Shown: piece after piece, positions 1-64,000 of the stretch | Numbering within the stretch: position 1 is the first letter of the stretch | Layout: every line of letters begins with the position of its first letter | From: Phycisphaerales bacterium | GTDB taxonomy: Bacteria > Planctomycetota > Phycisphaerae > Phycisphaerales > UBA1924 | Length of the DNA: 64,000 bases | Reading direction: 5' to 3' | Assembly: GCA_029260475.1 (NCBI GenBank) | Contig: JAJDDE010000146.1 | Span: 1-64,000, forward strand | Translations under genes and position numbers: made by a program | The notes under the pieces: model-generated | Databases searched by the model: none | Told to the model about the DNA's origin: nothing | What the model saw: only the letters and a program-made list of their open reading frames with translations

Positions 1-2
1 CC

Positions 3-119
3 GAGGGGCTCAACGACACGAAGAACGCGGGGGGCGATTGCTGCTGCTGCGGCGCCTCGGAGATCGGCAACGCCCGGTACGTGAACGCCAACGTGCTCGC
101 CTACGCGCTCACGCGCTGA
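3..119 (+). CDS. C-terminal fragment of a CDS running in from the left edge (…EGLNDTKNAGGDCCCCGASEIGNARYVNANVLAYALTR*)
   Basis: Open frame from the window edge to TGA at 117-119; no family recognised. Confidence 0.4.
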   Translation, partial: EGLNDTKNAGGDCCCCGASEIGNARYVNANVLAYALTR

Positions 120-136
120 AACCCGATCCGCAGCCG

Positions 137-946
137 TCAGCCCTCGGCGTACCCGAAGTACCCCGCGTATTCACGCATCCGGTCGAAGACCTCTTGGCAC
201 GCCTCTGTGGCCTGCGTGTCGTCGATAGAGCGCCAACGATCGGTGCGCTTGGCGGTCAGCGAGCCGGCGTGGATCGCCGCCTCGTCCCGGCGCTGCGGGT
301 TCGCCTGGTTGAAGCGCCCGGCGCTGCCGGGGGCTTGCAAAGGCGAATCCACGTGCGCGCGCACCTCGTCGAACGCGCTCGGATCGGTACACAGTCGCTC
401 GTAGGTGATGCGGAGGCTGGGGAGCACCTCTGCCATGGTGCGCTGATGCTCGAACTCCGGGAGCAGCAACTCGGCGGCCCGCTCGGGGGTGAGCGTCTCG
501 CCGGAGAGGCGGCCGACACCCTTGCGCCTGCGATCGAGCATGGACAGGTAGATGTCGCGCGGGTCGCGCCCGAGGACGATGACGCGCATGTCCGGGAAGG
601 CCCTGGCGTACCGCCCCCAGCCCTCGTGGGCGATCTCCTTGACGCCCAGCTGCTCGACGCGATCCGAGAGCGGGATGATCAGCTCGTCGCGGAACGCCTT
701 GACGAAGTGCGCGGGGTTGTGGCGCGCGAGGCGCCGGTTGAGCCAGCGCGACCAGCGGAGCTTGAAATCGCCCGGCCGTCCGCCCAGGGGGCGCAGCGTC
801 TCGATGTCGTCGGGGTGCAGCTCGTAGCGCCCGCGCGCGATGCCCGGCTCGCGGAAGATGAAGCTCTTCGGCGGGTCGGTCAGCAGCTCGCTCAGGATCG
901 TGGACCCCGAGCGACGCAGGGCCGCGATGTAGACGAACGGGCGCAC
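137..946 (-). CDS. sulfotransferase family protein
   Basis: N-terminal VYIAALRRSGSTILSELL (PAPS-binding loop-like) and later VLGRDPRDIYLSMLDRR. Confidence 0.8.
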   Translation of the reverse strand: MRPFVYIAALRRSGSTILSELLTDPPKSFIFREPGIARGRYELHPDDIETLRPLGGRPGDFKLRWSRWLNRRLARHNPAHFVKAFRDELIIPLSDRVEQLGVKEIAHEGWGRYARAFPDMRVIVLGRDPRDIYLSMLDRRRKGVGRLSGETLTPERAAELLLPEFEHQRTMAEVLPSLRITYERLCTDPSAFDEVRAHVDSPLQAPGSAGRFNQANPQRRDEAAIHAGSLTAKRTDRWRSIDDTQATEACQEVFDRMREYAGYFGYAEG

Positions 947-959
947 CCGCGTGGTCTTC

Positions 960-2096
960 TTACCGCTCGCTCATGGGCGTGTAGGGCGCGTCGTGCGGGC
1001 CCACGTACTGCGCCTTGGGGCGGAAGAGTCGGTTGTCGGAGAGCTGTTCGATGATGTGACCGCTCCAGCCCGCGATGCGCGACAGGGCGAACATGGGCGT
1101 GAAGAGGTCGAGCTCAAGGCCGATGCAGTGGTACGTGGTCGCGGAGTAGAAATCGACGTTGGGGTAGATGCCCTTGGAGGCGACCTCGCGCTCCATGATC
1201 TCCTCGATCTTGTGGCTCTTGGCGTAGAGGTCGGCCTTGCCCGTGTCCTCGGCGAGCTGCTTGGCGAGCTTCTGGAGGTCGGTGGCGCGGGGGTCCTTGG
1301 CCTTGTACACGCGGTGCCCGAAGCCCATGATGCGGTCCTTCTTGGCGAGCTTCTGCGTGACGTAGTTCTCGACGTCCGCGACCGAATCGATCTCGTTGAG
1401 CATCTTCATGACGCCCTCGTTCGCGCCGCCGTGCAGAGGGCCACGGAGGGAGCCGACGGCGCCGGTGATCGCGGAGTAGACGTCTGAGAGGGTCGAGATG
1501 ATCACGCGGGCGGCGAACGTGGAGTTGTTCAGCCCGTGGTCGGCGTGTGTGATCATGCAGAGGTCAAAGGCCTTGGCCATCGCGGGCGTGGGCTTCTCAC
1601 CGTTGAGCATGTAGAGGAAGTTCTCGCTGAACGTGAGCGACTTGTCGGGGTGGACGAGCTCGAGGCCGCGCCGGTAGCGATCGAAGTAGGCGACGATCGT
1701 CGGGGCGTAGCCGAGGATGTTCAGGGCCTTGGCGCGGGCGGACTCCACGTCGTTGTCGTTGGGCGACGGGTCGTGCATCGCGAGGGCCGAGACCATGGTG
1801 CGGATGACGTGCATCGGCTCGGCGGTCTTGGGCAGCGAGCAGATGCGCTGCTCCATGCCAGAGGGCAACTCGTACCGCTTCTGCAGCTCCTCCTCGAAGT
1901 GCGCGAGCTCGCTCTTGCTCGGCAGGCGCTTGTTCCACAGGAGGAAGACGGTCTCCTCGAAGGTGGAGTGCTTGGCGAGGTCGCCGATGGAGATGCCGAC
2001 GTACTCCAAGACGCCCTGCTCGCCGTCGATGTAGCTCATTTCGGTCTCGCTGGCGACGATGCCTTCGAGGCCCTTTGCGAACGTGGCGGTGGTCAT
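960..2096 (-). CDS. gltA: citrate synthase
   Basis: GSLRGPLHGGANEGVMKML, MGFGHRVYKAKDPRA and DFYSATTYHCIGL motifs; start taken at MTTATFAKGLEG. Confidence 0.95.
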   Translation of the reverse strand: MTTATFAKGLEGIVASETEMSYIDGEQGVLEYVGISIGDLAKHSTFEETVFLLWNKRLPSKSELAHFEEELQKRYELPSGMEQRICSLPKTAEPMHVIRTMVSALAMHDPSPNDNDVESARAKALNILGYAPTIVAYFDRYRRGLELVHPDKSLTFSENFLYMLNGEKPTPAMAKAFDLCMITHADHGLNNSTFAARVIISTLSDVYSAITGAVGSLRGPLHGGANEGVMKMLNEIDSVADVENYVTQKLAKKDRIMGFGHRVYKAKDPRATDLQKLAKQLAEDTGKADLYAKSHKIEEIMEREVASKGIYPNVDFYSATTYHCIGLELDLFTPMFALSRIAGWSGHIIEQLSDNRLFRPKAQYVGPHDAPYTPMSER

Positions 2097-2230
2097 GGGG
2101 GCCGGCTCCTGCGGGTGCGATGCGGTGGTGAGTCGAGATCGGGCGGGTTGTGCCCGGGGTGAGTCGCCACTATATGCGTGGTCGGGGGGCATCACCAAAC
2201 CTCTCTCCCACCTCCCCCGAGACGACCCTC

Positions 2231-3499
2231 ATGCCCCTTCAAGACCTGCTCATCGCCGGCGACCTGCTCCACAACCCCGATCTGCCCCCCGAGCGGGGCT
2301 GGCTGCGTATCGCGGGCGGCACCATCACCGAGCGGGGCTTCGGCGAAGCCCCGAGTGTGAATGAACCCACGGCGCTGGGCGGACGCGGGCGTCTGGTCTC
2401 GCCGGCCTTCGTAGACGCCCACATCCACCTGCCGCAGGTGGACAGCGTGGGCTGCGAGGGGATGCAGTTGCTGGAGTGGCTGGATCGCGTGATCTTCCCC
2501 GCGGAGGCGTGGTGGGGGCGTGGTCAGCACCTCGCGATGACGCGCACGTCAGCGAGACGGATGATCGAGCAGGGCACCGCCGGTTTCGCGGGGTACCTGA
2601 CCTCACACGCGGAGACCTCCGGTGCCGCGCTGCGCTGGCTGGCCTCGAACACCCCGCTGCGATTCGTCGCGGGTCGGGTCGCGATGGACCGCAACGCCTC
2701 GGACGAGCTGATCGCCGAGGACATCGGGCGCATGACGATGAGCCCCACGCCCTCGCCGCTGCTCGCGGCCCTCGAAGACGAGCTGCGCCATCGTGTGAGC
2801 GCCAACCCGCGGTTTGCGGTCTCCTGCACGGAAGAGCTGCTCGCGGAGATCGGCTGGAAGATGCGCGACGACCCGCGCCTCTTCATGCAGACCCACCTCG
2901 CCGAGTCACCCGACGAGCTGCGCACGATCGCGGCGCTCTTCCCGGACGAGCCGGACTACACGAGCGTCTACGAGAAGGCGGGGCTGCTGGGCGAGCGCTC
3001 GATCTTCGCCCACTGCTGCCACCTCTCGGAGCGTGAGTGGGGGGCGATCGCCGACTCGAAGAGCGTGATCGCCCACTGCCCGACCGCGAACATCTTCCTC
3101 GAGGCGGGGCTGTTCGATCTGGAGACGGCAACCGAGCGGGGCTGCCGCGTGGCGCTGGGCAGCGACGTGGCGGCGGGGGCCGATGTCGCGATGCCGCGCG
3201 TGGCGCGGGCGATGATCGAGACGGTGAAGGTCCGCCGGATGACGGGCGTCGCGCCACACGCCCGGGTGCCGACGCCCCAACAGGCCTGGGCGATGATGAC
3301 GCGGGGCGGGGCACTGGCGCTCGATTGGCAGGACATGGGCACGCTGGATGTCGGCGGAGCGGCGACCATGCTCGTGATCGACGTCCCCGACGCGTGGCGC
3401 GACGAGCACGTGCTGGGGCGTCTGCTCTACAACTGGGACCACCGGTTGATCGAACACCGCGTTTTCGACGGCGTGCGCACCGACCCGGGTACGATCTGA
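2231..3499 (+). CDS. amidohydrolase (guanine deaminase / TRZ-ATZ-like)
   Basis: VSPAFVDAHIHLPQ, MQTHLAES, HCCHLSEREW and ALGSDVAAG metal-site motifs. Confidence 0.85.
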   Translation: MPLQDLLIAGDLLHNPDLPPERGWLRIAGGTITERGFGEAPSVNEPTALGGRGRLVSPAFVDAHIHLPQVDSVGCEGMQLLEWLDRVIFPAEAWWGRGQHLAMTRTSARRMIEQGTAGFAGYLTSHAETSGAALRWLASNTPLRFVAGRVAMDRNASDELIAEDIGRMTMSPTPSPLLAALEDELRHRVSANPRFAVSCTEELLAEIGWKMRDDPRLFMQTHLAESPDELRTIAALFPDEPDYTSVYEKAGLLGERSIFAHCCHLSEREWGAIADSKSVIAHCPTANIFLEAGLFDLETATERGCRVALGSDVAAGADVAMPRVARAMIETVKVRRMTGVAPHARVPTPQQAWAMMTRGGALALDWQDMGTLDVGGAATMLVIDVPDAWRDEHVLGRLLYNWDHRLIEHRVFDGVRTDPGTI

Positions 3500-3503
3500 C
3501 GCG

Positions 3504-4754
3504 ATGCTGATCCCGCTGGGCACCGATGTACGCCTGAGAAGGCCGACGCTCGTCACGTATGTGCTGATGGCGCTGTGCGTATTTGTGTTCGTCGGGCAGA
3601 AGGTCTCCGACAACCGCACGCCCTCGAACGAGCCGCCGCGGTACTACCAGTTCATGCTCTTCTCGTTCGACGACAACCCCGACCGCGTGATGGGTGAGTT
3701 CGAGCAGCAGGTGCCGGGCGAGCGTGGGGTGATCCACCTGAACCCGGGGCGCTGGTACCAGTACGTGACCTACCAGTTCCTGCACGGGAGCTGGATGCAC
3801 CTGCTGGGGAACATGGTCTTCTTGCTGGTCTTCGGCCCTCCGGTGGAAGACCGCTTCCGCCGGTTCGGGTTCCTCGGCTTCTACCTGTTCGGCGGCATCC
3901 TCGCGGGCGTCGCGCACGGCGTGCTCGAAACGCACACCGAGTCGGTCGGGGGCGTGATCTACAGGTCCGTTGCGCCCGTGCTCGGCGCCTCGGGATCGAT
4001 CGCCGCGGTCTCTGGCGCGTACCTCGTGCTCTTCCCATTCGCGCACGTGCGTTTGATCTCGCTCTTCGGGATGTTTGCGCTCCCGGGCTGGATGTTCGTG
4101 TGCTTGAGCATCTTTTTCGACCTCGTCTTTCTGGCGTCGGGTGATCGGGGCGTGGCGCACTTTGCGCACCTCGGTGGGTACGGCGCTGGCGCTGGGGTCG
4201 CGATGCTTCTGCTGTGGCGCAAGGTGCTGCCTCGCGAGACATACGATCTCTTCTCGATGGCCAAGCAGGCCCACCGCCGGCGCACATACCGTGCGCTGGT
4301 CGCGAAGGGTCCGAGCAGCTCGCCCTTCATCAAGGACGCCGCGATCCCGAGAAAACTGGCCTTAAAAGACCACCACCCCGACCCGCACAGCGAGGAGCGG
4401 AGGGCGATCGCGAGCCTCGCCCCCGCCGAGCCGAAGGCCGCGACCGACCGTTACCTCGAACTCTCGGGCACCGACGAGCACTGCACGCTCGCGAGAGACG
4501 CCCAGCTCGTGGTCGCGAACACGCTCTTCGAGCGGGGCGATCATGAGAACGCGGTGGAGGCGTACGAGCGCTTCCTCAAGCGCTACCCGGACGACCGCGA
4601 GACCGACCAGACGCGACTGCTCGTCGCGATGGTGTGCGCGCGCCACCTGAACGACCCGGTCTGCGCCACCAGGCACCTCGACACGCTGGACGAGGCGGGG
4701 CTGCCCGAGGGCCTGAGAGAACTCGCGCAGACGATCCGCGAGGAACTGTCGTGA
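3504..4754 (+). CDS. rhomboid family intramembrane serine protease with C-terminal TPR-like helical region
   Basis: Multiple TM segments, catalytic GASGSIAAVSG and GVAHFAHLGGYGAG; C-terminal helical repeat (ANTLFERGDHENAVEAYERFLKRYP). Confidence 0.85.
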   Translation: MLIPLGTDVRLRRPTLVTYVLMALCVFVFVGQKVSDNRTPSNEPPRYYQFMLFSFDDNPDRVMGEFEQQVPGERGVIHLNPGRWYQYVTYQFLHGSWMHLLGNMVFLLVFGPPVEDRFRRFGFLGFYLFGGILAGVAHGVLETHTESVGGVIYRSVAPVLGASGSIAAVSGAYLVLFPFAHVRLISLFGMFALPGWMFVCLSIFFDLVFLASGDRGVAHFAHLGGYGAGAGVAMLLLWRKVLPRETYDLFSMAKQAHRRRTYRALVAKGPSSSPFIKDAAIPRKLALKDHHPDPHSEERRAIASLAPAEPKAATDRYLELSGTDEHCTLARDAQLVVANTLFERGDHENAVEAYERFLKRYPDDRETDQTRLLVAMVCARHLNDPVCATRHLDTLDEAGLPEGLRELAQTIREELS

Positions 4755-5410
4755 GCGTGTTCGGACGCACCCGCGTGAAGATCTGTGGCGTGCGCGATGT
4801 CGAAACGGCGCTCGTCTGTGCGCACGCGGGTGCGGATGCGATGGGTGTCGTGCTCGCGCCGGGCTCGCCCCGGACCGTTTCGATCGAGCAGTCACGGGCG
4901 ATCTGCGAAGCGCTCCCTCCCTTCGTCGCGAGCGTCGGGCTCTTCGTCGATGCGCCGATGGATGACATCGTGCGCGCGCACGAGGCGTGCGGCTTCGGCG
5001 TGGTGCAGTTGCACGGGGCCGAGTCACCCGGCGAGTGCCGGGCGGTCGCGGAGCGGACTGGTGCCCTCGTTATGCACGCGATCCGGTTCGACAGCGCGAC
5101 GATCGGCGCGAGCCTGGAGGCCTACGCGGGTGTGTGCGACGCGCTGCTGGTGGACGGCTCTTCGGGGGGGCAGGGCGAGGCGTTCGAGTGGCAAGCGATG
5201 CGGGCGCACATGGATGGGCCTGTGCCGATCGTCCTCGCGGGCGGGTTGGACCCGCAGAACGTGGGCGAAGCGATCGGCGTTTTGAGGCCTTACGGGGTGG
5301 ATGTGTCGTCGGGCGTCGAATCCTCGCGCGGCGTGAAGGACCATGCCCTGATCAGGTCATTCATCACCGAAGCACGACGTTCTGATTGGAACCGCCCGGA
5401 GTCGGGGTAA
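4751..5410 (+). CDS. trpF: phosphoribosylanthranilate isomerase
   Basis: VKICGVRDVETAL, VGLFVDAP, VQLHGAES, LAGGLDPQNVGEAI, GVDVSSGVESSRGVKD; GTG start overlaps the preceding stop. Confidence 0.92.
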   Translation: MSVFGRTRVKICGVRDVETALVCAHAGADAMGVVLAPGSPRTVSIEQSRAICEALPPFVASVGLFVDAPMDDIVRAHEACGFGVVQLHGAESPGECRAVAERTGALVMHAIRFDSATIGASLEAYAGVCDALLVDGSSGGQGEAFEWQAMRAHMDGPVPIVLAGGLDPQNVGEAIGVLRPYGVDVSSGVESSRGVKDHALIRSFITEARRSDWNRPESG

Positions 5411-5502
5411 AATTCAATCGCTCACCGGCGTGATTGCCCGAATAAGGGCCTCATAACCGCCGATTGTCCTCGCAGAGACCCCTCACTCGAAAGAGGTGCG
5501 AT

Positions 5503-5715
5503 ATGGACGCGAGCACGAAGTCAGACAACCAAGCGACCATGCGTCAAGAGCGTGTGCAAAGGCCCGAGGTGCGTGTGATGACGCTGCCGCACGGCGCGTT
5601 GCCGATGTCGATGTCGGTGCCGAGCAGCGCGACGACTCACGCGGCACGCGTGGAGATGCACGCGGTCCCCGCGCAGCGTGATGAGCGGGGCCAGGTCTCG
5701 GAGCCCATGTGCTGA
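5503..5715 (+). CDS. hypothetical small protein (about 70 aa, ends …SEPMC)
   Basis: Intact ORF filling the gap between trpF and a convergent gene; no homology recognised. Confidence 0.35.
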   Translation: MDASTKSDNQATMRQERVQRPEVRVMTLPHGALPMSMSVPSSATTHAARVEMHAVPAQRDERGQVSEPMC

Positions 5716-5741
5716 AGAGGCGTTGAGAGCCGCGTCGCGAT

Positions 5742-6155
5742 TCAGGCCTGTGCCGGCGAAAACGACGACCCGGACTTCACGCCCCCCGCGACGAACTGAC
5801 CGACCGAGAAATCCGAGGCCTTCTGTCCGGGCGCGAGCGTGAGCACGATGGGTGTCGCGGCGTGCACGGTGATCGTGTTGTTCGTGGGGTCGGTCTCGAG
5901 GATGTGACCCTGGATGCGGCGCGGCTGCCCGTAGAGGGGCTCGATGTACCCGCCGCCCGTGTTCACGATGTCGAAGCGCTTGGCGGCGTGCATGCGGATG
6001 GTCCCGACGATGCGGTCGCCCGGGTTGGTGCCGACCTCGTTGAGCGTGCTGAGGTGCAGCTGGTATTCGGTCTGGTTCAGCGTGATGACGACGCTGTCGC
6101 TCGTTTTCTGAGCGAGGACGGCGCGCGTGCGGTGCTGTGCGGTCTGGGTGGTCAT
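5742..6155 (-). CDS. hypothetical protein
   Basis: ORF MTTQTAQHRTRAVLAQKTSDSVVITLNQTEYQLHL…, overlaps the stop of the upstream amidotransferase gene by 4 nt. Confidence 0.65.
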   Translation of the reverse strand: MTTQTAQHRTRAVLAQKTSDSVVITLNQTEYQLHLSTLNEVGTNPGDRIVGTIRMHAAKRFDIVNTGGGYIEPLYGQPRRIQGHILETDPTNNTITVHAATPIVLTLAPGQKASDFSVGQFVAGGVKSGSSFSPAQA

Positions 6156-6793
6156 GCTGTGATGGTGCCTTGGCTGGTGGGGGCTCGGAGGCCCAGGAAG
6201 TTCGCGAGCAGGGCGGGGCCCGCGTCGGTGAGGAAGCTCTCGGGGTGGAACTGCACACCCTCCAGAGGAGGGCCCGCATTGAAGGACCTGCGGAGCCCCA
6301 TGACGACCCGGCACTCCGAACCATCGTCCAGCGTATCGGTGGTCCATGCCGAGAGCGCCCACTCCGGGGCATCGGGGACGTGCTCGATAGGGATGACAAG
6401 GGAGTGGTAGCGGGTCGCGGTGAAGGGGTTGGGGAGGCCCGCGAAGAGGCCCTGGCCGTCGTGATGGATGGGGGAGGTCTTGCCGTGCACGATGCGGGCG
6501 TGGCGCTCGACGGGCATGCGGTTGAGGTCGCCGATGCACTGGTGCCCGAGGCAGACGCCCAGCACGGGGACCCTGCCCTGGAAGAGCTCGATGATCTGGC
6601 GGCTGACGCCCGACTCCTTGGGCGTGCAGGGGCCCGGGGAGACGATGACGCGCTGGGGGGCGAGGGCCCGGGCCTCGTCGGGCGTGATCTTGTCGTTGCG
6701 GACCACGCGCACATCGAGCCCGCTGTCCAGCTCGTAGAGGCGCTGGACGAGGTTCCAGGTGAAGCTGTCGTAGTTGTCGATGACGAGGATCAC
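6152..6793 (-). CDS. trpG: anthranilate/aminodeoxychorismate synthase component II (glutamine amidotransferase)
   Basis: ILVIDNYDSFTWNLVQ, VSPGPCTP, GVCLGHQCIGD, GVQFHPES. Confidence 0.93.
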   Translation of the reverse strand: MILVIDNYDSFTWNLVQRLYELDSGLDVRVVRNDKITPDEARALAPQRVIVSPGPCTPKESGVSRQIIELFQGRVPVLGVCLGHQCIGDLNRMPVERHARIVHGKTSPIHHDGQGLFAGLPNPFTATRYHSLVIPIEHVPDAPEWALSAWTTDTLDDGSECRVVMGLRRSFNAGPPLEGVQFHPESFLTDAGPALLANFLGLRAPTSQGTITA

Positions 6794-6917
6794 GGGGACG
6801 AGTGTAGGTGAGGTGGGATGGCCTTCCAGGCCGTCCACGATCGACATCACCATCCGGAGGACGGGCGGCAAGCAGGAGGACGGGCAGGATGCCCATCCCA
6901 CCGCCGCGTCTGTGTGA

Positions 6918-7751
6918 TCAGGCCGCGAGTCGCCAGTCGTTCTCGTCGCCCTTTTCGCCCACACGCTTGGCGGTGCCCGCGACGCCGTCGCGGCAGACCA
7001 CGAAGAGCTCGGGGGTGATGGGGTAGGGGAGTCGCTGGAAGTCTTCGCGGATCTTGTCGCAGATGCGGTCCACGAACTCCGCGGGCACGCCACTGAAGGC
7101 CAGGAGCATGTCGCGGCTGGGCGCGGCGGCGTAGAAGCTCTCGCCCAGCTCGGGCGCGAGGGTGGCGTGGAGCCCGTCGATCAGGAGGCGCGAGGCGTCG
7201 TAGCCGTCCTGGAACGTCAGGAGCATCGCCTGCCCGCCGTCTTCGGCTTCGAGGGAGCGCAGCTCGAAGTGGGGCGTCGCTTCGTCGAGGTTGGTGCGGG
7301 CAATGAGGTCCAGGTCTTCCGGGGTCACGCCCCAGCGCATCAACTGCTCCGTCGTGACGCTGACGGTCATGTTGGGCAGGTCGATGACGAAGACGATGAC
7401 GGTGTTGTTCACCCAAGGGACGTGGGCGACTTGTTCGCGGCAGAGGTGGTCGAAGATCGATTCCGGCTGGATGCGCGGCATGATCTTCGTTTTCGCAAGG
7501 TCCCACGGGAGGGCGGCGGCGGCGAAGGTGTCGTCGTCGAAGAGGTGGTCGAGGTACTGCTCGACGATCTCGAGGCCCCGATCGAAGTCGGTCTTCACGA
7601 GACGCATGAGGTTGTCGAGGTCGAGGCGACGCCCGTCCACCACGAGCTCGGTCGGGCCGGTGAGCTCCGCGTTGAGCTCGGGCTTGAGGCGGTGGAGCAG
7701 GAAGAGGACCTGCTCTGCGAAGGCTTCGGGTTGCTCGGGGAGGGGCGTCAT
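6918..7751 (-). CDS. DUF1444-like hypothetical protein
   Basis: Single long ORF MTPLPEQPEAFAEQVLFLLHRLKPELNAELTGP…; overall resemblance to the DUF1444 family from memory. Confidence 0.6.
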   Translation of the reverse strand: MTPLPEQPEAFAEQVLFLLHRLKPELNAELTGPTELVVDGRRLDLDNLMRLVKTDFDRGLEIVEQYLDHLFDDDTFAAAALPWDLAKTKIMPRIQPESIFDHLCREQVAHVPWVNNTVIVFVIDLPNMTVSVTTEQLMRWGVTPEDLDLIARTNLDEATPHFELRSLEAEDGGQAMLLTFQDGYDASRLLIDGLHATLAPELGESFYAAAPSRDMLLAFSGVPAEFVDRICDKIREDFQRLPYPITPELFVVCRDGVAGTAKRVGEKGDENDWRLAA

Positions 7752-7945
7752 GATCTCGTCATCCTCGTAGTCGGTTCTGTCGTTCGCTGGCGAATGGGCC
7801 AGAGCCCGCATATCGGTCCCCGGACCTAGCGACCGAAGCGCACCTCTCGAGAAACCTCCCAATCGTTGCAGTCGGACACGCGCCGCCCGGTTCACCCGGT
7901 GCCCCGGGCGCGGCGCATCTGCTTGCGGACCAGTACAGTGCGCGC

Positions 7946-8833
7946 ATGACCAGGCGATGCGATATTCACGGACCGGGCGACACACTTTCTTGCGGCGAGG
8001 GGCGCCCGCTCACCGTCATCGGCGGGCCCTGTGTGCTGGAGAGCCCCGAGTTGTCCGTGACGGTCGGCGAGACGTTGCGCAAGGCTTGCGCGGATCTGGG
8101 GCTGTCGTATGTGTTCAAAGCGTCGTATGACAAGGCGAATCGCTCGAGTGCCGCGAGCCATCGTGGGCCGGGAATGGAGGCGGGGCTCGATCAGTTGTCG
8201 TCGCTCCGAGAGCGGCTGGGCGTGCCGGTGCTGACGGATGTGCATGAGCCGGGTCAGTGCGCGCGCGTCGCGCAATCGGTGGACATCCTGCAGATTCCCG
8301 CGTTCATGTGCCGTCAGACGGACCTGCTCGTCGCGGCGGGCGAGGCGTGCGCGGACGCCTCGTTGCGCGCGTCGTGCGTGAACATCAAGAAGGGCCAGTT
8401 CCTCTCGCCGGGCGAGATGGACGGGCCGGTGGACAAGGTCCGCGGCGCGGGTTGCCGCGGCGTCATCGTGACCGAACGCGGCACGTTCTTCGGCTACAAC
8501 CGCTTGGTGAACGATTTCATAGGCATCGGCGAGATGCTCGACGGCGTGGGGTCGGACGAGACGACCCCGCCTGTGTGTTTCGACGCGACGCACTCGGTGC
8601 AGAAGCCCGGTGCGAAGGACGCGTCCGGGCGGCTCTTCTCCAGCGGGGCGCGCGATCGCGTGCCGATGCTGGCGTTGGCCTCGGTCGCTGCGGGGGTGGA
8701 CGTGCTCTTTATCGAGTGCCACCCGGAACCCGAGAAGGCGCCGAGCGACGGGGCGAACATGCTCCATCTTGAGGACGCGCCGGCCCTGCTGAGGCGGATC
8801 GCCCGGGTCCGCGAGGCGGCGCTGGGCGGGTGA
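7946..8833 (+). CDS. kdsA: 3-deoxy-8-phosphooctulonate synthase
   Basis: TVIGGPCVLES, YVFKASYDKANRSS, LTDVHEP, LQIPAFMCRQTDLL, NIKKGQFLSP, CFDATHSVQKPG. Confidence 0.96.
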   Translation: MTRRCDIHGPGDTLSCGEGRPLTVIGGPCVLESPELSVTVGETLRKACADLGLSYVFKASYDKANRSSAASHRGPGMEAGLDQLSSLRERLGVPVLTDVHEPGQCARVAQSVDILQIPAFMCRQTDLLVAAGEACADASLRASCVNIKKGQFLSPGEMDGPVDKVRGAGCRGVIVTERGTFFGYNRLVNDFIGIGEMLDGVGSDETTPPVCFDATHSVQKPGAKDASGRLFSSGARDRVPMLALASVAAGVDVLFIECHPEPEKAPSDGANMLHLEDAPALLRRIARVREAALGG

Positions 8834-8908
8834 GGGGATCGGCACGATCCTGCCCGATCGCGACGCGGGGCTAGGAGTGGGCGGCCTCGGGGGCTAGGAT
8901 CGAGCGTC

Positions 8909-9517
8909 ATGCCCGACCACGATCCAGCGTTCGAACACGAACAAGGTGATGGTAAAGGCTGCTCCCGATGCGGACAGCCCGCGGTGGTCACCGAGGTCAC
9001 GGTGCAGCACGGCAAGAAGGTGGAGCGACGCCTGTGCGCCGAGTGCGCACGCGAGGTGGGCATCTCCGTCCAGTCCAACCAGCCGCTCGAGCAGATCATG
9101 ACGAGCATCCTGATGAGCCAGCAGGAGAAGCAGGCCGAGCGACGCGAGGAACGCAAGCAGAAGCCCGAGCCCGCGGCCCGGTGCGGCTCGTGCGGGCTCA
9201 GCTTCACCGAGTTCCGCAACAAGGGCCTCCTGGGCTGTGCCGACTGCTACCGCCACTTCGAGCCCGCTCTCGCGCCACTGCTCCAGCGGTCGCACGAGGG
9301 GGGCAGCGAGCACGCGGGGAAGGTGCCCTCCCGCGCGGGCGAGGCGCTGGACCGTCAGCAGCGGCTCGTGAGCCTGCGGAAGGAGCTCGCCGACGCGGTG
9401 GAGACCGAACAGTACGAAGAAGCCGCCAAGCTGCGCGACGAGATCCGAACGATCGAGCGGGGCCCCGCAGCGTGCGAGGGTGACGTCTCCCAAGAGTCAG
9501 ACACCGACAAGGCATGA
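8909..9517 (+). CDS. mcsA: McsA-like zinc-finger/UVR-motif protein
   Basis: CSRCGQPAV…CAECAREVG, CGSCGLSFTEFRNKGLLGCADCY, C-terminal UVR motif LADAVETEQYEEAAKLRDEIR; 4-nt overlap with mcsB. Confidence 0.88.
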   Translation: MPDHDPAFEHEQGDGKGCSRCGQPAVVTEVTVQHGKKVERRLCAECAREVGISVQSNQPLEQIMTSILMSQQEKQAERREERKQKPEPAARCGSCGLSFTEFRNKGLLGCADCYRHFEPALAPLLQRSHEGGSEHAGKVPSRAGEALDRQQRLVSLRKELADAVETEQYEEAAKLRDEIRTIERGPAACEGDVSQESDTDKA

Positions 9518-10578
9518 GCAAACAGCGCTTCCACGATCACGCGGAGTGGCTGCGCGGCGACGGCCCGGGGCACGACGTTGTGCTCTCTTCACGGGTCCGA
9601 TTGGCCCGGAATTTCGCGGGATTTAACTTCCCGGGGCGGGCGAGCCAGGACGATCAGGCCCGCGTCATGGAACTCGCCAAAGAGCACATCACCGGGCTCG
9701 GGCTCGACCCGGGCGTCGTGTGGGTGGACCTGGAGGCCCTGGACGCCGAGGAGCGGACGGTGCTCGTCGAGCGGCACCTGATCTCCAAGCAGCACGCCAA
9801 GGGCAAGGGGGCCCGGGGTGTCGCGGTCAGCAACCCCGACGAGCGGCTCTCGATCATGATCAACGAGGAGGACCACCTCCGCATCCAGGTCATCCGCTCG
9901 GGCGTCGCGCTCGCGGAGGCCTTCGACCAGATCGACAGCGTGGACGATCGGCTCGAATCGCGGATCGATTACGCGTTTTCGCCCAGATTCGGCTACCTCA
10001 CCGCGTGCCCGACCAACGTCGGCACCGGCATCCGGGTCTCCGTCATGCTCCACCTCCCGGCGCTCAAGCACATGGGCGAGATGGACAAGGTCCGCAAGGC
10101 CGCCAAGGCGATGGGCCTCGCGGTTCGCGGCTTCTACGGCGAGGGCTCCGACGCGGTCGGGGACTTCTACCAGCTCTCGAACCAGACCACGCTCGGGCGC
10201 TCGGAACGCGACCTGATGGTCGGGTTCGAGCGGGACATCGTGCCGAAGGTCGTGGAGTACGAGCGGATGGCCCGGAAGAACCTGCTCGAACGCAGGCGCG
10301 CGTTCCTGGAAGACCGCGTCTGGCGTGCGCTCGGGATCCTGCGAAACGCCCGGCTTATGAAGGCGGACGAGGCGATGGAGCACCTCTCGCAGGTGCGGCT
10401 CGGCGTCGTCAGCGGCGTGCTGGACGGCTCGGGCCTGACGCTCCCGGAGGTGCAACAGCTCCTGCTCTTCGTGCAGCCGGCCCACTTGCAGAAGGCGCGT
10501 CACCGCCAGATGGATCAGGCCGAACGCAGGCTGGAGCGGGCCCGCCTGCTGCGAGAGGCAATGGGGCCCTCGGCGTGA
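9514..10578 (+). CDS. mcsB: protein-arginine kinase McsB
   Basis: VVLSSRVRLARN, LIDYAFSPRFGYLTACPTNVGTGIRVSVMLHLPAL, phosphagen kinase-like fold signature. Confidence 0.93.
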   Translation: MSKQRFHDHAEWLRGDGPGHDVVLSSRVRLARNFAGFNFPGRASQDDQARVMELAKEHITGLGLDPGVVWVDLEALDAEERTVLVERHLISKQHAKGKGARGVAVSNPDERLSIMINEEDHLRIQVIRSGVALAEAFDQIDSVDDRLESRIDYAFSPRFGYLTACPTNVGTGIRVSVMLHLPALKHMGEMDKVRKAAKAMGLAVRGFYGEGSDAVGDFYQLSNQTTLGRSERDLMVGFERDIVPKVVEYERMARKNLLERRRAFLEDRVWRALGILRNARLMKADEAMEHLSQVRLGVVSGVLDGSGLTLPEVQQLLLFVQPAHLQKARHRQMDQAERRLERARLLREAMGPSA

Positions 10579-10679
10579 GTGGTCGCGAACCCGGTGGCTT
10601 TGTATGGCCGCCCCGGGAAGCTCGGGCCACCCTTGACGAGCCTGCCGCTATCGATCCGCCACAGACCGAGACCACGCCG

Positions 10680-11450
10680 ATGCGATCGCCCCGGTGGTGG
10701 GCCCTCGAGCACGCATGGCTGTCGCCCATCCGCACCCCGCTTGAGCAACGGATGCGCAACACGGGCTGGACCGAGGAGAGCGTGTTGGACGCGTGTGCCC
10801 GTTGCGGCCAAGCGGTGGGGGACTTCGAGGAGACGGAATTCGGGTGTGCCGCGTGTGCCAACAGGCGGCTGGCGTGGTCGCGTTGTGTGCGATTGGGGGC
10901 GTACGAGGGGCACCTGGCGGACTGGGTGCAGGAGGTGAAGTTCGAGCGGGCCTGGCGTCTGGGGGAAGCGCTCGGGCGATTGCTGGGGCGTCGTCTCGTT
11001 GCGGCGGGGTTCGAGGGCGTGATCGTTCCCATGCCCACCACCTGGCGCCGGCGGCTGGCTCGCGGCTGCGATCACGCCCTGACCATCGCCCGCGGTGTCT
11101 CGCGGGACACCGGGTTCCCGCTGGCGTGTGCGCTCGGGCGTGCCCATCGTCCCAGCCAGCGCTCGGTGGCGCCGTCGGCGAGGCGGGCGAACGTCGCGAA
11201 GGCGTTTCGCGCTAAAGAGCGGGTGTGCGGATCGATCGGCGCACGGGACATCGTCGTTGTGGATGACGTATTGACCAGCGGGGCGACGATTTCGGCGGCA
11301 TGCAGGGCGCTGCGCCGTGGACAGTCTGTGGAGGGCGCGAAAAGCGCGGGGATTTGGTGCGCGGTTGTTGCGGTCACGCCCCCGGCTTCGGGGCCCGGCT
11401 CGGGTGAAGGAACGGGCGTGGCGCGTGCTGGAGCGGGTTCGGGCGGATGA
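10680..11450 (+). CDS. ComF family phosphoribosyltransferase
   Basis: CARCGQAV…FGCAAC zinc-finger, VPMPTTWRRRLARGCDHA, PRPP motif DIVVVDDVLTSGATIS. Confidence 0.85.
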   Translation: MRSPRWWALEHAWLSPIRTPLEQRMRNTGWTEESVLDACARCGQAVGDFEETEFGCAACANRRLAWSRCVRLGAYEGHLADWVQEVKFERAWRLGEALGRLLGRRLVAAGFEGVIVPMPTTWRRRLARGCDHALTIARGVSRDTGFPLACALGRAHRPSQRSVAPSARRANVAKAFRAKERVCGSIGARDIVVVDDVLTSGATISAACRALRRGQSVEGAKSAGIWCAVVAVTPPASGPGSGEGTGVARAGAGSGG

Positions 11451-11498
11451 GGGTGTTTCGGGATGGCGGGAAGATGGACTTTTTCTTGGAGCGTCTTC

Positions 11499-11526
11499 TT
11501 GACGCTTCGATCATCGTGACTATGCT
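11499..11526 (+). promoter_or_regulatory. candidate sigma70-type promoter upstream of 16S rRNA
   Basis: TTGACG-16 nt-TATGCT, about 460 nt upstream of the 16S 5' end. Confidence 0.35.
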
Positions 11527-11990
11527 TGCCGTCCCGCCCAACCGATCAGGTTTGGCGATGCGGGCCACGGAGCGAGATGCTCTATGGGCCGCACCCTCAT
11601 TGGCAAGTAAACAGATCGAAATACAAGCCGCGAGAGTGTGCTGTGTGTGACATCGACACCGAGTCGAAGGCCTAACAGCCGTCACACGCATGTTACACGT
11701 TGCGTATCGCTTTCACAGGCGGTTCGCACTCGATGGCTCTCGGATGGCTGCGTGATCGCAAGATCGCGTGGTCAAACGCCTTAGAGTGAAATTTTTAAAT
11801 TCTCCGACTCTAGCCGGGTCGGAGGCGAGCAGATTAATCTGATCGTGACCGGGCACTGTGTGGGATCCTGTAGGACTGGAACCGCCTTTCGAGGTGGGGC
11901 CGGTCGTCTGGTGAAAGCGTGGTGCTTGAACAGGCAAACTCATTTCGAAGCAACGGTCAGGGGCTTGCCCTTGGCTTTAGCAGAGATATT

Positions 11991-13487
<1,497 letters not shown>

Positions 13488-13695
13488 GATTTCCTTAGAC
13501 CGGCCACGCTGGGAGCTCTTTCTCGCATTCCGCGAGAAGGCATAACCCCTCAGCAGAACAGAGATGTTCAGCCGGATCCCGTCGACATATTCTCGTTCGG
13601 AATAGCCTCTTCTGCTTCGGCAAAGGATGGCCCGAATAGTGGCACGGTGACGTGTCACGAATGGCTTGTTCGATCTGTTTCTTGATATACAAGAG

Positions 13696-13731
13696 CAGCC
13701 CCGGTCAATTGGTCGGGGCTGTTTCTTTTTT
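13696..13731 (+). terminator. intrinsic terminator downstream of 16S rRNA
   Basis: CAGCCCCG…CGGGGCTG stem followed by TTTCTTTTTT. Confidence 0.8.
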
Positions 13732-13846
13732 GACCCAACGACCACCGCGTCACGCAGACGCCACCGGGGCAGTGTCGGCGTGACGGTACCCGCAGCCCAT
13801 CGGGTGACTGGCGCACGATCGTTTCAGGCGTTTCGGTGAGGGGGCT

Positions 13847-14662
13847 TCAGTCCAGCGCGAGCGGCTTGGTGGTCACGCCGTCGGGCCCCAGCATGAGCAT
13901 GGACGAGGGCTCGACGCGGGTCCACGCGTCACCCACGCTGCCCAATGGTTCAGACGCGATCACCGCGGCGCCCGCCGGGAGCACGGTGCTGCAGTGATCG
14001 AAGTCGCACAACGCGTCGCGATGTGTGGAGTAGTAGAGCGTGCGCGGCTCGTCGTGTGACGCGTACCGCACCGCCCAGGTCCGCTGCCCGTCGCTGGTGC
14101 AGACGGTGCAGGTAAAGGGGTCCTCGACGCCCGCCTCCGTGCGCACGCGTTCGACATCCCGGATCATCCCGCTGAGCCCCTTCTCGGGATCGGATTCCAT
14201 GCCGTGGGTGAGGGCCAGGAGGAACATGCACTCGGAGTCGGTCGAGCCCCCGAGCTCGCCGAAGAGTTCGGGAGCGATCATGCTGTAGAGGCGCTGCTTG
14301 AGGCGGTCGAACTCCGGGATGCCGCCGTTGTGCTGGAAGAGCCAGCGCCCGTGCGCGAAGGGGTGGCAATTGGTTCTCTGGATGCCGCCCTCGGTCGCCT
14401 TGCGGATGTGCGCGAAGAAGAGCGGCGTGTTGATGCGCGGGGCGATCGACAGCAGGTTCTCATCGTTCCAGATCGGCAGCACGTCGCGCAGGCGACCGGG
14501 GATCTCGTTGTCGGAGTACCAGCCGATGCCGAAGCCGTCGCCGTTGGTCGGCCACTCGATCTCTTTGGCGCCGAGCGATTGGTGCAGCAGCGAGTGCCCG
14601 GGGTCGAGCAGGATGGTGCTCATCGCGATGGGCGGACCTTGATAGACGAGCCAGCGGCACAT
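13847..14662 (-). CDS. class II glutamine amidotransferase
   Basis: N-terminal MCRWLVYQGPP (Cys2 nucleophile), FFAHIRKATEGGIQRTNCHPF, WLFQHNGGI. Confidence 0.88.
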   Translation of the reverse strand: MCRWLVYQGPPIAMSTILLDPGHSLLHQSLGAKEIEWPTNGDGFGIGWYSDNEIPGRLRDVLPIWNDENLLSIAPRINTPLFFAHIRKATEGGIQRTNCHPFAHGRWLFQHNGGIPEFDRLKQRLYSMIAPELFGELGGSTDSECMFLLALTHGMESDPEKGLSGMIRDVERVRTEAGVEDPFTCTVCTSDGQRTWAVRYASHDEPRTLYYSTHRDALCDFDHCSTVLPAGAAVIASEPLGSVGDAWTRVEPSSMLMLGPDGVTTKPLALD

Positions 14663-14870
14663 GGTGTTGCTCTCCTTGGTGGTATCGCAGCGTAACAAAC
14701 CCATACGCGTATCCGCTTGAGCAGACTGGGCGATGAACGAACAACACCGGTCTGCCGGACGGTTCGAGATACCCGTGGGCTTGGTGTACTCGACCAAGTG
14801 CGGAGCCAGGCCTACCGAGAAGGGATGATGCCGATTCTCGAACGCATGGGCTCGTCCTTCGCGGTGCACA

Positions 14871-14900
14871 TAAAAAACCTCGCCCGTGCGGGCGAGGTTT
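14871..14900 (-). terminator. intrinsic terminator for the leftward atpD-sulfotransferase unit
   Basis: AAAAAACCTCGCCCGTGCGGGCGAGGTT: stem plus T-run when read on the minus strand. Confidence 0.7.
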
Positions 14901-14987
14901 GCTGGTCATCGTTCGATCAGGCCGTCGCGGCCCTCCGCCATCGCGTCGCTCAGAGTGCCGACGCACCTACACGCGGGCTCGGGGAGA

Positions 14988-17368
<2,381 letters not shown>

Positions 17369-17482
17369 CTACCGCCCCCCGAAACCGCAAGGATCGAGCG
17401 GCCTGAATGGGCCGGCATCGCCCCGCCCGAGAAGACATGTGGGCGGGCGGGCGCACACCCGATGGGGGAGGGGAGGAGTTCC

Positions 17483-17863
17483 ATGCTCAAGCTGCCCAAA
17501 AACATCGCGTCGCTGATGCCCGCCGAGCAGGAGAACCACCGCGGCGCGGGTCGGCTGCACTGCCAGGGTCTCCGCAGCTCGCTCGGCCCGGTCCTCGACC
17601 TCTCTGCGACGGGCATGATGGTCCTCCGGAAGAAGGACCCGACGACCGGCAACACCCCGCTGGTCGTCTGGCTCGAGTCGCCCAGCGGCGACCGCGTCTT
17701 CCTGCGGGCCGAGCTCAAACGCCACGAACGCCTCGGCTGGCGCAGGCACCACGCGGCGTACGAGTTCATCGACCTGTCGGAAGAGAAGAAGCTCGCCCTG
17801 ATGGAGATCGCACGCTGCAGCATCCGCTACGAGTACGGGCTCGGGGATCGCAAGGCGGGCTGA
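17483..17863 (+). CDS. PilZ-like domain protein
   Basis: LDLSATGMMVLRKK…HHAAYEFIDLSEEKKLALMEIA; PilZ-like pattern. Confidence 0.6.
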   Translation: MLKLPKNIASLMPAEQENHRGAGRLHCQGLRSSLGPVLDLSATGMMVLRKKDPTTGNTPLVVWLESPSGDRVFLRAELKRHERLGWRRHHAAYEFIDLSEEKKLALMEIARCSIRYEYGLGDRKAG

Positions 17864-17868
17864 GACGA

Positions 17869-18225
17869 TCAGCTCGCGGCCCCGATCGCCACGATCACGA
17901 TCACAAAGCCGAGCAGCCATCCCGCGATACTCATGCCCACAAGAAAAACCCCGATCTCGAGAAGATCGTCAGGGACATTCATGTTGAAGAAAGCGATCAG
18001 CGCGATCGTGATCATGATCAACGCGCCCGGGTCAACCCCGCACATGATGGGAAGCGGAATGAAGTTCCCGGCCGTCGCCATGATGCCGAGCACGATGCAG
18101 CGCCAGAGCAGCCCCTTGATCGTTGGGATCTCGACGCCCATGAAGCTGCCAACAACAAACGTCACGCCCGCCGCGCAGATGGCGTAGAACAGCGTGCTGA
18201 TCCCAAGAACGATGGCCACTTCCAT
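17869..18225 (-). CDS. small integral membrane protein
   Basis: 118-aa ORF with several hydrophobic segments. Confidence 0.6.
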   Translation of the reverse strand: MEVAIVLGISTLFYAICAAGVTFVVGSFMGVEIPTIKGLLWRCIVLGIMATAGNFIPLPIMCGVDPGALIMITIALIAFFNMNVPDDLLEIGVFLVGMSIAGWLLGFVIVIVAIGAAS

Positions 18226-18261
18226 TGGCGAATTCTCCGGCCGGGAGTCGGCGCGCCCAGA

Positions 18262-21102
<2,841 letters not shown>

Positions 21103-21234
21103 GGGGTGGCCTCCTCGGGCGCTGGATCGATCAGGGCGAGATACAAGCAGGATAGAGGATCATCGGCATGATCCCAATCAATTAGGGTACTTGCCAAGAT
21201 CACTATTGTTGATGAATAGGCTGGGACGGCACGA

Positions 21235-22116
21235 TCAGCGGGCGCGGAGGGCGTCCACGAGCTGGCGCTCGAAGGCGTGGGCCGCGGGGCTGGGGATGCG
21301 GTCGGAGCGTCGAACGAGGGCGAGCTCGCGCAGGAGCGCCCCGTCTTTGCAGCGGGCGCCCTCTCCCTTCTTGAGGGCGAACTTGCTGACGAAGCCGACC
21401 CCGATGCCGGCGCGGACGTTGTGAACGATCGCGTCGATCGCGCGGAGTTCCATCGCGACGTTGAGCTCCACACCCGCGCTGTACGCGCTGTTGTCGATCA
21501 TGGTGCGCACGGCGCTGCCAGCTTCGTACGAGACGACGGGCTCGCCTTCGAGGTCGTGCCAGCCGAACTCGGCGGCGCCGTCCAGCCGGTGGCCCTCGGG
21601 GACCAGCAGTCGCAGCTCGTCGGCGGCGAGCGGCATCATCAGGAGGTCGGTATCGACGCGGTGGGGGAGCGGGAGCGTGACCACGCCCATGTCGAGCTCG
21701 CCCGAGCGCACGCTGTCGGCGATCGCCCGTGAGCCCGCTTCTCGCACGTAAAACCGCACGCCGTCGTGTTGTTTTCGGAAAGCGCGGACGACCGAGGGCA
21801 GCAGGTAGGCGCTCGCGGTCGCGCCGCCCCCCAGACGGACCTCGCCACGTTCGAGCCCCGCGAGTTCGCGCACCGCCTGCCTCGCGAGGTCCGCAGCGCG
21901 CAGCGCGTCTTCGGCGTGCTCGAGGAAGATCCGGCCCGCTTCGGTGAGTTCGACGCCCCGCGGTGTGCGGTGGAACAACTCGGCGCCCAACTCGGCCTCA
22001 AGCTTCTTGAGCATCGCCGACAACGCCGGCTGGCTGACGCCCGCGGTCTCCGCGGCTCGCGTCATGTGCCCCGCCCGCGCGATGGCTCTGAAATGCCGAA
22101 GCGTGGTCAGTTCCAT
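21235..22116 (-). CDS. LysR family transcriptional regulator
   Basis: MELTTLRHFRAIARAGHMTRAAETAGVSQPALSAMLKKLEAELGAELFHRTPRGVELTEAG winged-HTH. Confidence 0.93.
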   Translation of the reverse strand: MELTTLRHFRAIARAGHMTRAAETAGVSQPALSAMLKKLEAELGAELFHRTPRGVELTEAGRIFLEHAEDALRAADLARQAVRELAGLERGEVRLGGGATASAYLLPSVVRAFRKQHDGVRFYVREAGSRAIADSVRSGELDMGVVTLPLPHRVDTDLLMMPLAADELRLLVPEGHRLDGAAEFGWHDLEGEPVVSYEAGSAVRTMIDNSAYSAGVELNVAMELRAIDAIVHNVRAGIGVGFVSKFALKKGEGARCKDGALLRELALVRRSDRIPSPAAHAFERQLVDALRAR

Positions 22117-22279
22117 GTGATCACACGCATTATAGGGTTGCTGCCCTACTGGTGGTACGAAAGCTGCCCCGCGTCTTGAGACACGGGGCAGCCGGGTGAT
22201 GATCGGACGGCCCCCGGAGGGGTTCGTGGGCCGCCCAATGTCAAGACGTCTACCGGCGGCCCAGGTTCGCGCTCCGAAT

Positions 22280-23674
22280 TCAACGATCGTCGAGAAGTCG
22301 CTGCAGCATCCGCTCGATCCGCTCCAGGCGGCTCTCGACCTCCTTCATGCGGTCCTGCAGATGGCCGAATCGGCCCTCGGTCTCTTCCACGATGACCTCG
22401 ATGTCCTCGAAACGGTTCTGGGCCATGTTCATCCCTTTGTCGAGCAGGGTCTCGACCTCGAGACGGATGTCGTCGTCGAGCTCTTCGACGAGCAGGTCGA
22501 GCTTCCCGTCCACGAGCCCCATGATCATGTTCTGGACGCCCTCGGGGAGCATCCGATCGAGGTCCAGTTCACGCTCGATGATCACCGGCTGGCCGCCGCC
22601 CTCGCGCTCGAGGAAGATGCGTCCGGCGAGCCCGAGGTCGCGCCCGCCCTCGCCGTCGCGCTGGAGTTGCAGCGAGAGTTGCGGCTGGTTGTTCCACTCG
22701 AATACCTGTGCGTTGCGGAGTTCCTGTTGCGCGAGCATCTCCATGCGCGCGCGGTTCGTGTCCATGAGCCGCTCGGAGAGGCTGCGGATCCGCTCGGCCA
22801 TCTCGGCGATCTCCTCGGTGTTTTTCGCTCGGGCGATCTCTTGCTGTGTGAGCGTGAGCGCCGCGGTGAGCTCGGCGATCTTGCGATCGAGCGTCGGGTC
22901 CTGGCGCTGCGCCTCCTCGGGCTCGAAGAAAGCCCTGTTCTCGAAGACGTTCTGGTCGAACGCCTCGGACTGGAACCGCTGGAGCTTCACGACCTTCGAG
23001 ACCTTCTCGCCGTTGCGGATGAGCAGGACCTCGATCTCGTCTCCCGGCTCGCGCGTCGAGAGGCTGGTGCGGATCGCACCGGAGTCGCCCGCGGGCTGCC
23101 CGCCGATGCGGACAATGACGTCGCCCTCTTTCAGCCCCGCCTTGCTCGCGGGGGCGTTGGGCACGACGTAGACAATCTTCGTTGCCATGTTCGGGTCGAA
23201 GCCGAGCTCGGCGATCTCCATGGGCGGCTCGCCCGCCAGACGCACGCCCAGCATCACCTTCGGCTGGTTCTGAGCGATCCGGGCGGGGAACTGCGGCGGG
23301 AGTCCCGCATCGGGGAACGCCGCGACGTCGGGCAGCTCCAGGAACCGCGCGATGTTCATGCCTTGGGGCGCTCCGGGCGTGCTGATGGAGATCGCCTCGC
23401 TGCCCGGCTCGTCGCGGGTGAGCAGGCAGATCACGTTGCCGCCCTCGCCGATCACTTCGTACTCCGTCCAGTCTCCGTCGAGGCTGGGCATCGCGATGGC
23501 CTCGCCGTTGTGCTTGAGCGTCGCCTTGCCGTCGCGGATCTCGAACTGGATCGTTTCGGTCGGGGTCTTGAGCGTGCTCAGCGTGACCGAAGACGTTTCG
23601 TGTTGGGCCGAGGCGAGACCGGAGCAGGCGATCAGGGCGGCAGCGGCCACGGTGGCGTTCAGAATGTTGCGCAT
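22280..23674 (-). CDS. secreted PDZ domain protein with coiled-coil region
   Basis: Signal peptide MRNILNATVAAAALIACSGLASA; PDZ core ASKAGLKEGDVIVRIGGQPA; long helical C-terminus. Confidence 0.75.
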   Translation of the reverse strand: MRNILNATVAAAALIACSGLASAQHETSSVTLSTLKTPTETIQFEIRDGKATLKHNGEAIAMPSLDGDWTEYEVIGEGGNVICLLTRDEPGSEAISISTPGAPQGMNIARFLELPDVAAFPDAGLPPQFPARIAQNQPKVMLGVRLAGEPPMEIAELGFDPNMATKIVYVVPNAPASKAGLKEGDVIVRIGGQPAGDSGAIRTSLSTREPGDEIEVLLIRNGEKVSKVVKLQRFQSEAFDQNVFENRAFFEPEEAQRQDPTLDRKIAELTAALTLTQQEIARAKNTEEIAEMAERIRSLSERLMDTNRARMEMLAQQELRNAQVFEWNNQPQLSLQLQRDGEGGRDLGLAGRIFLEREGGGQPVIIERELDLDRMLPEGVQNMIMGLVDGKLDLLVEELDDDIRLEVETLLDKGMNMAQNRFEDIEVIVEETEGRFGHLQDRMKEVESRLERIERMLQRLLDDR

Positions 23675-23726
23675 GGTGTGTGTTCCTCGTGCGTGTCGTG
23701 GATGTGTGAGTGGGCCCCGGAAGGGG

Positions 23727-24455
23727 TCAGAACGAGAGGCCGTCGTCGGACGGCGCTGCGTCGGGAGGGGTGGTTTCTGGGGGGGTGGCGGCGGGGAACG
23801 GTGTGGTGGCGTACCGCGGCTCGATGGGCGTGAGTCGCGCGATGCCGTACTCGTCGGGCCTGGGCGCATAGTTCACGATCGCGGGCAGCTCGCGCCGCTC
23901 GACCACGCGCCGGACGACGTAGATCTCCACGCCGCGCCCGTCGGGGAGCTCGTTTTGCTCGAGCACGATCGCAGGCATCTCGGAGACCACACGCCCGTCG
24001 GCGAGCCCGCTGGCGACGTAGTGCGTGTACGCCTCGTCGGCGGTCGCTTGCGAGAGCAGGCGCGGCATGCCGGCGGTGAGCATTGTGCCGCTGCCGGTGC
24101 CCGAGGGCTTGGAGGCGAGCATCGGGTTGAGCAGCACGAGCGCGAGGACCGCGGCGGTCGCCCAGCCGGCACCGGTGAGCACGCGCCGCATCGGTGTCAT
24201 GCGTCCGGCGTTGTGCAGATGCCCGCTCGGGATCTCGACGAGTTCGGCGGGGGCGATGGCGTCTTCGATCGCGATGCGCAGCCCGGCGTGGGCGCGCTGG
24301 GCGCGTCCGAGGCGCGACCAGAGCTCGGCGTCCACGAGCGCGAGTTCGTCGAGCTGGGCCCAGTCGATGGGCGTTGCTTCGTGGTCCACGACGCGCCCGA
24401 TGAGCACGTCCTCGCGCGTCGGTTCGTAGTTCTCGTGGATCGTGTGGTCGGTCAT
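23727..24455 (-). CDS. putative anti-sigma factor-like membrane protein
   Basis: Single TM (VLTGAGWATAAVLALVLL); start overlaps the stop of the ECF sigma gene by 4 nt. Confidence 0.55.
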   Translation of the reverse strand: MTDHTIHENYEPTREDVLIGRVVDHEATPIDWAQLDELALVDAELWSRLGRAQRAHAGLRIAIEDAIAPAELVEIPSGHLHNAGRMTPMRRVLTGAGWATAAVLALVLLNPMLASKPSGTGSGTMLTAGMPRLLSQATADEAYTHYVASGLADGRVVSEMPAIVLEQNELPDGRGVEIYVVRRVVERRELPAIVNYAPRPDEYGIARLTPIEPRYATTPFPAATPPETTPPDAAPSDDGLSF

Positions 24456-25048
24456 ACGCTGTCGCTCCGTTCGGAGTCTTCGGGTGGGGTGTCGGGGGAT
24501 GCGGTGGGGGGGGTGGTCTGCGCCTCGAGCGCGTCGCGCAGCATGCGCCGTGCGCGCACCAGGCGTGTCTCGATCGTGGTCACCGGCACGCCCAGGGTGT
24601 CGGCGATCTGCTTGTAGCTCATGCCGCGAAGCGATCGGAGGATCAGCGGCTCGCGGTACGCCTCGGGCAGGGTCATCGCGGCGTTCAGGACCTCGTCGCG
24701 ATCGGTCGTCCGCTGGTCGTGCGCCGAAGTCGGAGCGTGGTGCTCGAGCGTCTCCTTCGCGTCCTTGCGGACGCGCTGTCGCCTGCCGGCCGTCCGAGCG
24801 ACGTTCACCGCGACGGTGCGGAGCCAGGAGCGGATCGCCATAGGATCGCGGAGTTCGTGCGCGTGGCTGACCACGCGGACCGCGACCTCCTGTAGGAGGT
24901 CTTCGAGCTCAGCTTCGCGGGGCTTGTGGGTGAGCAGGACCGCCGCCACCCATTGCCGGTGCTCGCGCCACAGCGCGCTGACGGCGCTCTGGGCGTCGTC
25001 CTGCTGGACGACACGGAGGGAGGCGGGGTGTGGGAGGTGCGGGGTCAT
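24452..25048 (-). CDS. RNA polymerase sigma factor, sigma-70/ECF family
   Basis: Region 2 (ELEDLLQEVAVRVVSHAHELRDPMAIRSWLRTVAVN) and region 4 (LPEAYREPLILRSLRGMSYKQIADTLGVPVTTIETRLVRARRML). Confidence 0.9.
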   Translation of the reverse strand: MTPHLPHPASLRVVQQDDAQSAVSALWREHRQWVAAVLLTHKPREAELEDLLQEVAVRVVSHAHELRDPMAIRSWLRTVAVNVARTAGRRQRVRKDAKETLEHHAPTSAHDQRTTDRDEVLNAAMTLPEAYREPLILRSLRGMSYKQIADTLGVPVTTIETRLVRARRMLRDALEAQTTPPTASPDTPPEDSERSDSV

Positions 25049-25156
25049 GTGGTCTCTCACGGGGACGCGCCGCCCGGGCCGATCCGTCAGGCGGCGCACC
25101 ATCAATTGTCGAAACCTATGGTCCGGGGCTGTATCGCCCCTCGGAAACCCTGACGT

Positions 25157-26143
25157 ATGACGAACAAAGATTCGATGATGTCCTTCGGGGACCACCTGCA
25201 CGAGCTCCGCAGGCGGCTGATTCTCGTGATGGTGGGCGTGGTGCCGGTCTTCTTCGTCTCCCTCTTCTTCGGGAGCCAGATCCTTGAATTCCTGATCGAG
25301 CCGCTCCGAGTGGCGCTCCTCAAGGCGGACCAGCCGCAGGCGATGTTGGCGACGAACGCGCTCGAGCCCTTTATCGCGTACCTGAAAGTGTCCTTCGCGT
25401 TGACGCTGCTGGTCGGGATGCCGTGGATGCTCATCCAGGGCTGGTTCTTCATCGCGCCGGGGCTGTTCTTGCGTGAGCGCCGGTTCGTGTACTTCCTGGT
25501 GCCGCTCTCGACGTCGCTCACGGCTATCGGCATGGTCTTTCTGTACACGGTCCTGCTGCCGATCTCGCTGTACTTCCTGATTACCTTCAACGCGGCGCTC
25601 GTGCAGCGACCCGCGCAGACGGCGCCGATCCCCGAGGGCGTCACCCTCCCCGTGATGCCCGTGCTCCAGGGCGTGCCGACCAAGGCGGACTTCGAGAGCG
25701 GGCTCGTGGGCCCGGGTTCGTGGTACTTCAACGAGAAGACGAGTCAGGTGCAGGTCGTCCGCCCCAACGGCGACGTCGGCACCATCAGCGTCCGGGGCGA
25801 CGGGCTCATCGCGCAGGAGTTCCGCGTCGGTGAGTACATCGGGCTCGTCTTCCTGCTCGCCATGGTCTTCGCGATCAGCAGCCAGCTCCCGGTGGTCATG
25901 CTGCTCCTGAGCTGGGTGGGGCTGCTGCAGCCGGGCTTCGTGTCGAGGTACCGGCGTCATGTGGGGTTCGCGTGCGCCATTCTCGGCGCGGTGCTGACGC
26001 CGCAAGACCCGATCTCGATGATCGCGATGGGCGGAGCGCTCTACCTGCTCTTCGAGTTCGGCATCCTCCTGATGCGCTTCGTGCCCGCCAGCCGCATCGC
26101 GGGCGAGCGCGAGGAAGACCTCGAGCCGGACGGCGACGAGTGA
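25157..26143 (+). CDS. tatC: Sec-independent protein translocase TatC
   Basis: MSFGDHLHELRRRL, PLSTSLTAIGMVFLYTVLLP, RRHVGFACAILGAVLTPQDPISM. Confidence 0.93.
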   Translation: MTNKDSMMSFGDHLHELRRRLILVMVGVVPVFFVSLFFGSQILEFLIEPLRVALLKADQPQAMLATNALEPFIAYLKVSFALTLLVGMPWMLIQGWFFIAPGLFLRERRFVYFLVPLSTSLTAIGMVFLYTVLLPISLYFLITFNAALVQRPAQTAPIPEGVTLPVMPVLQGVPTKADFESGLVGPGSWYFNEKTSQVQVVRPNGDVGTISVRGDGLIAQEFRVGEYIGLVFLLAMVFAISSQLPVVMLLLSWVGLLQPGFVSRYRRHVGFACAILGAVLTPQDPISMIAMGGALYLLFEFGILLMRFVPASRIAGEREEDLEPDGDE

Positions 26144-26613
26144 TGCCCGAGGCGACGCCGACGGACATCGAGATGATGCGCCGTGCCCTCGCGCTGGCGG
26201 CGGAGGCGGGCACGCGGGGCGAGGTGCCCGTCGGCGCGGTGGTCTACGTGACCGACACGGGCGAGGTCATCGGCGAGGGCGTCAACGACCGCGAGCACGC
26301 CCGCGACCCCGCGGGGCACGCCGAGTTCCACGCCATCCGCAACGCTTCGAAGCACCTCGGCGACTTCCGTCTGGAAGGCTGCACGCTCGTCGTCACGCTC
26401 GAGCCCTGCCCGATGTGCGCGGGGCTCATCGTCAACGCACGCGTCGATCGCCTCGTCTACGGCGCCAGCGACCCGAAGGCCGGCGCCTGCGGCTCGCTCA
26501 TGACGCTCACGCAAGACGATCGGCTCAACCATCGTGTCACGCCGATCGCCGGTGTGCTGGCCGAGGAGTCGTCCGACTTGCTCAAGGCGTTCTTCCGCGC
26601 TCGGCGTGGTTAA
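26143..26613 (+). CDS. tadA: nucleoside deaminase (tRNA adenosine-34 deaminase-like)
   Basis: AGHAEFHAIRNA and TLEPCPMCAGLIVNARVDRLVYGASDPKAGACGSL. Confidence 0.9.
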   Translation: MPEATPTDIEMMRRALALAAEAGTRGEVPVGAVVYVTDTGEVIGEGVNDREHARDPAGHAEFHAIRNASKHLGDFRLEGCTLVVTLEPCPMCAGLIVNARVDRLVYGASDPKAGACGSLMTLTQDDRLNHRVTPIAGVLAEESSDLLKAFFRARRG

Positions 26614-26616
26614 GGC

Positions 26617-29298
26617 TCACCCGATGGTCGCGGTGTCCGTCTTCGTGCGCACGCCGTCGGTGCTCTTGCGATCGGGCCCGCCCGGGCCCTTGGGTGTGAT
26701 GCCGAGGGTCGCGAGGTGCTCGTGCCACGCCTCGGTGTGGACTTCCCAGAAGTGCTCGAAGCTGTTGGAGATGTCGAAGGTCTTCATCGCCTCGCTCGCG
26801 TCGGCGCCCATGCGCTCGCGTTTCTCGTCGTTGGCGATCAGTTCGTAGAGGGTGTTGACCCAGTCGTTGTGCGACTCGTGGGAGAGCACGTAGCCGGTCT
26901 TCTCGTGCTGCACGACCTCCTTCGGGCCGCCCTGATCGGTGACGATCACCGGGAGCCCCGAGGACTGGCTCTCCATGACGACCTGCCCGAGCGTATCGGT
27001 GGTGCTGGGGAAGCAGAAGGTGTCGGCGGAGGCGTAGATCGTGGAGAGCTCGCGCCCGTGCCGGAAGCCCAGGAAGTGGGCGTTCTTGCCCTTGAGGTCC
27101 TGCTCCATCGTCTTGCGGTAGGGGCCGTCGCCGACGATCACGAGGTCCGCCTTGAGCCCGGCCTCGGCGCAGCGCTTGTGGACGCGCTTCCAGACCGAGA
27201 GCAGCAGCGGCATGTTCTTCTCGACCGAGACGCGCCCGACGTAGAGGACCTTCACGCTGTCGCGTGCGATGCCCTTGTGCCCCTGTGCCTCGAGCGTGTC
27301 CCACACGGAGTCGTCGCGGAAACCCGTGTTGAACTCGGAGGTCTCGAGCCCGGGCATCAGGGCGATCGTGTTGGCGCGGTCCATCCCGAGCTCGACCAGT
27401 GCGTCCACGTAGTCCTCGGAGCGGGTGAAGATCGAGCGGAAGGGGCTGTAGAAGAACCGCATGTACCACTCGGTCATGCGCGTGAAGCCGTGGTCGTCGA
27501 AGAGGCGATCGACGTAGGCGGGGAAGTCCGTGTGGTACACGCCCAGAACGGGCACGCGCAGCATCTTGGCGGCGATGTAGCCGATGAGCCCGACGGGCCC
27601 GGGCGTGGAGATGTGGATGACGTCGGGCTGGTGCGTGTCGATGTGGCGCAGGATGCGCATCAGCGGCGGGAGCACCATCTCGAGCTGCTCGTACTTGGGC
27701 ATCTTGGTCGCGAAGACGGGCTTGAAGTTGTAGACGTTGTCCCACTTTGGCGTCTCGAAGCCGGTGCAGGTGATGACCTGCATGTCGCGCCCGGTGACGT
27801 TGGCCTGGTGCGCCACGTTCTGGATGAAGCGGCACACGCCGTTGACGTCGCCCAGCGTGTCGGTGAAGAGGCTGACGCGCATCGGGCGTTCGAGGACGCT
27901 GACCCCGCTCCCGGCGGGGGCCGCCTCGTGCTCGAGCTTCTCCAGCATGTTGCGCTCCTTGTTCTGATGGAACAGCGAGAAGAGGTAGGGCAGCTGCGCC
28001 GCGTGGACGATGAGGTAGCTCGTGAGGTGATCGACGATGCCCAGCTTGTCGCGCTCGCGGATGGCGCGGACGGCGCCAGTCGCCATCGACGCGGAGAGGG
28101 CGGTGCACAGGTCGTCTGCGAACAGGGCCATGCGTTCGTGCTGGCTGCACGGCGCGCCGTTGTCCCAGGTGCTCGGGTCGAGGTTGGCGCGCAGGTCGGG
28201 GTACTTCTCGAGGACCGGCTCCATCGCTTCGCGCAGGGCCGCGACGATCGGCATCGACTTCTTCTTGCGGAAGAGCAGCCGGCGCTTGCCCTCCTCGAAG
28301 GCCAGGGCGATCTTCGAGGGTCTGGGGACGTCTACGCCCGCGAAACGCACGAGCTTCGAGGTGATGTACTTGCGGCGCGGGCTCTCGGTCTCTTCTGCCC
28401 GCTCGCCGATCCAGTTCGAGGCGACGGTCGCGAGCTGGTGCGCGAGCAGGGAGGCGTGACCGCCGACGCCCCCGACGACGGAGCGCCCCGCCATCACACG
28501 ACCGATGAACTCGCGCGGGTCGGCGATCTTCTGGCCCCGATCGCCCACAACGCCCGTCCATGTGCGCCCGATGTTGAGCAGCCCGTGATCGTCCGATCCC
28601 CCGGTGTGCGCCTTGTGCCAGACGCGCTGCCAGCGCGGCTCGAGGTCGTGCTTGCGGCTGAGCTCCTGCACCCTCGCCGGGGTGAGCGCGCTGAGGTACC
28701 GCTCGACCACGCGCCTGTGCGCGCCGGAGTGTGCGCCGTTGATCAGCTCCCAGCCCTTGAAGAGCAGCGCCGCGCGCTCGAGGTGCCAGGGCGTGAGCTT
28801 GCCGTTCTGCACGTACAGCGGGTGCGCGAAGGAGTGGGGGAGCTTGCGCTCGCTGAGCCAATCGGCGAAGCGGTAGACGTCGTTGCGCAGGTCCTGCGTC
28901 GTGATCTCTTCGTCGAGCTCGGGCGTGAGGTCCCACACGAGCACGTGCAGCTTGCAGTGGTCCTCCGGGAAGTAGACGGTGACTTCCTGCCCGATGATGA
29001 AGTTCTGGAAGCCGCGTTCGTTGAGTTCGAGGGCGCCGGCGATGGTGTCGTGGTCGGTGATGGTGACGAGGTCCATGCCGCGGGCGATCGCCTGGTCGTA
29101 GACCTTCTCGGGGGGCGAGTAGCACTCGGGCATATCGAGGAAGCCGATGGCGGCGTTCACCGGCGCGCAGCTCGCGCGTGAGTGACAGTGCATGTCCATC
29201 CGCGTCAGCGACTCGGGGCGGTCCGAACAGCCGAGCGGGTCGAGATCGCTCGCGCCGTCGGGCGGGGTCCCGCGGTTGTTGAGTTCCACATCGATCAT
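26617..29298 (-). CDS. PHP domain-glycosyltransferase (GT4) fusion protein
   Basis: N-terminus DMHCHSRAS…ITDHDTIAGALEL…HTGGSDDHG (PHP); C-terminus VLYVGRVSVEKNMPLLLSVWKRV…LVIVGDGPYRKTMEQ…SSGLPVIVTDQGGPKEVV (GT4). Confidence 0.88.
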   Translation of the reverse strand: MIDVELNNRGTPPDGASDLDPLGCSDRPESLTRMDMHCHSRASCAPVNAAIGFLDMPECYSPPEKVYDQAIARGMDLVTITDHDTIAGALELNERGFQNFIIGQEVTVYFPEDHCKLHVLVWDLTPELDEEITTQDLRNDVYRFADWLSERKLPHSFAHPLYVQNGKLTPWHLERAALLFKGWELINGAHSGAHRRVVERYLSALTPARVQELSRKHDLEPRWQRVWHKAHTGGSDDHGLLNIGRTWTGVVGDRGQKIADPREFIGRVMAGRSVVGGVGGHASLLAHQLATVASNWIGERAEETESPRRKYITSKLVRFAGVDVPRPSKIALAFEEGKRRLLFRKKKSMPIVAALREAMEPVLEKYPDLRANLDPSTWDNGAPCSQHERMALFADDLCTALSASMATGAVRAIRERDKLGIVDHLTSYLIVHAAQLPYLFSLFHQNKERNMLEKLEHEAAPAGSGVSVLERPMRVSLFTDTLGDVNGVCRFIQNVAHQANVTGRDMQVITCTGFETPKWDNVYNFKPVFATKMPKYEQLEMVLPPLMRILRHIDTHQPDVIHISTPGPVGLIGYIAAKMLRVPVLGVYHTDFPAYVDRLFDDHGFTRMTEWYMRFFYSPFRSIFTRSEDYVDALVELGMDRANTIALMPGLETSEFNTGFRDDSVWDTLEAQGHKGIARDSVKVLYVGRVSVEKNMPLLLSVWKRVHKRCAEAGLKADLVIVGDGPYRKTMEQDLKGKNAHFLGFRHGRELSTIYASADTFCFPSTTDTLGQVVMESQSSGLPVIVTDQGGPKEVVQHEKTGYVLSHESHNDWVNTLYELIANDEKRERMGADASEAMKTFDISNSFEHFWEVHTEAWHEHLATLGITPKGPGGPDRKSTDGVRTKTDTATIG

Positions 29299-29657
29299 CG
29301 CGTGCTCCTCACGCTGGCCCTTTTGAAGCGGGGGCTGAAATAAAAGGCGGGTCTGTCGTGTTCACCGTGCGTCACGACGATTCGGCTGGAGGGATCGTGT
29401 CCGGGGACGCTCTGGCGTACGGACAGGAGCTACCAGTGGCGAATGATGCTGACGTGTCCTTTCACGATTCGGTCCGGCTTTGGATCGAGCGACGGCGCGC
29501 CGCACTCCTAGAGTAAAGCGCGTTCGGCGCATGACCCTACGCGGGTCGCCTCACGAACGTTGTCATAGCGATTTTTTACATTTCCACCGACCGTCCGCAC
29601 GCGCCCCACACCGTCGTGAACACGCGGGCGACGGGCCTCAGCAATAAGGAACCAACC

Positions 29658-30194
29658 ATGGCACGCCTCCCCGTCATCGATCCGTCTAAGGCTACCGGCA
29701 CCGCGAAAGAGGCCTTCGATGGCCCTCTCAAGGCGATGCCCATCAACATCTTCAAGGGCATGGCCAACAGCCAGGCCGGCTTGCCCGCCTACCTCGGCCT
29801 CTCTGGCGCCCTGGGCAAGAGCACCTTCACCGAAGCCGAGAAGGAAGCCGTCGCCCTCGTCGTCGCCTCTTTCAACGACTGCGAGTACTGCGCCGCCGCC
29901 CACACCATGCTGGGCACCAAGGCGGGCCTGAGCGAGGACCAGACGATCGCCCTCCGCAGCGGCAGGTCCACGGGTGACGCGAAGATCGACGCGCTGGCCA
30001 CGTTCACCAATCGCATCCTCGCGACCAAGGGATTCGTCGAGGACAGCGAGATCGAAGCCTACAAGGCCGCTGGCTTCACCGACGCGAACGTGGTGGACGT
30101 GGTCATCGTGATCACCTTCAACACCTACACCAACCTCTTCAACCACGTGAACGACACGACGGTGGACATGCCCGCTCCCCCCGTCCTCGCCTGA
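29658..30194 (+). CDS. carboxymuconolactone decarboxylase / AhpD-like family protein
   Basis: ASFNDCEYCAAAHTMLG (CxxC…H AhpD-type motif). Confidence 0.85.
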   Translation: MARLPVIDPSKATGTAKEAFDGPLKAMPINIFKGMANSQAGLPAYLGLSGALGKSTFTEAEKEAVALVVASFNDCEYCAAAHTMLGTKAGLSEDQTIALRSGRSTGDAKIDALATFTNRILATKGFVEDSEIEAYKAAGFTDANVVDVVIVITFNTYTNLFNHVNDTTVDMPAPPVLA

Positions 30195-30238
30195 TCACGC
30201 CGGCTGACATCCCGCCGACATCCCAATGCAAAAACGAC

Positions 30239-30272
30239 AGCCCGCCCCGGTGATCCGGGGCGGGCTGCTTGT
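30239..30272 (+). terminator. intrinsic terminator-like hairpin
   Basis: AGCCCGCCCCGG-TGAT-CCGGGGCGGGCT, weak T-tract following. Confidence 0.6.
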
Positions 30273-30583
30273 TCGTAGGGCGCACAGATGCCCGATCGAC
30301 GGGCGCCCGAGATTCAGCACGGGCGCCGCACAGGTGGGGACGGTCTTCCGACCGACCCGGGGGAGCCTCGCGGCTCCCCGAAAGTTCCCGCGCCGGGGGA
30401 GGATCCGGCGCGGGACGAACCAGGGAGGGATCAACGCCTGAACAATGCGATTCGATCACCGCCGCGGCAAGCGGTTGACCCCGTCGGGGGGCACCACCGA
30501 GTGGGGTCGCGACGGCTGGGGTAGGGTGCCACCCTCCCGGGCGCTCGCGCCCCTCCTTTCTCGGACCACGCGGAGCATCGCGC

Positions 30584-31138
30584 ATGGGCAACAGAACCCA
30601 CACCGCCGTTTACCCGGGCACGTTCGATCCGCCCACGTTCGGTCACCTCGACGTGATCAAGCGCGGCAGGCGCCTCTTCGATCGCGTCGTCGTCGGTGTC
30701 GGGCACAACCCCGAGAAGCGCACCGTCTTCGACATCCACGAACGCGCCGACATGCTGCGCGATCTGGTCGCCGAGATGGTCAAGGAGCAGCCCGACGAGG
30801 CGGAGGTCGAGGTCGCGATCTTCCAGGGCCTGACGGTGGATTTCGCACGCTCCGTCAACGCGACGGCGCTCCTCCGCGGCATCCGAAACCTCTCGGACGT
30901 GCAGAACGAGATACAGCAGGCGGTCACCAACCGCGAGGTCGCCCAGCTCGAAACGGCCTTCGTCGTCGCGGGCACCAGCTTCGCGTACACGTCGAGCACG
31001 CTGATCCGTCAGGTGACCGCGATGGGGAGCGACCTGCACGTGCTCGATGCGTTCGTGCCGCAGCAGGTGATCAAGCGCCTGCAGGAGAAGAAGGCGTCCG
31101 ATCCCGACGCCTTCACACCGTGGGGCTCAGGGGTGTAG
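30584..31138 (+). CDS. coaD: pantetheine-phosphate adenylyltransferase
   Basis: AVYPGTFDPPTFGHLDVIKR, VGHNPEK, AFVVAGTSFAYTSSTLIRQV. Confidence 0.93.
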   Translation: MGNRTHTAVYPGTFDPPTFGHLDVIKRGRRLFDRVVVGVGHNPEKRTVFDIHERADMLRDLVAEMVKEQPDEAEVEVAIFQGLTVDFARSVNATALLRGIRNLSDVQNEIQQAVTNREVAQLETAFVVAGTSFAYTSSTLIRQVTAMGSDLHVLDAFVPQQVIKRLQEKKASDPDAFTPWGSGV

Positions 31139-31595
31139 GGCTCGACTCGGACTGCTCCTCGTACTCGTCCGCCTTCGTGAGCCACTCCGCATCGACGAAC
31201 GAGCGCCCGTGCGTGCGGATGATGCCCGTGGGCCTCCCGGTCTCGCGGAGGATCTTGATCAGTTCTTGCTCGTCGTCGATCATCAGGACGCTCGACGCGG
31301 TGCGCTGCGTGGAGACGGTGATGAGGCGCAGGGCGGGTTCGGGGATGGTGACGGGCTCGTCCTGGTGCGCGAATTCGGTGGGGATCGGGTCGGTCTTCTC
31401 AGGGGCCGTCACGATCTGGCCACCGGTAGGAGCCGGGGGCGTCGCGGGGGCGTAGATGAGCATTACGGTCGGCACGAGCAGCGCGATCGCGAGGGCGCCG
31501 GTGACCGCCGCGAGGCCGCGTTGCCGGCGCACGCGCTTGGTGCGTCGGAGTTCCGTGAGCAGGGCGTCGAGACGCGGTTCGGTTGGTGTGTTCAT
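31113..31595 (-). CDS. putative anti-sigma factor-like single-TM protein
   Basis: Short N-terminus, one TM (GLAAVTGALAIALLVPTVMLIY); start overlaps the sigma factor stop; 3' end overlaps convergent coaD. Confidence 0.55.
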   Translation of the reverse strand: MNTPTEPRLDALLTELRRTKRVRRQRGLAAVTGALAIALLVPTVMLIYAPATPPAPTGGQIVTAPEKTDPIPTEFAHQDEPVTIPEPALRLITVSTQRTASSVLMIDDEQELIKILRETGRPTGIIRTHGRSFVDAEWLTKADEYEEQSESSPTPLSPTV

Positions 31596-32152
31596 GCGCG
31601 TTCTCCTTCGTTCATCGACTCTCGCATCTTGCGGAAGGACCGCTTCAGACGCCCGTCCACGGCGCTCGGCGTGAGGCCGAAGGCCCGCCCGATGCGCTCG
31701 AGCGTCCAGCCGAACCGCACGCGCGACTCGATGAGCCCGCGCAGTTCGTCCTCGGACTCCTCCAGCAATCGCAGGGCGTGATCGAATTCCGTCGGCGCCG
31801 GGTGCTCGCTCGTTTCGCCGAGCCCCTCGTGCTCGCGATCGCGTCGGTGGCGTTTACGCGCACGCAGCGTGTCCACGGCGCACCGTCGCGCCGTCGTGGT
31901 AAGCCACGCGCCGATCGCCGCATCGGTGTCGAGCACCGGCATCTTGCGGATGACTTTCATGAAGACCTCCTGCGTCGTGTCGTCCACGCTCGGATCGTCG
32001 CCCAGGGAAGTGCGGACGGTGCGCCGCACGTGCGCGTGCCAGCGGTGGTAGAGCAGCGTAAAGGCCAACTCGTCGCCCGACGCGACGCGCGCCGAGAGGC
32101 CCCGCGCATCGGCGGGGCCTTCGGGAGCCTGTGGTGCGGGTTGATCGGGCAT
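31592..32152 (-). CDS. RNA polymerase sigma factor, ECF family
   Basis: DPSVDDTTQEVFMKVIRKMPVLDTDAAIGAWLTTTARRCAVDTLRARKR and RFGWTLERIGRAFGLTPSAVDGRLKRSFRKMRESM. Confidence 0.88.
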   Translation of the reverse strand: MPDQPAPQAPEGPADARGLSARVASGDELAFTLLYHRWHAHVRRTVRTSLGDDPSVDDTTQEVFMKVIRKMPVLDTDAAIGAWLTTTARRCAVDTLRARKRHRRDREHEGLGETSEHPAPTEFDHALRLLEESEDELRGLIESRVRFGWTLERIGRAFGLTPSAVDGRLKRSFRKMRESMNEGERA

Positions 32153-32221
32153 GCGTTCACGGGTTTCCGGGGGATTTTTCCGGGGATTCCGGGGATTCCG
32201 GGGGTCCGGGTGTCCGAGCGA

Positions 32222-33640
32222 TCAGCGCCCGCGTCCGCCGCCGTTCGAGGGTGCGCTGGTGCCGGGACCAGAGCCGGAGCCGGTACCGATGCTGGAGCGC
32301 CTGCTGCCGGGCGTGCTGACCGCCGGCGCTGCGTTCAGGCTCAGCGTGCTCCCGAGCCCGCGGCTGACGCTGAACTCGCGGGACAGGATGCTCTCGTCCA
32401 GCGGCGCCAGTTCGCCTTCCTCGACGCCCTTGATCAGCGCGTCGAGCTGGGCCATCAGCACCTCGATGTTGCTCCACCTGACACTGAGCACATCGAGGTC
32501 GTTCATCCCCGAGGCCTGCTGATCGGTGAGCGCGTTGACGCGGGCGATCGTCTGGGCCGCCTGCCGGGCCTCGCCCGCCTCGTCCAGTGCGCGGATACGG
32601 CGGGTGAGTTCGTCGATCTCGATCGCGATCGATTCCATGCGGGCCTGTCGATCGTCGGCCGAGGCCGCCAGGCGTTCGATCTCGCGCTTCAGTGCCCCGC
32701 GGTACTGGCGCATCCGAGACAGCGGATCCATCATGTTGGCGTCGATAATCGCGGAGCGTCCCAGCCCGCTGATGACGGCCTCGATGAGTTGCATGGACGC
32801 GGTGTCTCCGACCGCGATGAGCAGGCCCGTGGGCTCGTGGAACCGGAGATTGGGTTGCTGCTTCGAGCCCAGTGTTTCGAGGCCGACCTCGATCGCCCCC
32901 AGCAGCGTCTGCGCGTTCATCCCCTGGGCGGTCATCTCGCGGAGGCTCCACACGCGCGACGCGGAGTTCACCCCGCGACGGCTGCTCTGCACTTCCACGC
33001 GGTACAGGTTGTCAAACTCTTCAACGCCCACGCGCCACGCGGCATCGCCGGTCATCCCCTCCATGCCGTCGAGCATGTACACCGCCGCCTCGAGCGACAC
33101 GTTGCTGAGCGAGAGTTGCTGCACGGGCACGTCAACGCTCTCGCCGGTCAGCACCACCTTGCCGCGAGCGCCGGAGCGCTTGAGCAAATCGATGTACTGC
33201 ACGAGCGAGCCGCCTCCGAATTCGAGCGTGCTGATCGCGGGGGAGGGCGACGCCTCGGGCAGCACCATCTCCGCGAGGAAGACGATGATCGGCACACCCG
33301 CACCGGACTCGAAGGGCGCTCCCCAGTCCTGCGACGTGACCAACTGGGTCGGCACGCTGGTCAGCCGTTCGCAGAGCGAGAGCACCTGCGGGTACTCCAC
33401 GTTCTTGAGCTCGAACGCGGGCAGCTTGATCTCAGCCGCACGCTCGGGCGTGATGAGCATGGCGCGTCCGTCCACGCCCTCGCGGACCATGTCGATGAAC
33501 TCGTCCAGCCCGCCTCCCTCGAAGGAGACGCTGTAGAGCCCGTTGTCCTCGTCGGTGACACGCATCTGGTGTTCCGCGAGAGTCAGCGGCGAGAGTGTGA
33601 GCGTGGTGATCAGTCCCAGAAGGGCGGTGCGTGCGTGCAT
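32222..33640 (-). CDS. secreted hypothetical protein with coiled-coil region
   Basis: Signal peptide MHARTALLGLITTLTLSPLTLA; long helical segment; no family recognised. Confidence 0.6.
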   Translation of the reverse strand: MHARTALLGLITTLTLSPLTLAEHQMRVTDEDNGLYSVSFEGGGLDEFIDMVREGVDGRAMLITPERAAEIKLPAFELKNVEYPQVLSLCERLTSVPTQLVTSQDWGAPFESGAGVPIIVFLAEMVLPEASPSPAISTLEFGGGSLVQYIDLLKRSGARGKVVLTGESVDVPVQQLSLSNVSLEAAVYMLDGMEGMTGDAAWRVGVEEFDNLYRVEVQSSRRGVNSASRVWSLREMTAQGMNAQTLLGAIEVGLETLGSKQQPNLRFHEPTGLLIAVGDTASMQLIEAVISGLGRSAIIDANMMDPLSRMRQYRGALKREIERLAASADDRQARMESIAIEIDELTRRIRALDEAGEARQAAQTIARVNALTDQQASGMNDLDVLSVRWSNIEVLMAQLDALIKGVEEGELAPLDESILSREFSVSRGLGSTLSLNAAPAVSTPGSRRSSIGTGSGSGPGTSAPSNGGGRGR

Positions 33641-33726
33641 GGGGGGGTCTCCTTGAATGGGTGACCGGCGTGGTCACCCCCTAGGACGGGCCCAGACGCC
33701 CCGTTTCGCGCCGCAGCCACGATTTT

Positions 33727-34974
33727 CTACCGGAGACCGGCCACGAAGGACGCGATCCGCTCGGCGCCCGCCCGGATCTGCTCCTGGCTGCACGCGAAGG
33801 TGAAGCGGAAGCAGCGTTTGCCGCCCGTGCCGAAGTCCTCGCCCGGCACCACCGCGACGTGGGCCTCGTCCAGCAGAGCGCTCGCGAAGGTCATGCCGGA
33901 ATCGATGGTGGCGCCGGTCGGCGTGTACTTGCCGAAGTGGGCGCTCACGTCGGGGAAGAGATAGAAGGCGCCCATCGGCTTCGGGCACTTGAAGCCATCG
34001 ATCCCCGCGATCGCCTTGTACGCCACCTTGGAACGGCGCTCGAATTCGACGCGCATCTCCTCGACCTGCGCGTCGCACTCCTTCACCGCGGTGACGATCG
34101 CCGGCATGATGAACGTCGGGATCGCGGTCGTCGATTGGCTCTGTAGTTTCTTCACCGCGCCGACGAGCTTGCTCCCGAACGTGCCGGGGCAGGCGAAGTA
34201 GCCGATGCGCCAGCCCGTCATCGCGTAGGCCTTGCTCAGCCCGTTCACGGTGACCACGCGTTTCGCGATGCCCGGCAGCGAGCCCAGCGACAGGTGCTGG
34301 TTGCCGTCGAAGAGGATTTTCTCGTACAGCTCATCGGAGATCACCACAAGGCCCGGGGCGATTGTGCCGGCGGCCTCTTCGATCACCGCGCCGAGGGCGC
34401 GGAGCTCGCGGGGCGTGTACATGGTGCCGCAGGGGTTGGAGGGCGAGTTGATGACGACGATCTTGGTGTTCTTGGTGATCGCCGCCTTCAGCTCGGCGGG
34501 GGTGATCTTGAAGTCGCGCTCCGCGGTCGTCGGGATCTCGTCCATCACGCCGCCCGCGAGCTCGATCTGCGGGCGGTAGCTCACCCACGCGGGCACCGGC
34601 AGCACCACGCGGTTGGGTGTCCCAGCGTCCGCGGGGTCGAGCAGGGCCTGGAAGATCTGATAGAGCGAGTGCTTGCCGCCCGAGGTGACGACCACATGGT
34701 CGGGCGTGAGGCCCGGGATGCCGTTCTCGTCGGTGAGCTTGTCGCACAGGGCCTTTCGGCAGGCGGCGTCCCCCGGCACGGGGCCGTAGGAGGTCATCCC
34801 CGCGTCCAGAGCCCGCTTGCAGGCGTCTACGATCGGCTGGGGCGTGCCGAAATCGGGCTCACCGGCGGCGAACGAGATCACATCCACCCCCTGGGCCTTC
34901 AATTCGCGGGCTCGGGCAGCGACAGCCAGGGTGGCGGAGGGTTTCAGGGCCTCGAGGCGGCGTGCGATGTTCAT
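33727..34974 (-). CDS. pyridoxal phosphate-dependent aminotransferase (aspartate aminotransferase-like)
   Basis: DVISFAAGEPDFGTPQPI, VVINSPSNPCGTMYTPRE, VNGLSKAYAMTGWRIGY. Confidence 0.93.
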   Translation of the reverse strand: MNIARRLEALKPSATLAVAARARELKAQGVDVISFAAGEPDFGTPQPIVDACKRALDAGMTSYGPVPGDAACRKALCDKLTDENGIPGLTPDHVVVTSGGKHSLYQIFQALLDPADAGTPNRVVLPVPAWVSYRPQIELAGGVMDEIPTTAERDFKITPAELKAAITKNTKIVVINSPSNPCGTMYTPRELRALGAVIEEAAGTIAPGLVVISDELYEKILFDGNQHLSLGSLPGIAKRVVTVNGLSKAYAMTGWRIGYFACPGTFGSKLVGAVKKLQSQSTTAIPTFIMPAIVTAVKECDAQVEEMRVEFERRSKVAYKAIAGIDGFKCPKPMGAFYLFPDVSAHFGKYTPTGATIDSGMTFASALLDEAHVAVVPGEDFGTGGKRCFRFTFACSQEQIRAGAERIASFVAGLR

Positions 34975-35161
34975 GGCGCTGAAGATACCCTGCTGAGGGC
35001 GTGGCGTCGGACGGCCCCGAGGGCGGCCCGATGCCGGGACACGTCAGCCTCCGCCTCGCCTCCGCCGAGGTCCCGGTCTACTATTGATTCCCACGCGGTG
35101 CCCGGTCGGGCTCCGGCTGTGGTTGACTCCATTCAACACTTTCCGCGAGCACCGAAGCCCT

Positions 35162-35431
35162 ATGGCGATCTCCCAAGAGCACCGCACCAAGATCATCACC
35201 GACTACGCCCAGAAAGAGGGCGACACCGGTTCCCCCGAGGTTCAGGTCGCGGTGCTGACCGCGGAAATCCAGGACCTCACCGAGCACATGAAGCGCAACA
35301 AGCACGACTTCTCGTCGCGCCGCGGCCTCATGCAGAAGGTTTCCAAGCGCTCCCGCCTCACGCGGTACCTGCAGCGCAACGACGATGAGCGTTACAAGAA
35401 GCTCATCGGCAGCCTCGGGCTCCGCAAGTAA
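35162..35431 (+). CDS. rpsO: 30S ribosomal protein S15
   Basis: GDTGSPEVQVAVLTAEIQDLTEHMKRNKHDFSSRRGLMQKVSKR. Confidence 0.97.
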   Translation: MAISQEHRTKIITDYAQKEGDTGSPEVQVAVLTAEIQDLTEHMKRNKHDFSSRRGLMQKVSKRSRLTRYLQRNDDERYKKLIGSLGLRK

Positions 35432-35444
35432 TCAAGGCTCTCCC

Positions 35445-35478
35445 GGGCCGGTGTTCGAACGGACACCGGCCCGTTTTT
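35445..35478 (+). terminator. intrinsic terminator after rpsO
   Basis: GGGCCGGTGT…ACACCGGCCC stem + GTTTTT. Confidence 0.8.
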
Positions 35479-35713
35479 CGTATTGGGCTCCGTTGGAACG
35501 GGGCCGGTCCTGTTCACTATGCCCCGACGGGCGTGACCGTTTGAACCGGGCAGCAGGCGCACCGCTCTTCCGACCTCCTCGCGAGCGTCGCGGAGAGCGC
35601 CCCGCCCACTGCCTCTTCGATCGGCGCACCGAGAAGGGCGCCCCCCGAGGGCCGACGCGCGGACGTGAGCGCATCGGAACGGCTCGGGGCGACACATCGA
35701 AAGGCATCTGTCC

Positions 35714-37879
35714 ATGCTGTCCACACACAGCGTCGAGCGCGAAATCGGCGGGCGCACCATGCGCATCGAAACCGGCCTCGTCGCGAAGCTCGCCACCTCC
35801 TGCGTCCTCGTCACCTACGGCGAGACCACCGTCATGTGCTCCTGCGTCCGCGCCAAGCCCCGACCGGGCCTCGACTTCTTCCCCATGCAGGTCGATTACC
35901 GCGAGAAGCTCCCCGCCGCGGGCAAGTTCCCGGGCGGATTCCGCAAGCGTGAGGGCGCTCCCAACGAGAAGGAAGTCCTCACCATGCGGATGATCGATCG
36001 CCCGATCCGTCCGCTCTTCCCCGACGGCTTCATCGACGAGGTGCAGATCCAGTGCTGGGTCATGAGCCACGACACGCAGAACGACGCGGACGTGCTCGCT
36101 TCGGTCGGCGCCGCCGCCGCCCTCGCGCTCTCCAACGCCCCCTTCGAGGGCCCCCTGGGCACCGTGCGCGTCGGCCGCATCCACACCGATGACGGCTACA
36201 CCCTCGTCGTGAACCCCACCGTCGCGCAGCTCGAGTACTCCGACCTCGACCTCGTCCTCTCGGGCCACCGCGACGGCATCAACATGATCGAAGTCGGCGC
36301 CGCAGAGATCCCCGACGACGAGATGCTCGAGGCCATCGAGTTCGGCTACAACGAGATCACGCCCATCCTCGACATGATCGACGAGCTCGCCGATCAGTGC
36401 GGCCAAGAGGTCGAAGAGTGGGAGTCCTCGCTCCCCGATGAGGACGTCATCGCCGAGGTCAAGAAGATCGCGGAGAAGGACCTCACCAAGGCCCGCCAGA
36501 TCAAGAGCAAGAACGAGCGCGGCACCAAGGTGCGCGAGATCAAGCAGAAGATGCTCGACGAGCACTTCGTCGTGAACGCGAGCGGCACGTACGAGCAGTT
36601 CCAGGTCTCCGACAAGCGCCGCCGTCACGCGAACGATGCCTTCCGCATCCTCGAGAAGAAGATCACGCGCAAGCTCATCGTCGAGAAGGGCCTCCGCGCC
36701 GACGGCCGCGATCTCGACGCGATCCGGCCCCTCGAGATGCAGGTCGGCGTCTTCGCCCGCCCGCACGGCTCGGCGATGTTCCAGCGAGGCGAGACCCAGT
36801 CGCTCGTCACCGCCACCCTCGGCACCGGGCGCGACGAGCAGATCGTCGATGGCCTCACCCCCGAGTACTCCAAGAAGTTCTACCTCCACTACAACTTCCC
36901 GCCCTTCTCGGTCGGCGAAGCCGGTCGCATCATGGGCCCGGGCCGTCGCGAACTCGGTCACGGTGCGCTCGCTGAGCGCTCCCTCATGGGCATCCTCCCC
37001 GACCCCGAGGACTTCCCCTACACCATCCGCATCGTCTCGGACATCACAGAGTCCAACGGCTCCTCGTCGATGGCCTCGATCTGCGGCGGCTGCCTCGCCC
37101 TCATGGACGCGGGCGTCCCCATTACCGACACCTGCGCCGGCATCACGGTGGGCCGCTTCACCGATGAGAAGGGCAAGAAGATCACCTACGTGATGGACAT
37201 CATCGGAGAGGAAGACTTCTTCGGCGATATGGACTTCAAGATCGCCGGTACCCGCGAGGGCATCACCGGCATCCAGCTCGACCTCAAGGCCCGAGGCCTC
37301 GACATGAAGGAGATCACGACCTCCTTCAAGATGGCCAAGACCGGCCGCATCGAGCTCATCGACGCGATGGAAGAGGTCATCGAAGGCCCGCGCGAGGACA
37401 TCAGCCCCTACGCCCCGCGCATCCACACCCTCATGATCCACCCCGACCGCATCGGCAAGCTCATCGGCCCGGGCGGCAAAACCATCCGCGCCATCCAGGA
37501 GCGTCACGCCGTCAACATCGACGTCGAGGACGACGGCTCCGTCACGATCTCCTCCGCCGACGGCCCCGCGCTCAACGGCGCCATCGCCGAGGTCGAGGCG
37601 CTCGTCGCCGAGATCAAGGTCGGCACCGTCTTCGAGGGCAAGGTCGTCAGCCTCAAGGACTTCGGCGCCTTCATCGAACTCGCCCCGGGCACCGACGGGA
37701 TGTGCCACATCTCCGAGATCGCCGAGGGCTTCGTGAAGGACATCAACGACGTGGTGAAGGTTGGCGACAACCTCCGCGTGAAGGTCATCAACGTGGACGA
37801 CCAAGGCCGCATCAAGCTGAGCCGCAAGGCCCTGCTCCGCGACGAGGCTCCCGCTGAGGAGGAGACGGTCGAGGCGTAA
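35714..37879 (+). CDS. pnp: polyribonucleotide nucleotidyltransferase
   Basis: RPGLDFFPMQVDYREK, KFYLHYNFPPFSVGE, MASICGGCLALMDAGVP, KH (LIGPGGKTIRAIQE) and S1 domains. Confidence 0.97.
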   Translation: MLSTHSVEREIGGRTMRIETGLVAKLATSCVLVTYGETTVMCSCVRAKPRPGLDFFPMQVDYREKLPAAGKFPGGFRKREGAPNEKEVLTMRMIDRPIRPLFPDGFIDEVQIQCWVMSHDTQNDADVLASVGAAAALALSNAPFEGPLGTVRVGRIHTDDGYTLVVNPTVAQLEYSDLDLVLSGHRDGINMIEVGAAEIPDDEMLEAIEFGYNEITPILDMIDELADQCGQEVEEWESSLPDEDVIAEVKKIAEKDLTKARQIKSKNERGTKVREIKQKMLDEHFVVNASGTYEQFQVSDKRRRHANDAFRILEKKITRKLIVEKGLRADGRDLDAIRPLEMQVGVFARPHGSAMFQRGETQSLVTATLGTGRDEQIVDGLTPEYSKKFYLHYNFPPFSVGEAGRIMGPGRRELGHGALAERSLMGILPDPEDFPYTIRIVSDITESNGSSSMASICGGCLALMDAGVPITDTCAGITVGRFTDEKGKKITYVMDIIGEEDFFGDMDFKIAGTREGITGIQLDLKARGLDMKEITTSFKMAKTGRIELIDAMEEVIEGPREDISPYAPRIHTLMIHPDRIGKLIGPGGKTIRAIQERHAVNIDVEDDGSVTISSADGPALNGAIAEVEALVAEIKVGTVFEGKVVSLKDFGAFIELAPGTDGMCHISEIAEGFVKDINDVVKVGDNLRVKVINVDDQGRIKLSRKALLRDEAPAEEETVEA

Positions 37880-37925
37880 TCGCCCCGTCCTCTCCGTCCG
37901 AGATCGACAACCTGATCCTTCGAAA

Positions 37926-37958
37926 ACGCCCTCACGTTCCGTGGGGGCGTGTTTTTTT
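37926..37958 (+). terminator. intrinsic terminator after pnp
   Basis: ACGCCCTCAC-GTTCC-GTGGGGGCGT + G + T7. Confidence 0.85.
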
Positions 37959-38069
37959 ATAGTGGATTGATGACATCGCATCCTGTAGTCTGATATGTGC
38001 TGGTCCTGCGTTCTCGTGCCGACGTCGGTGTGGGGGTTTGGGCGATCCGGGGAGCATCGGAAGGCTCAG

Positions 38070-38357
38070 ATGGACGGCATCCGTTCTGGCAACCGTTTGC
38101 AGGGCGTCGAAGGACGCGTGAAGTGGTTCGATCCCAAGAAGGGCTTCGGCTTCATCGTGGGCCCCGACGGGCAGGACATCTTCACGCACTACACCCAGAT
38201 CGAGGGCGAAGGGTTCCGCGTGCTCCAGGACAACGCGCTGGTGACCTACTCCGCCGAACTCACCGACAAGGGCTGGCACGCGACGAGCGTGGTGCCCATC
38301 GTCGAGGAGGGGGCCGCGTCCCCGCGGCGCCAGTTCGCCCGGACCGCCCGGCGGTGA
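38070..38357 (+). CDS. cold-shock domain protein
   Basis: GRVKWFDPKKGFGFIVGPDGQDIFTHYTQI. Confidence 0.93.
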   Translation: MDGIRSGNRLQGVEGRVKWFDPKKGFGFIVGPDGQDIFTHYTQIEGEGFRVLQDNALVTYSAELTDKGWHATSVVPIVEEGAASPRRQFARTARR

Positions 38358-38390
38358 TCCCCGCTCCATCGCACCGCGTACGCTGAAGCG

Positions 38391-39254
38391 ATGTCCGCGG
38401 CTTGGTTCACAATCGGTGCGCTCTCGGGCGTCGCGCTCTGCGCGGGCGTGGGGCTGCCGCTGTTGCTGCGTCAGTCGAGGCGCCAGGTGGCGCGCATGAA
38501 GGCGGCCGAACGGCGCGCTCGCGGCGCAGAACGCATGGCGGAGATCGGGCAGATGACCGGCGGCCTCGCCCACGAGATCAAAAACCCGCTCTCGACCATC
38601 GGACTCAACGCGCAGCTCCTCGAGGAATCCATCGGCGATCTCGACATCGATCCGGGCGAACGCACCCGCATCGTCAAGCGCCTGGGCACGCTGCGCCGCG
38701 AGTCCGAGCGCCTGCGCGACACGCTCACCGACTTCCTGCGCTTCGCGGGGGAGGTGCGGCTGCACCCGCAGGACGCGGACCTCAACGCCATCGTCGAGGA
38801 GATCGCGGACTTCTACGCCCCGCAGGCACAGCACCACCGCATCCGGTTCCGGCACGAGACCACCGGCAGGAAGATGGCCGTCCGCGTGGACGCCGCCCTC
38901 TTCAAGCAGGCGCTGCTGAACCTGCTCATCAACGCGACGCAGGCGATGATCAACCAGCCGCAGAGCGACGCTCGCCCGCGCGAGCTCATCATCCGCACGC
39001 ACGAGGGCGAGCTCGACGGCGCCCCCGCTTTCTGCGTCCACGTCATCGACACGGGCCCGGGCATCGCGCCCGATGCGCAGGACAAGATCTTCACGCCCTA
39101 CTACACGACCAAATCGGCCGGCTCCGGGCTGGGGCTGCCCACCGCGCTGCGCCTCGTCGAAGAACACGGCGGCACACTCGAACTCCACTCGGAGCCGGGC
39201 GTGGGCACCGATTTCTGCATCACGCTGCCCAGGGGAGACCCGTCGATCGCGTGA
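38391..39254 (+). CDS. sensor histidine kinase
   Basis: N-terminal TM, H-box MTGGLAHEIKNPLSTIGLNAQLL, N/G boxes NLLINATQAM, DTGPGIAPDAQDKIFTPYYTTKSAGSGLGLP. Confidence 0.9.
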   Translation: MSAAWFTIGALSGVALCAGVGLPLLLRQSRRQVARMKAAERRARGAERMAEIGQMTGGLAHEIKNPLSTIGLNAQLLEESIGDLDIDPGERTRIVKRLGTLRRESERLRDTLTDFLRFAGEVRLHPQDADLNAIVEEIADFYAPQAQHHRIRFRHETTGRKMAVRVDAALFKQALLNLLINATQAMINQPQSDARPRELIIRTHEGELDGAPAFCVHVIDTGPGIAPDAQDKIFTPYYTTKSAGSGLGLPTALRLVEEHGGTLELHSEPGVGTDFCITLPRGDPSIA

Positions 39255-39257
39255 CGA

Positions 39258-40529
39258 TCACAGGCCCTTGGCGCGCGCTATACGCGTCGCCGCCTCGTCC
39301 ATATCCGCCCGCGTGGTGAGCACGTCCGGGCAGAACCGCGCGTAGCCCCGCCGGGCGTCCGACGAGAGGTCGTGCTCAGCGAGCAGGCGCGCGCACAGGC
39401 CCGGCGCATCCTCGTCGGGCACAAGCAGGAAGGCGCCGTGGGCTTCGGATTCGAAGACCTCGACGCCCGCGGCTTCCAGCCGCCCTTTGAAGTACGCCTG
39501 CTGTTCCAGTGAATACGCGCGGAGGCGTTCGAGGCCGACACCGAGCGTGAACGCGATGCCCGCCTGCGCCTGGTAGGGGAGCAGGAAGGGCGGCGTGGAT
39601 TCGAGCCATCCATCGCCCCCGTCGGCGAACTCGGGGGTTTCGTGGCGTGTGTCATCGAAGACGTTCTTCTTGGCGTACCAACCCGTGTCGAGCGTGCGCT
39701 TCGCGTCCTTGCCCTGGGTGTGGCGCGGATGCACCATGAGCCAGCAGGCCCCGGGCCCGCCCCGCGTGTACTTGTGGTTGACGCCGATGGCATAATCGAC
39801 GTCCAGCTCCGCGAGGTCGACCGGGAGCACGCCCGCGCTGTGGTAACAGTCGAGCACGACCACCGCGTGGTTGTGATGCGCGGCTTTCACGATCTGCTCG
39901 AGATCTCGCAGGTGCTGGCCCGTGCTGTAGTAGACCTGGCTGATCATCACGACATCCGTCGCGTAGGTGATGTGGCGAGCAATGTCGCTGGCGTGATACA
40001 GCCCCTCCGCGTCGGGTTCTACCCACACGACGCCCGCCCTGTCCCGTGTCCGGTACGCCTTCAGGATGATGTCAATCGAATCGAATTCGCCCCGCGTGCT
40101 GACGACGTTGGGCCGCCGGACCGGCATCGCGTTGAGCACGGCGCGCAGGCCCTGCCCCGCGTTGGTCTTGGGCACAACGCAGTCGTCCGTCGGCGCCCCG
40201 ATCATGCGGGCGATGCCGGCGCGGTAGGCCTTCTGCGCGCCCATCCAGTCCTCCCACGCGCCGTCCATCTTCGTGTACCAGCGGTCCAACGCCCCGGAGA
40301 TATCCAGAGCCGTCTGATCGAGCGGACGCCCCAACACGTGGTTGTTCAGATAGAGGCCGGGCATCTCGAGCGTGCGGCTGAAGAGTGGGTGCAGATGGGT
40401 GACGCACGCCTCCTCGGTGAGCCGAGCGTCGCCCAGACCCTCCAGAGCCGTCCGCAGCCCGTCCCACACCGGGACGGGGATGGCGTCGAGTGCGGGCGGC
40501 TGTGTCGTCGGGGTCGTCGCGGTCGTCAT
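39258..40529 (-). CDS. kynU: kynureninase-like PLP enzyme (aminotransferase class V fold)
   Basis: YLNNHVLGRPL, VVLDCYHSAGVLPVDL, AIGVNHKYTRGGPGACWLMV; downstream of kynA on the same strand. Confidence 0.78.
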   Translation of the reverse strand: MTTATTPTTQPPALDAIPVPVWDGLRTALEGLGDARLTEEACVTHLHPLFSRTLEMPGLYLNNHVLGRPLDQTALDISGALDRWYTKMDGAWEDWMGAQKAYRAGIARMIGAPTDDCVVPKTNAGQGLRAVLNAMPVRRPNVVSTRGEFDSIDIILKAYRTRDRAGVVWVEPDAEGLYHASDIARHITYATDVVMISQVYYSTGQHLRDLEQIVKAAHHNHAVVVLDCYHSAGVLPVDLAELDVDYAIGVNHKYTRGGPGACWLMVHPRHTQGKDAKRTLDTGWYAKKNVFDDTRHETPEFADGGDGWLESTPPFLLPYQAQAGIAFTLGVGLERLRAYSLEQQAYFKGRLEAAGVEVFESEAHGAFLLVPDEDAPGLCARLLAEHDLSSDARRGYARFCPDVLTTRADMDEAATRIARAKGL

Positions 40530-40532
40530 GGA

Positions 40533-41372
40533 TCAGGTCCCCAGTTCGGTGCGCACGTCCCAGAGCTCCGGGAAGAGTCGCGTATCGATCGCTGCCCGCA
40601 GGAAGGGGACCCCGGAGGAGCCGCCCGTGCCACGTTTGAACCCGATGATCCGTTCAACGGTCTTCAGGTGACGGTAGCGCCACAGCGAGAAGGACTCCTC
40701 GATATCCACGAGCTTCTCGCACATCTCGTACGCCTCCCAGTTCTCGCGTGGGGCTTCGTAGATCGTCTTGAGCACCGGGATCAAGCCCGGCTCGGCGGTG
40801 TAGGGCTGCGACCAGTCACGCTCCGTGCGCGAAGCGGGGATCGGCATCCCGGCCCGAGCCAGGAAGCGCAGAAACTCGTCGTACAGCGAGGGCGCGTTGA
40901 GCGTGTCCGTGAGACGGGCGTGCAACGCCTCGTCGTGCTTGAAGACACGCAGCGTGTTGACGTCCTTGTTGCCCAGCAGGAACTCGATCTCGCGGTACTG
41001 GTAGCTCTGGAAGCCCGAAGCGGGACCCAGGACGTCGCGGAATTCGAGGTACTCCGAGGGCGTCAGCGTCGCGAGCACCGCCCACTGGTTGTACAGCTGC
41101 GACTGGATGTGCTTCACCCGCGCCATGATCTTGAAACACTCGGGCAGCTCATCGTTCCGGACGAACGCCATCGCGGCTCGCAACTCGTGGACGATCAGCT
41201 TCATCCACAGCTCCGAGGTCTGGTGCTGGATGATGAAGAGCAACTCGTCGTGGTGGGCGGGGCTCGAGAGGGGTGACTGGGCGTCCAGCAGCTTGGGCAG
41301 CTGGAGGTACCCGGTGTACGTCAGACGTTCAGAGAGGTCCGTGTGGATGTCCGGCTCGAATGCGCGTGGCAA
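40533..41372 (-). CDS. kynA: tryptophan 2,3-dioxygenase
   Basis: [65 protein letters not shown]. Confidence 0.95.
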
Positions 41373-41629
41373 GGCGGTGGCCCTTCTGCAAGGTGATAAG
41401 GCGGAGCGGAGGTGTACACGCCGAGCGAGACCACGGCAAGAATTAGGGGTATACCCGCACGGTACGTGTCCCGAATCGAGCGAAGATACTTGGAAAAAAT
41501 GGGGTCAGCGCCCGTGCCGTGTCTCCTCGTCCGTGTTTATATACAGGACTTCCCCGAGGGTAAACTGCCTATTCGTAGGGTTGGCGTCCTCTACCGGGCA
41601 CCTTACGAATCGGCGCGACGGGAGTCACG

Positions 41630-42370
41630 ATGCTCGCGTTCGGACAGAATGAACAGCCGATCCCCCTGCTCGGGGCGCTGAATGACAGCCGGTGCATCAC
41701 CGTATGCGCTGCGGACATGATGGGACGCATCCGGTACGCCAACAACCTCTTCCGCGAGCACATCCGCGACCATTACGGGTGGGACGGGGCGGGCGAGAGC
41801 TTCACGATCGACCACCTCGCGATGGGCGACGCCGCGTATTTGCGCGAACGCGTGGACGTTCTTACAAAGGTGCTCGACGCGAACGGGGCACCGGTGCGAT
41901 GCATCGAGCTCTCGGGCGGTCGCGCGGTCGAGCACACCTGCGTCGCGTGGTCGCAACCGAACGAAGGCGACGCACCGCTCTGCATCGTCGCGACCGCGCG
42001 GGCCGAATTCGATGACGCCGCGATGAACGGGCGTGCGCCGCACTGGTTGATGGTCCCGACGGACCCGGGGCGCCTTGGCGAACTCACACACGCGGAGCTC
42101 GAGACCCTGCGATTGATCGCGAAATCGATGTCCACCGAGGACATCGCCCACCAGCTCAGCCGCACGAAGAAGGCGATCGAGCGCCGGCGCATGTCGATCC
42201 GACGCAAACTGCACCTGTCGGACCGGATGGCGCTGATGCGCCTGGCGATGGAGTCCGGGCTCGGGCACATGCCCGAGGCGCGCCTGGGCGAGTTCGTCCG
42301 CTGCTGCCGGTCGCGAGCGCGGTACCTCAAACGCCTGCAGTGGCGTGGACCCGTCGCCGCCCCCGTCTGA
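41630..42370 (+). CDS. PAS-like sensor with LuxR-type helix-turn-helix
   Basis: ITVCAADMMGRIRYANNLFREH (PAS-like) and GELTHAELETLRLIAKSMSTEDIAHQLSRTKKAIERRRMSIRRKL (HTH). Confidence 0.7.
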   Translation: MLAFGQNEQPIPLLGALNDSRCITVCAADMMGRIRYANNLFREHIRDHYGWDGAGESFTIDHLAMGDAAYLRERVDVLTKVLDANGAPVRCIELSGGRAVEHTCVAWSQPNEGDAPLCIVATARAEFDDAAMNGRAPHWLMVPTDPGRLGELTHAELETLRLIAKSMSTEDIAHQLSRTKKAIERRRMSIRRKLHLSDRMALMRLAMESGLGHMPEARLGEFVRCCRSRARYLKRLQWRGPVAAPV

Positions 42371-42395
42371 GGTGCCCCATCGGAGGCACCCACGG

Positions 42396-42833
42396 TCACC
42401 GTTCGAGCACCAGCGTGATCGGTCCGTCGCTGGTGAGCGTGACGTCCATCTCCGCGCCGAACACCCCGGTCTCCACCGGCAGGCCCGTGCGGCGCAGCAT
42501 CTCCACGAACCGGTCGAAGGCGGGGCGGGCCAGTTCGGGCGCCATCGCGCCGTCGAACGACGGGCGACGGCCCTTGCGGCAGTCCCCCGCGACCGTGAAA
42601 TTCGGCACCGCGAGGATCGACGCGGAGACCAGGGCGGCGTCGAGGTTCATCTTCTGATCCGCGTCCTCGAAGACGCGGAGACCGGCGACCTTGCCCGCCA
42701 TCCACGAGAGGTGCTCGTCCGTATCTCCCGACGCGATCCCCACGAACAGGACGAGGCCCGCGCCGATCGCGCCGACGGTCTCACCCGCGACCACCACCCC
42801 GCCCGCGCTGACCCGTTGGACCACGACTCGCAC
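42396..42833 (-). CDS. dtd: D-aminoacyl-tRNA deacylase
   Basis: VRVVVQRVSAGGVVV…LVLFVGIASGDT…SILAVPNFTVAGDCRKGRRPSFDGA; GTG start assumed. Confidence 0.9.
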   Translation of the reverse strand: MRVVVQRVSAGGVVVAGETVGAIGAGLVLFVGIASGDTDEHLSWMAGKVAGLRVFEDADQKMNLDAALVSASILAVPNFTVAGDCRKGRRPSFDGAMAPELARPAFDRFVEMLRRTGLPVETGVFGAEMDVTLTSDGPITLVLER

Positions 42834-42873
42834 CCGATGCACCTCCGTTGTGCGCACGGTAGCGTGGCGCGTG

Positions 42874-44217
42874 ATGCGGAGCAGCACGAAGGACATCCAG
42901 TGGGCAGGGACGCGCGTGACCGTCATGGGGCTCGGCCGCTTCGGCGGCGGCGCCGGCGCGGTCCGCTGGCTCATGGCCCGGGGCGCATCGGTCACGCTCA
43001 CCGATCTCCGTGACGAGGGTGAACTCCGAGAACCGCTCGCGGCACTGGGCGCCCAGCGCCCCCGCCTGCGACTTGGCGCGCACGACGAGGCCGACTTCAA
43101 GAACGCACAGGTCGTCGTCGTGAACCCCGCGGTGGGCAGGCCCTGGGAGAACCGGTTTGTGCGAGCAGCGATCGACGCGGGCGCCCTGGTCACCACCGAG
43201 ATCCGCCTCGCGATCGAGCAGCTCCCCGCTGGCGTGGTCACGCTCGGCATCACGGGATCCACCGGAAAAAGCACCACCGCCTCCATGCTGCACCGCGCGC
43301 TGCGGGCGACGTGGACACCCGGGCGAGCGCACCTCGCGGGCAACATCGGCGGCTCGCTCCTCGACGCCGCGGGCGATATCGAGGAGGGCGACGCGCTGGT
43401 GCTGGAGCTCTCGAGCGCACAGCTGTGGTGGTTGTCGCGCGAGCCCGCGTGGACGCCCGACATCGCACTGGTCACCAACCTCGTCCCCAACCACCTCGAC
43501 TGGCACGGTTCGATCGAGCATTACACGTCGTGCAAGCGTGCCATCGCGGGCGACCGATTGTGCTGCCACGCGGGGCCGATCGAGGAGTGGGGGAGCCCTG
43601 CGGCGGTACGCATCGCGACGCGCAAGGTGAAGGGCATGACGCTCCCGGGTGCGCACAACGCGGAGAACGCATCGCTCGCGTTCGAGGGCGCGCTGTGGGC
43701 ATTGGAGCGTACGGGGTTGGACGCGCAGGCCGATGCGGAACGCGCGATCGCGCGGTTCGAAGGCCTCGAGCACCGCCTGTGCGCCGTCGGGACCGCGGGC
43801 GGGGTGCGCCTCATCGACGACTCCAAGTGCAGCACGCCTCAAGGCGCGGCGTTGGCGATCGACGCGTTCGATGCGGCGTGCGTGCATCTCATCTGTGGCG
43901 GTGCGGACAAGGGTGTCGATATGTCGGCGATGATCGACGCCGCGACCCGCTGCGCGAGCGTGCTGTGCATCGGCGCGACCGGCCCGGTGATCGCCAAAGC
44001 GGTGCGCGAGCGTGGCGGTGCCTCATACGAGTGTCTGGACCTGGCGACCGCGGTTTCCCGACTTGCCGACTTGGCCCGCGAAGGCGATGTCGCCCTGCTC
44101 TCGCCCGGCTGCGCCTCGTGGGATCAGTTTTCCAACTACATCGAACGCGCGCACGCCTTCGTCCGGGAGGCGGAGCGGGTGCTGGGCCCGATCCGGGAGA
44201 GACCCGAACAAAGATAG
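42874..44217 (+). CDS. murD: UDP-N-acetylmuramoylalanine--D-glutamate ligase
   Basis: VTVMGLGRFGGGAGAVRWL, GITGSTGKSTTASML, NLVPNHLDWHGSIEHYTSCK, DDSKCSTPQGA, LLSPGCASWDQFSNYIER. Confidence 0.93.
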   Translation: MRSSTKDIQWAGTRVTVMGLGRFGGGAGAVRWLMARGASVTLTDLRDEGELREPLAALGAQRPRLRLGAHDEADFKNAQVVVVNPAVGRPWENRFVRAAIDAGALVTTEIRLAIEQLPAGVVTLGITGSTGKSTTASMLHRALRATWTPGRAHLAGNIGGSLLDAAGDIEEGDALVLELSSAQLWWLSREPAWTPDIALVTNLVPNHLDWHGSIEHYTSCKRAIAGDRLCCHAGPIEEWGSPAAVRIATRKVKGMTLPGAHNAENASLAFEGALWALERTGLDAQADAERAIARFEGLEHRLCAVGTAGGVRLIDDSKCSTPQGAALAIDAFDAACVHLICGGADKGVDMSAMIDAATRCASVLCIGATGPVIAKAVRERGGASYECLDLATAVSRLADLAREGDVALLSPGCASWDQFSNYIERAHAFVREAERVLGPIRERPEQR

Positions 44218-44306
44218 ATAAAAATTTACCAAACACCTTGCCGGACGCCGAAGCGTGGGTACCCTGATGAGGACCGAACACCCAGCGAGCGAAGGAGTGA
44301 TCCGCT

Positions 44307-45509
44307 ATGGTGATTGCCGCACCCGAATCGAAGAAGAATGGCGCCGCCCGCACCTCAAAGAGGGGGCCGCAGCCGTTTATGGAGCAGCAGCCGATGAACG
44401 AGAACGGTTTGACCGACAAGCAGCGCAGCGAGGCCCTGACGCGCACCGTGGGGCAGATCGAGAAGTCCTTCGGCAAGGGCTCGATCATGAAGCTCGACGG
44501 GAACGCGATCGCGCAGATCCCCGCGATCTCCACTGGCGCGATCTCGATCGACCTCGCCCTGGGCGGGCGCGGCATCCCCATCGGGCGTGTGATCGAGATC
44601 TATGGCCCGGAATCTTCGGGTAAGACCACCCTCGCTCTCAACATCCTCGCCCAAAGCCAGAAGAGCGGCGGTGTCGCGGCCTTTATCGACGCCGAGCACG
44701 CGCTGGACCCCTCCTGGGCACGCAAGCTGGGCGTGGACGTGGACGAGCTCCTCGTCTCACAGCCCGACTACGGCGAGCAGGCCCTCGAGATCTGCGAGCT
44801 CCTCGTGCGCTCCAACGCGGTCAACGTCATCGTCATCGACTCCGTCGCGGCGCTCGTGCCCCGCGCCGAGATCGAGGGCGAGATGGGCGACAGCTTCGTC
44901 GGCCTGCACGCGCGACTCATGAGCCAGGCGCTCCGCAAGCTCACCGGCGCGATCCACAAAACCAACTGCACCGTCATCTTCATCAACCAGATCCGCGAGA
45001 AGATCGGCGTGATGTTCGGCTCCCCGGAGACCACCACGGGCGGGCGGGCCCTGAAGTTCTACTCCTCGATCCGCATCGACGTCCGGCGCATCAGCAGCAT
45101 CAAGGACGGCGACGTCAACACCGGCAACCGCGTGCGGGCGCGCATCGTCAAGAACAAGCTCGCCCCGCCCTTCCGTGACGCCGAGTTCGAGATCATGTTC
45201 GCAGAGGGCATCTCCGCGACCGGCGACCTGCTCGACCTCGCGGTGGAGGACAAGGTCATCGACAAGGCCGGGTCGTGGTTCAGTTACGGCGAGACCCGCC
45301 TCGGACAGGGACGCGAGAACGTCAAGGTCTTCCTCAAGGACAACCCCGACATCTTCGACGAGATCAAGCACCACGTCCTCGTCGCGCGCGGCGTGATCAC
45401 ACCCCCCGAGAAGCCCGGAGCGCCCGACCCGCAGGTCGAAGCGACGGGCGAAGCGGTGGCGGTTGAGGCCGACAGCGACGCGAAGGCCGGCGGCAAGAAA
45501 AAGGGCTGA
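44307..45509 (+). CDS. recA: recombinase RecA
   Basis: [60 protein letters not shown]. Confidence 0.97.
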
Positions 45510-45636
45510 GCCTCGGCTCGCCCTCGACGCGGCTCGTCGTGCGGTCGCGTCGGGAGAAGGCTCCCGAAGTTTGATCCACCCCGCCCCGCGCGGATGACCG
45601 TTTCGGTGAGAGGGGCTATGCTTGGCGTCCCCCCAC

Positions 45637-45722
45637 GCGGATGTGGCGGAATTGGCAGACGCGCTAGGTTCAGGTCCTAGTGGGGGTAAAACCCCGTGGA
45701 GGTTCGAGCCCTCTCATCCGCA
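45637..45722 (+). tRNA. tRNA-Leu (anticodon CAG)
   Basis: GCGGATG…CATCCGC acceptor stem, GGCGGAATTGGCAGACGCGC D-arm, CTAGGTTCAGGTCCTAG anticodon arm, long variable arm, GGTTCGAGCC T-arm; CCA not encoded. Confidence 0.95.
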
Positions 45723-45955
45723 TTGAAAGCCCGCTTGGGTTCGTTTGATGTCCGAACTTTGTTCGGGAGTCACGCGGGTCTGAACGGGTTTTTTTCGTGC
45801 GCAGGCGATCCTGTGACGGCTATAGGGGGGTGCGAGGGGCTACATCATGCGGGGTAACGGCATGATTGCGCTCTGTCAGGGATGTCAAAACGCTGAGCAA
45901 CATGTCCCGAGTTGCGTGCAACCAACATCCGGAATCGACGGATCGCGTATTGTTC

Positions 45956-46000
45956 TCGTGACACCCGCGGGTATTCTGAGGGTGTCACGACAGTTTTTTT
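45956..46000 (+). terminator. strong hairpin + T-tract between tRNA-Leu and pseudopilin 1 (terminator or attenuator)
   Basis: TCGTGACACCC-13 nt-GGGTGTCACGA perfect 11-bp stem followed by CAGTTTTTTT. Confidence 0.75.
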
Positions 46001-46056
46001 ATCCGAGCGAGGCCGAATCGGCACCGCTCAACACCATTGTTCGGAACGGAGACATC

Positions 46057-47106
46057 ATGTTTCAGAACCAGACTCGACGCTCGGGCGGCTTCACGCTGAT
46101 CGAGCTGCTGGTGGTGGTCAGCATCATTGCGCTGCTCATCAGCATCCTGCTCCCCGCGGTGGGCTCGGCCCGCCGTCAGACGCGCATCACGATCGATGCG
46201 CAGACCATGAAGGAGCACGGCAACGGCATGGCGATCTACGCCTCGTCCAACAACGACACCCTCCCCAACGCGCCGGACGTGCCGCCCACGTCGGGCAACT
46301 CCTCGCCTTACGGTCGCACGGGCGCGCTCGCGCAGTTCATGTCCGATGAGGACTTCCCCACCTCGGGCTGGGAGTTCGCTCGCCCCGTCCCCTCGATCCG
46401 CGGCGCCTTCGGCGACTTCTTCGATGACGAAGAGTTCGCTGAGATGTCCATGTGGGATTGCTACTGGCTCGTCATGCAGAACTACATGGTCGAGAACGAG
46501 GGCCCGGGCGGTCTGATCGACATCTGGTACTCCGCGTCGGACCTGCAGGGCAAGCGCGATCGCGATCGCGTGATCGACAAGTACAACGAGGCCGTCTCGG
46601 GCGGCGGGCGCTGGGATGTCGTCGGGGAGCAGGACCTCTCCAGCGGTCCTCGCGACACCTCCTTCAAGTACGTCCCCTGCGCGGTGCTTGACACCAAGCT
46701 CTATCTCACGACGCCCAACGGCGGCCCCCTGACGGGCACCCAGCCCGCCAACGTGAACTTCGAGAGTGGCAACCAGAGCATCTTCTACCAGTGGGCACGG
46801 CGTAACGCGCAAGCGACCGTCCGCTTCCCGTCGCAGAAGGCGATGTTCTTCATGTACACGCCCTTCCACAACCCCGACCTCACGAAGTTCTACGAGCCCA
46901 CCGCCCAGACGCCCATGTCGATGGCCGACGGTTCCGCCCGCGTCGCGGATGTCTACAACGAAGGCACCCACTGGGACTTCACCGACCGCTCTGGTGCGTA
47001 CTACTGGGTGAGCCCCGACTCGGGCCCCAACCAGGGGATTCTCTTCGACGGGCACCTGCTCTTCACCATCGGTGGCCTGCAGGGTCGCGATATGCAGTCC
47101 AAGTAA
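46057..47106 (+). CDS. prepilin-type (type IV/II pseudopilin-like) protein, cassette unit 1
   Basis: [36 protein letters not shown]-methylation signal; MKEHGNGMAIYASSNNDTLPNAP and MADGSARVADVYNE shared with units 2 and 3. Confidence 0.9.
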   Translation: MFQNQTRRSGGFTLIELLVVVSIIALLISILLPAVGSARRQTRITIDAQTMKEHGNGMAIYASSNNDTLPNAPDVPPTSGNSSPYGRTGALAQFMSDEDFPTSGWEFARPVPSIRGAFGDFFDDEEFAEMSMWDCYWLVMQNYMVENEGPGGLIDIWYSASDLQGKRDRDRVIDKYNEAVSGGGRWDVVGEQDLSSGPRDTSFKYVPCAVLDTKLYLTTPNGGPLTGTQPANVNFESGNQSIFYQWARRNAQATVRFPSQKAMFFMYTPFHNPDLTKFYEPTAQTPMSMADGSARVADVYNEGTHWDFTDRSGAYYWVSPDSGPNQGILFDGHLLFTIGGLQGRDMQSK

Positions 47107-47160
47107 CCGCGTTCACACGTGTCGCCTCGTATACTCGTGACGACGAACGCATCGAACGTC

Positions 47161-47193
47161 AAACCGCTCGGCGTCTTCGCCGGGCGGTTTCTT
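47161..47193 (+). terminator. hairpin + weak T-tract between pseudopilin 1 and small TM protein 1
   Basis: AAACCGCTCGGCG-TCTT-CGCCGGGCGGTTT then CTTC. Confidence 0.6.
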
Positions 47194-47244
47194 CATACCG
47201 TCCTTGCACTCGGGTGAGTGCCATCAGATTGAGAGCAATAGGAT

Positions 47245-47484
47245 ATGAACGACAAGGTCAAAATCATCATCGCGGTCACGTGCCTCGGTCTCGCGGTCGT
47301 CGCGATCGCCTGGCAGATGGGTGCGTTCAGCAGTGGCGCGAAGGGCGCTGCGAACCCCGAGGGGTTCGACGCCGCGCTCGACGTGCCCGTCAACGAGGTG
47401 CAGGGCGAGAACGTGGGTGGTGCCACCTACGTCCCGCCAACGGAGCCCGGCGGGCGTGGCGGCGTGATCATCACGGGCAACTGA
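47245..47484 (+). CDS. small single-TM protein, cassette unit 1
   Basis: MNDKVKIIIAVTCLGLAVVAIAWQMGAFSSGAKGA…; N-terminus near-identical to 50343..50573. Confidence 0.8.
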   Translation: MNDKVKIIIAVTCLGLAVVAIAWQMGAFSSGAKGAANPEGFDAALDVPVNEVQGENVGGATYVPPTEPGGRGGVIITGN

Positions 47485-47663
47485 TTCTTGCACGTCCAGG
47501 ATCGACGCCGCGGGTCGCTCCAAGGTCATGATCCCGGAATGGTGTTTGTGCCCGGTGGTTGATCGGGTATGTTCATGGTGTACCGATCCTGCGGAATTCG
47601 CAGGGCGTCATGCATGATGCGTTCCGAGTTTGGGCGCGTCCCGTTATTCAGGAGAAGACCAGT

Positions 47664-48698
47664 ATGCATCTTCCCAAGCCCCGCCGCCCCCGCGGCTTCA
47701 CGCTGATCGAGCTGCTCGTGGTGGTCAGCATCATCGCGATGCTGATCGCGCTGCTGCTCCCCGCAGTCGGCGCCGCCCGCAAAGAGGCGTACAAGTCCAC
47801 CGATGTCCAGTCGATGAAGCAGCACGCCATCGGCCTGAACATCTACGCCTCGCAGAACAACGACACCCTCCCGACACCGCCCAAGGTCTCGCCGACCTCG
47901 GCGGCCACGTCGCCCTACGGGCGCGTCGGCAACATGGCGTGGCGTTTCGGTGACGAGGACTTCCCGACCCCCGCGGGCTTCGCCTTCCCGGACACGTTCC
48001 CGTCCCTCTACGACATCGGGGGCGGCGAGTTCTCGTTCAACGACAACAGCATCTTCTCGCGTCAGTCGATGGCCGACGCCTACTGGCACGTGCTCGCGCC
48101 GTACATGGTCGATGGCGAGGGCATGGGCGCTCTGCAGGACATCTTCTACTCCGCGGCCGACTCGGAGGGGAAGCGTGATCGGGACCGCATGATCGACGAG
48201 CTCGCGCAGAACTCCGGCGAGTGGAGCTCGGTGCTCAACAGCGTGAACGACCTGAACAGCGAGAAAGGTCCCTCCTTCCGGTACGCGACGGCTTCGATGG
48301 TCGATCCGAACGTCATGTACCAGGGCGGCTGGTACGCGAACGTCAACCAGCGCCTCGACATCCAGCAGACGAGCTTCTACCGGCACGTCCGACGCCACCC
48401 GCAGGCCAGCGTCCGCTTCCCGTCGCAGAAGGGCGTCTTCTACATGCAAGAGGCCTTCTACAACCCGCAGCACCAGTTCTGGTTCGAGCCCTCCGTGTAC
48501 AGCCCCGTCTGCATGATGGACGGCTCGGCGCGCATCTCCGAGGTCTACAACGAGACCATCTGGTGGGACCCCGACGACATCACCGGCGTCTTCATCTTCT
48601 TCATCATCCAGGATGGCGAGAACTCTGATTCGTACTACCCGCCAACGATCATGCTCAACGAGGGCGGTATCCTCGGGCGCGATCTCGATTCCCCGTAA
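47664..48698 (+). CDS. prepilin-type (pseudopilin-like) protein, cassette unit 2
   Basis: [32 protein letters not shown]; shared [26 protein letters not shown] and [12 protein letters not shown] blocks. Confidence 0.9.
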
Positions 48699-48719
48699 GC
48701 GCGCAGAGATCGCCCGAGC

Positions 48720-48950
48720 ATGAACAAGCACATCAAGATCGTGATCGCGTGCGTCTTCTTCCTCGCGGCGGCGGCGTTGATCCTCTTCCAGCTCGGTGTC
48801 TTTGATGGCCCCGCTCGGGGTGCTCTGCCACCCCAAGAGGAGGTAGACCTCGAACCCGCCCAAGACGGGACAGCGGTCCGGGACGGCGTGCTGGAGACCG
48901 GGCAGGGTGTCCGTCGGTACGGCTCTGAACCGTCATTGATCCCGGACTGA
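48720..48950 (+). CDS. small single-TM protein, cassette unit 2
   Basis: MNKHIKIVIACVFFLAAAALILFQLGVFDGPARGA…; same layout as units 1 and 3. Confidence 0.75.
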   Translation: MNKHIKIVIACVFFLAAAALILFQLGVFDGPARGALPPQEEVDLEPAQDGTAVRDGVLETGQGVRRYGSEPSLIPD

Positions 48951-49247
48951 GCCCGCGCGGAGCCGAGAGCGACCGCATCGCAGCCCTATCAAAGCCATTA
49001 CGGACACCAAGTGATGAATATTTGGGGGCATCCCTTTGATGGTGATTTGCGAATCGGATACGGTGGCAACCCGGTACATCCGTCACGGGCGGGACGTGGC
49101 GCGTCAGGAGTCCTAGAAATGGGACACGTCAAAAACCGAGCAAGCGGGTGGTTGGTCGCCCGGTGTTCATTCGCTGCCCCGTGATTGTGGGGCGATCATT
49201 CGGTCCGTCGGAGTTCGTCGGGCCCTTCTTTATCCGGAGACCTTCCC

Positions 49248-50288
49248 ATGACAACACGCAAGATCACCCGATCCGGCTTCACCCTGATCGAGCTTCTCGT
49301 GGTGGTGAGCATCATCGCGCTGCTGATCAGCATCCTGCTCCCCGCCGTCGGTTCCGCCCGTCGTCAGACGCGCGTGACGCTGGACATCCAGAGCATGAAG
49401 GAGCACGGCAACGGTATGGCGATCTACTCCGCCTCGAATCGGGACACGCTCCCGAACGCCCCCGAGACACCCCGGACCTCTGCCAACACCAGCCCGTACG
49501 GGAGTCAGGGTCGGATCGCGTGGAACTTCGGCGACGGCGGTTTCCCGACGCCCGCCGGCTTCGAGTTCCCCGACGCGATCCCCACGCTCTTCCAACTCGA
49601 CAGCCTTGGCGTGCAGTTCGGTGACGGCAGCATCTTCGCCCGCATGAGCATGTGGGACGCCTACTGGACGGTTCTCGCCCCCTACATGGTCGAGGGCGAA
49701 GGCATCGCCGCGCTGCAGGACATCTTCTACTCCGCTTCTGACCTCGAAGCCAAGCGTGACCGCGACAGCCTGTTCGATCAGCTCGCCGCGAACAACGGCA
49801 GCTGGAACGGCGTGCTGGACGGCACCAACGATTTCGATTCGGAGAAGGGCCCGTCCTTCCGCTACACCACCGCCTCCATGGTGGACTTCAAGACGCAGCG
49901 CACCATCGGCTCTCCGAACTTCGGTGACATCGCCGGCGACCGCGTTGATATCAACCAGAACCTCTTTTACCAGTACGTCCGTCGCATCCCGCAATCGAAC
50001 GTGAGCTTCCCGTCGCAGAAGGGCATGTTCCACATGTTCCTTGCGCATCACAACCCGCAGAACCAGTTCTGGTTCGAGCCGGGCGTCGCGTGCCCGACGA
50101 CGATGGCGGACGGTTCGGCGCGCAGCGCAGACGTCTTCAACGAGACGCTGCACTGGGACCCGAATGACCTCTCGGGCTGCTTCGTGCTGCTGACGGTCAC
50201 CGACGGCATCAACGCTGACACACAGTTCCCGCCCACGCTGATGATCACCGAGAACGGCATCCGCGGGCGTGATCTCAAGGCCAACTGA
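49248..50288 (+). CDS. prepilin-type (pseudopilin-like) protein, cassette unit 3
   Basis: [86 protein letters not shown]. Confidence 0.9.
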   Translation: MTTRKITRSGFTLIELLVVVSIIALLISILLPAVGSARRQTRVTLDIQSMKEHGNGMAIYSASNRDTLPNAPETPRTSANTSPYGSQGRIAWNFGDGGFPTPAGFEFPDAIPTLFQLDSLGVQFGDGSIFARMSMWDAYWTVLAPYMVEGEGIAALQDIFYSASDLEAKRDRDSLFDQLAANNGSWNGVLDGTNDFDSEKGPSFRYTTASMVDFKTQRTIGSPNFGDIAGDRVDINQNLFYQYVRRIPQSNVSFPSQKGMFHMFLAHHNPQNQFWFEPGVACPTTMADGSARSADVFNETLHWDPNDLSGCFVLLTVTDGINADTQFPPTLMITENGIRGRDLKAN

Positions 50289-50342
50289 TCCTCGCGCGAC
50301 TGTATCTGATCGGTCGCGATCCTCCAGACAGGACGTATTGAT

Positions 50343-50573
50343 ATGAACGACAAAGTAAAGATCGTCGTCGCGGTCGTCTGCCTCGCGCTCGCGGGAGCCG
50401 CGGTCGCGTGGCAGATGGGTGCTTTCTCATCCGGTCCCAAGGGCGCCAAGGGTTCTGATTTCGCAGACGAGACGCTCGACAACGTCGAGACACAGAACGG
50501 CATGGACTACGGTACGACCGAAGGCGGCATGACGGCCGTCGATATCGGCAACGGCCAGGTCCCCCTGGACTGA
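50343..50573 (+). CDS. small single-TM protein, cassette unit 3
   Basis: MNDKVKIVVAVVCLALAGAAVAWQMGAFSSGPKGA…. Confidence 0.8.
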   Translation: MNDKVKIVVAVVCLALAGAAVAWQMGAFSSGPKGAKGSDFADETLDNVETQNGMDYGTTEGGMTAVDIGNGQVPLD

Positions 50574-50598
50574 CCAACGCCCTCGCGAACAGACTCAG

Positions 50599-50623
50599 GC
50601 CCGCCTCCAGGCGGGCTTTTTTT
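50599..50623 (+). terminator. intrinsic terminator closing the pseudopilin cluster
   Basis: GCCCGCC-TCCA-GGCGGGC + TTTTTTT. Confidence 0.85.
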
Positions 50624-50649
50624 GTGCGCCGTGATACGCTCTGTCCGCG

Positions 50650-51645
50650 ATGCTTCTCTACGCAGGAATCGATGAGGCGGGGTACGGCCCCATGCTCGGG
50701 CCGCTCTGTGTCGGCCTCTGCGTCATGGGCATCGACGCCCCACCCGACAACGACAGAGCGCCGGACGTGTGGTCGCTGCTCACGCCGCTAGTCACCCGCG
50801 CCGCCCGCGACGCCGAGAAGGCCGGCGGCATCGCCGTCGATGATTCCAAACGCCTCAAGCTCTCCAACAGCCTGAAGACCAAGCACCCGCTCGTACACCT
50901 CGAGCGCGGCGTCTTCTCCTGCGCCCGCACCCTGTGGGGCGAGGCCGGCGCGATCCCGAAGCACGACACGACGCTCCTGTCGCTCCTGGGGTGCGCGCAC
51001 GCGCGCACGGATCACCCCGTACCGCTGCCCATCGCGAGCGACGAGGGTGCGTTGCGGCTCACGGGCGTGAAGATCGCCGACGCGATGCACAACGCCGGTG
51101 TGCGCGTGCTGGACCTCTCGTGCCGTTGCCTCGAGCCCGGCCCCTTCAACGAGCGCCTCGCCCGCTTCCAGAGCAAGGCGTCCGTCACGTGGTCGCTGGT
51201 GCAGGAACTCGTCGCGCGCGTATGGATGTCCCACGCGGTGCGCGGCGCGAGCCAGACGCCGCGATTGGTGCTCGACCGCCAGAGCGGGCGCACCAGCTAC
51301 GCGCAGGCCCTGCGCGCGTGCGTCGGGGATGGCCCAAACATCGAAGTGGTTGGGGAGTCGCCCGAGCGGTCGGTCTACGAGATCACCGAGGGCGATCGCT
51401 GCCTGCGCGTGCTCGTGCAGCGCGAAGCGGAGACGGACCACTTCCCCGTCGCGCTCGCCTCGATGACCGCGAAGTTCGTGCGCGAGCTCGCGATGGAACG
51501 CTTCAACCGCTCGTGGGGCACCCGCGTGCCCGAGCTCAAGCCGACGGCGGGGTACGTCAGCGACGCTCGTCGCTGGCTGAACGACGTCCGCGCATCGGGC
51601 CTCGTCGAGGAACGCGAGCTCACGCCCCTGATCCGTCGCGCCTGA
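50650..51645 (+). CDS. divergent ribonuclease HII-like protein
   Basis: YAGIDEAGYGPMLGPLCVGL, VDDSKRLKLS, LVLDRQSG, VALASMTAKFVRELAMERF…KPTAGYVSDARRWL correspond in order to RNase HII blocks. Confidence 0.75.
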   Translation: MLLYAGIDEAGYGPMLGPLCVGLCVMGIDAPPDNDRAPDVWSLLTPLVTRAARDAEKAGGIAVDDSKRLKLSNSLKTKHPLVHLERGVFSCARTLWGEAGAIPKHDTTLLSLLGCAHARTDHPVPLPIASDEGALRLTGVKIADAMHNAGVRVLDLSCRCLEPGPFNERLARFQSKASVTWSLVQELVARVWMSHAVRGASQTPRLVLDRQSGRTSYAQALRACVGDGPNIEVVGESPERSVYEITEGDRCLRVLVQREAETDHFPVALASMTAKFVRELAMERFNRSWGTRVPELKPTAGYVSDARRWLNDVRASGLVEERELTPLIRRA

Positions 51646-51681
51646 GCCGCACCGGGCGCGAGCGCCGCATACAGTCCGTCC

Positions 51682-52509
51682 ATGCCCATCGTCCGCATCG
51701 CGCTGCTCGGAGACGTCGTCGGAAAGCCCGGGCGTGACGCGGTGCGTCACGCCGTGCCCGTGCTGCGCCGCGAGCACGGCGCGGACATCGTGATCGTCAA
51801 CGGCGAGAACGCGCGCCACGGGCGGGGCCTGCACCCCGTGGGCCTCGAAGAACTCCTCGCAGCCGGCGCCGACGCCATCTCGCTGGGCGACCACTACTTC
51901 GACGACGTGCGCATCACCGATGCCCTGCGAGATCCGAACGTGCCCTTGTCGGCACCCTGCAACGTGGAAGACCCCGCCGATGCGCGCCGGTGGACCGTGC
52001 TGCGCACCGAGATGAACGAGCCCATCGTCCACCTCACGGTGATCGGTCGCCTCTTCATGCCCATCCAGCACGAGGAACCCTTCAGCGCGATCGATCGCAC
52101 GATCGAGGCGCTGCTCGTCGAGGAGCCCGAGGCGCTCGTGATCGTGGAGATGCACTGCGAAGCGACCAGCGAAAAGGCGGCGTGCGCGTACCACTGCCTC
52201 TGGAAGTGGCCCGACACCGTCGTCTGCGTCACCGGCACGCACACGCACATCCAGACCAACGACGCCCGCATCATCGAGGGGCGCCTCGCGGCGATCACGG
52301 ACCTGGGCATGAGCGGTGCCCACGAGGGCGTCATCGGCTTCGACGCCAAGGCGAGCACCGACCGCATCATCGAGCAGCGCCCCAGCCGCCTGGATATCGC
52401 GACAGGGGGGGTCGCCACGACGGGGATGCTCGTGGACATCGATACCTCGCTCAGACGGGCGTTGCGTGCGAAAACCATCCGTATCGAGTGCCCGGCCGTG
52501 GAAAATTAG
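51682..52509 (+). CDS. YmdB-family metallophosphoesterase
   Basis: RIALLGDVVGKPGRDAV, IVNGENARHGRGL, SLGDHYFDD, VTGTHTHIQTNDARII, MSGAHEGVIGFD. Confidence 0.88.
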   Translation: MPIVRIALLGDVVGKPGRDAVRHAVPVLRREHGADIVIVNGENARHGRGLHPVGLEELLAAGADAISLGDHYFDDVRITDALRDPNVPLSAPCNVEDPADARRWTVLRTEMNEPIVHLTVIGRLFMPIQHEEPFSAIDRTIEALLVEEPEALVIVEMHCEATSEKAACAYHCLWKWPDTVVCVTGTHTHIQTNDARIIEGRLAAITDLGMSGAHEGVIGFDAKASTDRIIEQRPSRLDIATGGVATTGMLVDIDTSLRRALRAKTIRIECPAVEN

Positions 52510-52652
52510 GCAAGGGCTATCGGACCCCAACGCACCGAAGGGGGCCATCGTTTTCGCCCATCTGCGTGCTATCCTTGCCTCCCGCGTGGGCGTCGGATCG
52601 GACCGACCTCCCCCCTTGGCACGCGCGTTCCAGAACCACGGAAGGCCTCTCC

Positions 52653-53849
52653 ATGTCCACCGCTCTCTCCCAGCGCCCCGAGGTGCAGTCGCTCGCCCTT
52701 CACGGCGGCACGCCCGTCGCGGACGAGAAGATCCAGCTCATCGCGGTCCGTCTCGATGAGTCGGACATCAACGCCGCCCTCGAGGTGATGCGCTCGGGCA
52801 TGCTCGCCCAGGGCCAGCGCGTGATGGCCTTCGAGGAATCCTTCGCGGCAGTCAGCGGCTCCAAGCACGCAGCGGCCTGTGCCAACGGTACCTGCGCCCT
52901 GCAACTCGCCTACGGCGGTCTCCTCGAGCGCGGCGACGAGGTGCTCTGCCCCGCATGGACATACGTCGCAACCGCCTCCATGCTCGAGGCCGCCGGCGCC
53001 AAGATCGTCTGGGTGGACGCGGACCCCGTGACCTACGGCATCGACGTCGCCGACGCGCGTCAGAAGACCACCGACAAGACCGTCGCCATTGCAGCGACCC
53101 ATCTCTACGGCAACCCCGTTGATATCGACGGCGTCGAGAAGCTCGCGGTCGATAAGGGCCTGTCGGTCGTCTACGACGCGGCGCAGGCGCACCTCGCGAC
53201 CTACAAGGGGCGCGGCATCGGCGCTTTCGGCGACGCGGTCACCTACTCCTTCTACCCCACCAAGAACATGACCACCGGCGAGGGTGGCATGGTCACCACC
53301 AACGACGAGGACCTGCTCGGCAAGCTCCGCGCCCTCCGCTCCCACGGCGAATCCGCCAAGTATGAGCACTCCACCATCGGCTTCAACTACCGCATGACCG
53401 ACCTCGAGGGCGCCATAGGCGTCGAGCAGCTCAAGCGTCTGCCCCAGTACACCCAACGCCGTCGCGAGAACGCCAAGGCGCTCGACACCATGCTCGCCAG
53501 CATCCAGGGCCTGCACGCCCCGACGCCCACCGACGGCGCCGAGCACGCCTACCACCTGTACGCGATCCGCATCGACGAAGACGCCTTCGCAAAGCCCGAG
53601 GAAGGCAAGACGGTCCGCGACATGCTGCAGACCGCCCTGCACGCCGAGGGCGTCGCGACCGCGGTCCACTACCCCCGCTCGCTCACCCGTCAGCCCGTCT
53701 TCGATCGTCCGGGCGTCGAGCACCAGCCCGTGAGCGACCGCCTCTCGCGCACGCTCATCTGCGTGCCCATCCACCAGTACCTCTCCGAGTTGCAGCTCAG
53801 CAAGGTCGGCGAGGCCCTCGCCAAGGTCGCCAGCGCCTACCGCGCCTGA
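52653..53849 (+). CDS. DegT/DnrJ/EryC1/StrS family aminotransferase
   Basis: ANGTCALQLAYGGL, VVYDAAQAHLATYKGRGIGAFGDAVTYSFYPTKNMTTGEGGMV, GFNYRMTDLEGAIGVEQL. Confidence 0.93.
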   Translation: MSTALSQRPEVQSLALHGGTPVADEKIQLIAVRLDESDINAALEVMRSGMLAQGQRVMAFEESFAAVSGSKHAAACANGTCALQLAYGGLLERGDEVLCPAWTYVATASMLEAAGAKIVWVDADPVTYGIDVADARQKTTDKTVAIAATHLYGNPVDIDGVEKLAVDKGLSVVYDAAQAHLATYKGRGIGAFGDAVTYSFYPTKNMTTGEGGMVTTNDEDLLGKLRALRSHGESAKYEHSTIGFNYRMTDLEGAIGVEQLKRLPQYTQRRRENAKALDTMLASIQGLHAPTPTDGAEHAYHLYAIRIDEDAFAKPEEGKTVRDMLQTALHAEGVATAVHYPRSLTRQPVFDRPGVEHQPVSDRLSRTLICVPIHQYLSELQLSKVGEALAKVASAYRA

Positions 53850-53862
53850 GTTCACGCCCGCG

Positions 53863-54297
53863 TCACGACGCGCCCACCGTCATGCCGATCACTTCGCGGG
53901 TGCGCTGGTGGATCAGCTGCGCGATGGTCACGCTGTCGAGCGAGTCGAGGAACGCCCGCTTGGCCTCATCGAGCGCGGAGCGGAGCGGGCAACCGGCGTC
54001 CAGAGGGCACATCCCCGCCTCGCGGTGGCACTGCGCGAGATCGAAGTCGGGCTCCAAGCCCGCGACGACCGTCCCGACGCTCAGGCGCGCCGGGTCACAC
54101 GAGAGTTCGACCCCGCCGCCCCGCCCGGGCGTCGCCCGGACCCACTCCAGATCGTGCATCGCCTGCACCACCTTCGCGAGGTGGTGCTGCGAAACGCGCA
54201 GCCCGTCTGCGAGGCTGCGCACCGTGCGGCGTTCGTCGCTGGCGCTCAGCACCAGCAGCACGCGCAGCGCGAAGTCGGTTCGATCGGTGAGCCGCAT
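53863..54297 (-). CDS. Rrf2 family transcriptional regulator (NsrR-like)
   Basis: MRLTDRTDFALRVLLVLSAS…SQHHLAKVVQAMHDLEWVRATPGRGGGVEL; Cys cluster CHREAGMCPLDAGC. Confidence 0.88.
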   Translation of the reverse strand: MRLTDRTDFALRVLLVLSASDERRTVRSLADGLRVSQHHLAKVVQAMHDLEWVRATPGRGGGVELSCDPARLSVGTVVAGLEPDFDLAQCHREAGMCPLDAGCPLRSALDEAKRAFLDSLDSVTIAQLIHQRTREVIGMTVGAS

Positions 54298-54324
54298 GCC
54301 TTGACCTCTGGTGTGACGGGAGTA

Positions 54325-54347
54325 TTGTGGTATTCAGTATACCACAA
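54325..54347. promoter_or_regulatory. perfect 9-5-9 inverted repeat; candidate Rrf2/NsrR-like operator
   Basis: TTGTGGTAT-TCAGT-ATACCACAA in the 65-bp gap between the divergent regulator and truncated haemoglobin genes. Confidence 0.8.
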
Positions 54348-54362
54348 AGAACGAGGCCGACG

Positions 54363-54791
54363 ATGATAGATCGAGAATTGCCCCTGACCGAACCGAGCGC
54401 CGACACCCGCGGCGTGAACCCCGAACAGGCCCAGGAGATCGCGAGACTCGTGGACCGGTTCTACGAGGAAGCGCGCGCGGACGCGATGCTCGGGCCGATC
54501 TTCGTGGATCGCGTCGCCGACTGGGATCGTCATCTGGCGACCATGCGGACGTTCTGGGGCACCGTCGCCTACCGGGACGGGCGGTACGCCGGGCGGCCCA
54601 TCGACGCGCACCTCCCGCTGGCCGAACTGACACCCGAACACTTCGCGCGATGGCTCGAGCTGTGGGAGCGGACGGTGGACGACGTGGTGGAGTCGGACAT
54701 CGGTGAGCACCTGAAACTGATGGCCCATCGCATGGGCACTTCGATGTCGCACCGCCTCACGGGTCGTGCGCCGAGCCCGGCCTCTGAATGA
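54363..54791 (+). CDS. group III truncated haemoglobin-like protein
   Basis: IARLVDRFYEEARADAMLGPIFVDRVADWDRHLATMRTFWGTVAYRDGRYAGRPIDAHLPL…HFARWLELWERTV. Confidence 0.85.
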   Translation: MIDRELPLTEPSADTRGVNPEQAQEIARLVDRFYEEARADAMLGPIFVDRVADWDRHLATMRTFWGTVAYRDGRYAGRPIDAHLPLAELTPEHFARWLELWERTVDDVVESDIGEHLKLMAHRMGTSMSHRLTGRAPSPASE

Positions 54792-54855
54792 ACCGCCGCC
54801 GATCCGCGCTGCCGCGTGGTGAGATGTAGGCGTGCGCGCCGCACCCGCGCGGGAC

Positions 54856-55842
54856 TCATCCCGGCTCCGGGAACTCCACAACAAGCGCGCTGAGCACGCC
54901 CTCCGGATCGATCGTCAGCGTGTCCACCACGCTGGGCAGCAGCACGGTGTCGCCGGTGCGCACGCGCGTCTTCTGGCCCGATTCATCCTCCAGGGTGCCC
55001 GCGCCGTCAACGCACATCAGCACCGAGGGCCTGGCGGCGTCGAAGGCGACGGACGTCGGCTCCATCCACCGCTCGTGCGCGATCGTGTAGTAGGGGGTCG
55101 CTGCGAGCGGGCCGTCGTCCCCAGCGCGTTTGGAGTGGGCAGGGTCGAGTGGGCCCAGGTGCGTACACGCGAGGGCCTGCTCGACGTGCAGCGTGCGCCC
55201 CTCGCGTCCCCAGTCGAAGACGCGGAACGTGGTGTCCGAAGGCGTTTGCACCTCCGCGACCAGCACGCCCCCGCCCAGCGCGTGCAGCGTCCCCGAGGGA
55301 AGGGTGTGGCTGTCGCCGGCCCGCGCGGGCACCGCGATCAGCAGCTCGCCGACGGTGCCCCGCGTGATCGCCTCGCGGAGCGCCGCCTCGGTGGTGCCCT
55401 CGGGCAGGCCCAGGTACAGCATCGCGTCCGGCTGCGCGTTCACGACGTACCACGTCTCGGTCTTCAGGTGCGCCTCGGGGTGGTCGCGGGCGTAGGCGGG
55501 GCTGGGGTGGACTTGCACGGACAGGTTCGTGCGCGCGTCGAGGTACTTGAGCAGCAGCGGGAAGCCGCCGGCCTCCGACAGGCGGAGGTCGCCCATGAGG
55601 TTCGTGCCCATCGCGGTGATCGCGTCACGCAGCGTGAGGCCACGCATCTCGCCGTTGGAGATCATCGAGCGGGCGGCAGCGCCGCCAGCGCCGTCCTTGC
55701 TCGTGCTCGCCAGGTCCGCGAGTTCCCACGATTCGCCGATCGGCTCGCCCGGCGGGAGGGGCTTGTTGAGCGCATCGAGCGCCCGCCCGCCCCAGACCTT
55801 GGGGACGAGCATCGGCGTCATGACGAGTGGGTAGGGTCGCAT
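54856..55842 (-). CDS. manA: mannose-6-phosphate isomerase, class I-like
   Basis: KVWGGRALDALNKPLPPGEPIGESWELAD, LLLKYLDARTNLSVQVHPS, KTETWYVV, LPSGTLHALGGGVLVAEVQTPSDTTFRVFDWGR. Confidence 0.9.
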   Translation of the reverse strand: MRPYPLVMTPMLVPKVWGGRALDALNKPLPPGEPIGESWELADLASTSKDGAGGAAARSMISNGEMRGLTLRDAITAMGTNLMGDLRLSEAGGFPLLLKYLDARTNLSVQVHPSPAYARDHPEAHLKTETWYVVNAQPDAMLYLGLPEGTTEAALREAITRGTVGELLIAVPARAGDSHTLPSGTLHALGGGVLVAEVQTPSDTTFRVFDWGREGRTLHVEQALACTHLGPLDPAHSKRAGDDGPLAATPYYTIAHERWMEPTSVAFDAARPSVLMCVDGAGTLEDESGQKTRVRTGDTVLLPSVVDTLTIDPEGVLSALVVEFPEPG

Positions 55843-55849
55843 GGGGCGG

Positions 55850-56971
55850 TCACTCTATCGCGGGCTTCGACGAGGCGCGAACGACCACACCCCGCGCCGC
55901 CGCCTCGAGTTGGGCGGCGTCGGAGGGCAGCGCCACTACGGCGCACGCGCGCCGCCCCGTGTTCAGGTCATCGGGCAGGCAGGCGAGCTCGCCCAGCCAG
56001 CCCAGCACATCGGCCCGGAGCGGGGTGAGCGGGGGCTCGCCCGGGTCGGGCACCGATGCCCCGAGCAGCGACGGCACGTCGTCGGGGGGCGCGCCGCCGC
56101 TCAGCCATCGTGCCCCAGTGCCGGAGCAGGCGATCACGCACACGCGGTCCTGCGGGTCTGACGACGCGATGACGCACCACATGGCGCCGTGGACCTCGCG
56201 CGCGACGGTCCCGTCCAGCGGCGCGGTGCGCGCGAGGAGCGTCTTGTGCGCACCGGCGCGTTCGTAGTCGAGCGCCGAGGCGGCGTCCTTCATCGCGGCG
56301 AGTGCCTCCGCGCGGTGGGTGAGCGGGTCGGCGAGCCACCGTTGGCCCCGCTCCACGCGGGCGCGGTAACTCGCCATCGATTCCGAGCCGTCGCAGGGCG
56401 CGGGGCACCGCCCCATGTCTTTGTACGCGCACGCGCTCGCGTGCGGCTCGAGGACGAGCAGGTGGTGGTGCCGGCACAGGTCCAGGGCGTCGGTCACCGC
56501 CTCGCCCGCACGCGCCGCGCCCTTGCGTGTGGGGTAGGGGCCGTACACGCCTCGGAGGTCCGGGAGCGAGGCCAGGTCGCGTGGGGCGAGCGGGACCGCC
56601 TTGGGGTACTCGTCGCGGGCGTCGAGGCGCAGGAACCAGCAGGGGGGCGTCTTGGCGCCCTCGTCCGCGAGGCGGGGCAGGGCGGCGTGGGCGTGCAGAA
56701 GCCAGAGGAGCCGGCGCGCCGCCTCGCTCTCGGCCTGGATCGTGCGCACAGCGGTCGCCGCCCCCACGAGGCTCTTGGTGGAGCCCCGGGCGAGGGCCGG
56801 GTCGAGGCGCGTGCGCGCGAGCTGGCGCAGGTCACTCGTCGCGAGGATGGAAACGGGCACGCCCGCATCGGTCTCGAAGAGCGCGATGCCGGGCGACGCG
56901 GGGACATCGAGGAACGAGGCCTCGCACGCCGCGTCGAATCGGGTGGCGCCGGTGAAGGACGGGGCGTTCAC
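55850..56971 (-). CDS. UvrC-like protein with degenerate GIY-YIG region
   Basis: VPASPGIALFETDAGVPVSILATSDLRQLARTRL, CAYKDMGRCPAPCDG, UVR-like EALAAMKDAASALDYERAGAHKTLL; GTG start assumed. Confidence 0.7.
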   Translation of the reverse strand: MNAPSFTGATRFDAACEASFLDVPASPGIALFETDAGVPVSILATSDLRQLARTRLDPALARGSTKSLVGAATAVRTIQAESEAARRLLWLLHAHAALPRLADEGAKTPPCWFLRLDARDEYPKAVPLAPRDLASLPDLRGVYGPYPTRKGAARAGEAVTDALDLCRHHHLLVLEPHASACAYKDMGRCPAPCDGSESMASYRARVERGQRWLADPLTHRAEALAAMKDAASALDYERAGAHKTLLARTAPLDGTVAREVHGAMWCVIASSDPQDRVCVIACSGTGARWLSGGAPPDDVPSLLGASVPDPGEPPLTPLRADVLGWLGELACLPDDLNTGRRACAVVALPSDAAQLEAAARGVVVRASSKPAIE

Positions 56972-56976
56972 CCGGC

Positions 56977-57522
56977 TCAGTGCTGCATCTGCGAGCGGAT
57001 GCTCGGCACGCTGTCCATAGGGACACGCGGGACCTCGCCGACCTTCGGAAAGGCCATGCCGGTGATGAGGCTTTTGAAGGCGATGTTCTCGCCGACCATC
57101 CCCTGGATGTCGCACACGAAGCGCCGCTCAGAACGCTTGCGGCACTCACAGATCAGGATCAGCTCATCGCCCGGAACGACCTGCAGGTGGAAGGAGGTCT
57201 CTTCGATGCGGGTGAAGCCCGCGAACCAGCGCTGCGGGGTGAACTGGTAGTAGAGCCACGCCGCGAGCTGGGCGCCCGCCTCGATGAGGAGAACGCCCGG
57301 CATGACGGGGTGGGTAGGGATGTGCCCGGCGCACCAGAACTCGTCGGCGCCGACGGTGCGCTTGGCGACACCCCGAACGTAGTCGTCCGAATGCCAGAGG
57401 ACCTCATCGAGCAGGAGCATGTCCCCGCGGTGCGGGAGCAGGCGCGCGATCTCCTTGCGCCCCGCGACGCCGGGCGCCGCGAGGTCGATGTGGTCGATCG
57501 GAAAGACCGGTTGAGCGGCCAT
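56977..57522 (-). CDS. fabZ: 3-hydroxyacyl-ACP dehydratase FabZ-like
   Basis: IARLLPHRGDMLLLDEVL, FWCAGHIPTHPVMPGVLLIEAGAQLAAWL. Confidence 0.88.
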   Translation of the reverse strand: MAAQPVFPIDHIDLAAPGVAGRKEIARLLPHRGDMLLLDEVLWHSDDYVRGVAKRTVGADEFWCAGHIPTHPVMPGVLLIEAGAQLAAWLYYQFTPQRWFAGFTRIEETSFHLQVVPGDELILICECRKRSERRFVCDIQGMVGENIAFKSLITGMAFPKVGEVPRVPMDSVPSIRSQMQH

Positions 57523-57577
57523 TGGATGAGCCTAGCCTCGGAGTTGAGCCATTTGAAGCGTGTACACGGATTGCGAA

Positions 57578-57751
57578 TCAGTCGTCCGTACGCAGCTCGA
57601 GCACCTTCTTGCGGAGGTCCTGAGCCATGTTCTTGATGTCCTGCATCTGCTTGCGCACACGGGTGCCGGCGGCCTTGTTCCCGCCCTCCGCCTTGCGGAT
57701 GTCTTCTTCGATCTCGTTGATGAGCTGCTTGAGGGTCTCGTATTCCTGCAC
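57578..57751 (-). CDS. short Hc1-like (bacterial histone H1-like) protein
   Basis: VQEYETLKQLINEIEEDIRKAEGGNKAAGTRVRKQMQDIKNMAQDLRKKVLELRTDD; pattern KAExGNKAAxxRVR as in Hc1; GTG start assumed. Confidence 0.65.
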   Translation of the reverse strand: MQEYETLKQLINEIEEDIRKAEGGNKAAGTRVRKQMQDIKNMAQDLRKKVLELRTDD

Positions 57752-57866
57752 CGTTGCGCTCCATTGTCGTGTGAGGGTTGAGAGGCCCGCCCTGCGGGCC
57801 GATCGGCAGAGTCTTACGGAACCGGCCCTCTGACGCAAGGTGAGGGGGTCGGTAGCGTGTCCCGAC

Positions 57867-58937
57867 TCATACGGTATCTGTTCGTACGAGTGCCCGCAAG
57901 AGCGTTTCCGCCGCTTCAACGAGGGTTTCTGCGTCGGCACCGTCCCAGGGGTAGACCACCGTCGCGCAGGCGTCGATCGGGGCACCGTCCAAGTCCGGCT
58001 CGGCCTGCTCGTCATCGAAGACGAGGCCGATCACGCCCCAGGCGGTCACGGCGCCGTACGGCGCGCTCTCTGCGAGGTCGTGCGGTGCGTCCTCGTCGTC
58101 CCAGAGGGCGCTGTCCAGGCGCACGAGGGCGAGCGTGAAGCTCTCCCGCGCGGGGCGGGCCTCGTCGATGCGCAGTTCGAGCTCTTCGAGGAGCGAGCAA
58201 CGGTCCGGCAGGCCCGTGTGCGCGTCCATGGAGGCCTCATCGATGAGCGTCGTGACCGCGTCCTCGAGGTGATAGAGCCCGGCGCAGGCGCGGGCGAGCG
58301 TCGGGAGCAGCGGGGCGAGGCTGCGGGGCGCGACGAGCATCGCCAGCGGGTCGCCCTCGTCGTCGTCGATGGTCGCGTGGGCGTGGCGCTCGTCGATGGG
58401 TGTGTCGAGGTCTTCAAGACGGACGCCGAAGGAGGCGCACCGATCGAGCAGGGTCTCGAGCGCCGGCTCGCCCTCGAGGATCGCCTCGATCGCGTGGACA
58501 AGGCCTTCGAGGGCTTCGAGCGATTCGTCCTGCACGGTGGCCTCGTCTTCGGTCTCTGGGTCTGCGAAATCGACCTGCGGCTCTTTCTCGGGCTGGTCCG
58601 CTGCGGCGGGGTCGCTGAAGCCCAACGGTTCGGTTGGATTCGCTTGGGAGGGATCGATCGCACGCCAGAGGGCGTTGTTGTCCGCGCCGGGCGCGAGGAC
58701 GACGGGCTCGGGCAGCCCCGCGTGCAGGGCGGCGTCGCGCACCTGGCGCATGTCTTCCAGGGAGGCGGCGTGCGCATCGAAGACCATCGCGTCGGGCGCA
58801 CCGTCCTCGGCGCACGCGAGGGCGAGCGCGTCCAGGGCGTCTTCGCAGCGGCGCAGATCCAAACGCACGTCCTTGCGCGCATAGCGCAGCGCATCGCTCA
58901 TGCCGACGCCGATGACGCGGAGCACCTGCGTGTTCAT
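57867..58937 (-). CDS. hypothetical protein with possible degenerate GGDEF-like remnant
   Basis: Acidic 356-aa ORF; DAHTGLPDRCSLLEELELRIDEARPARESFTLALVRLD resembles the DxLTGLxNR start of GGDEF domains, GGDEF itself absent. Confidence 0.55.
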   Translation of the reverse strand: MNTQVLRVIGVGMSDALRYARKDVRLDLRRCEDALDALALACAEDGAPDAMVFDAHAASLEDMRQVRDAALHAGLPEPVVLAPGADNNALWRAIDPSQANPTEPLGFSDPAAADQPEKEPQVDFADPETEDEATVQDESLEALEGLVHAIEAILEGEPALETLLDRCASFGVRLEDLDTPIDERHAHATIDDDEGDPLAMLVAPRSLAPLLPTLARACAGLYHLEDAVTTLIDEASMDAHTGLPDRCSLLEELELRIDEARPARESFTLALVRLDSALWDDEDAPHDLAESAPYGAVTAWGVIGLVFDDEQAEPDLDGAPIDACATVVYPWDGADAETLVEAAETLLRALVRTDTV

Positions 58938-59488
58938 CAGCGCCCCCCGCGCGTGTCGTTGTCGCCCAGGAGCATCGACAGCTCTTCGCTGGAGACCAGC
59001 GGCGTGTCGTCCTCGACGGGGCCCGGCAGCGGCGCGTTGTCTTGGTCATCGTCGGTGATGCGGAGCGCCGCAAAGGGCGCGCCCGAATGCGCATCGTCGT
59101 CGTCGTCGTCGTCGTCCTCATCCTCGATCGGGTCGGGGACGACGCCCGGCTTGGTGGGGACGTACGGCGCCACGGGGGACTCGTCGTCGGGCTCGTACCG
59201 CCAGACCGCGACGTCCGGCGCGTGGGCCATGCACGCGAGCGCGAGCGACTCGGCCCGCGCGTTGCGTCCGGGCTCGACGATCAGCAGCGTGCAGCGCTCG
59301 GCGTCGCCCGCGCGCACCACCTCGGTGATGGCGTGGTACGCGGAGGGCGCGTGGTGCGGGTGCGCATCGTGATGGACCAGCGCATCGGCCAGGGCGCGGG
59401 GGACCGGTTCGCAGACGCCCTCGGATTCGGGGGTGACGATCACGCAGACGCCGGCGGGCTCACTGGATGTGGTGGTATCGGCGTGCAT
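58937..59488 (-). CDS. acidic hypothetical protein with poly-Asp tract
   Basis: 183-aa ORF, DEDDDDDDDD tract; overlaps the next gene and lies 22 nt after murG. Confidence 0.55.
   Translation of the reverse strand: MHADTTTSSEPAGVCVIVTPESEGVCEPVPRALADALVHHDAHPHHAPSAYHAITEVVRAGDAERCTLLIVEPGRNARAESLALACMAHAPDVAVWRYEPDDESPVAPYVPTKPGVVPDPIEDEDDDDDDDDAHSGAPFAALRITDDDQDNAPLPGPVEDDTPLVSSEELSMLLGDNDTRGGR
59095..59117. repeat. GTC trinucleotide run encoding poly-Asp
   Basis: (cgt/gtc) tract around gtcgtcgtcgtcgtcgtc. Confidence 0.7.
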
Positions 59489-59510
59489 CTGCCAAGTGTA
59501 TCGACGCCGA

Positions 59511-60629
59511 TCACGCGGGCGACGGCTCGATCAGGGCAAGGACACGTGACGCGACGCGCTGCGCGCCGTCACAGGGGCCAAGCGACTGATAACCGCGCTT
59601 CATGTCCGACCGGGCCTGATCACTGGCGAGCAACTCGCGCAGCAGGGGGGCCAGCGCCGCTCGCGTGCGTTCGGGCTCGATGAGGTCGTCCACGAGGTGC
59701 GCCGCCTTGGCCTCGATGAGCGGGCGTGCGTTGGCTTTCTGGTGGTCATCCGCGTGGAATGGGTAAGGCAGGAAGACCGCGGGCGTGCGCGTCGCCCACG
59801 CCTCGGCGACCGCCCCGGCACCCCCACGCGTGATCGCGAGGTCCGCGGCGTGCCACGCGAGGTCCATGCGTTCCACGAAGGGTGTCACGACGGCTTTCAC
59901 GCCCGCGCCGTCGTAGGCGGCCTTCAGGCGGTCACCGATCTCGTCCCCCTCGCCTGCCTGGTGGAGGGCCTGCCAGCCGTAAAAGGCGTCGGGCATCCGC
60001 TCTAGGGCGTCGATGAGGGCGTTGTTCAGCGAGCGAGCGCCCTGACTACCGCCGGTGACGAGGAGGGTTTTGGTGCCTGGGTCGAGCCCGAGCTCCGTGC
60101 GGCACGCACCGGGCTCGGGCATGTCGAGCAGGGCGGCGCGGACGATGGGGGGGAGGCGCTCCCACGAGGCGGGCGTGGTGTCCGAGTGGCTGGAGGTGAG
60201 GACGACCGAAGCGCTGTGGGCGACCAGTCGGGAGGCCTTCCCGGGCACCGCGTCGAGATTGAGGAGCACCACGGGCACGCCTTCGATCCGTGCGGCACGG
60301 GCGGCGGGGGCGCTGACGAAGCCGCCCGTGACGATCAGCGCATCCGCGCCGCGGAGCACGGAGCGGCTCGCGCGGAGCGACCTGCCCCAGTTCCACAGGA
60401 ATCGGGCGAGCGCTCTGGGACGCACGCCGAAGGGCTTGGCGGGCGTGGGTGTCCAGAGTTCATCGGTGGCGCTCATGACGCGGGCGTCGATGGGGCGGTC
60501 CGAGCAGAGAAAGGCGATCTGGGCGTTGGGACGGGCGGCGCGGAGGGCCTGGGCGACCGCGAGCGCGGGGTAGATGTGCCCGCCCGTGCCGCCAGCGGCG
60601 AAGACAATGGTGGGTGCGTCGCCCGTCAT
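59511..60629 (-). CDS. murG: UDP-N-acetylglucosamine--N-acetylmuramyl-(pentapeptide) pyrophosphoryl-undecaprenol GlcNAc transferase
   Basis: IVFAAGGTGGHIYPALAVA, VTGGFVSAPAARAAR, LLVTGGSQGARSLNNAL, DLAITRGGAGAVAEAWATRTPAVFLPYPFHADDHQKANA. Confidence 0.95.
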   Translation of the reverse strand: MTGDAPTIVFAAGGTGGHIYPALAVAQALRAARPNAQIAFLCSDRPIDARVMSATDELWTPTPAKPFGVRPRALARFLWNWGRSLRASRSVLRGADALIVTGGFVSAPAARAARIEGVPVVLLNLDAVPGKASRLVAHSASVVLTSSHSDTTPASWERLPPIVRAALLDMPEPGACRTELGLDPGTKTLLVTGGSQGARSLNNALIDALERMPDAFYGWQALHQAGEGDEIGDRLKAAYDGAGVKAVVTPFVERMDLAWHAADLAITRGGAGAVAEAWATRTPAVFLPYPFHADDHQKANARPLIEAKAAHLVDDLIEPERTRAALAPLLRELLASDQARSDMKRGYQSLGPCDGAQRVASRVLALIEPSPA

Positions 60630-60636
60630 GGTGGTG

Positions 60637-61845
60637 CTACGCGGGCTGCACGACGGTGTGCGGCTCGTCCTCGTCCACGCTGTCGGTGGTGTTCTCCGGG
60701 ACAATGCCCTCGATGAGCACCTCGAAGCGCTCGTTGGCGTTGGCCTCGCGGTCCATCGCCAGGAGCAGGCCCAGGCTGGCGGCGGTGAGCATCCAGCCGG
60801 TGCCGCCCGCGGAGAGCAGGGGCAGGGCGATGCCCTTGGTGGGGGCGAGGCCCGTGACGACGAAGAGGTTCATCAGCGTCTGCCCGCCCATCGTCGCGAG
60901 CACGCCCACGCCCGCGAGTTGGAGGAGGCGCGCCTTGGTGCGCGCGACGATCGCGAAGCCGGCGCAGAGCAGCAGGGCGTACATCGCGAGGACGCCCGCG
61001 GCCCCCGCGATGCCGAGCTCCTCGCAGATGATCGCGAAGAGGAAGTCGGTGCGGTCTTCTGGGAGGTAGCCGAATTTCTGGAGGCCGAAGCCGAGGCCGC
61101 GCCCGAAGCCGTCGCCGTTGGAGATCGCGACGAGGGACTGGATGATGTGGTAGCCGGTGTCCTGCGGGTCGGCGAAGGGGTTGGTGAAGGCCTCGAGGCG
61201 TCGGAGGCGGTAGGGCTCGACGAGCAGGGCGATCGCGACGCCCGCGATGCCGATGGGGGCCAGCAGGGCGAGTTGCCACACCCGTGCGCCGGCGGCGACC
61301 AGCACCGCAACGCCCGCGCAGGCGATGAGCACGCCCGTGCCCAGATCCTCGAGCGTGACGATGGCGCTCACGAGGGCGAGGGCGAGGAGCGCGGGGAGCA
61401 GGCCCGAGGTGAACCGGCGCAGTGATGCCCCTTTGCGCACGCCCCACCAGGCCATCACGGGGATGATCGCCCACTTGGCGATCTCTGAGGGCTGAAAACC
61501 GACGGGGACGCCCGGGATGTCCACCCAGCGTGCGGCACCCTTCACGGTGCTGCCGATGCCCGGGACGTAGACCAGGGCGAGGACGATGAGCGATATCGGG
61601 TAGAGCAGGGGGATCGTCGCCTGCCAGAGACCGGGCCTCGCGAAGCGGTTGAGCGGGAGCTGACCGACGAGCAGGAGCAGGCCGAACGCGATGGCGGCGT
61701 AGGCGGTGGGGCGGCTGAGGATGATCGAACCGATGGTCACGGGCTCGCCCGAGCCGATGGTCATGCCCGCGGATGCGACCATGACGACGCCCGTGCAGAG
61801 CAGGGCGAGGGTCGTTGCGATGATCACTTCACTCGTGCGGGTCAC
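60637..61845 (-). CDS. ftsW: cell division protein FtsW (SEDS family)
   Basis: Polytopic; GAARWVDIPGVPVGFQPSEIAKWAI, GYHIIQSLVAISNGDGFGRGLGFGLQKFGYLPEDRTDFLFAIICEELG, PTKGIALPLLSAGGTG. Confidence 0.93.
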   Translation of the reverse strand: MTRTSEVIIATTLALLCTGVVMVASAGMTIGSGEPVTIGSIILSRPTAYAAIAFGLLLLVGQLPLNRFARPGLWQATIPLLYPISLIVLALVYVPGIGSTVKGAARWVDIPGVPVGFQPSEIAKWAIIPVMAWWGVRKGASLRRFTSGLLPALLALALVSAIVTLEDLGTGVLIACAGVAVLVAAGARVWQLALLAPIGIAGVAIALLVEPYRLRRLEAFTNPFADPQDTGYHIIQSLVAISNGDGFGRGLGFGLQKFGYLPEDRTDFLFAIICEELGIAGAAGVLAMYALLLCAGFAIVARTKARLLQLAGVGVLATMGGQTLMNLFVVTGLAPTKGIALPLLSAGGTGWMLTAASLGLLLAMDREANANERFEVLIEGIVPENTTDSVDEDEPHTVVQPA

Positions 61846-62098
61846 CGGCAGGCTATCGGCGATGCGCCGGTTCGCGGGCCAACATGAAGCCGGCTGCTTG
61901 CGCGCGGTGCCACGCCTGCGTACCGCGGCCATTCCGGGGGTGCAAGCCCCGATGGTCGGCGGGCGATCGGGTGTTTGGGGTCACGGGATCGGGAATATTT
62001 TGTACCCGATGAACCCTTGGTGCTCGTAGTGTTCTGTAGTGGGTAGGCGGTCGTCTCGCCGCGACGGCTGCTGCCACCCGAACCCGGAGGATCGCATT

Positions 62099-63346
62099 AT
62101 GCGACGACATTCCAGACACGCCCTGCTGCCCATGGCCCTTGTGATCGGCGCGATCACGCTGCTGGTCTCCGCGCCCATCGTCGAGGCCTCGCCTCGTTCG
62201 CGGGTGCGATCGGGCAACTCGATCAGTATCCGCACCGGGAACAGCTCCCGTTCCTACACGCCGAGCCACTCATCGCATCGCAGCCACTCCAGCCACAGTT
62301 ACGGCAACCGTCACCACAACACCCGGCACTACGGCAATTCGCACACCAAGTCGCACTACGGCTCGGGAGTTTCGATCCGCATCGGCGGCTCGTACAGCAG
62401 CGGGAGCTACCGCTACGGCTACTCCAACCGGCGCCACTACCCGTCGTACCGCACCACCTACCCGACCTACACCTACCCGACCTACACCTACAACAATTAC
62501 AGCTACAACTCCAACTGCGGCACCCCGGTCTACCGCACCAATTCCGGGTACACGAACAACAGCTACGACCGGAGTCCGTCCTACGGCACGGTCTACACGA
62601 CCTCCGCGGATCGGTATCGCGATTGGCAGCAGACCGGCGAGCTCCGGCGCACCGAGACGGTGGTCGAGCGTCCGCGCGAGACCCTGCTCCCTCGCACGCG
62701 GACCATCAGCCAGAGCGATCTGCCCGCGTACGAGCGCGAGATTCAGGAGGCCGCCCGCCTGATCCGTCAGGACCGTCAGGAACTTTCCGCCCCCACAGAA
62801 GAGCTCAGCGAGCCCCCGATGGGTGGTGGCTCCACCCCCACCAGCGGCGATGACGAGTTCCAGGCGACCGAGCCGGACGAGCTCGCCCGGGCGTGGCAGG
62901 CGCTGCTGGATGGCGATATTGCGACCTCGCGTGCGTTGTTCGCAGACGCCGCCCGTGTGATGCCCAAGAAGGGCGAGGCCCGCTTGGGCTACGTGATCGC
63001 GTCGCTCCGTGACGGTGATCGTCGGGCCGCGAGCGTGTCGATGGTGCGTCTGCTCGAGAGCGAGCCTCAGCTCGTGCGCGGCGGGGCGCTCCCGGAGAGC
63101 CAACTCCTGATCCGCGAGATCCAGCGCCAGTCCGAGACGCTCAAGGCGTACCGCGATGACAGCGTGACGACCGTGGAGAACCGCATGCTGATCGCGTTTG
63201 CGGCCCTCCTGCAAGGCGATACTGCCGGCGGGCAGGAAGCGATGCGTCGCGCCCGCAGCGCGGGTGCTGAGGGCATCGCGGCCCGGAACCTCTGGCGACT
63301 CGTGGGCCTCTCCGACAAGCCGCTGGAGCGGTTGTCGGGGCACTGA
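62099..63346 (+). CDS. secreted protein with Ser/His/Tyr-rich low-complexity region and helical C-terminus
   Basis: Signal peptide MALVIGAITLLVSAPIVEA; low-complexity SHSSHRSHSSHSYGNRHHN…YPTYTYPTYTYNNYSYNSN; helical TPR-like C-terminus. Confidence 0.7.
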   Translation: MRRHSRHALLPMALVIGAITLLVSAPIVEASPRSRVRSGNSISIRTGNSSRSYTPSHSSHRSHSSHSYGNRHHNTRHYGNSHTKSHYGSGVSIRIGGSYSSGSYRYGYSNRRHYPSYRTTYPTYTYPTYTYNNYSYNSNCGTPVYRTNSGYTNNSYDRSPSYGTVYTTSADRYRDWQQTGELRRTETVVERPRETLLPRTRTISQSDLPAYEREIQEAARLIRQDRQELSAPTEELSEPPMGGGSTPTSGDDEFQATEPDELARAWQALLDGDIATSRALFADAARVMPKKGEARLGYVIASLRDGDRRAASVSMVRLLESEPQLVRGGALPESQLLIREIQRQSETLKAYRDDSVTTVENRMLIAFAALLQGDTAGGQEAMRRARSAGAEGIAARNLWRLVGLSDKPLERLSGH

Positions 63347-63374
63347 GCACCTCGAAGACGTCTGAACTGACACG

Positions 63375-63399
63375 CCCCGAGCGCAAGCTCGGGGTTTTT
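63375..63399 (+). terminator. intrinsic terminator
   Basis: CCCCGAGC-GCAA-GCTCGGGG + TTTTT. Confidence 0.85.
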
Positions 63400-63676
63400 G
63401 ATTGGTCGTGCCTCGCCCGTACGTCGGGGAAGGCTCGTCCGGGTTTTTTGAGTGCGTACCTCGACGGCGGGAGACCACGGTCTTGCGATCGGGGCTGGGG
63501 GGTGAGGAAATTTGGTGTTTTTTGGTGATGGGAGGCTTTGGGGGCTGCCTAGACTCTGGGCCCTCGTCTCTGTGGTGGAGATGTGGGCACATTTCGTATC
63601 ACCGTCAAGACCACCACGGCCCCGCGGGCGCTGGCCAGCGTCCCTCAGTTGGGTCCGGTGTGGGAGGTAGCAACCT

Positions 63677-64000
63677 ATGGCCAAGCGCGAACTTACCAAA
63701 ACCTTCAAGGTGATGGCACCCGGCGGGACCGCGACACCCGGTCCCCCCTTGGGCCCCGCCCTCGGTGCCAACGGCGTCAACCCCGGACAGTTCATCCAGC
63801 AGTTCAACGCCGCTACTGCTGATAAGCAGGGCAAGGTCGTCGGCTGCGTGATCTCCGTGTACTCGGACCGCTCGTTCGAGTTCGAGATCAAGTCCTCCCC
63901 CGCCTCGGTGCTCCTGCTGGACGCCGCGGGCTTGGAGAAGGGCTCGGGCGAGCCGCAGAACATCGTTGGTTCGGTGACCTTCGACCAGTGCAAGACGATT
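63677..64000 (+). CDS. rplK: 50S ribosomal protein L11 (truncated by window end)
   Basis: MAKRELTKTFKVMAPGGTATPGPPLGPALGANGVNPGQFIQQFNAATADKQGKVVG…. Confidence 0.95.
   Translation, partial: MAKRELTKTFKVMAPGGTATPGPPLGPALGANGVNPGQFIQQFNAATADKQGKVVGCVISVYSDRSFEFEIKSSPASVLLLDAAGLEKGSGEPQNIVGSVTFDQCKTI

Follow-up and report, generated by a model that had tools for sequence, protein, structure and literature searches.

An NsrR-like Rrf2 regulator and a group III truncated haemoglobin are encoded divergently around one 23-bp palindromic operator in a Phycisphaerales bacterium (contig JAJDDE010000146.1, positions 1 to 64,000; this 64,000-nucleotide stretch is hereafter the window), and the operator is kept in all six Phycisphaerales pairs that were compared. 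We consider it likely that the pair is a minimal one-operator, autoregulated NsrR-type switch, in which the holo-protein would repress over the promoter and nitric oxide (NO) would release it.

Divergent gene pair and shared operator

The initial annotation, made from the letters and a list of open reading frames, described an Rrf2 protein with the Cys cluster CHREAGMCPLDAGC that diverges from a truncated haemoglobin across a 65-bp gap containing a perfect 9-5-9 inverted repeat, and all of these elements were recovered. The cluster is present in the regulator translation, the coordinates confirm the divergent arrangement with start codons 65 bp apart (gap 54298-54362; haemoglobin ATG at 54363), and a repeat search of the window located TTGTGGTATTCAGTATACCACAA at 54325-54347 exactly as given, 27 bp from the regulator ATG. 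The features of the locus are as follows.

53863..54297, minus strand: nsrR-like Rrf2 regulator, 144 aa (Pfam Rrf2, NsrR sequence and fold matches, invariant columns)
54301..54328, plus strand: possible sigma-70-type haemoglobin promoter TTGACC-N16-TATTGT (consensus scan 9/12, 0.0 expected in shuffles; weak)
54325..54347, no strand: 23-bp palindromic operator TTGTGGTAT-TCAGT-ATACCACAA, common to both genes (repeat search, comparison, NsrR-box likeness)
54363..54791, plus strand: group III truncated haemoglobin, 142 aa (2ig3 by sequence and fold, residues invariant in 37 distinct relatives)
Ending at 53849: DegT/DnrJ-type aminotransferase gene, flanking the pair
54856-55842, minus strand: phosphomannose-isomerase-type gene, flanking the pair

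Both flanking genes point towards the pair; the regulator and haemoglobin genes therefore stand alone, and each is apparently monocistronic. The putative -10 element of the haemoglobin promoter overlaps the operator, and little confidence attaches to the -35 element, since part of it coincides with the ribosome-binding region of the regulator. Elsewhere in the window, the products of two neighbouring genes (47649-48695 and 49245-50285) appear to be paralogues, and both have pilin-like methylation motifs at the N-terminus.

Identity of the regulator and the haemoglobin

The regulator matched Pfam PF02082 (Rrf2) at 6.7e-27 and scored above the cut-off of TIGR00738 (Rrf2), and its best PDB match by sequence (phmmer) was S. 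coelicolor NsrR (5n07, 1.3e-18). For the predicted model of the protein (mean pLDDT 85), the best Foldseek match was 7b0c, [4Fe-4S]-NsrR bound to a 23-bp operator (TM 0.85), ahead of RsrR, CymR, and IscR. The protein retains Cys90, Cys97, Cys103, Asp8, and Arg12 as well as the winged-helix motif; among 24 relatives, the three cysteines and Arg12 are invariant and Asp8 is kept in at least 90%. In S. coelicolor NsrR, Asp8 is a cluster ligand and Arg12 a salt-bridge partner, and these residues hold and relay the cluster state (PMC5411485). The cysteine spacing C-x6-C-x5-C is constant in six Phycisphaerales proteins, and relatives range from x4 to x7.

Against the NCBIfam equivalog models, the regulator scored 77.3 bits for NsrR (cut-off 182) and 80.3 bits for RirA (cut-off 193). 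The NsrR model appears to have been built on enterobacterial-type proteins, and the low score counts against the name of NsrR equivalog, not against NsrR-like function. In the phylogenetic tree, the regulator is separated from IscR and from the three other Rrf2 proteins of the genome (support 98/96) and falls into a supported clade with the NsrR references and one protein which we take to be RirA-like from its cysteine segment, so that NsrR and RirA are not separated. Judged by sequence, the regulator is best named NsrR-like rather than an NsrR equivalog, and the earlier assignment to an NsrR-type regulator draws support from the closest structure, the kept cluster residues, and, within the limit just given, the tree.

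For the haemoglobin, a 2-on-2 globin, the closest solved structure is 2ig3, the group III truncated haemoglobin of C. jejuni (E 2.7e-14), which is also the first match by fold; with Pfam Bac_globin the protein reaches 18 bits, just below the cut-off of 21. Tyr34, Phe47, His57, His83, and Trp97 are invariant among 37 distinct relatives, and Tyr34, His57, His83, and Trp97 align with heme-pocket residues of 2ig3. In the helix assignments, His83 is presumably the proximal residue and Tyr34, His57, and Trp97 the distal ones. The group III assignment made at the outset is supported by the sequence and fold matches to 2ig3 together with the invariant heme-pocket residues. No 3-on-3 globin was found when the genome was searched for one; NnrS gave no match either, but nor did its control, so that this second negative carries no weight.

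Relation of the operator to the published NsrR box

The NsrR box published for the proteobacterial regulon is gATGyAT-N5-ATrCATc (Rodionov 2005, PMC1274295). The operator has the N5 centre and the GyAT/ATrC core of this box with the next two bases of each half-site changed, and when it is read as 11-1-11, 10 of 11 positions pair, which matches the 23-bp size of NsrR operators. Both kinds of box are found just upstream of NsrR-like genes in Planctomycetota (AAGATGCATCACTTATACATGTT in L170 and AACTGGTATACGTGATACCAGTT in L176). Considering that the N5 centre and GyAT core are common to the published box and that both kinds occur in Planctomycetota, the 9-5-9 repeat is best read as a local form or variant of the known NsrR box, and box specificity seems to have shifted within Planctomycetota.

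Canonical ATGyAT-type or TGGTAT-type boxes were seen upstream of Rrf2 genes in other Planctomycetota classes (L170, L171, L178, L181, L183, and L176). Rhodobacterales loci carry GGTATT-N3-AATACC, and at L072 and L074 (Roseovarius and related) two tandem palindromes of this type lie just upstream of the NsrR-like genes, before position 4001, which suggests a double operator. In several alphaproteobacterial MAGs (L087-L091), near-identical NsrR-like genes follow a frame resembling a binding protein, and the upstream palindrome is absent.

Homologous pairs elsewhere and the signal sensed

Divergent pairs of Rrf2 and group III haemoglobin genes were also detected on plasmids of Fuscovulum (followed by hemerythrin, nnrS, and nnrU), Defluviimonas (followed by hemerythrin), and Sphingobium (followed by hmpA). 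The gaps of the Fuscovulum and Defluviimonas pairs hold the GGTATTTACAATACC palindrome, and in all three plasmids the haemoglobin starts a longer operon, whereas it stands alone in the window. In Roseomonas, hmpA and the haemoglobin gene form a run that is divergent from the regulator gene; a Marinimicrobia contig (L084) has a divergent pair with AAGAGGTATTCATAATGCCTATT in its gap, and no strong palindrome was found at the divergent pair of a Polyangia contig (L082). Because hmpA, nnrS, nnrU, and hemerythrin genes neighbour homologous pairs, an NO-stress context is supported for these homologues, and by analogy this favours the earlier proposal that the pair in the window may be an NO/nitrosative-stress module. 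The pairing of Rrf2 with a truncated haemoglobin, or of a group III haemoglobin with NsrR, was unreported in the non-subscription papers searched.

A different signal with the same operator and cluster logic appears rather unlikely. In that case the regulator would resemble RirA or RsrR and sense iron, oxygen, or redox state through its Fe-S cluster, and the haemoglobin would serve oxygen or respiration rather than NO detoxification. The similar scores from the RirA and NsrR models and the RirA-like protein in the regulator's clade are consistent with such a sensor, as are the cbb3 oxidase genes beside some homologues and the C. jejuni group III haemoglobin, which is NO-induced, yet is thought to serve respiration rather than NO protection (PMC4106858). 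The truncated haemoglobin of H. pullorum was also reported to be much slower with NO than a single-domain globin (PMC5577044). However, the operator is in NsrR-box format, NsrR is nearest by fold, homologous pairs adjoin hmpA and nnrS, and no iron-uptake gene adjoins the pair in the window, all of which count against this alternative.

Uniqueness and conservation of the operator

The genome that contains the window is 3.43 Mb in size and 97% complete. Neither a second operator copy (up to 3 mismatches; window and whole genome) nor a second TGGTAT-N5-ATACCA core (12 bases, up to 1 mismatch; whole genome) was found, and the scan proposed initially for defining the regulon thus returned a single site. 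The lack of any second site supports the notion of a self-contained operator and, with one operator in the genome, the circuit would be local and autoregulated.

The divergent pair is present in the window genome and in four others from its GTDB family, and a sixth pair was identified in another Phycisphaeraceae MAG (L067). A search of 163 family genomes detected the regulator in exactly five, all of them genomes with the divergent pair, and in none of the others. The initial annotation had named absence of the repeat upstream of orthologous pairs as evidence against it; the box was found in all five family pairs and in the sixth (6/6 gaps), and no copy differed from the 12-base core at more than one position. 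When the loci were aligned on the box, identity between pairs of loci was 94% in the core columns and 35% in the 5-bp spacer, 29% in the left flank, and 40% in the right flank.

Relatives of the haemoglobin were found in 48 of 150 family genomes. The operator survey covered 30 family haemoglobin loci, and at the 25 without an adjacent regulator the box was absent in every case, with at least 3 core mismatches across the approximately 260 bp upstream examined. The box therefore accompanies the regulator, not the haemoglobin, and the co-occurrence count is not a strict probability, since the genomes are related and some contigs end near the gene. When the full pattern was searched across the class (up to 3 mismatches), 109 of 298 genomes had matches; these are mostly background and not evidence, as control matches appeared at similar rates.

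We consider it very improbable that the repeat arose by chance, or that it forms an RNA hairpin or terminator with no link to the regulator. Perfect 9-bp inverted repeats do exist elsewhere in the window (15 listings with arms of at least 9, several being one repeat at differing loop sizes), but nearly all of the others are GC-rich; the operator is kept in all six pairs around a spacer that varies freely, it is missing where the regulator is missing, and no terminator-like feature was found. Among 3000 dinucleotide-preserving shuffles of the gap, 2 produced a perfect inverted repeat whose arms were at least 9 long; the comparative evidence is stronger than this statistic, and together they led us to reject a chance origin, which is refuted as far as the comparative data go. 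A second perfect 9-5-9 repeat, GCACCACCTTCGCGAGGTGGTGC at 54165-54187, is GC-rich, lies within the regulator coding region, and is probably coincidental.

Proposed mechanism and comparison with known systems

Alongside the observed anatomy, conservation, and co-occurrence of site and regulator, we infer a switch whose cluster, DNA binding, repression, NO signal, and haemoglobin chemistry would run as follows. By homology, one subunit of the Rrf2 dimer would bind the cluster through Cys90, Cys97, and Cys103, and the partner subunit would contribute Asp8. The holo-regulator would occupy the 23-bp operator, over the probable -10 element and start of the haemoglobin promoter, and such occupancy may repress both genes, including the regulator's own. 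NO would attack the cluster, the repressor would release the operator, and haemoglobin would be made until NO is consumed.

The pair resembles S. coelicolor NsrR with its hmpA1, hmpA2, and nsrR operators (PMC5411485, PMC9338935) in the Rrf2 fold, the three cysteines with Asp8 and Arg12, the very small regulon, the 23-bp operator, and, as we would expect here, autoregulation. However, S. coelicolor NsrR has the spacing C-x5-C-x5-C rather than C-x6-C-x5-C, its operator bases differ, and its target is a flavohaemoglobin, whereas that in Phycisphaerales would be a group III truncated haemoglobin. The proteobacterial regulon (PMC1274295) shares the N5-centred palindrome and GyAT/ATrC core but has ATGyAT in place of TGGTAT and targets hmp, hcp, ytfE, and nnrS instead of a single gene. 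A truncated-type globin as the sole NsrR target was already predicted in 2005 for Legionella pneumophila (glbN-lpg2536, "cyanoglobin" in PMC1274295), as we propose here; by the naming of that study it is a different globin, and it has a reductase partner gene, whereas none adjoins the Phycisphaerales haemoglobin.

Among solved haemoglobins, C. jejuni Ctb (2ig3) is the closest, and its aligned heme-pocket residues are kept. Ctb is controlled by NssR, a Crp/Fnr-type activator, whereas the Phycisphaerales pair has a putative Rrf2 repressor. NssR is described in PMC1274295.

The pair is a well-formed further case of an NO-response design that is already known rather than a new type of system, and it is of interest mainly for its clean presence/absence pattern and for the small, testable circuit. 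It would extend the NsrR-type circuit to Phycisphaerales, and the pattern within one family offers natural paired controls. As a two-gene, one-operator case, it could settle the role of group III truncated haemoglobins through the signal of the regulator. Tentatively, and with some doubt, we suggest that a Phycisphaerales branch of NsrR may have shifted its DNA specificity (TGGTAT for ATGyAT) and reduced its regulon to a single target, the group III truncated haemoglobin, which would hence be a dedicated NO-responsive enzyme and possibly the only globin-based NO defence of the genome.
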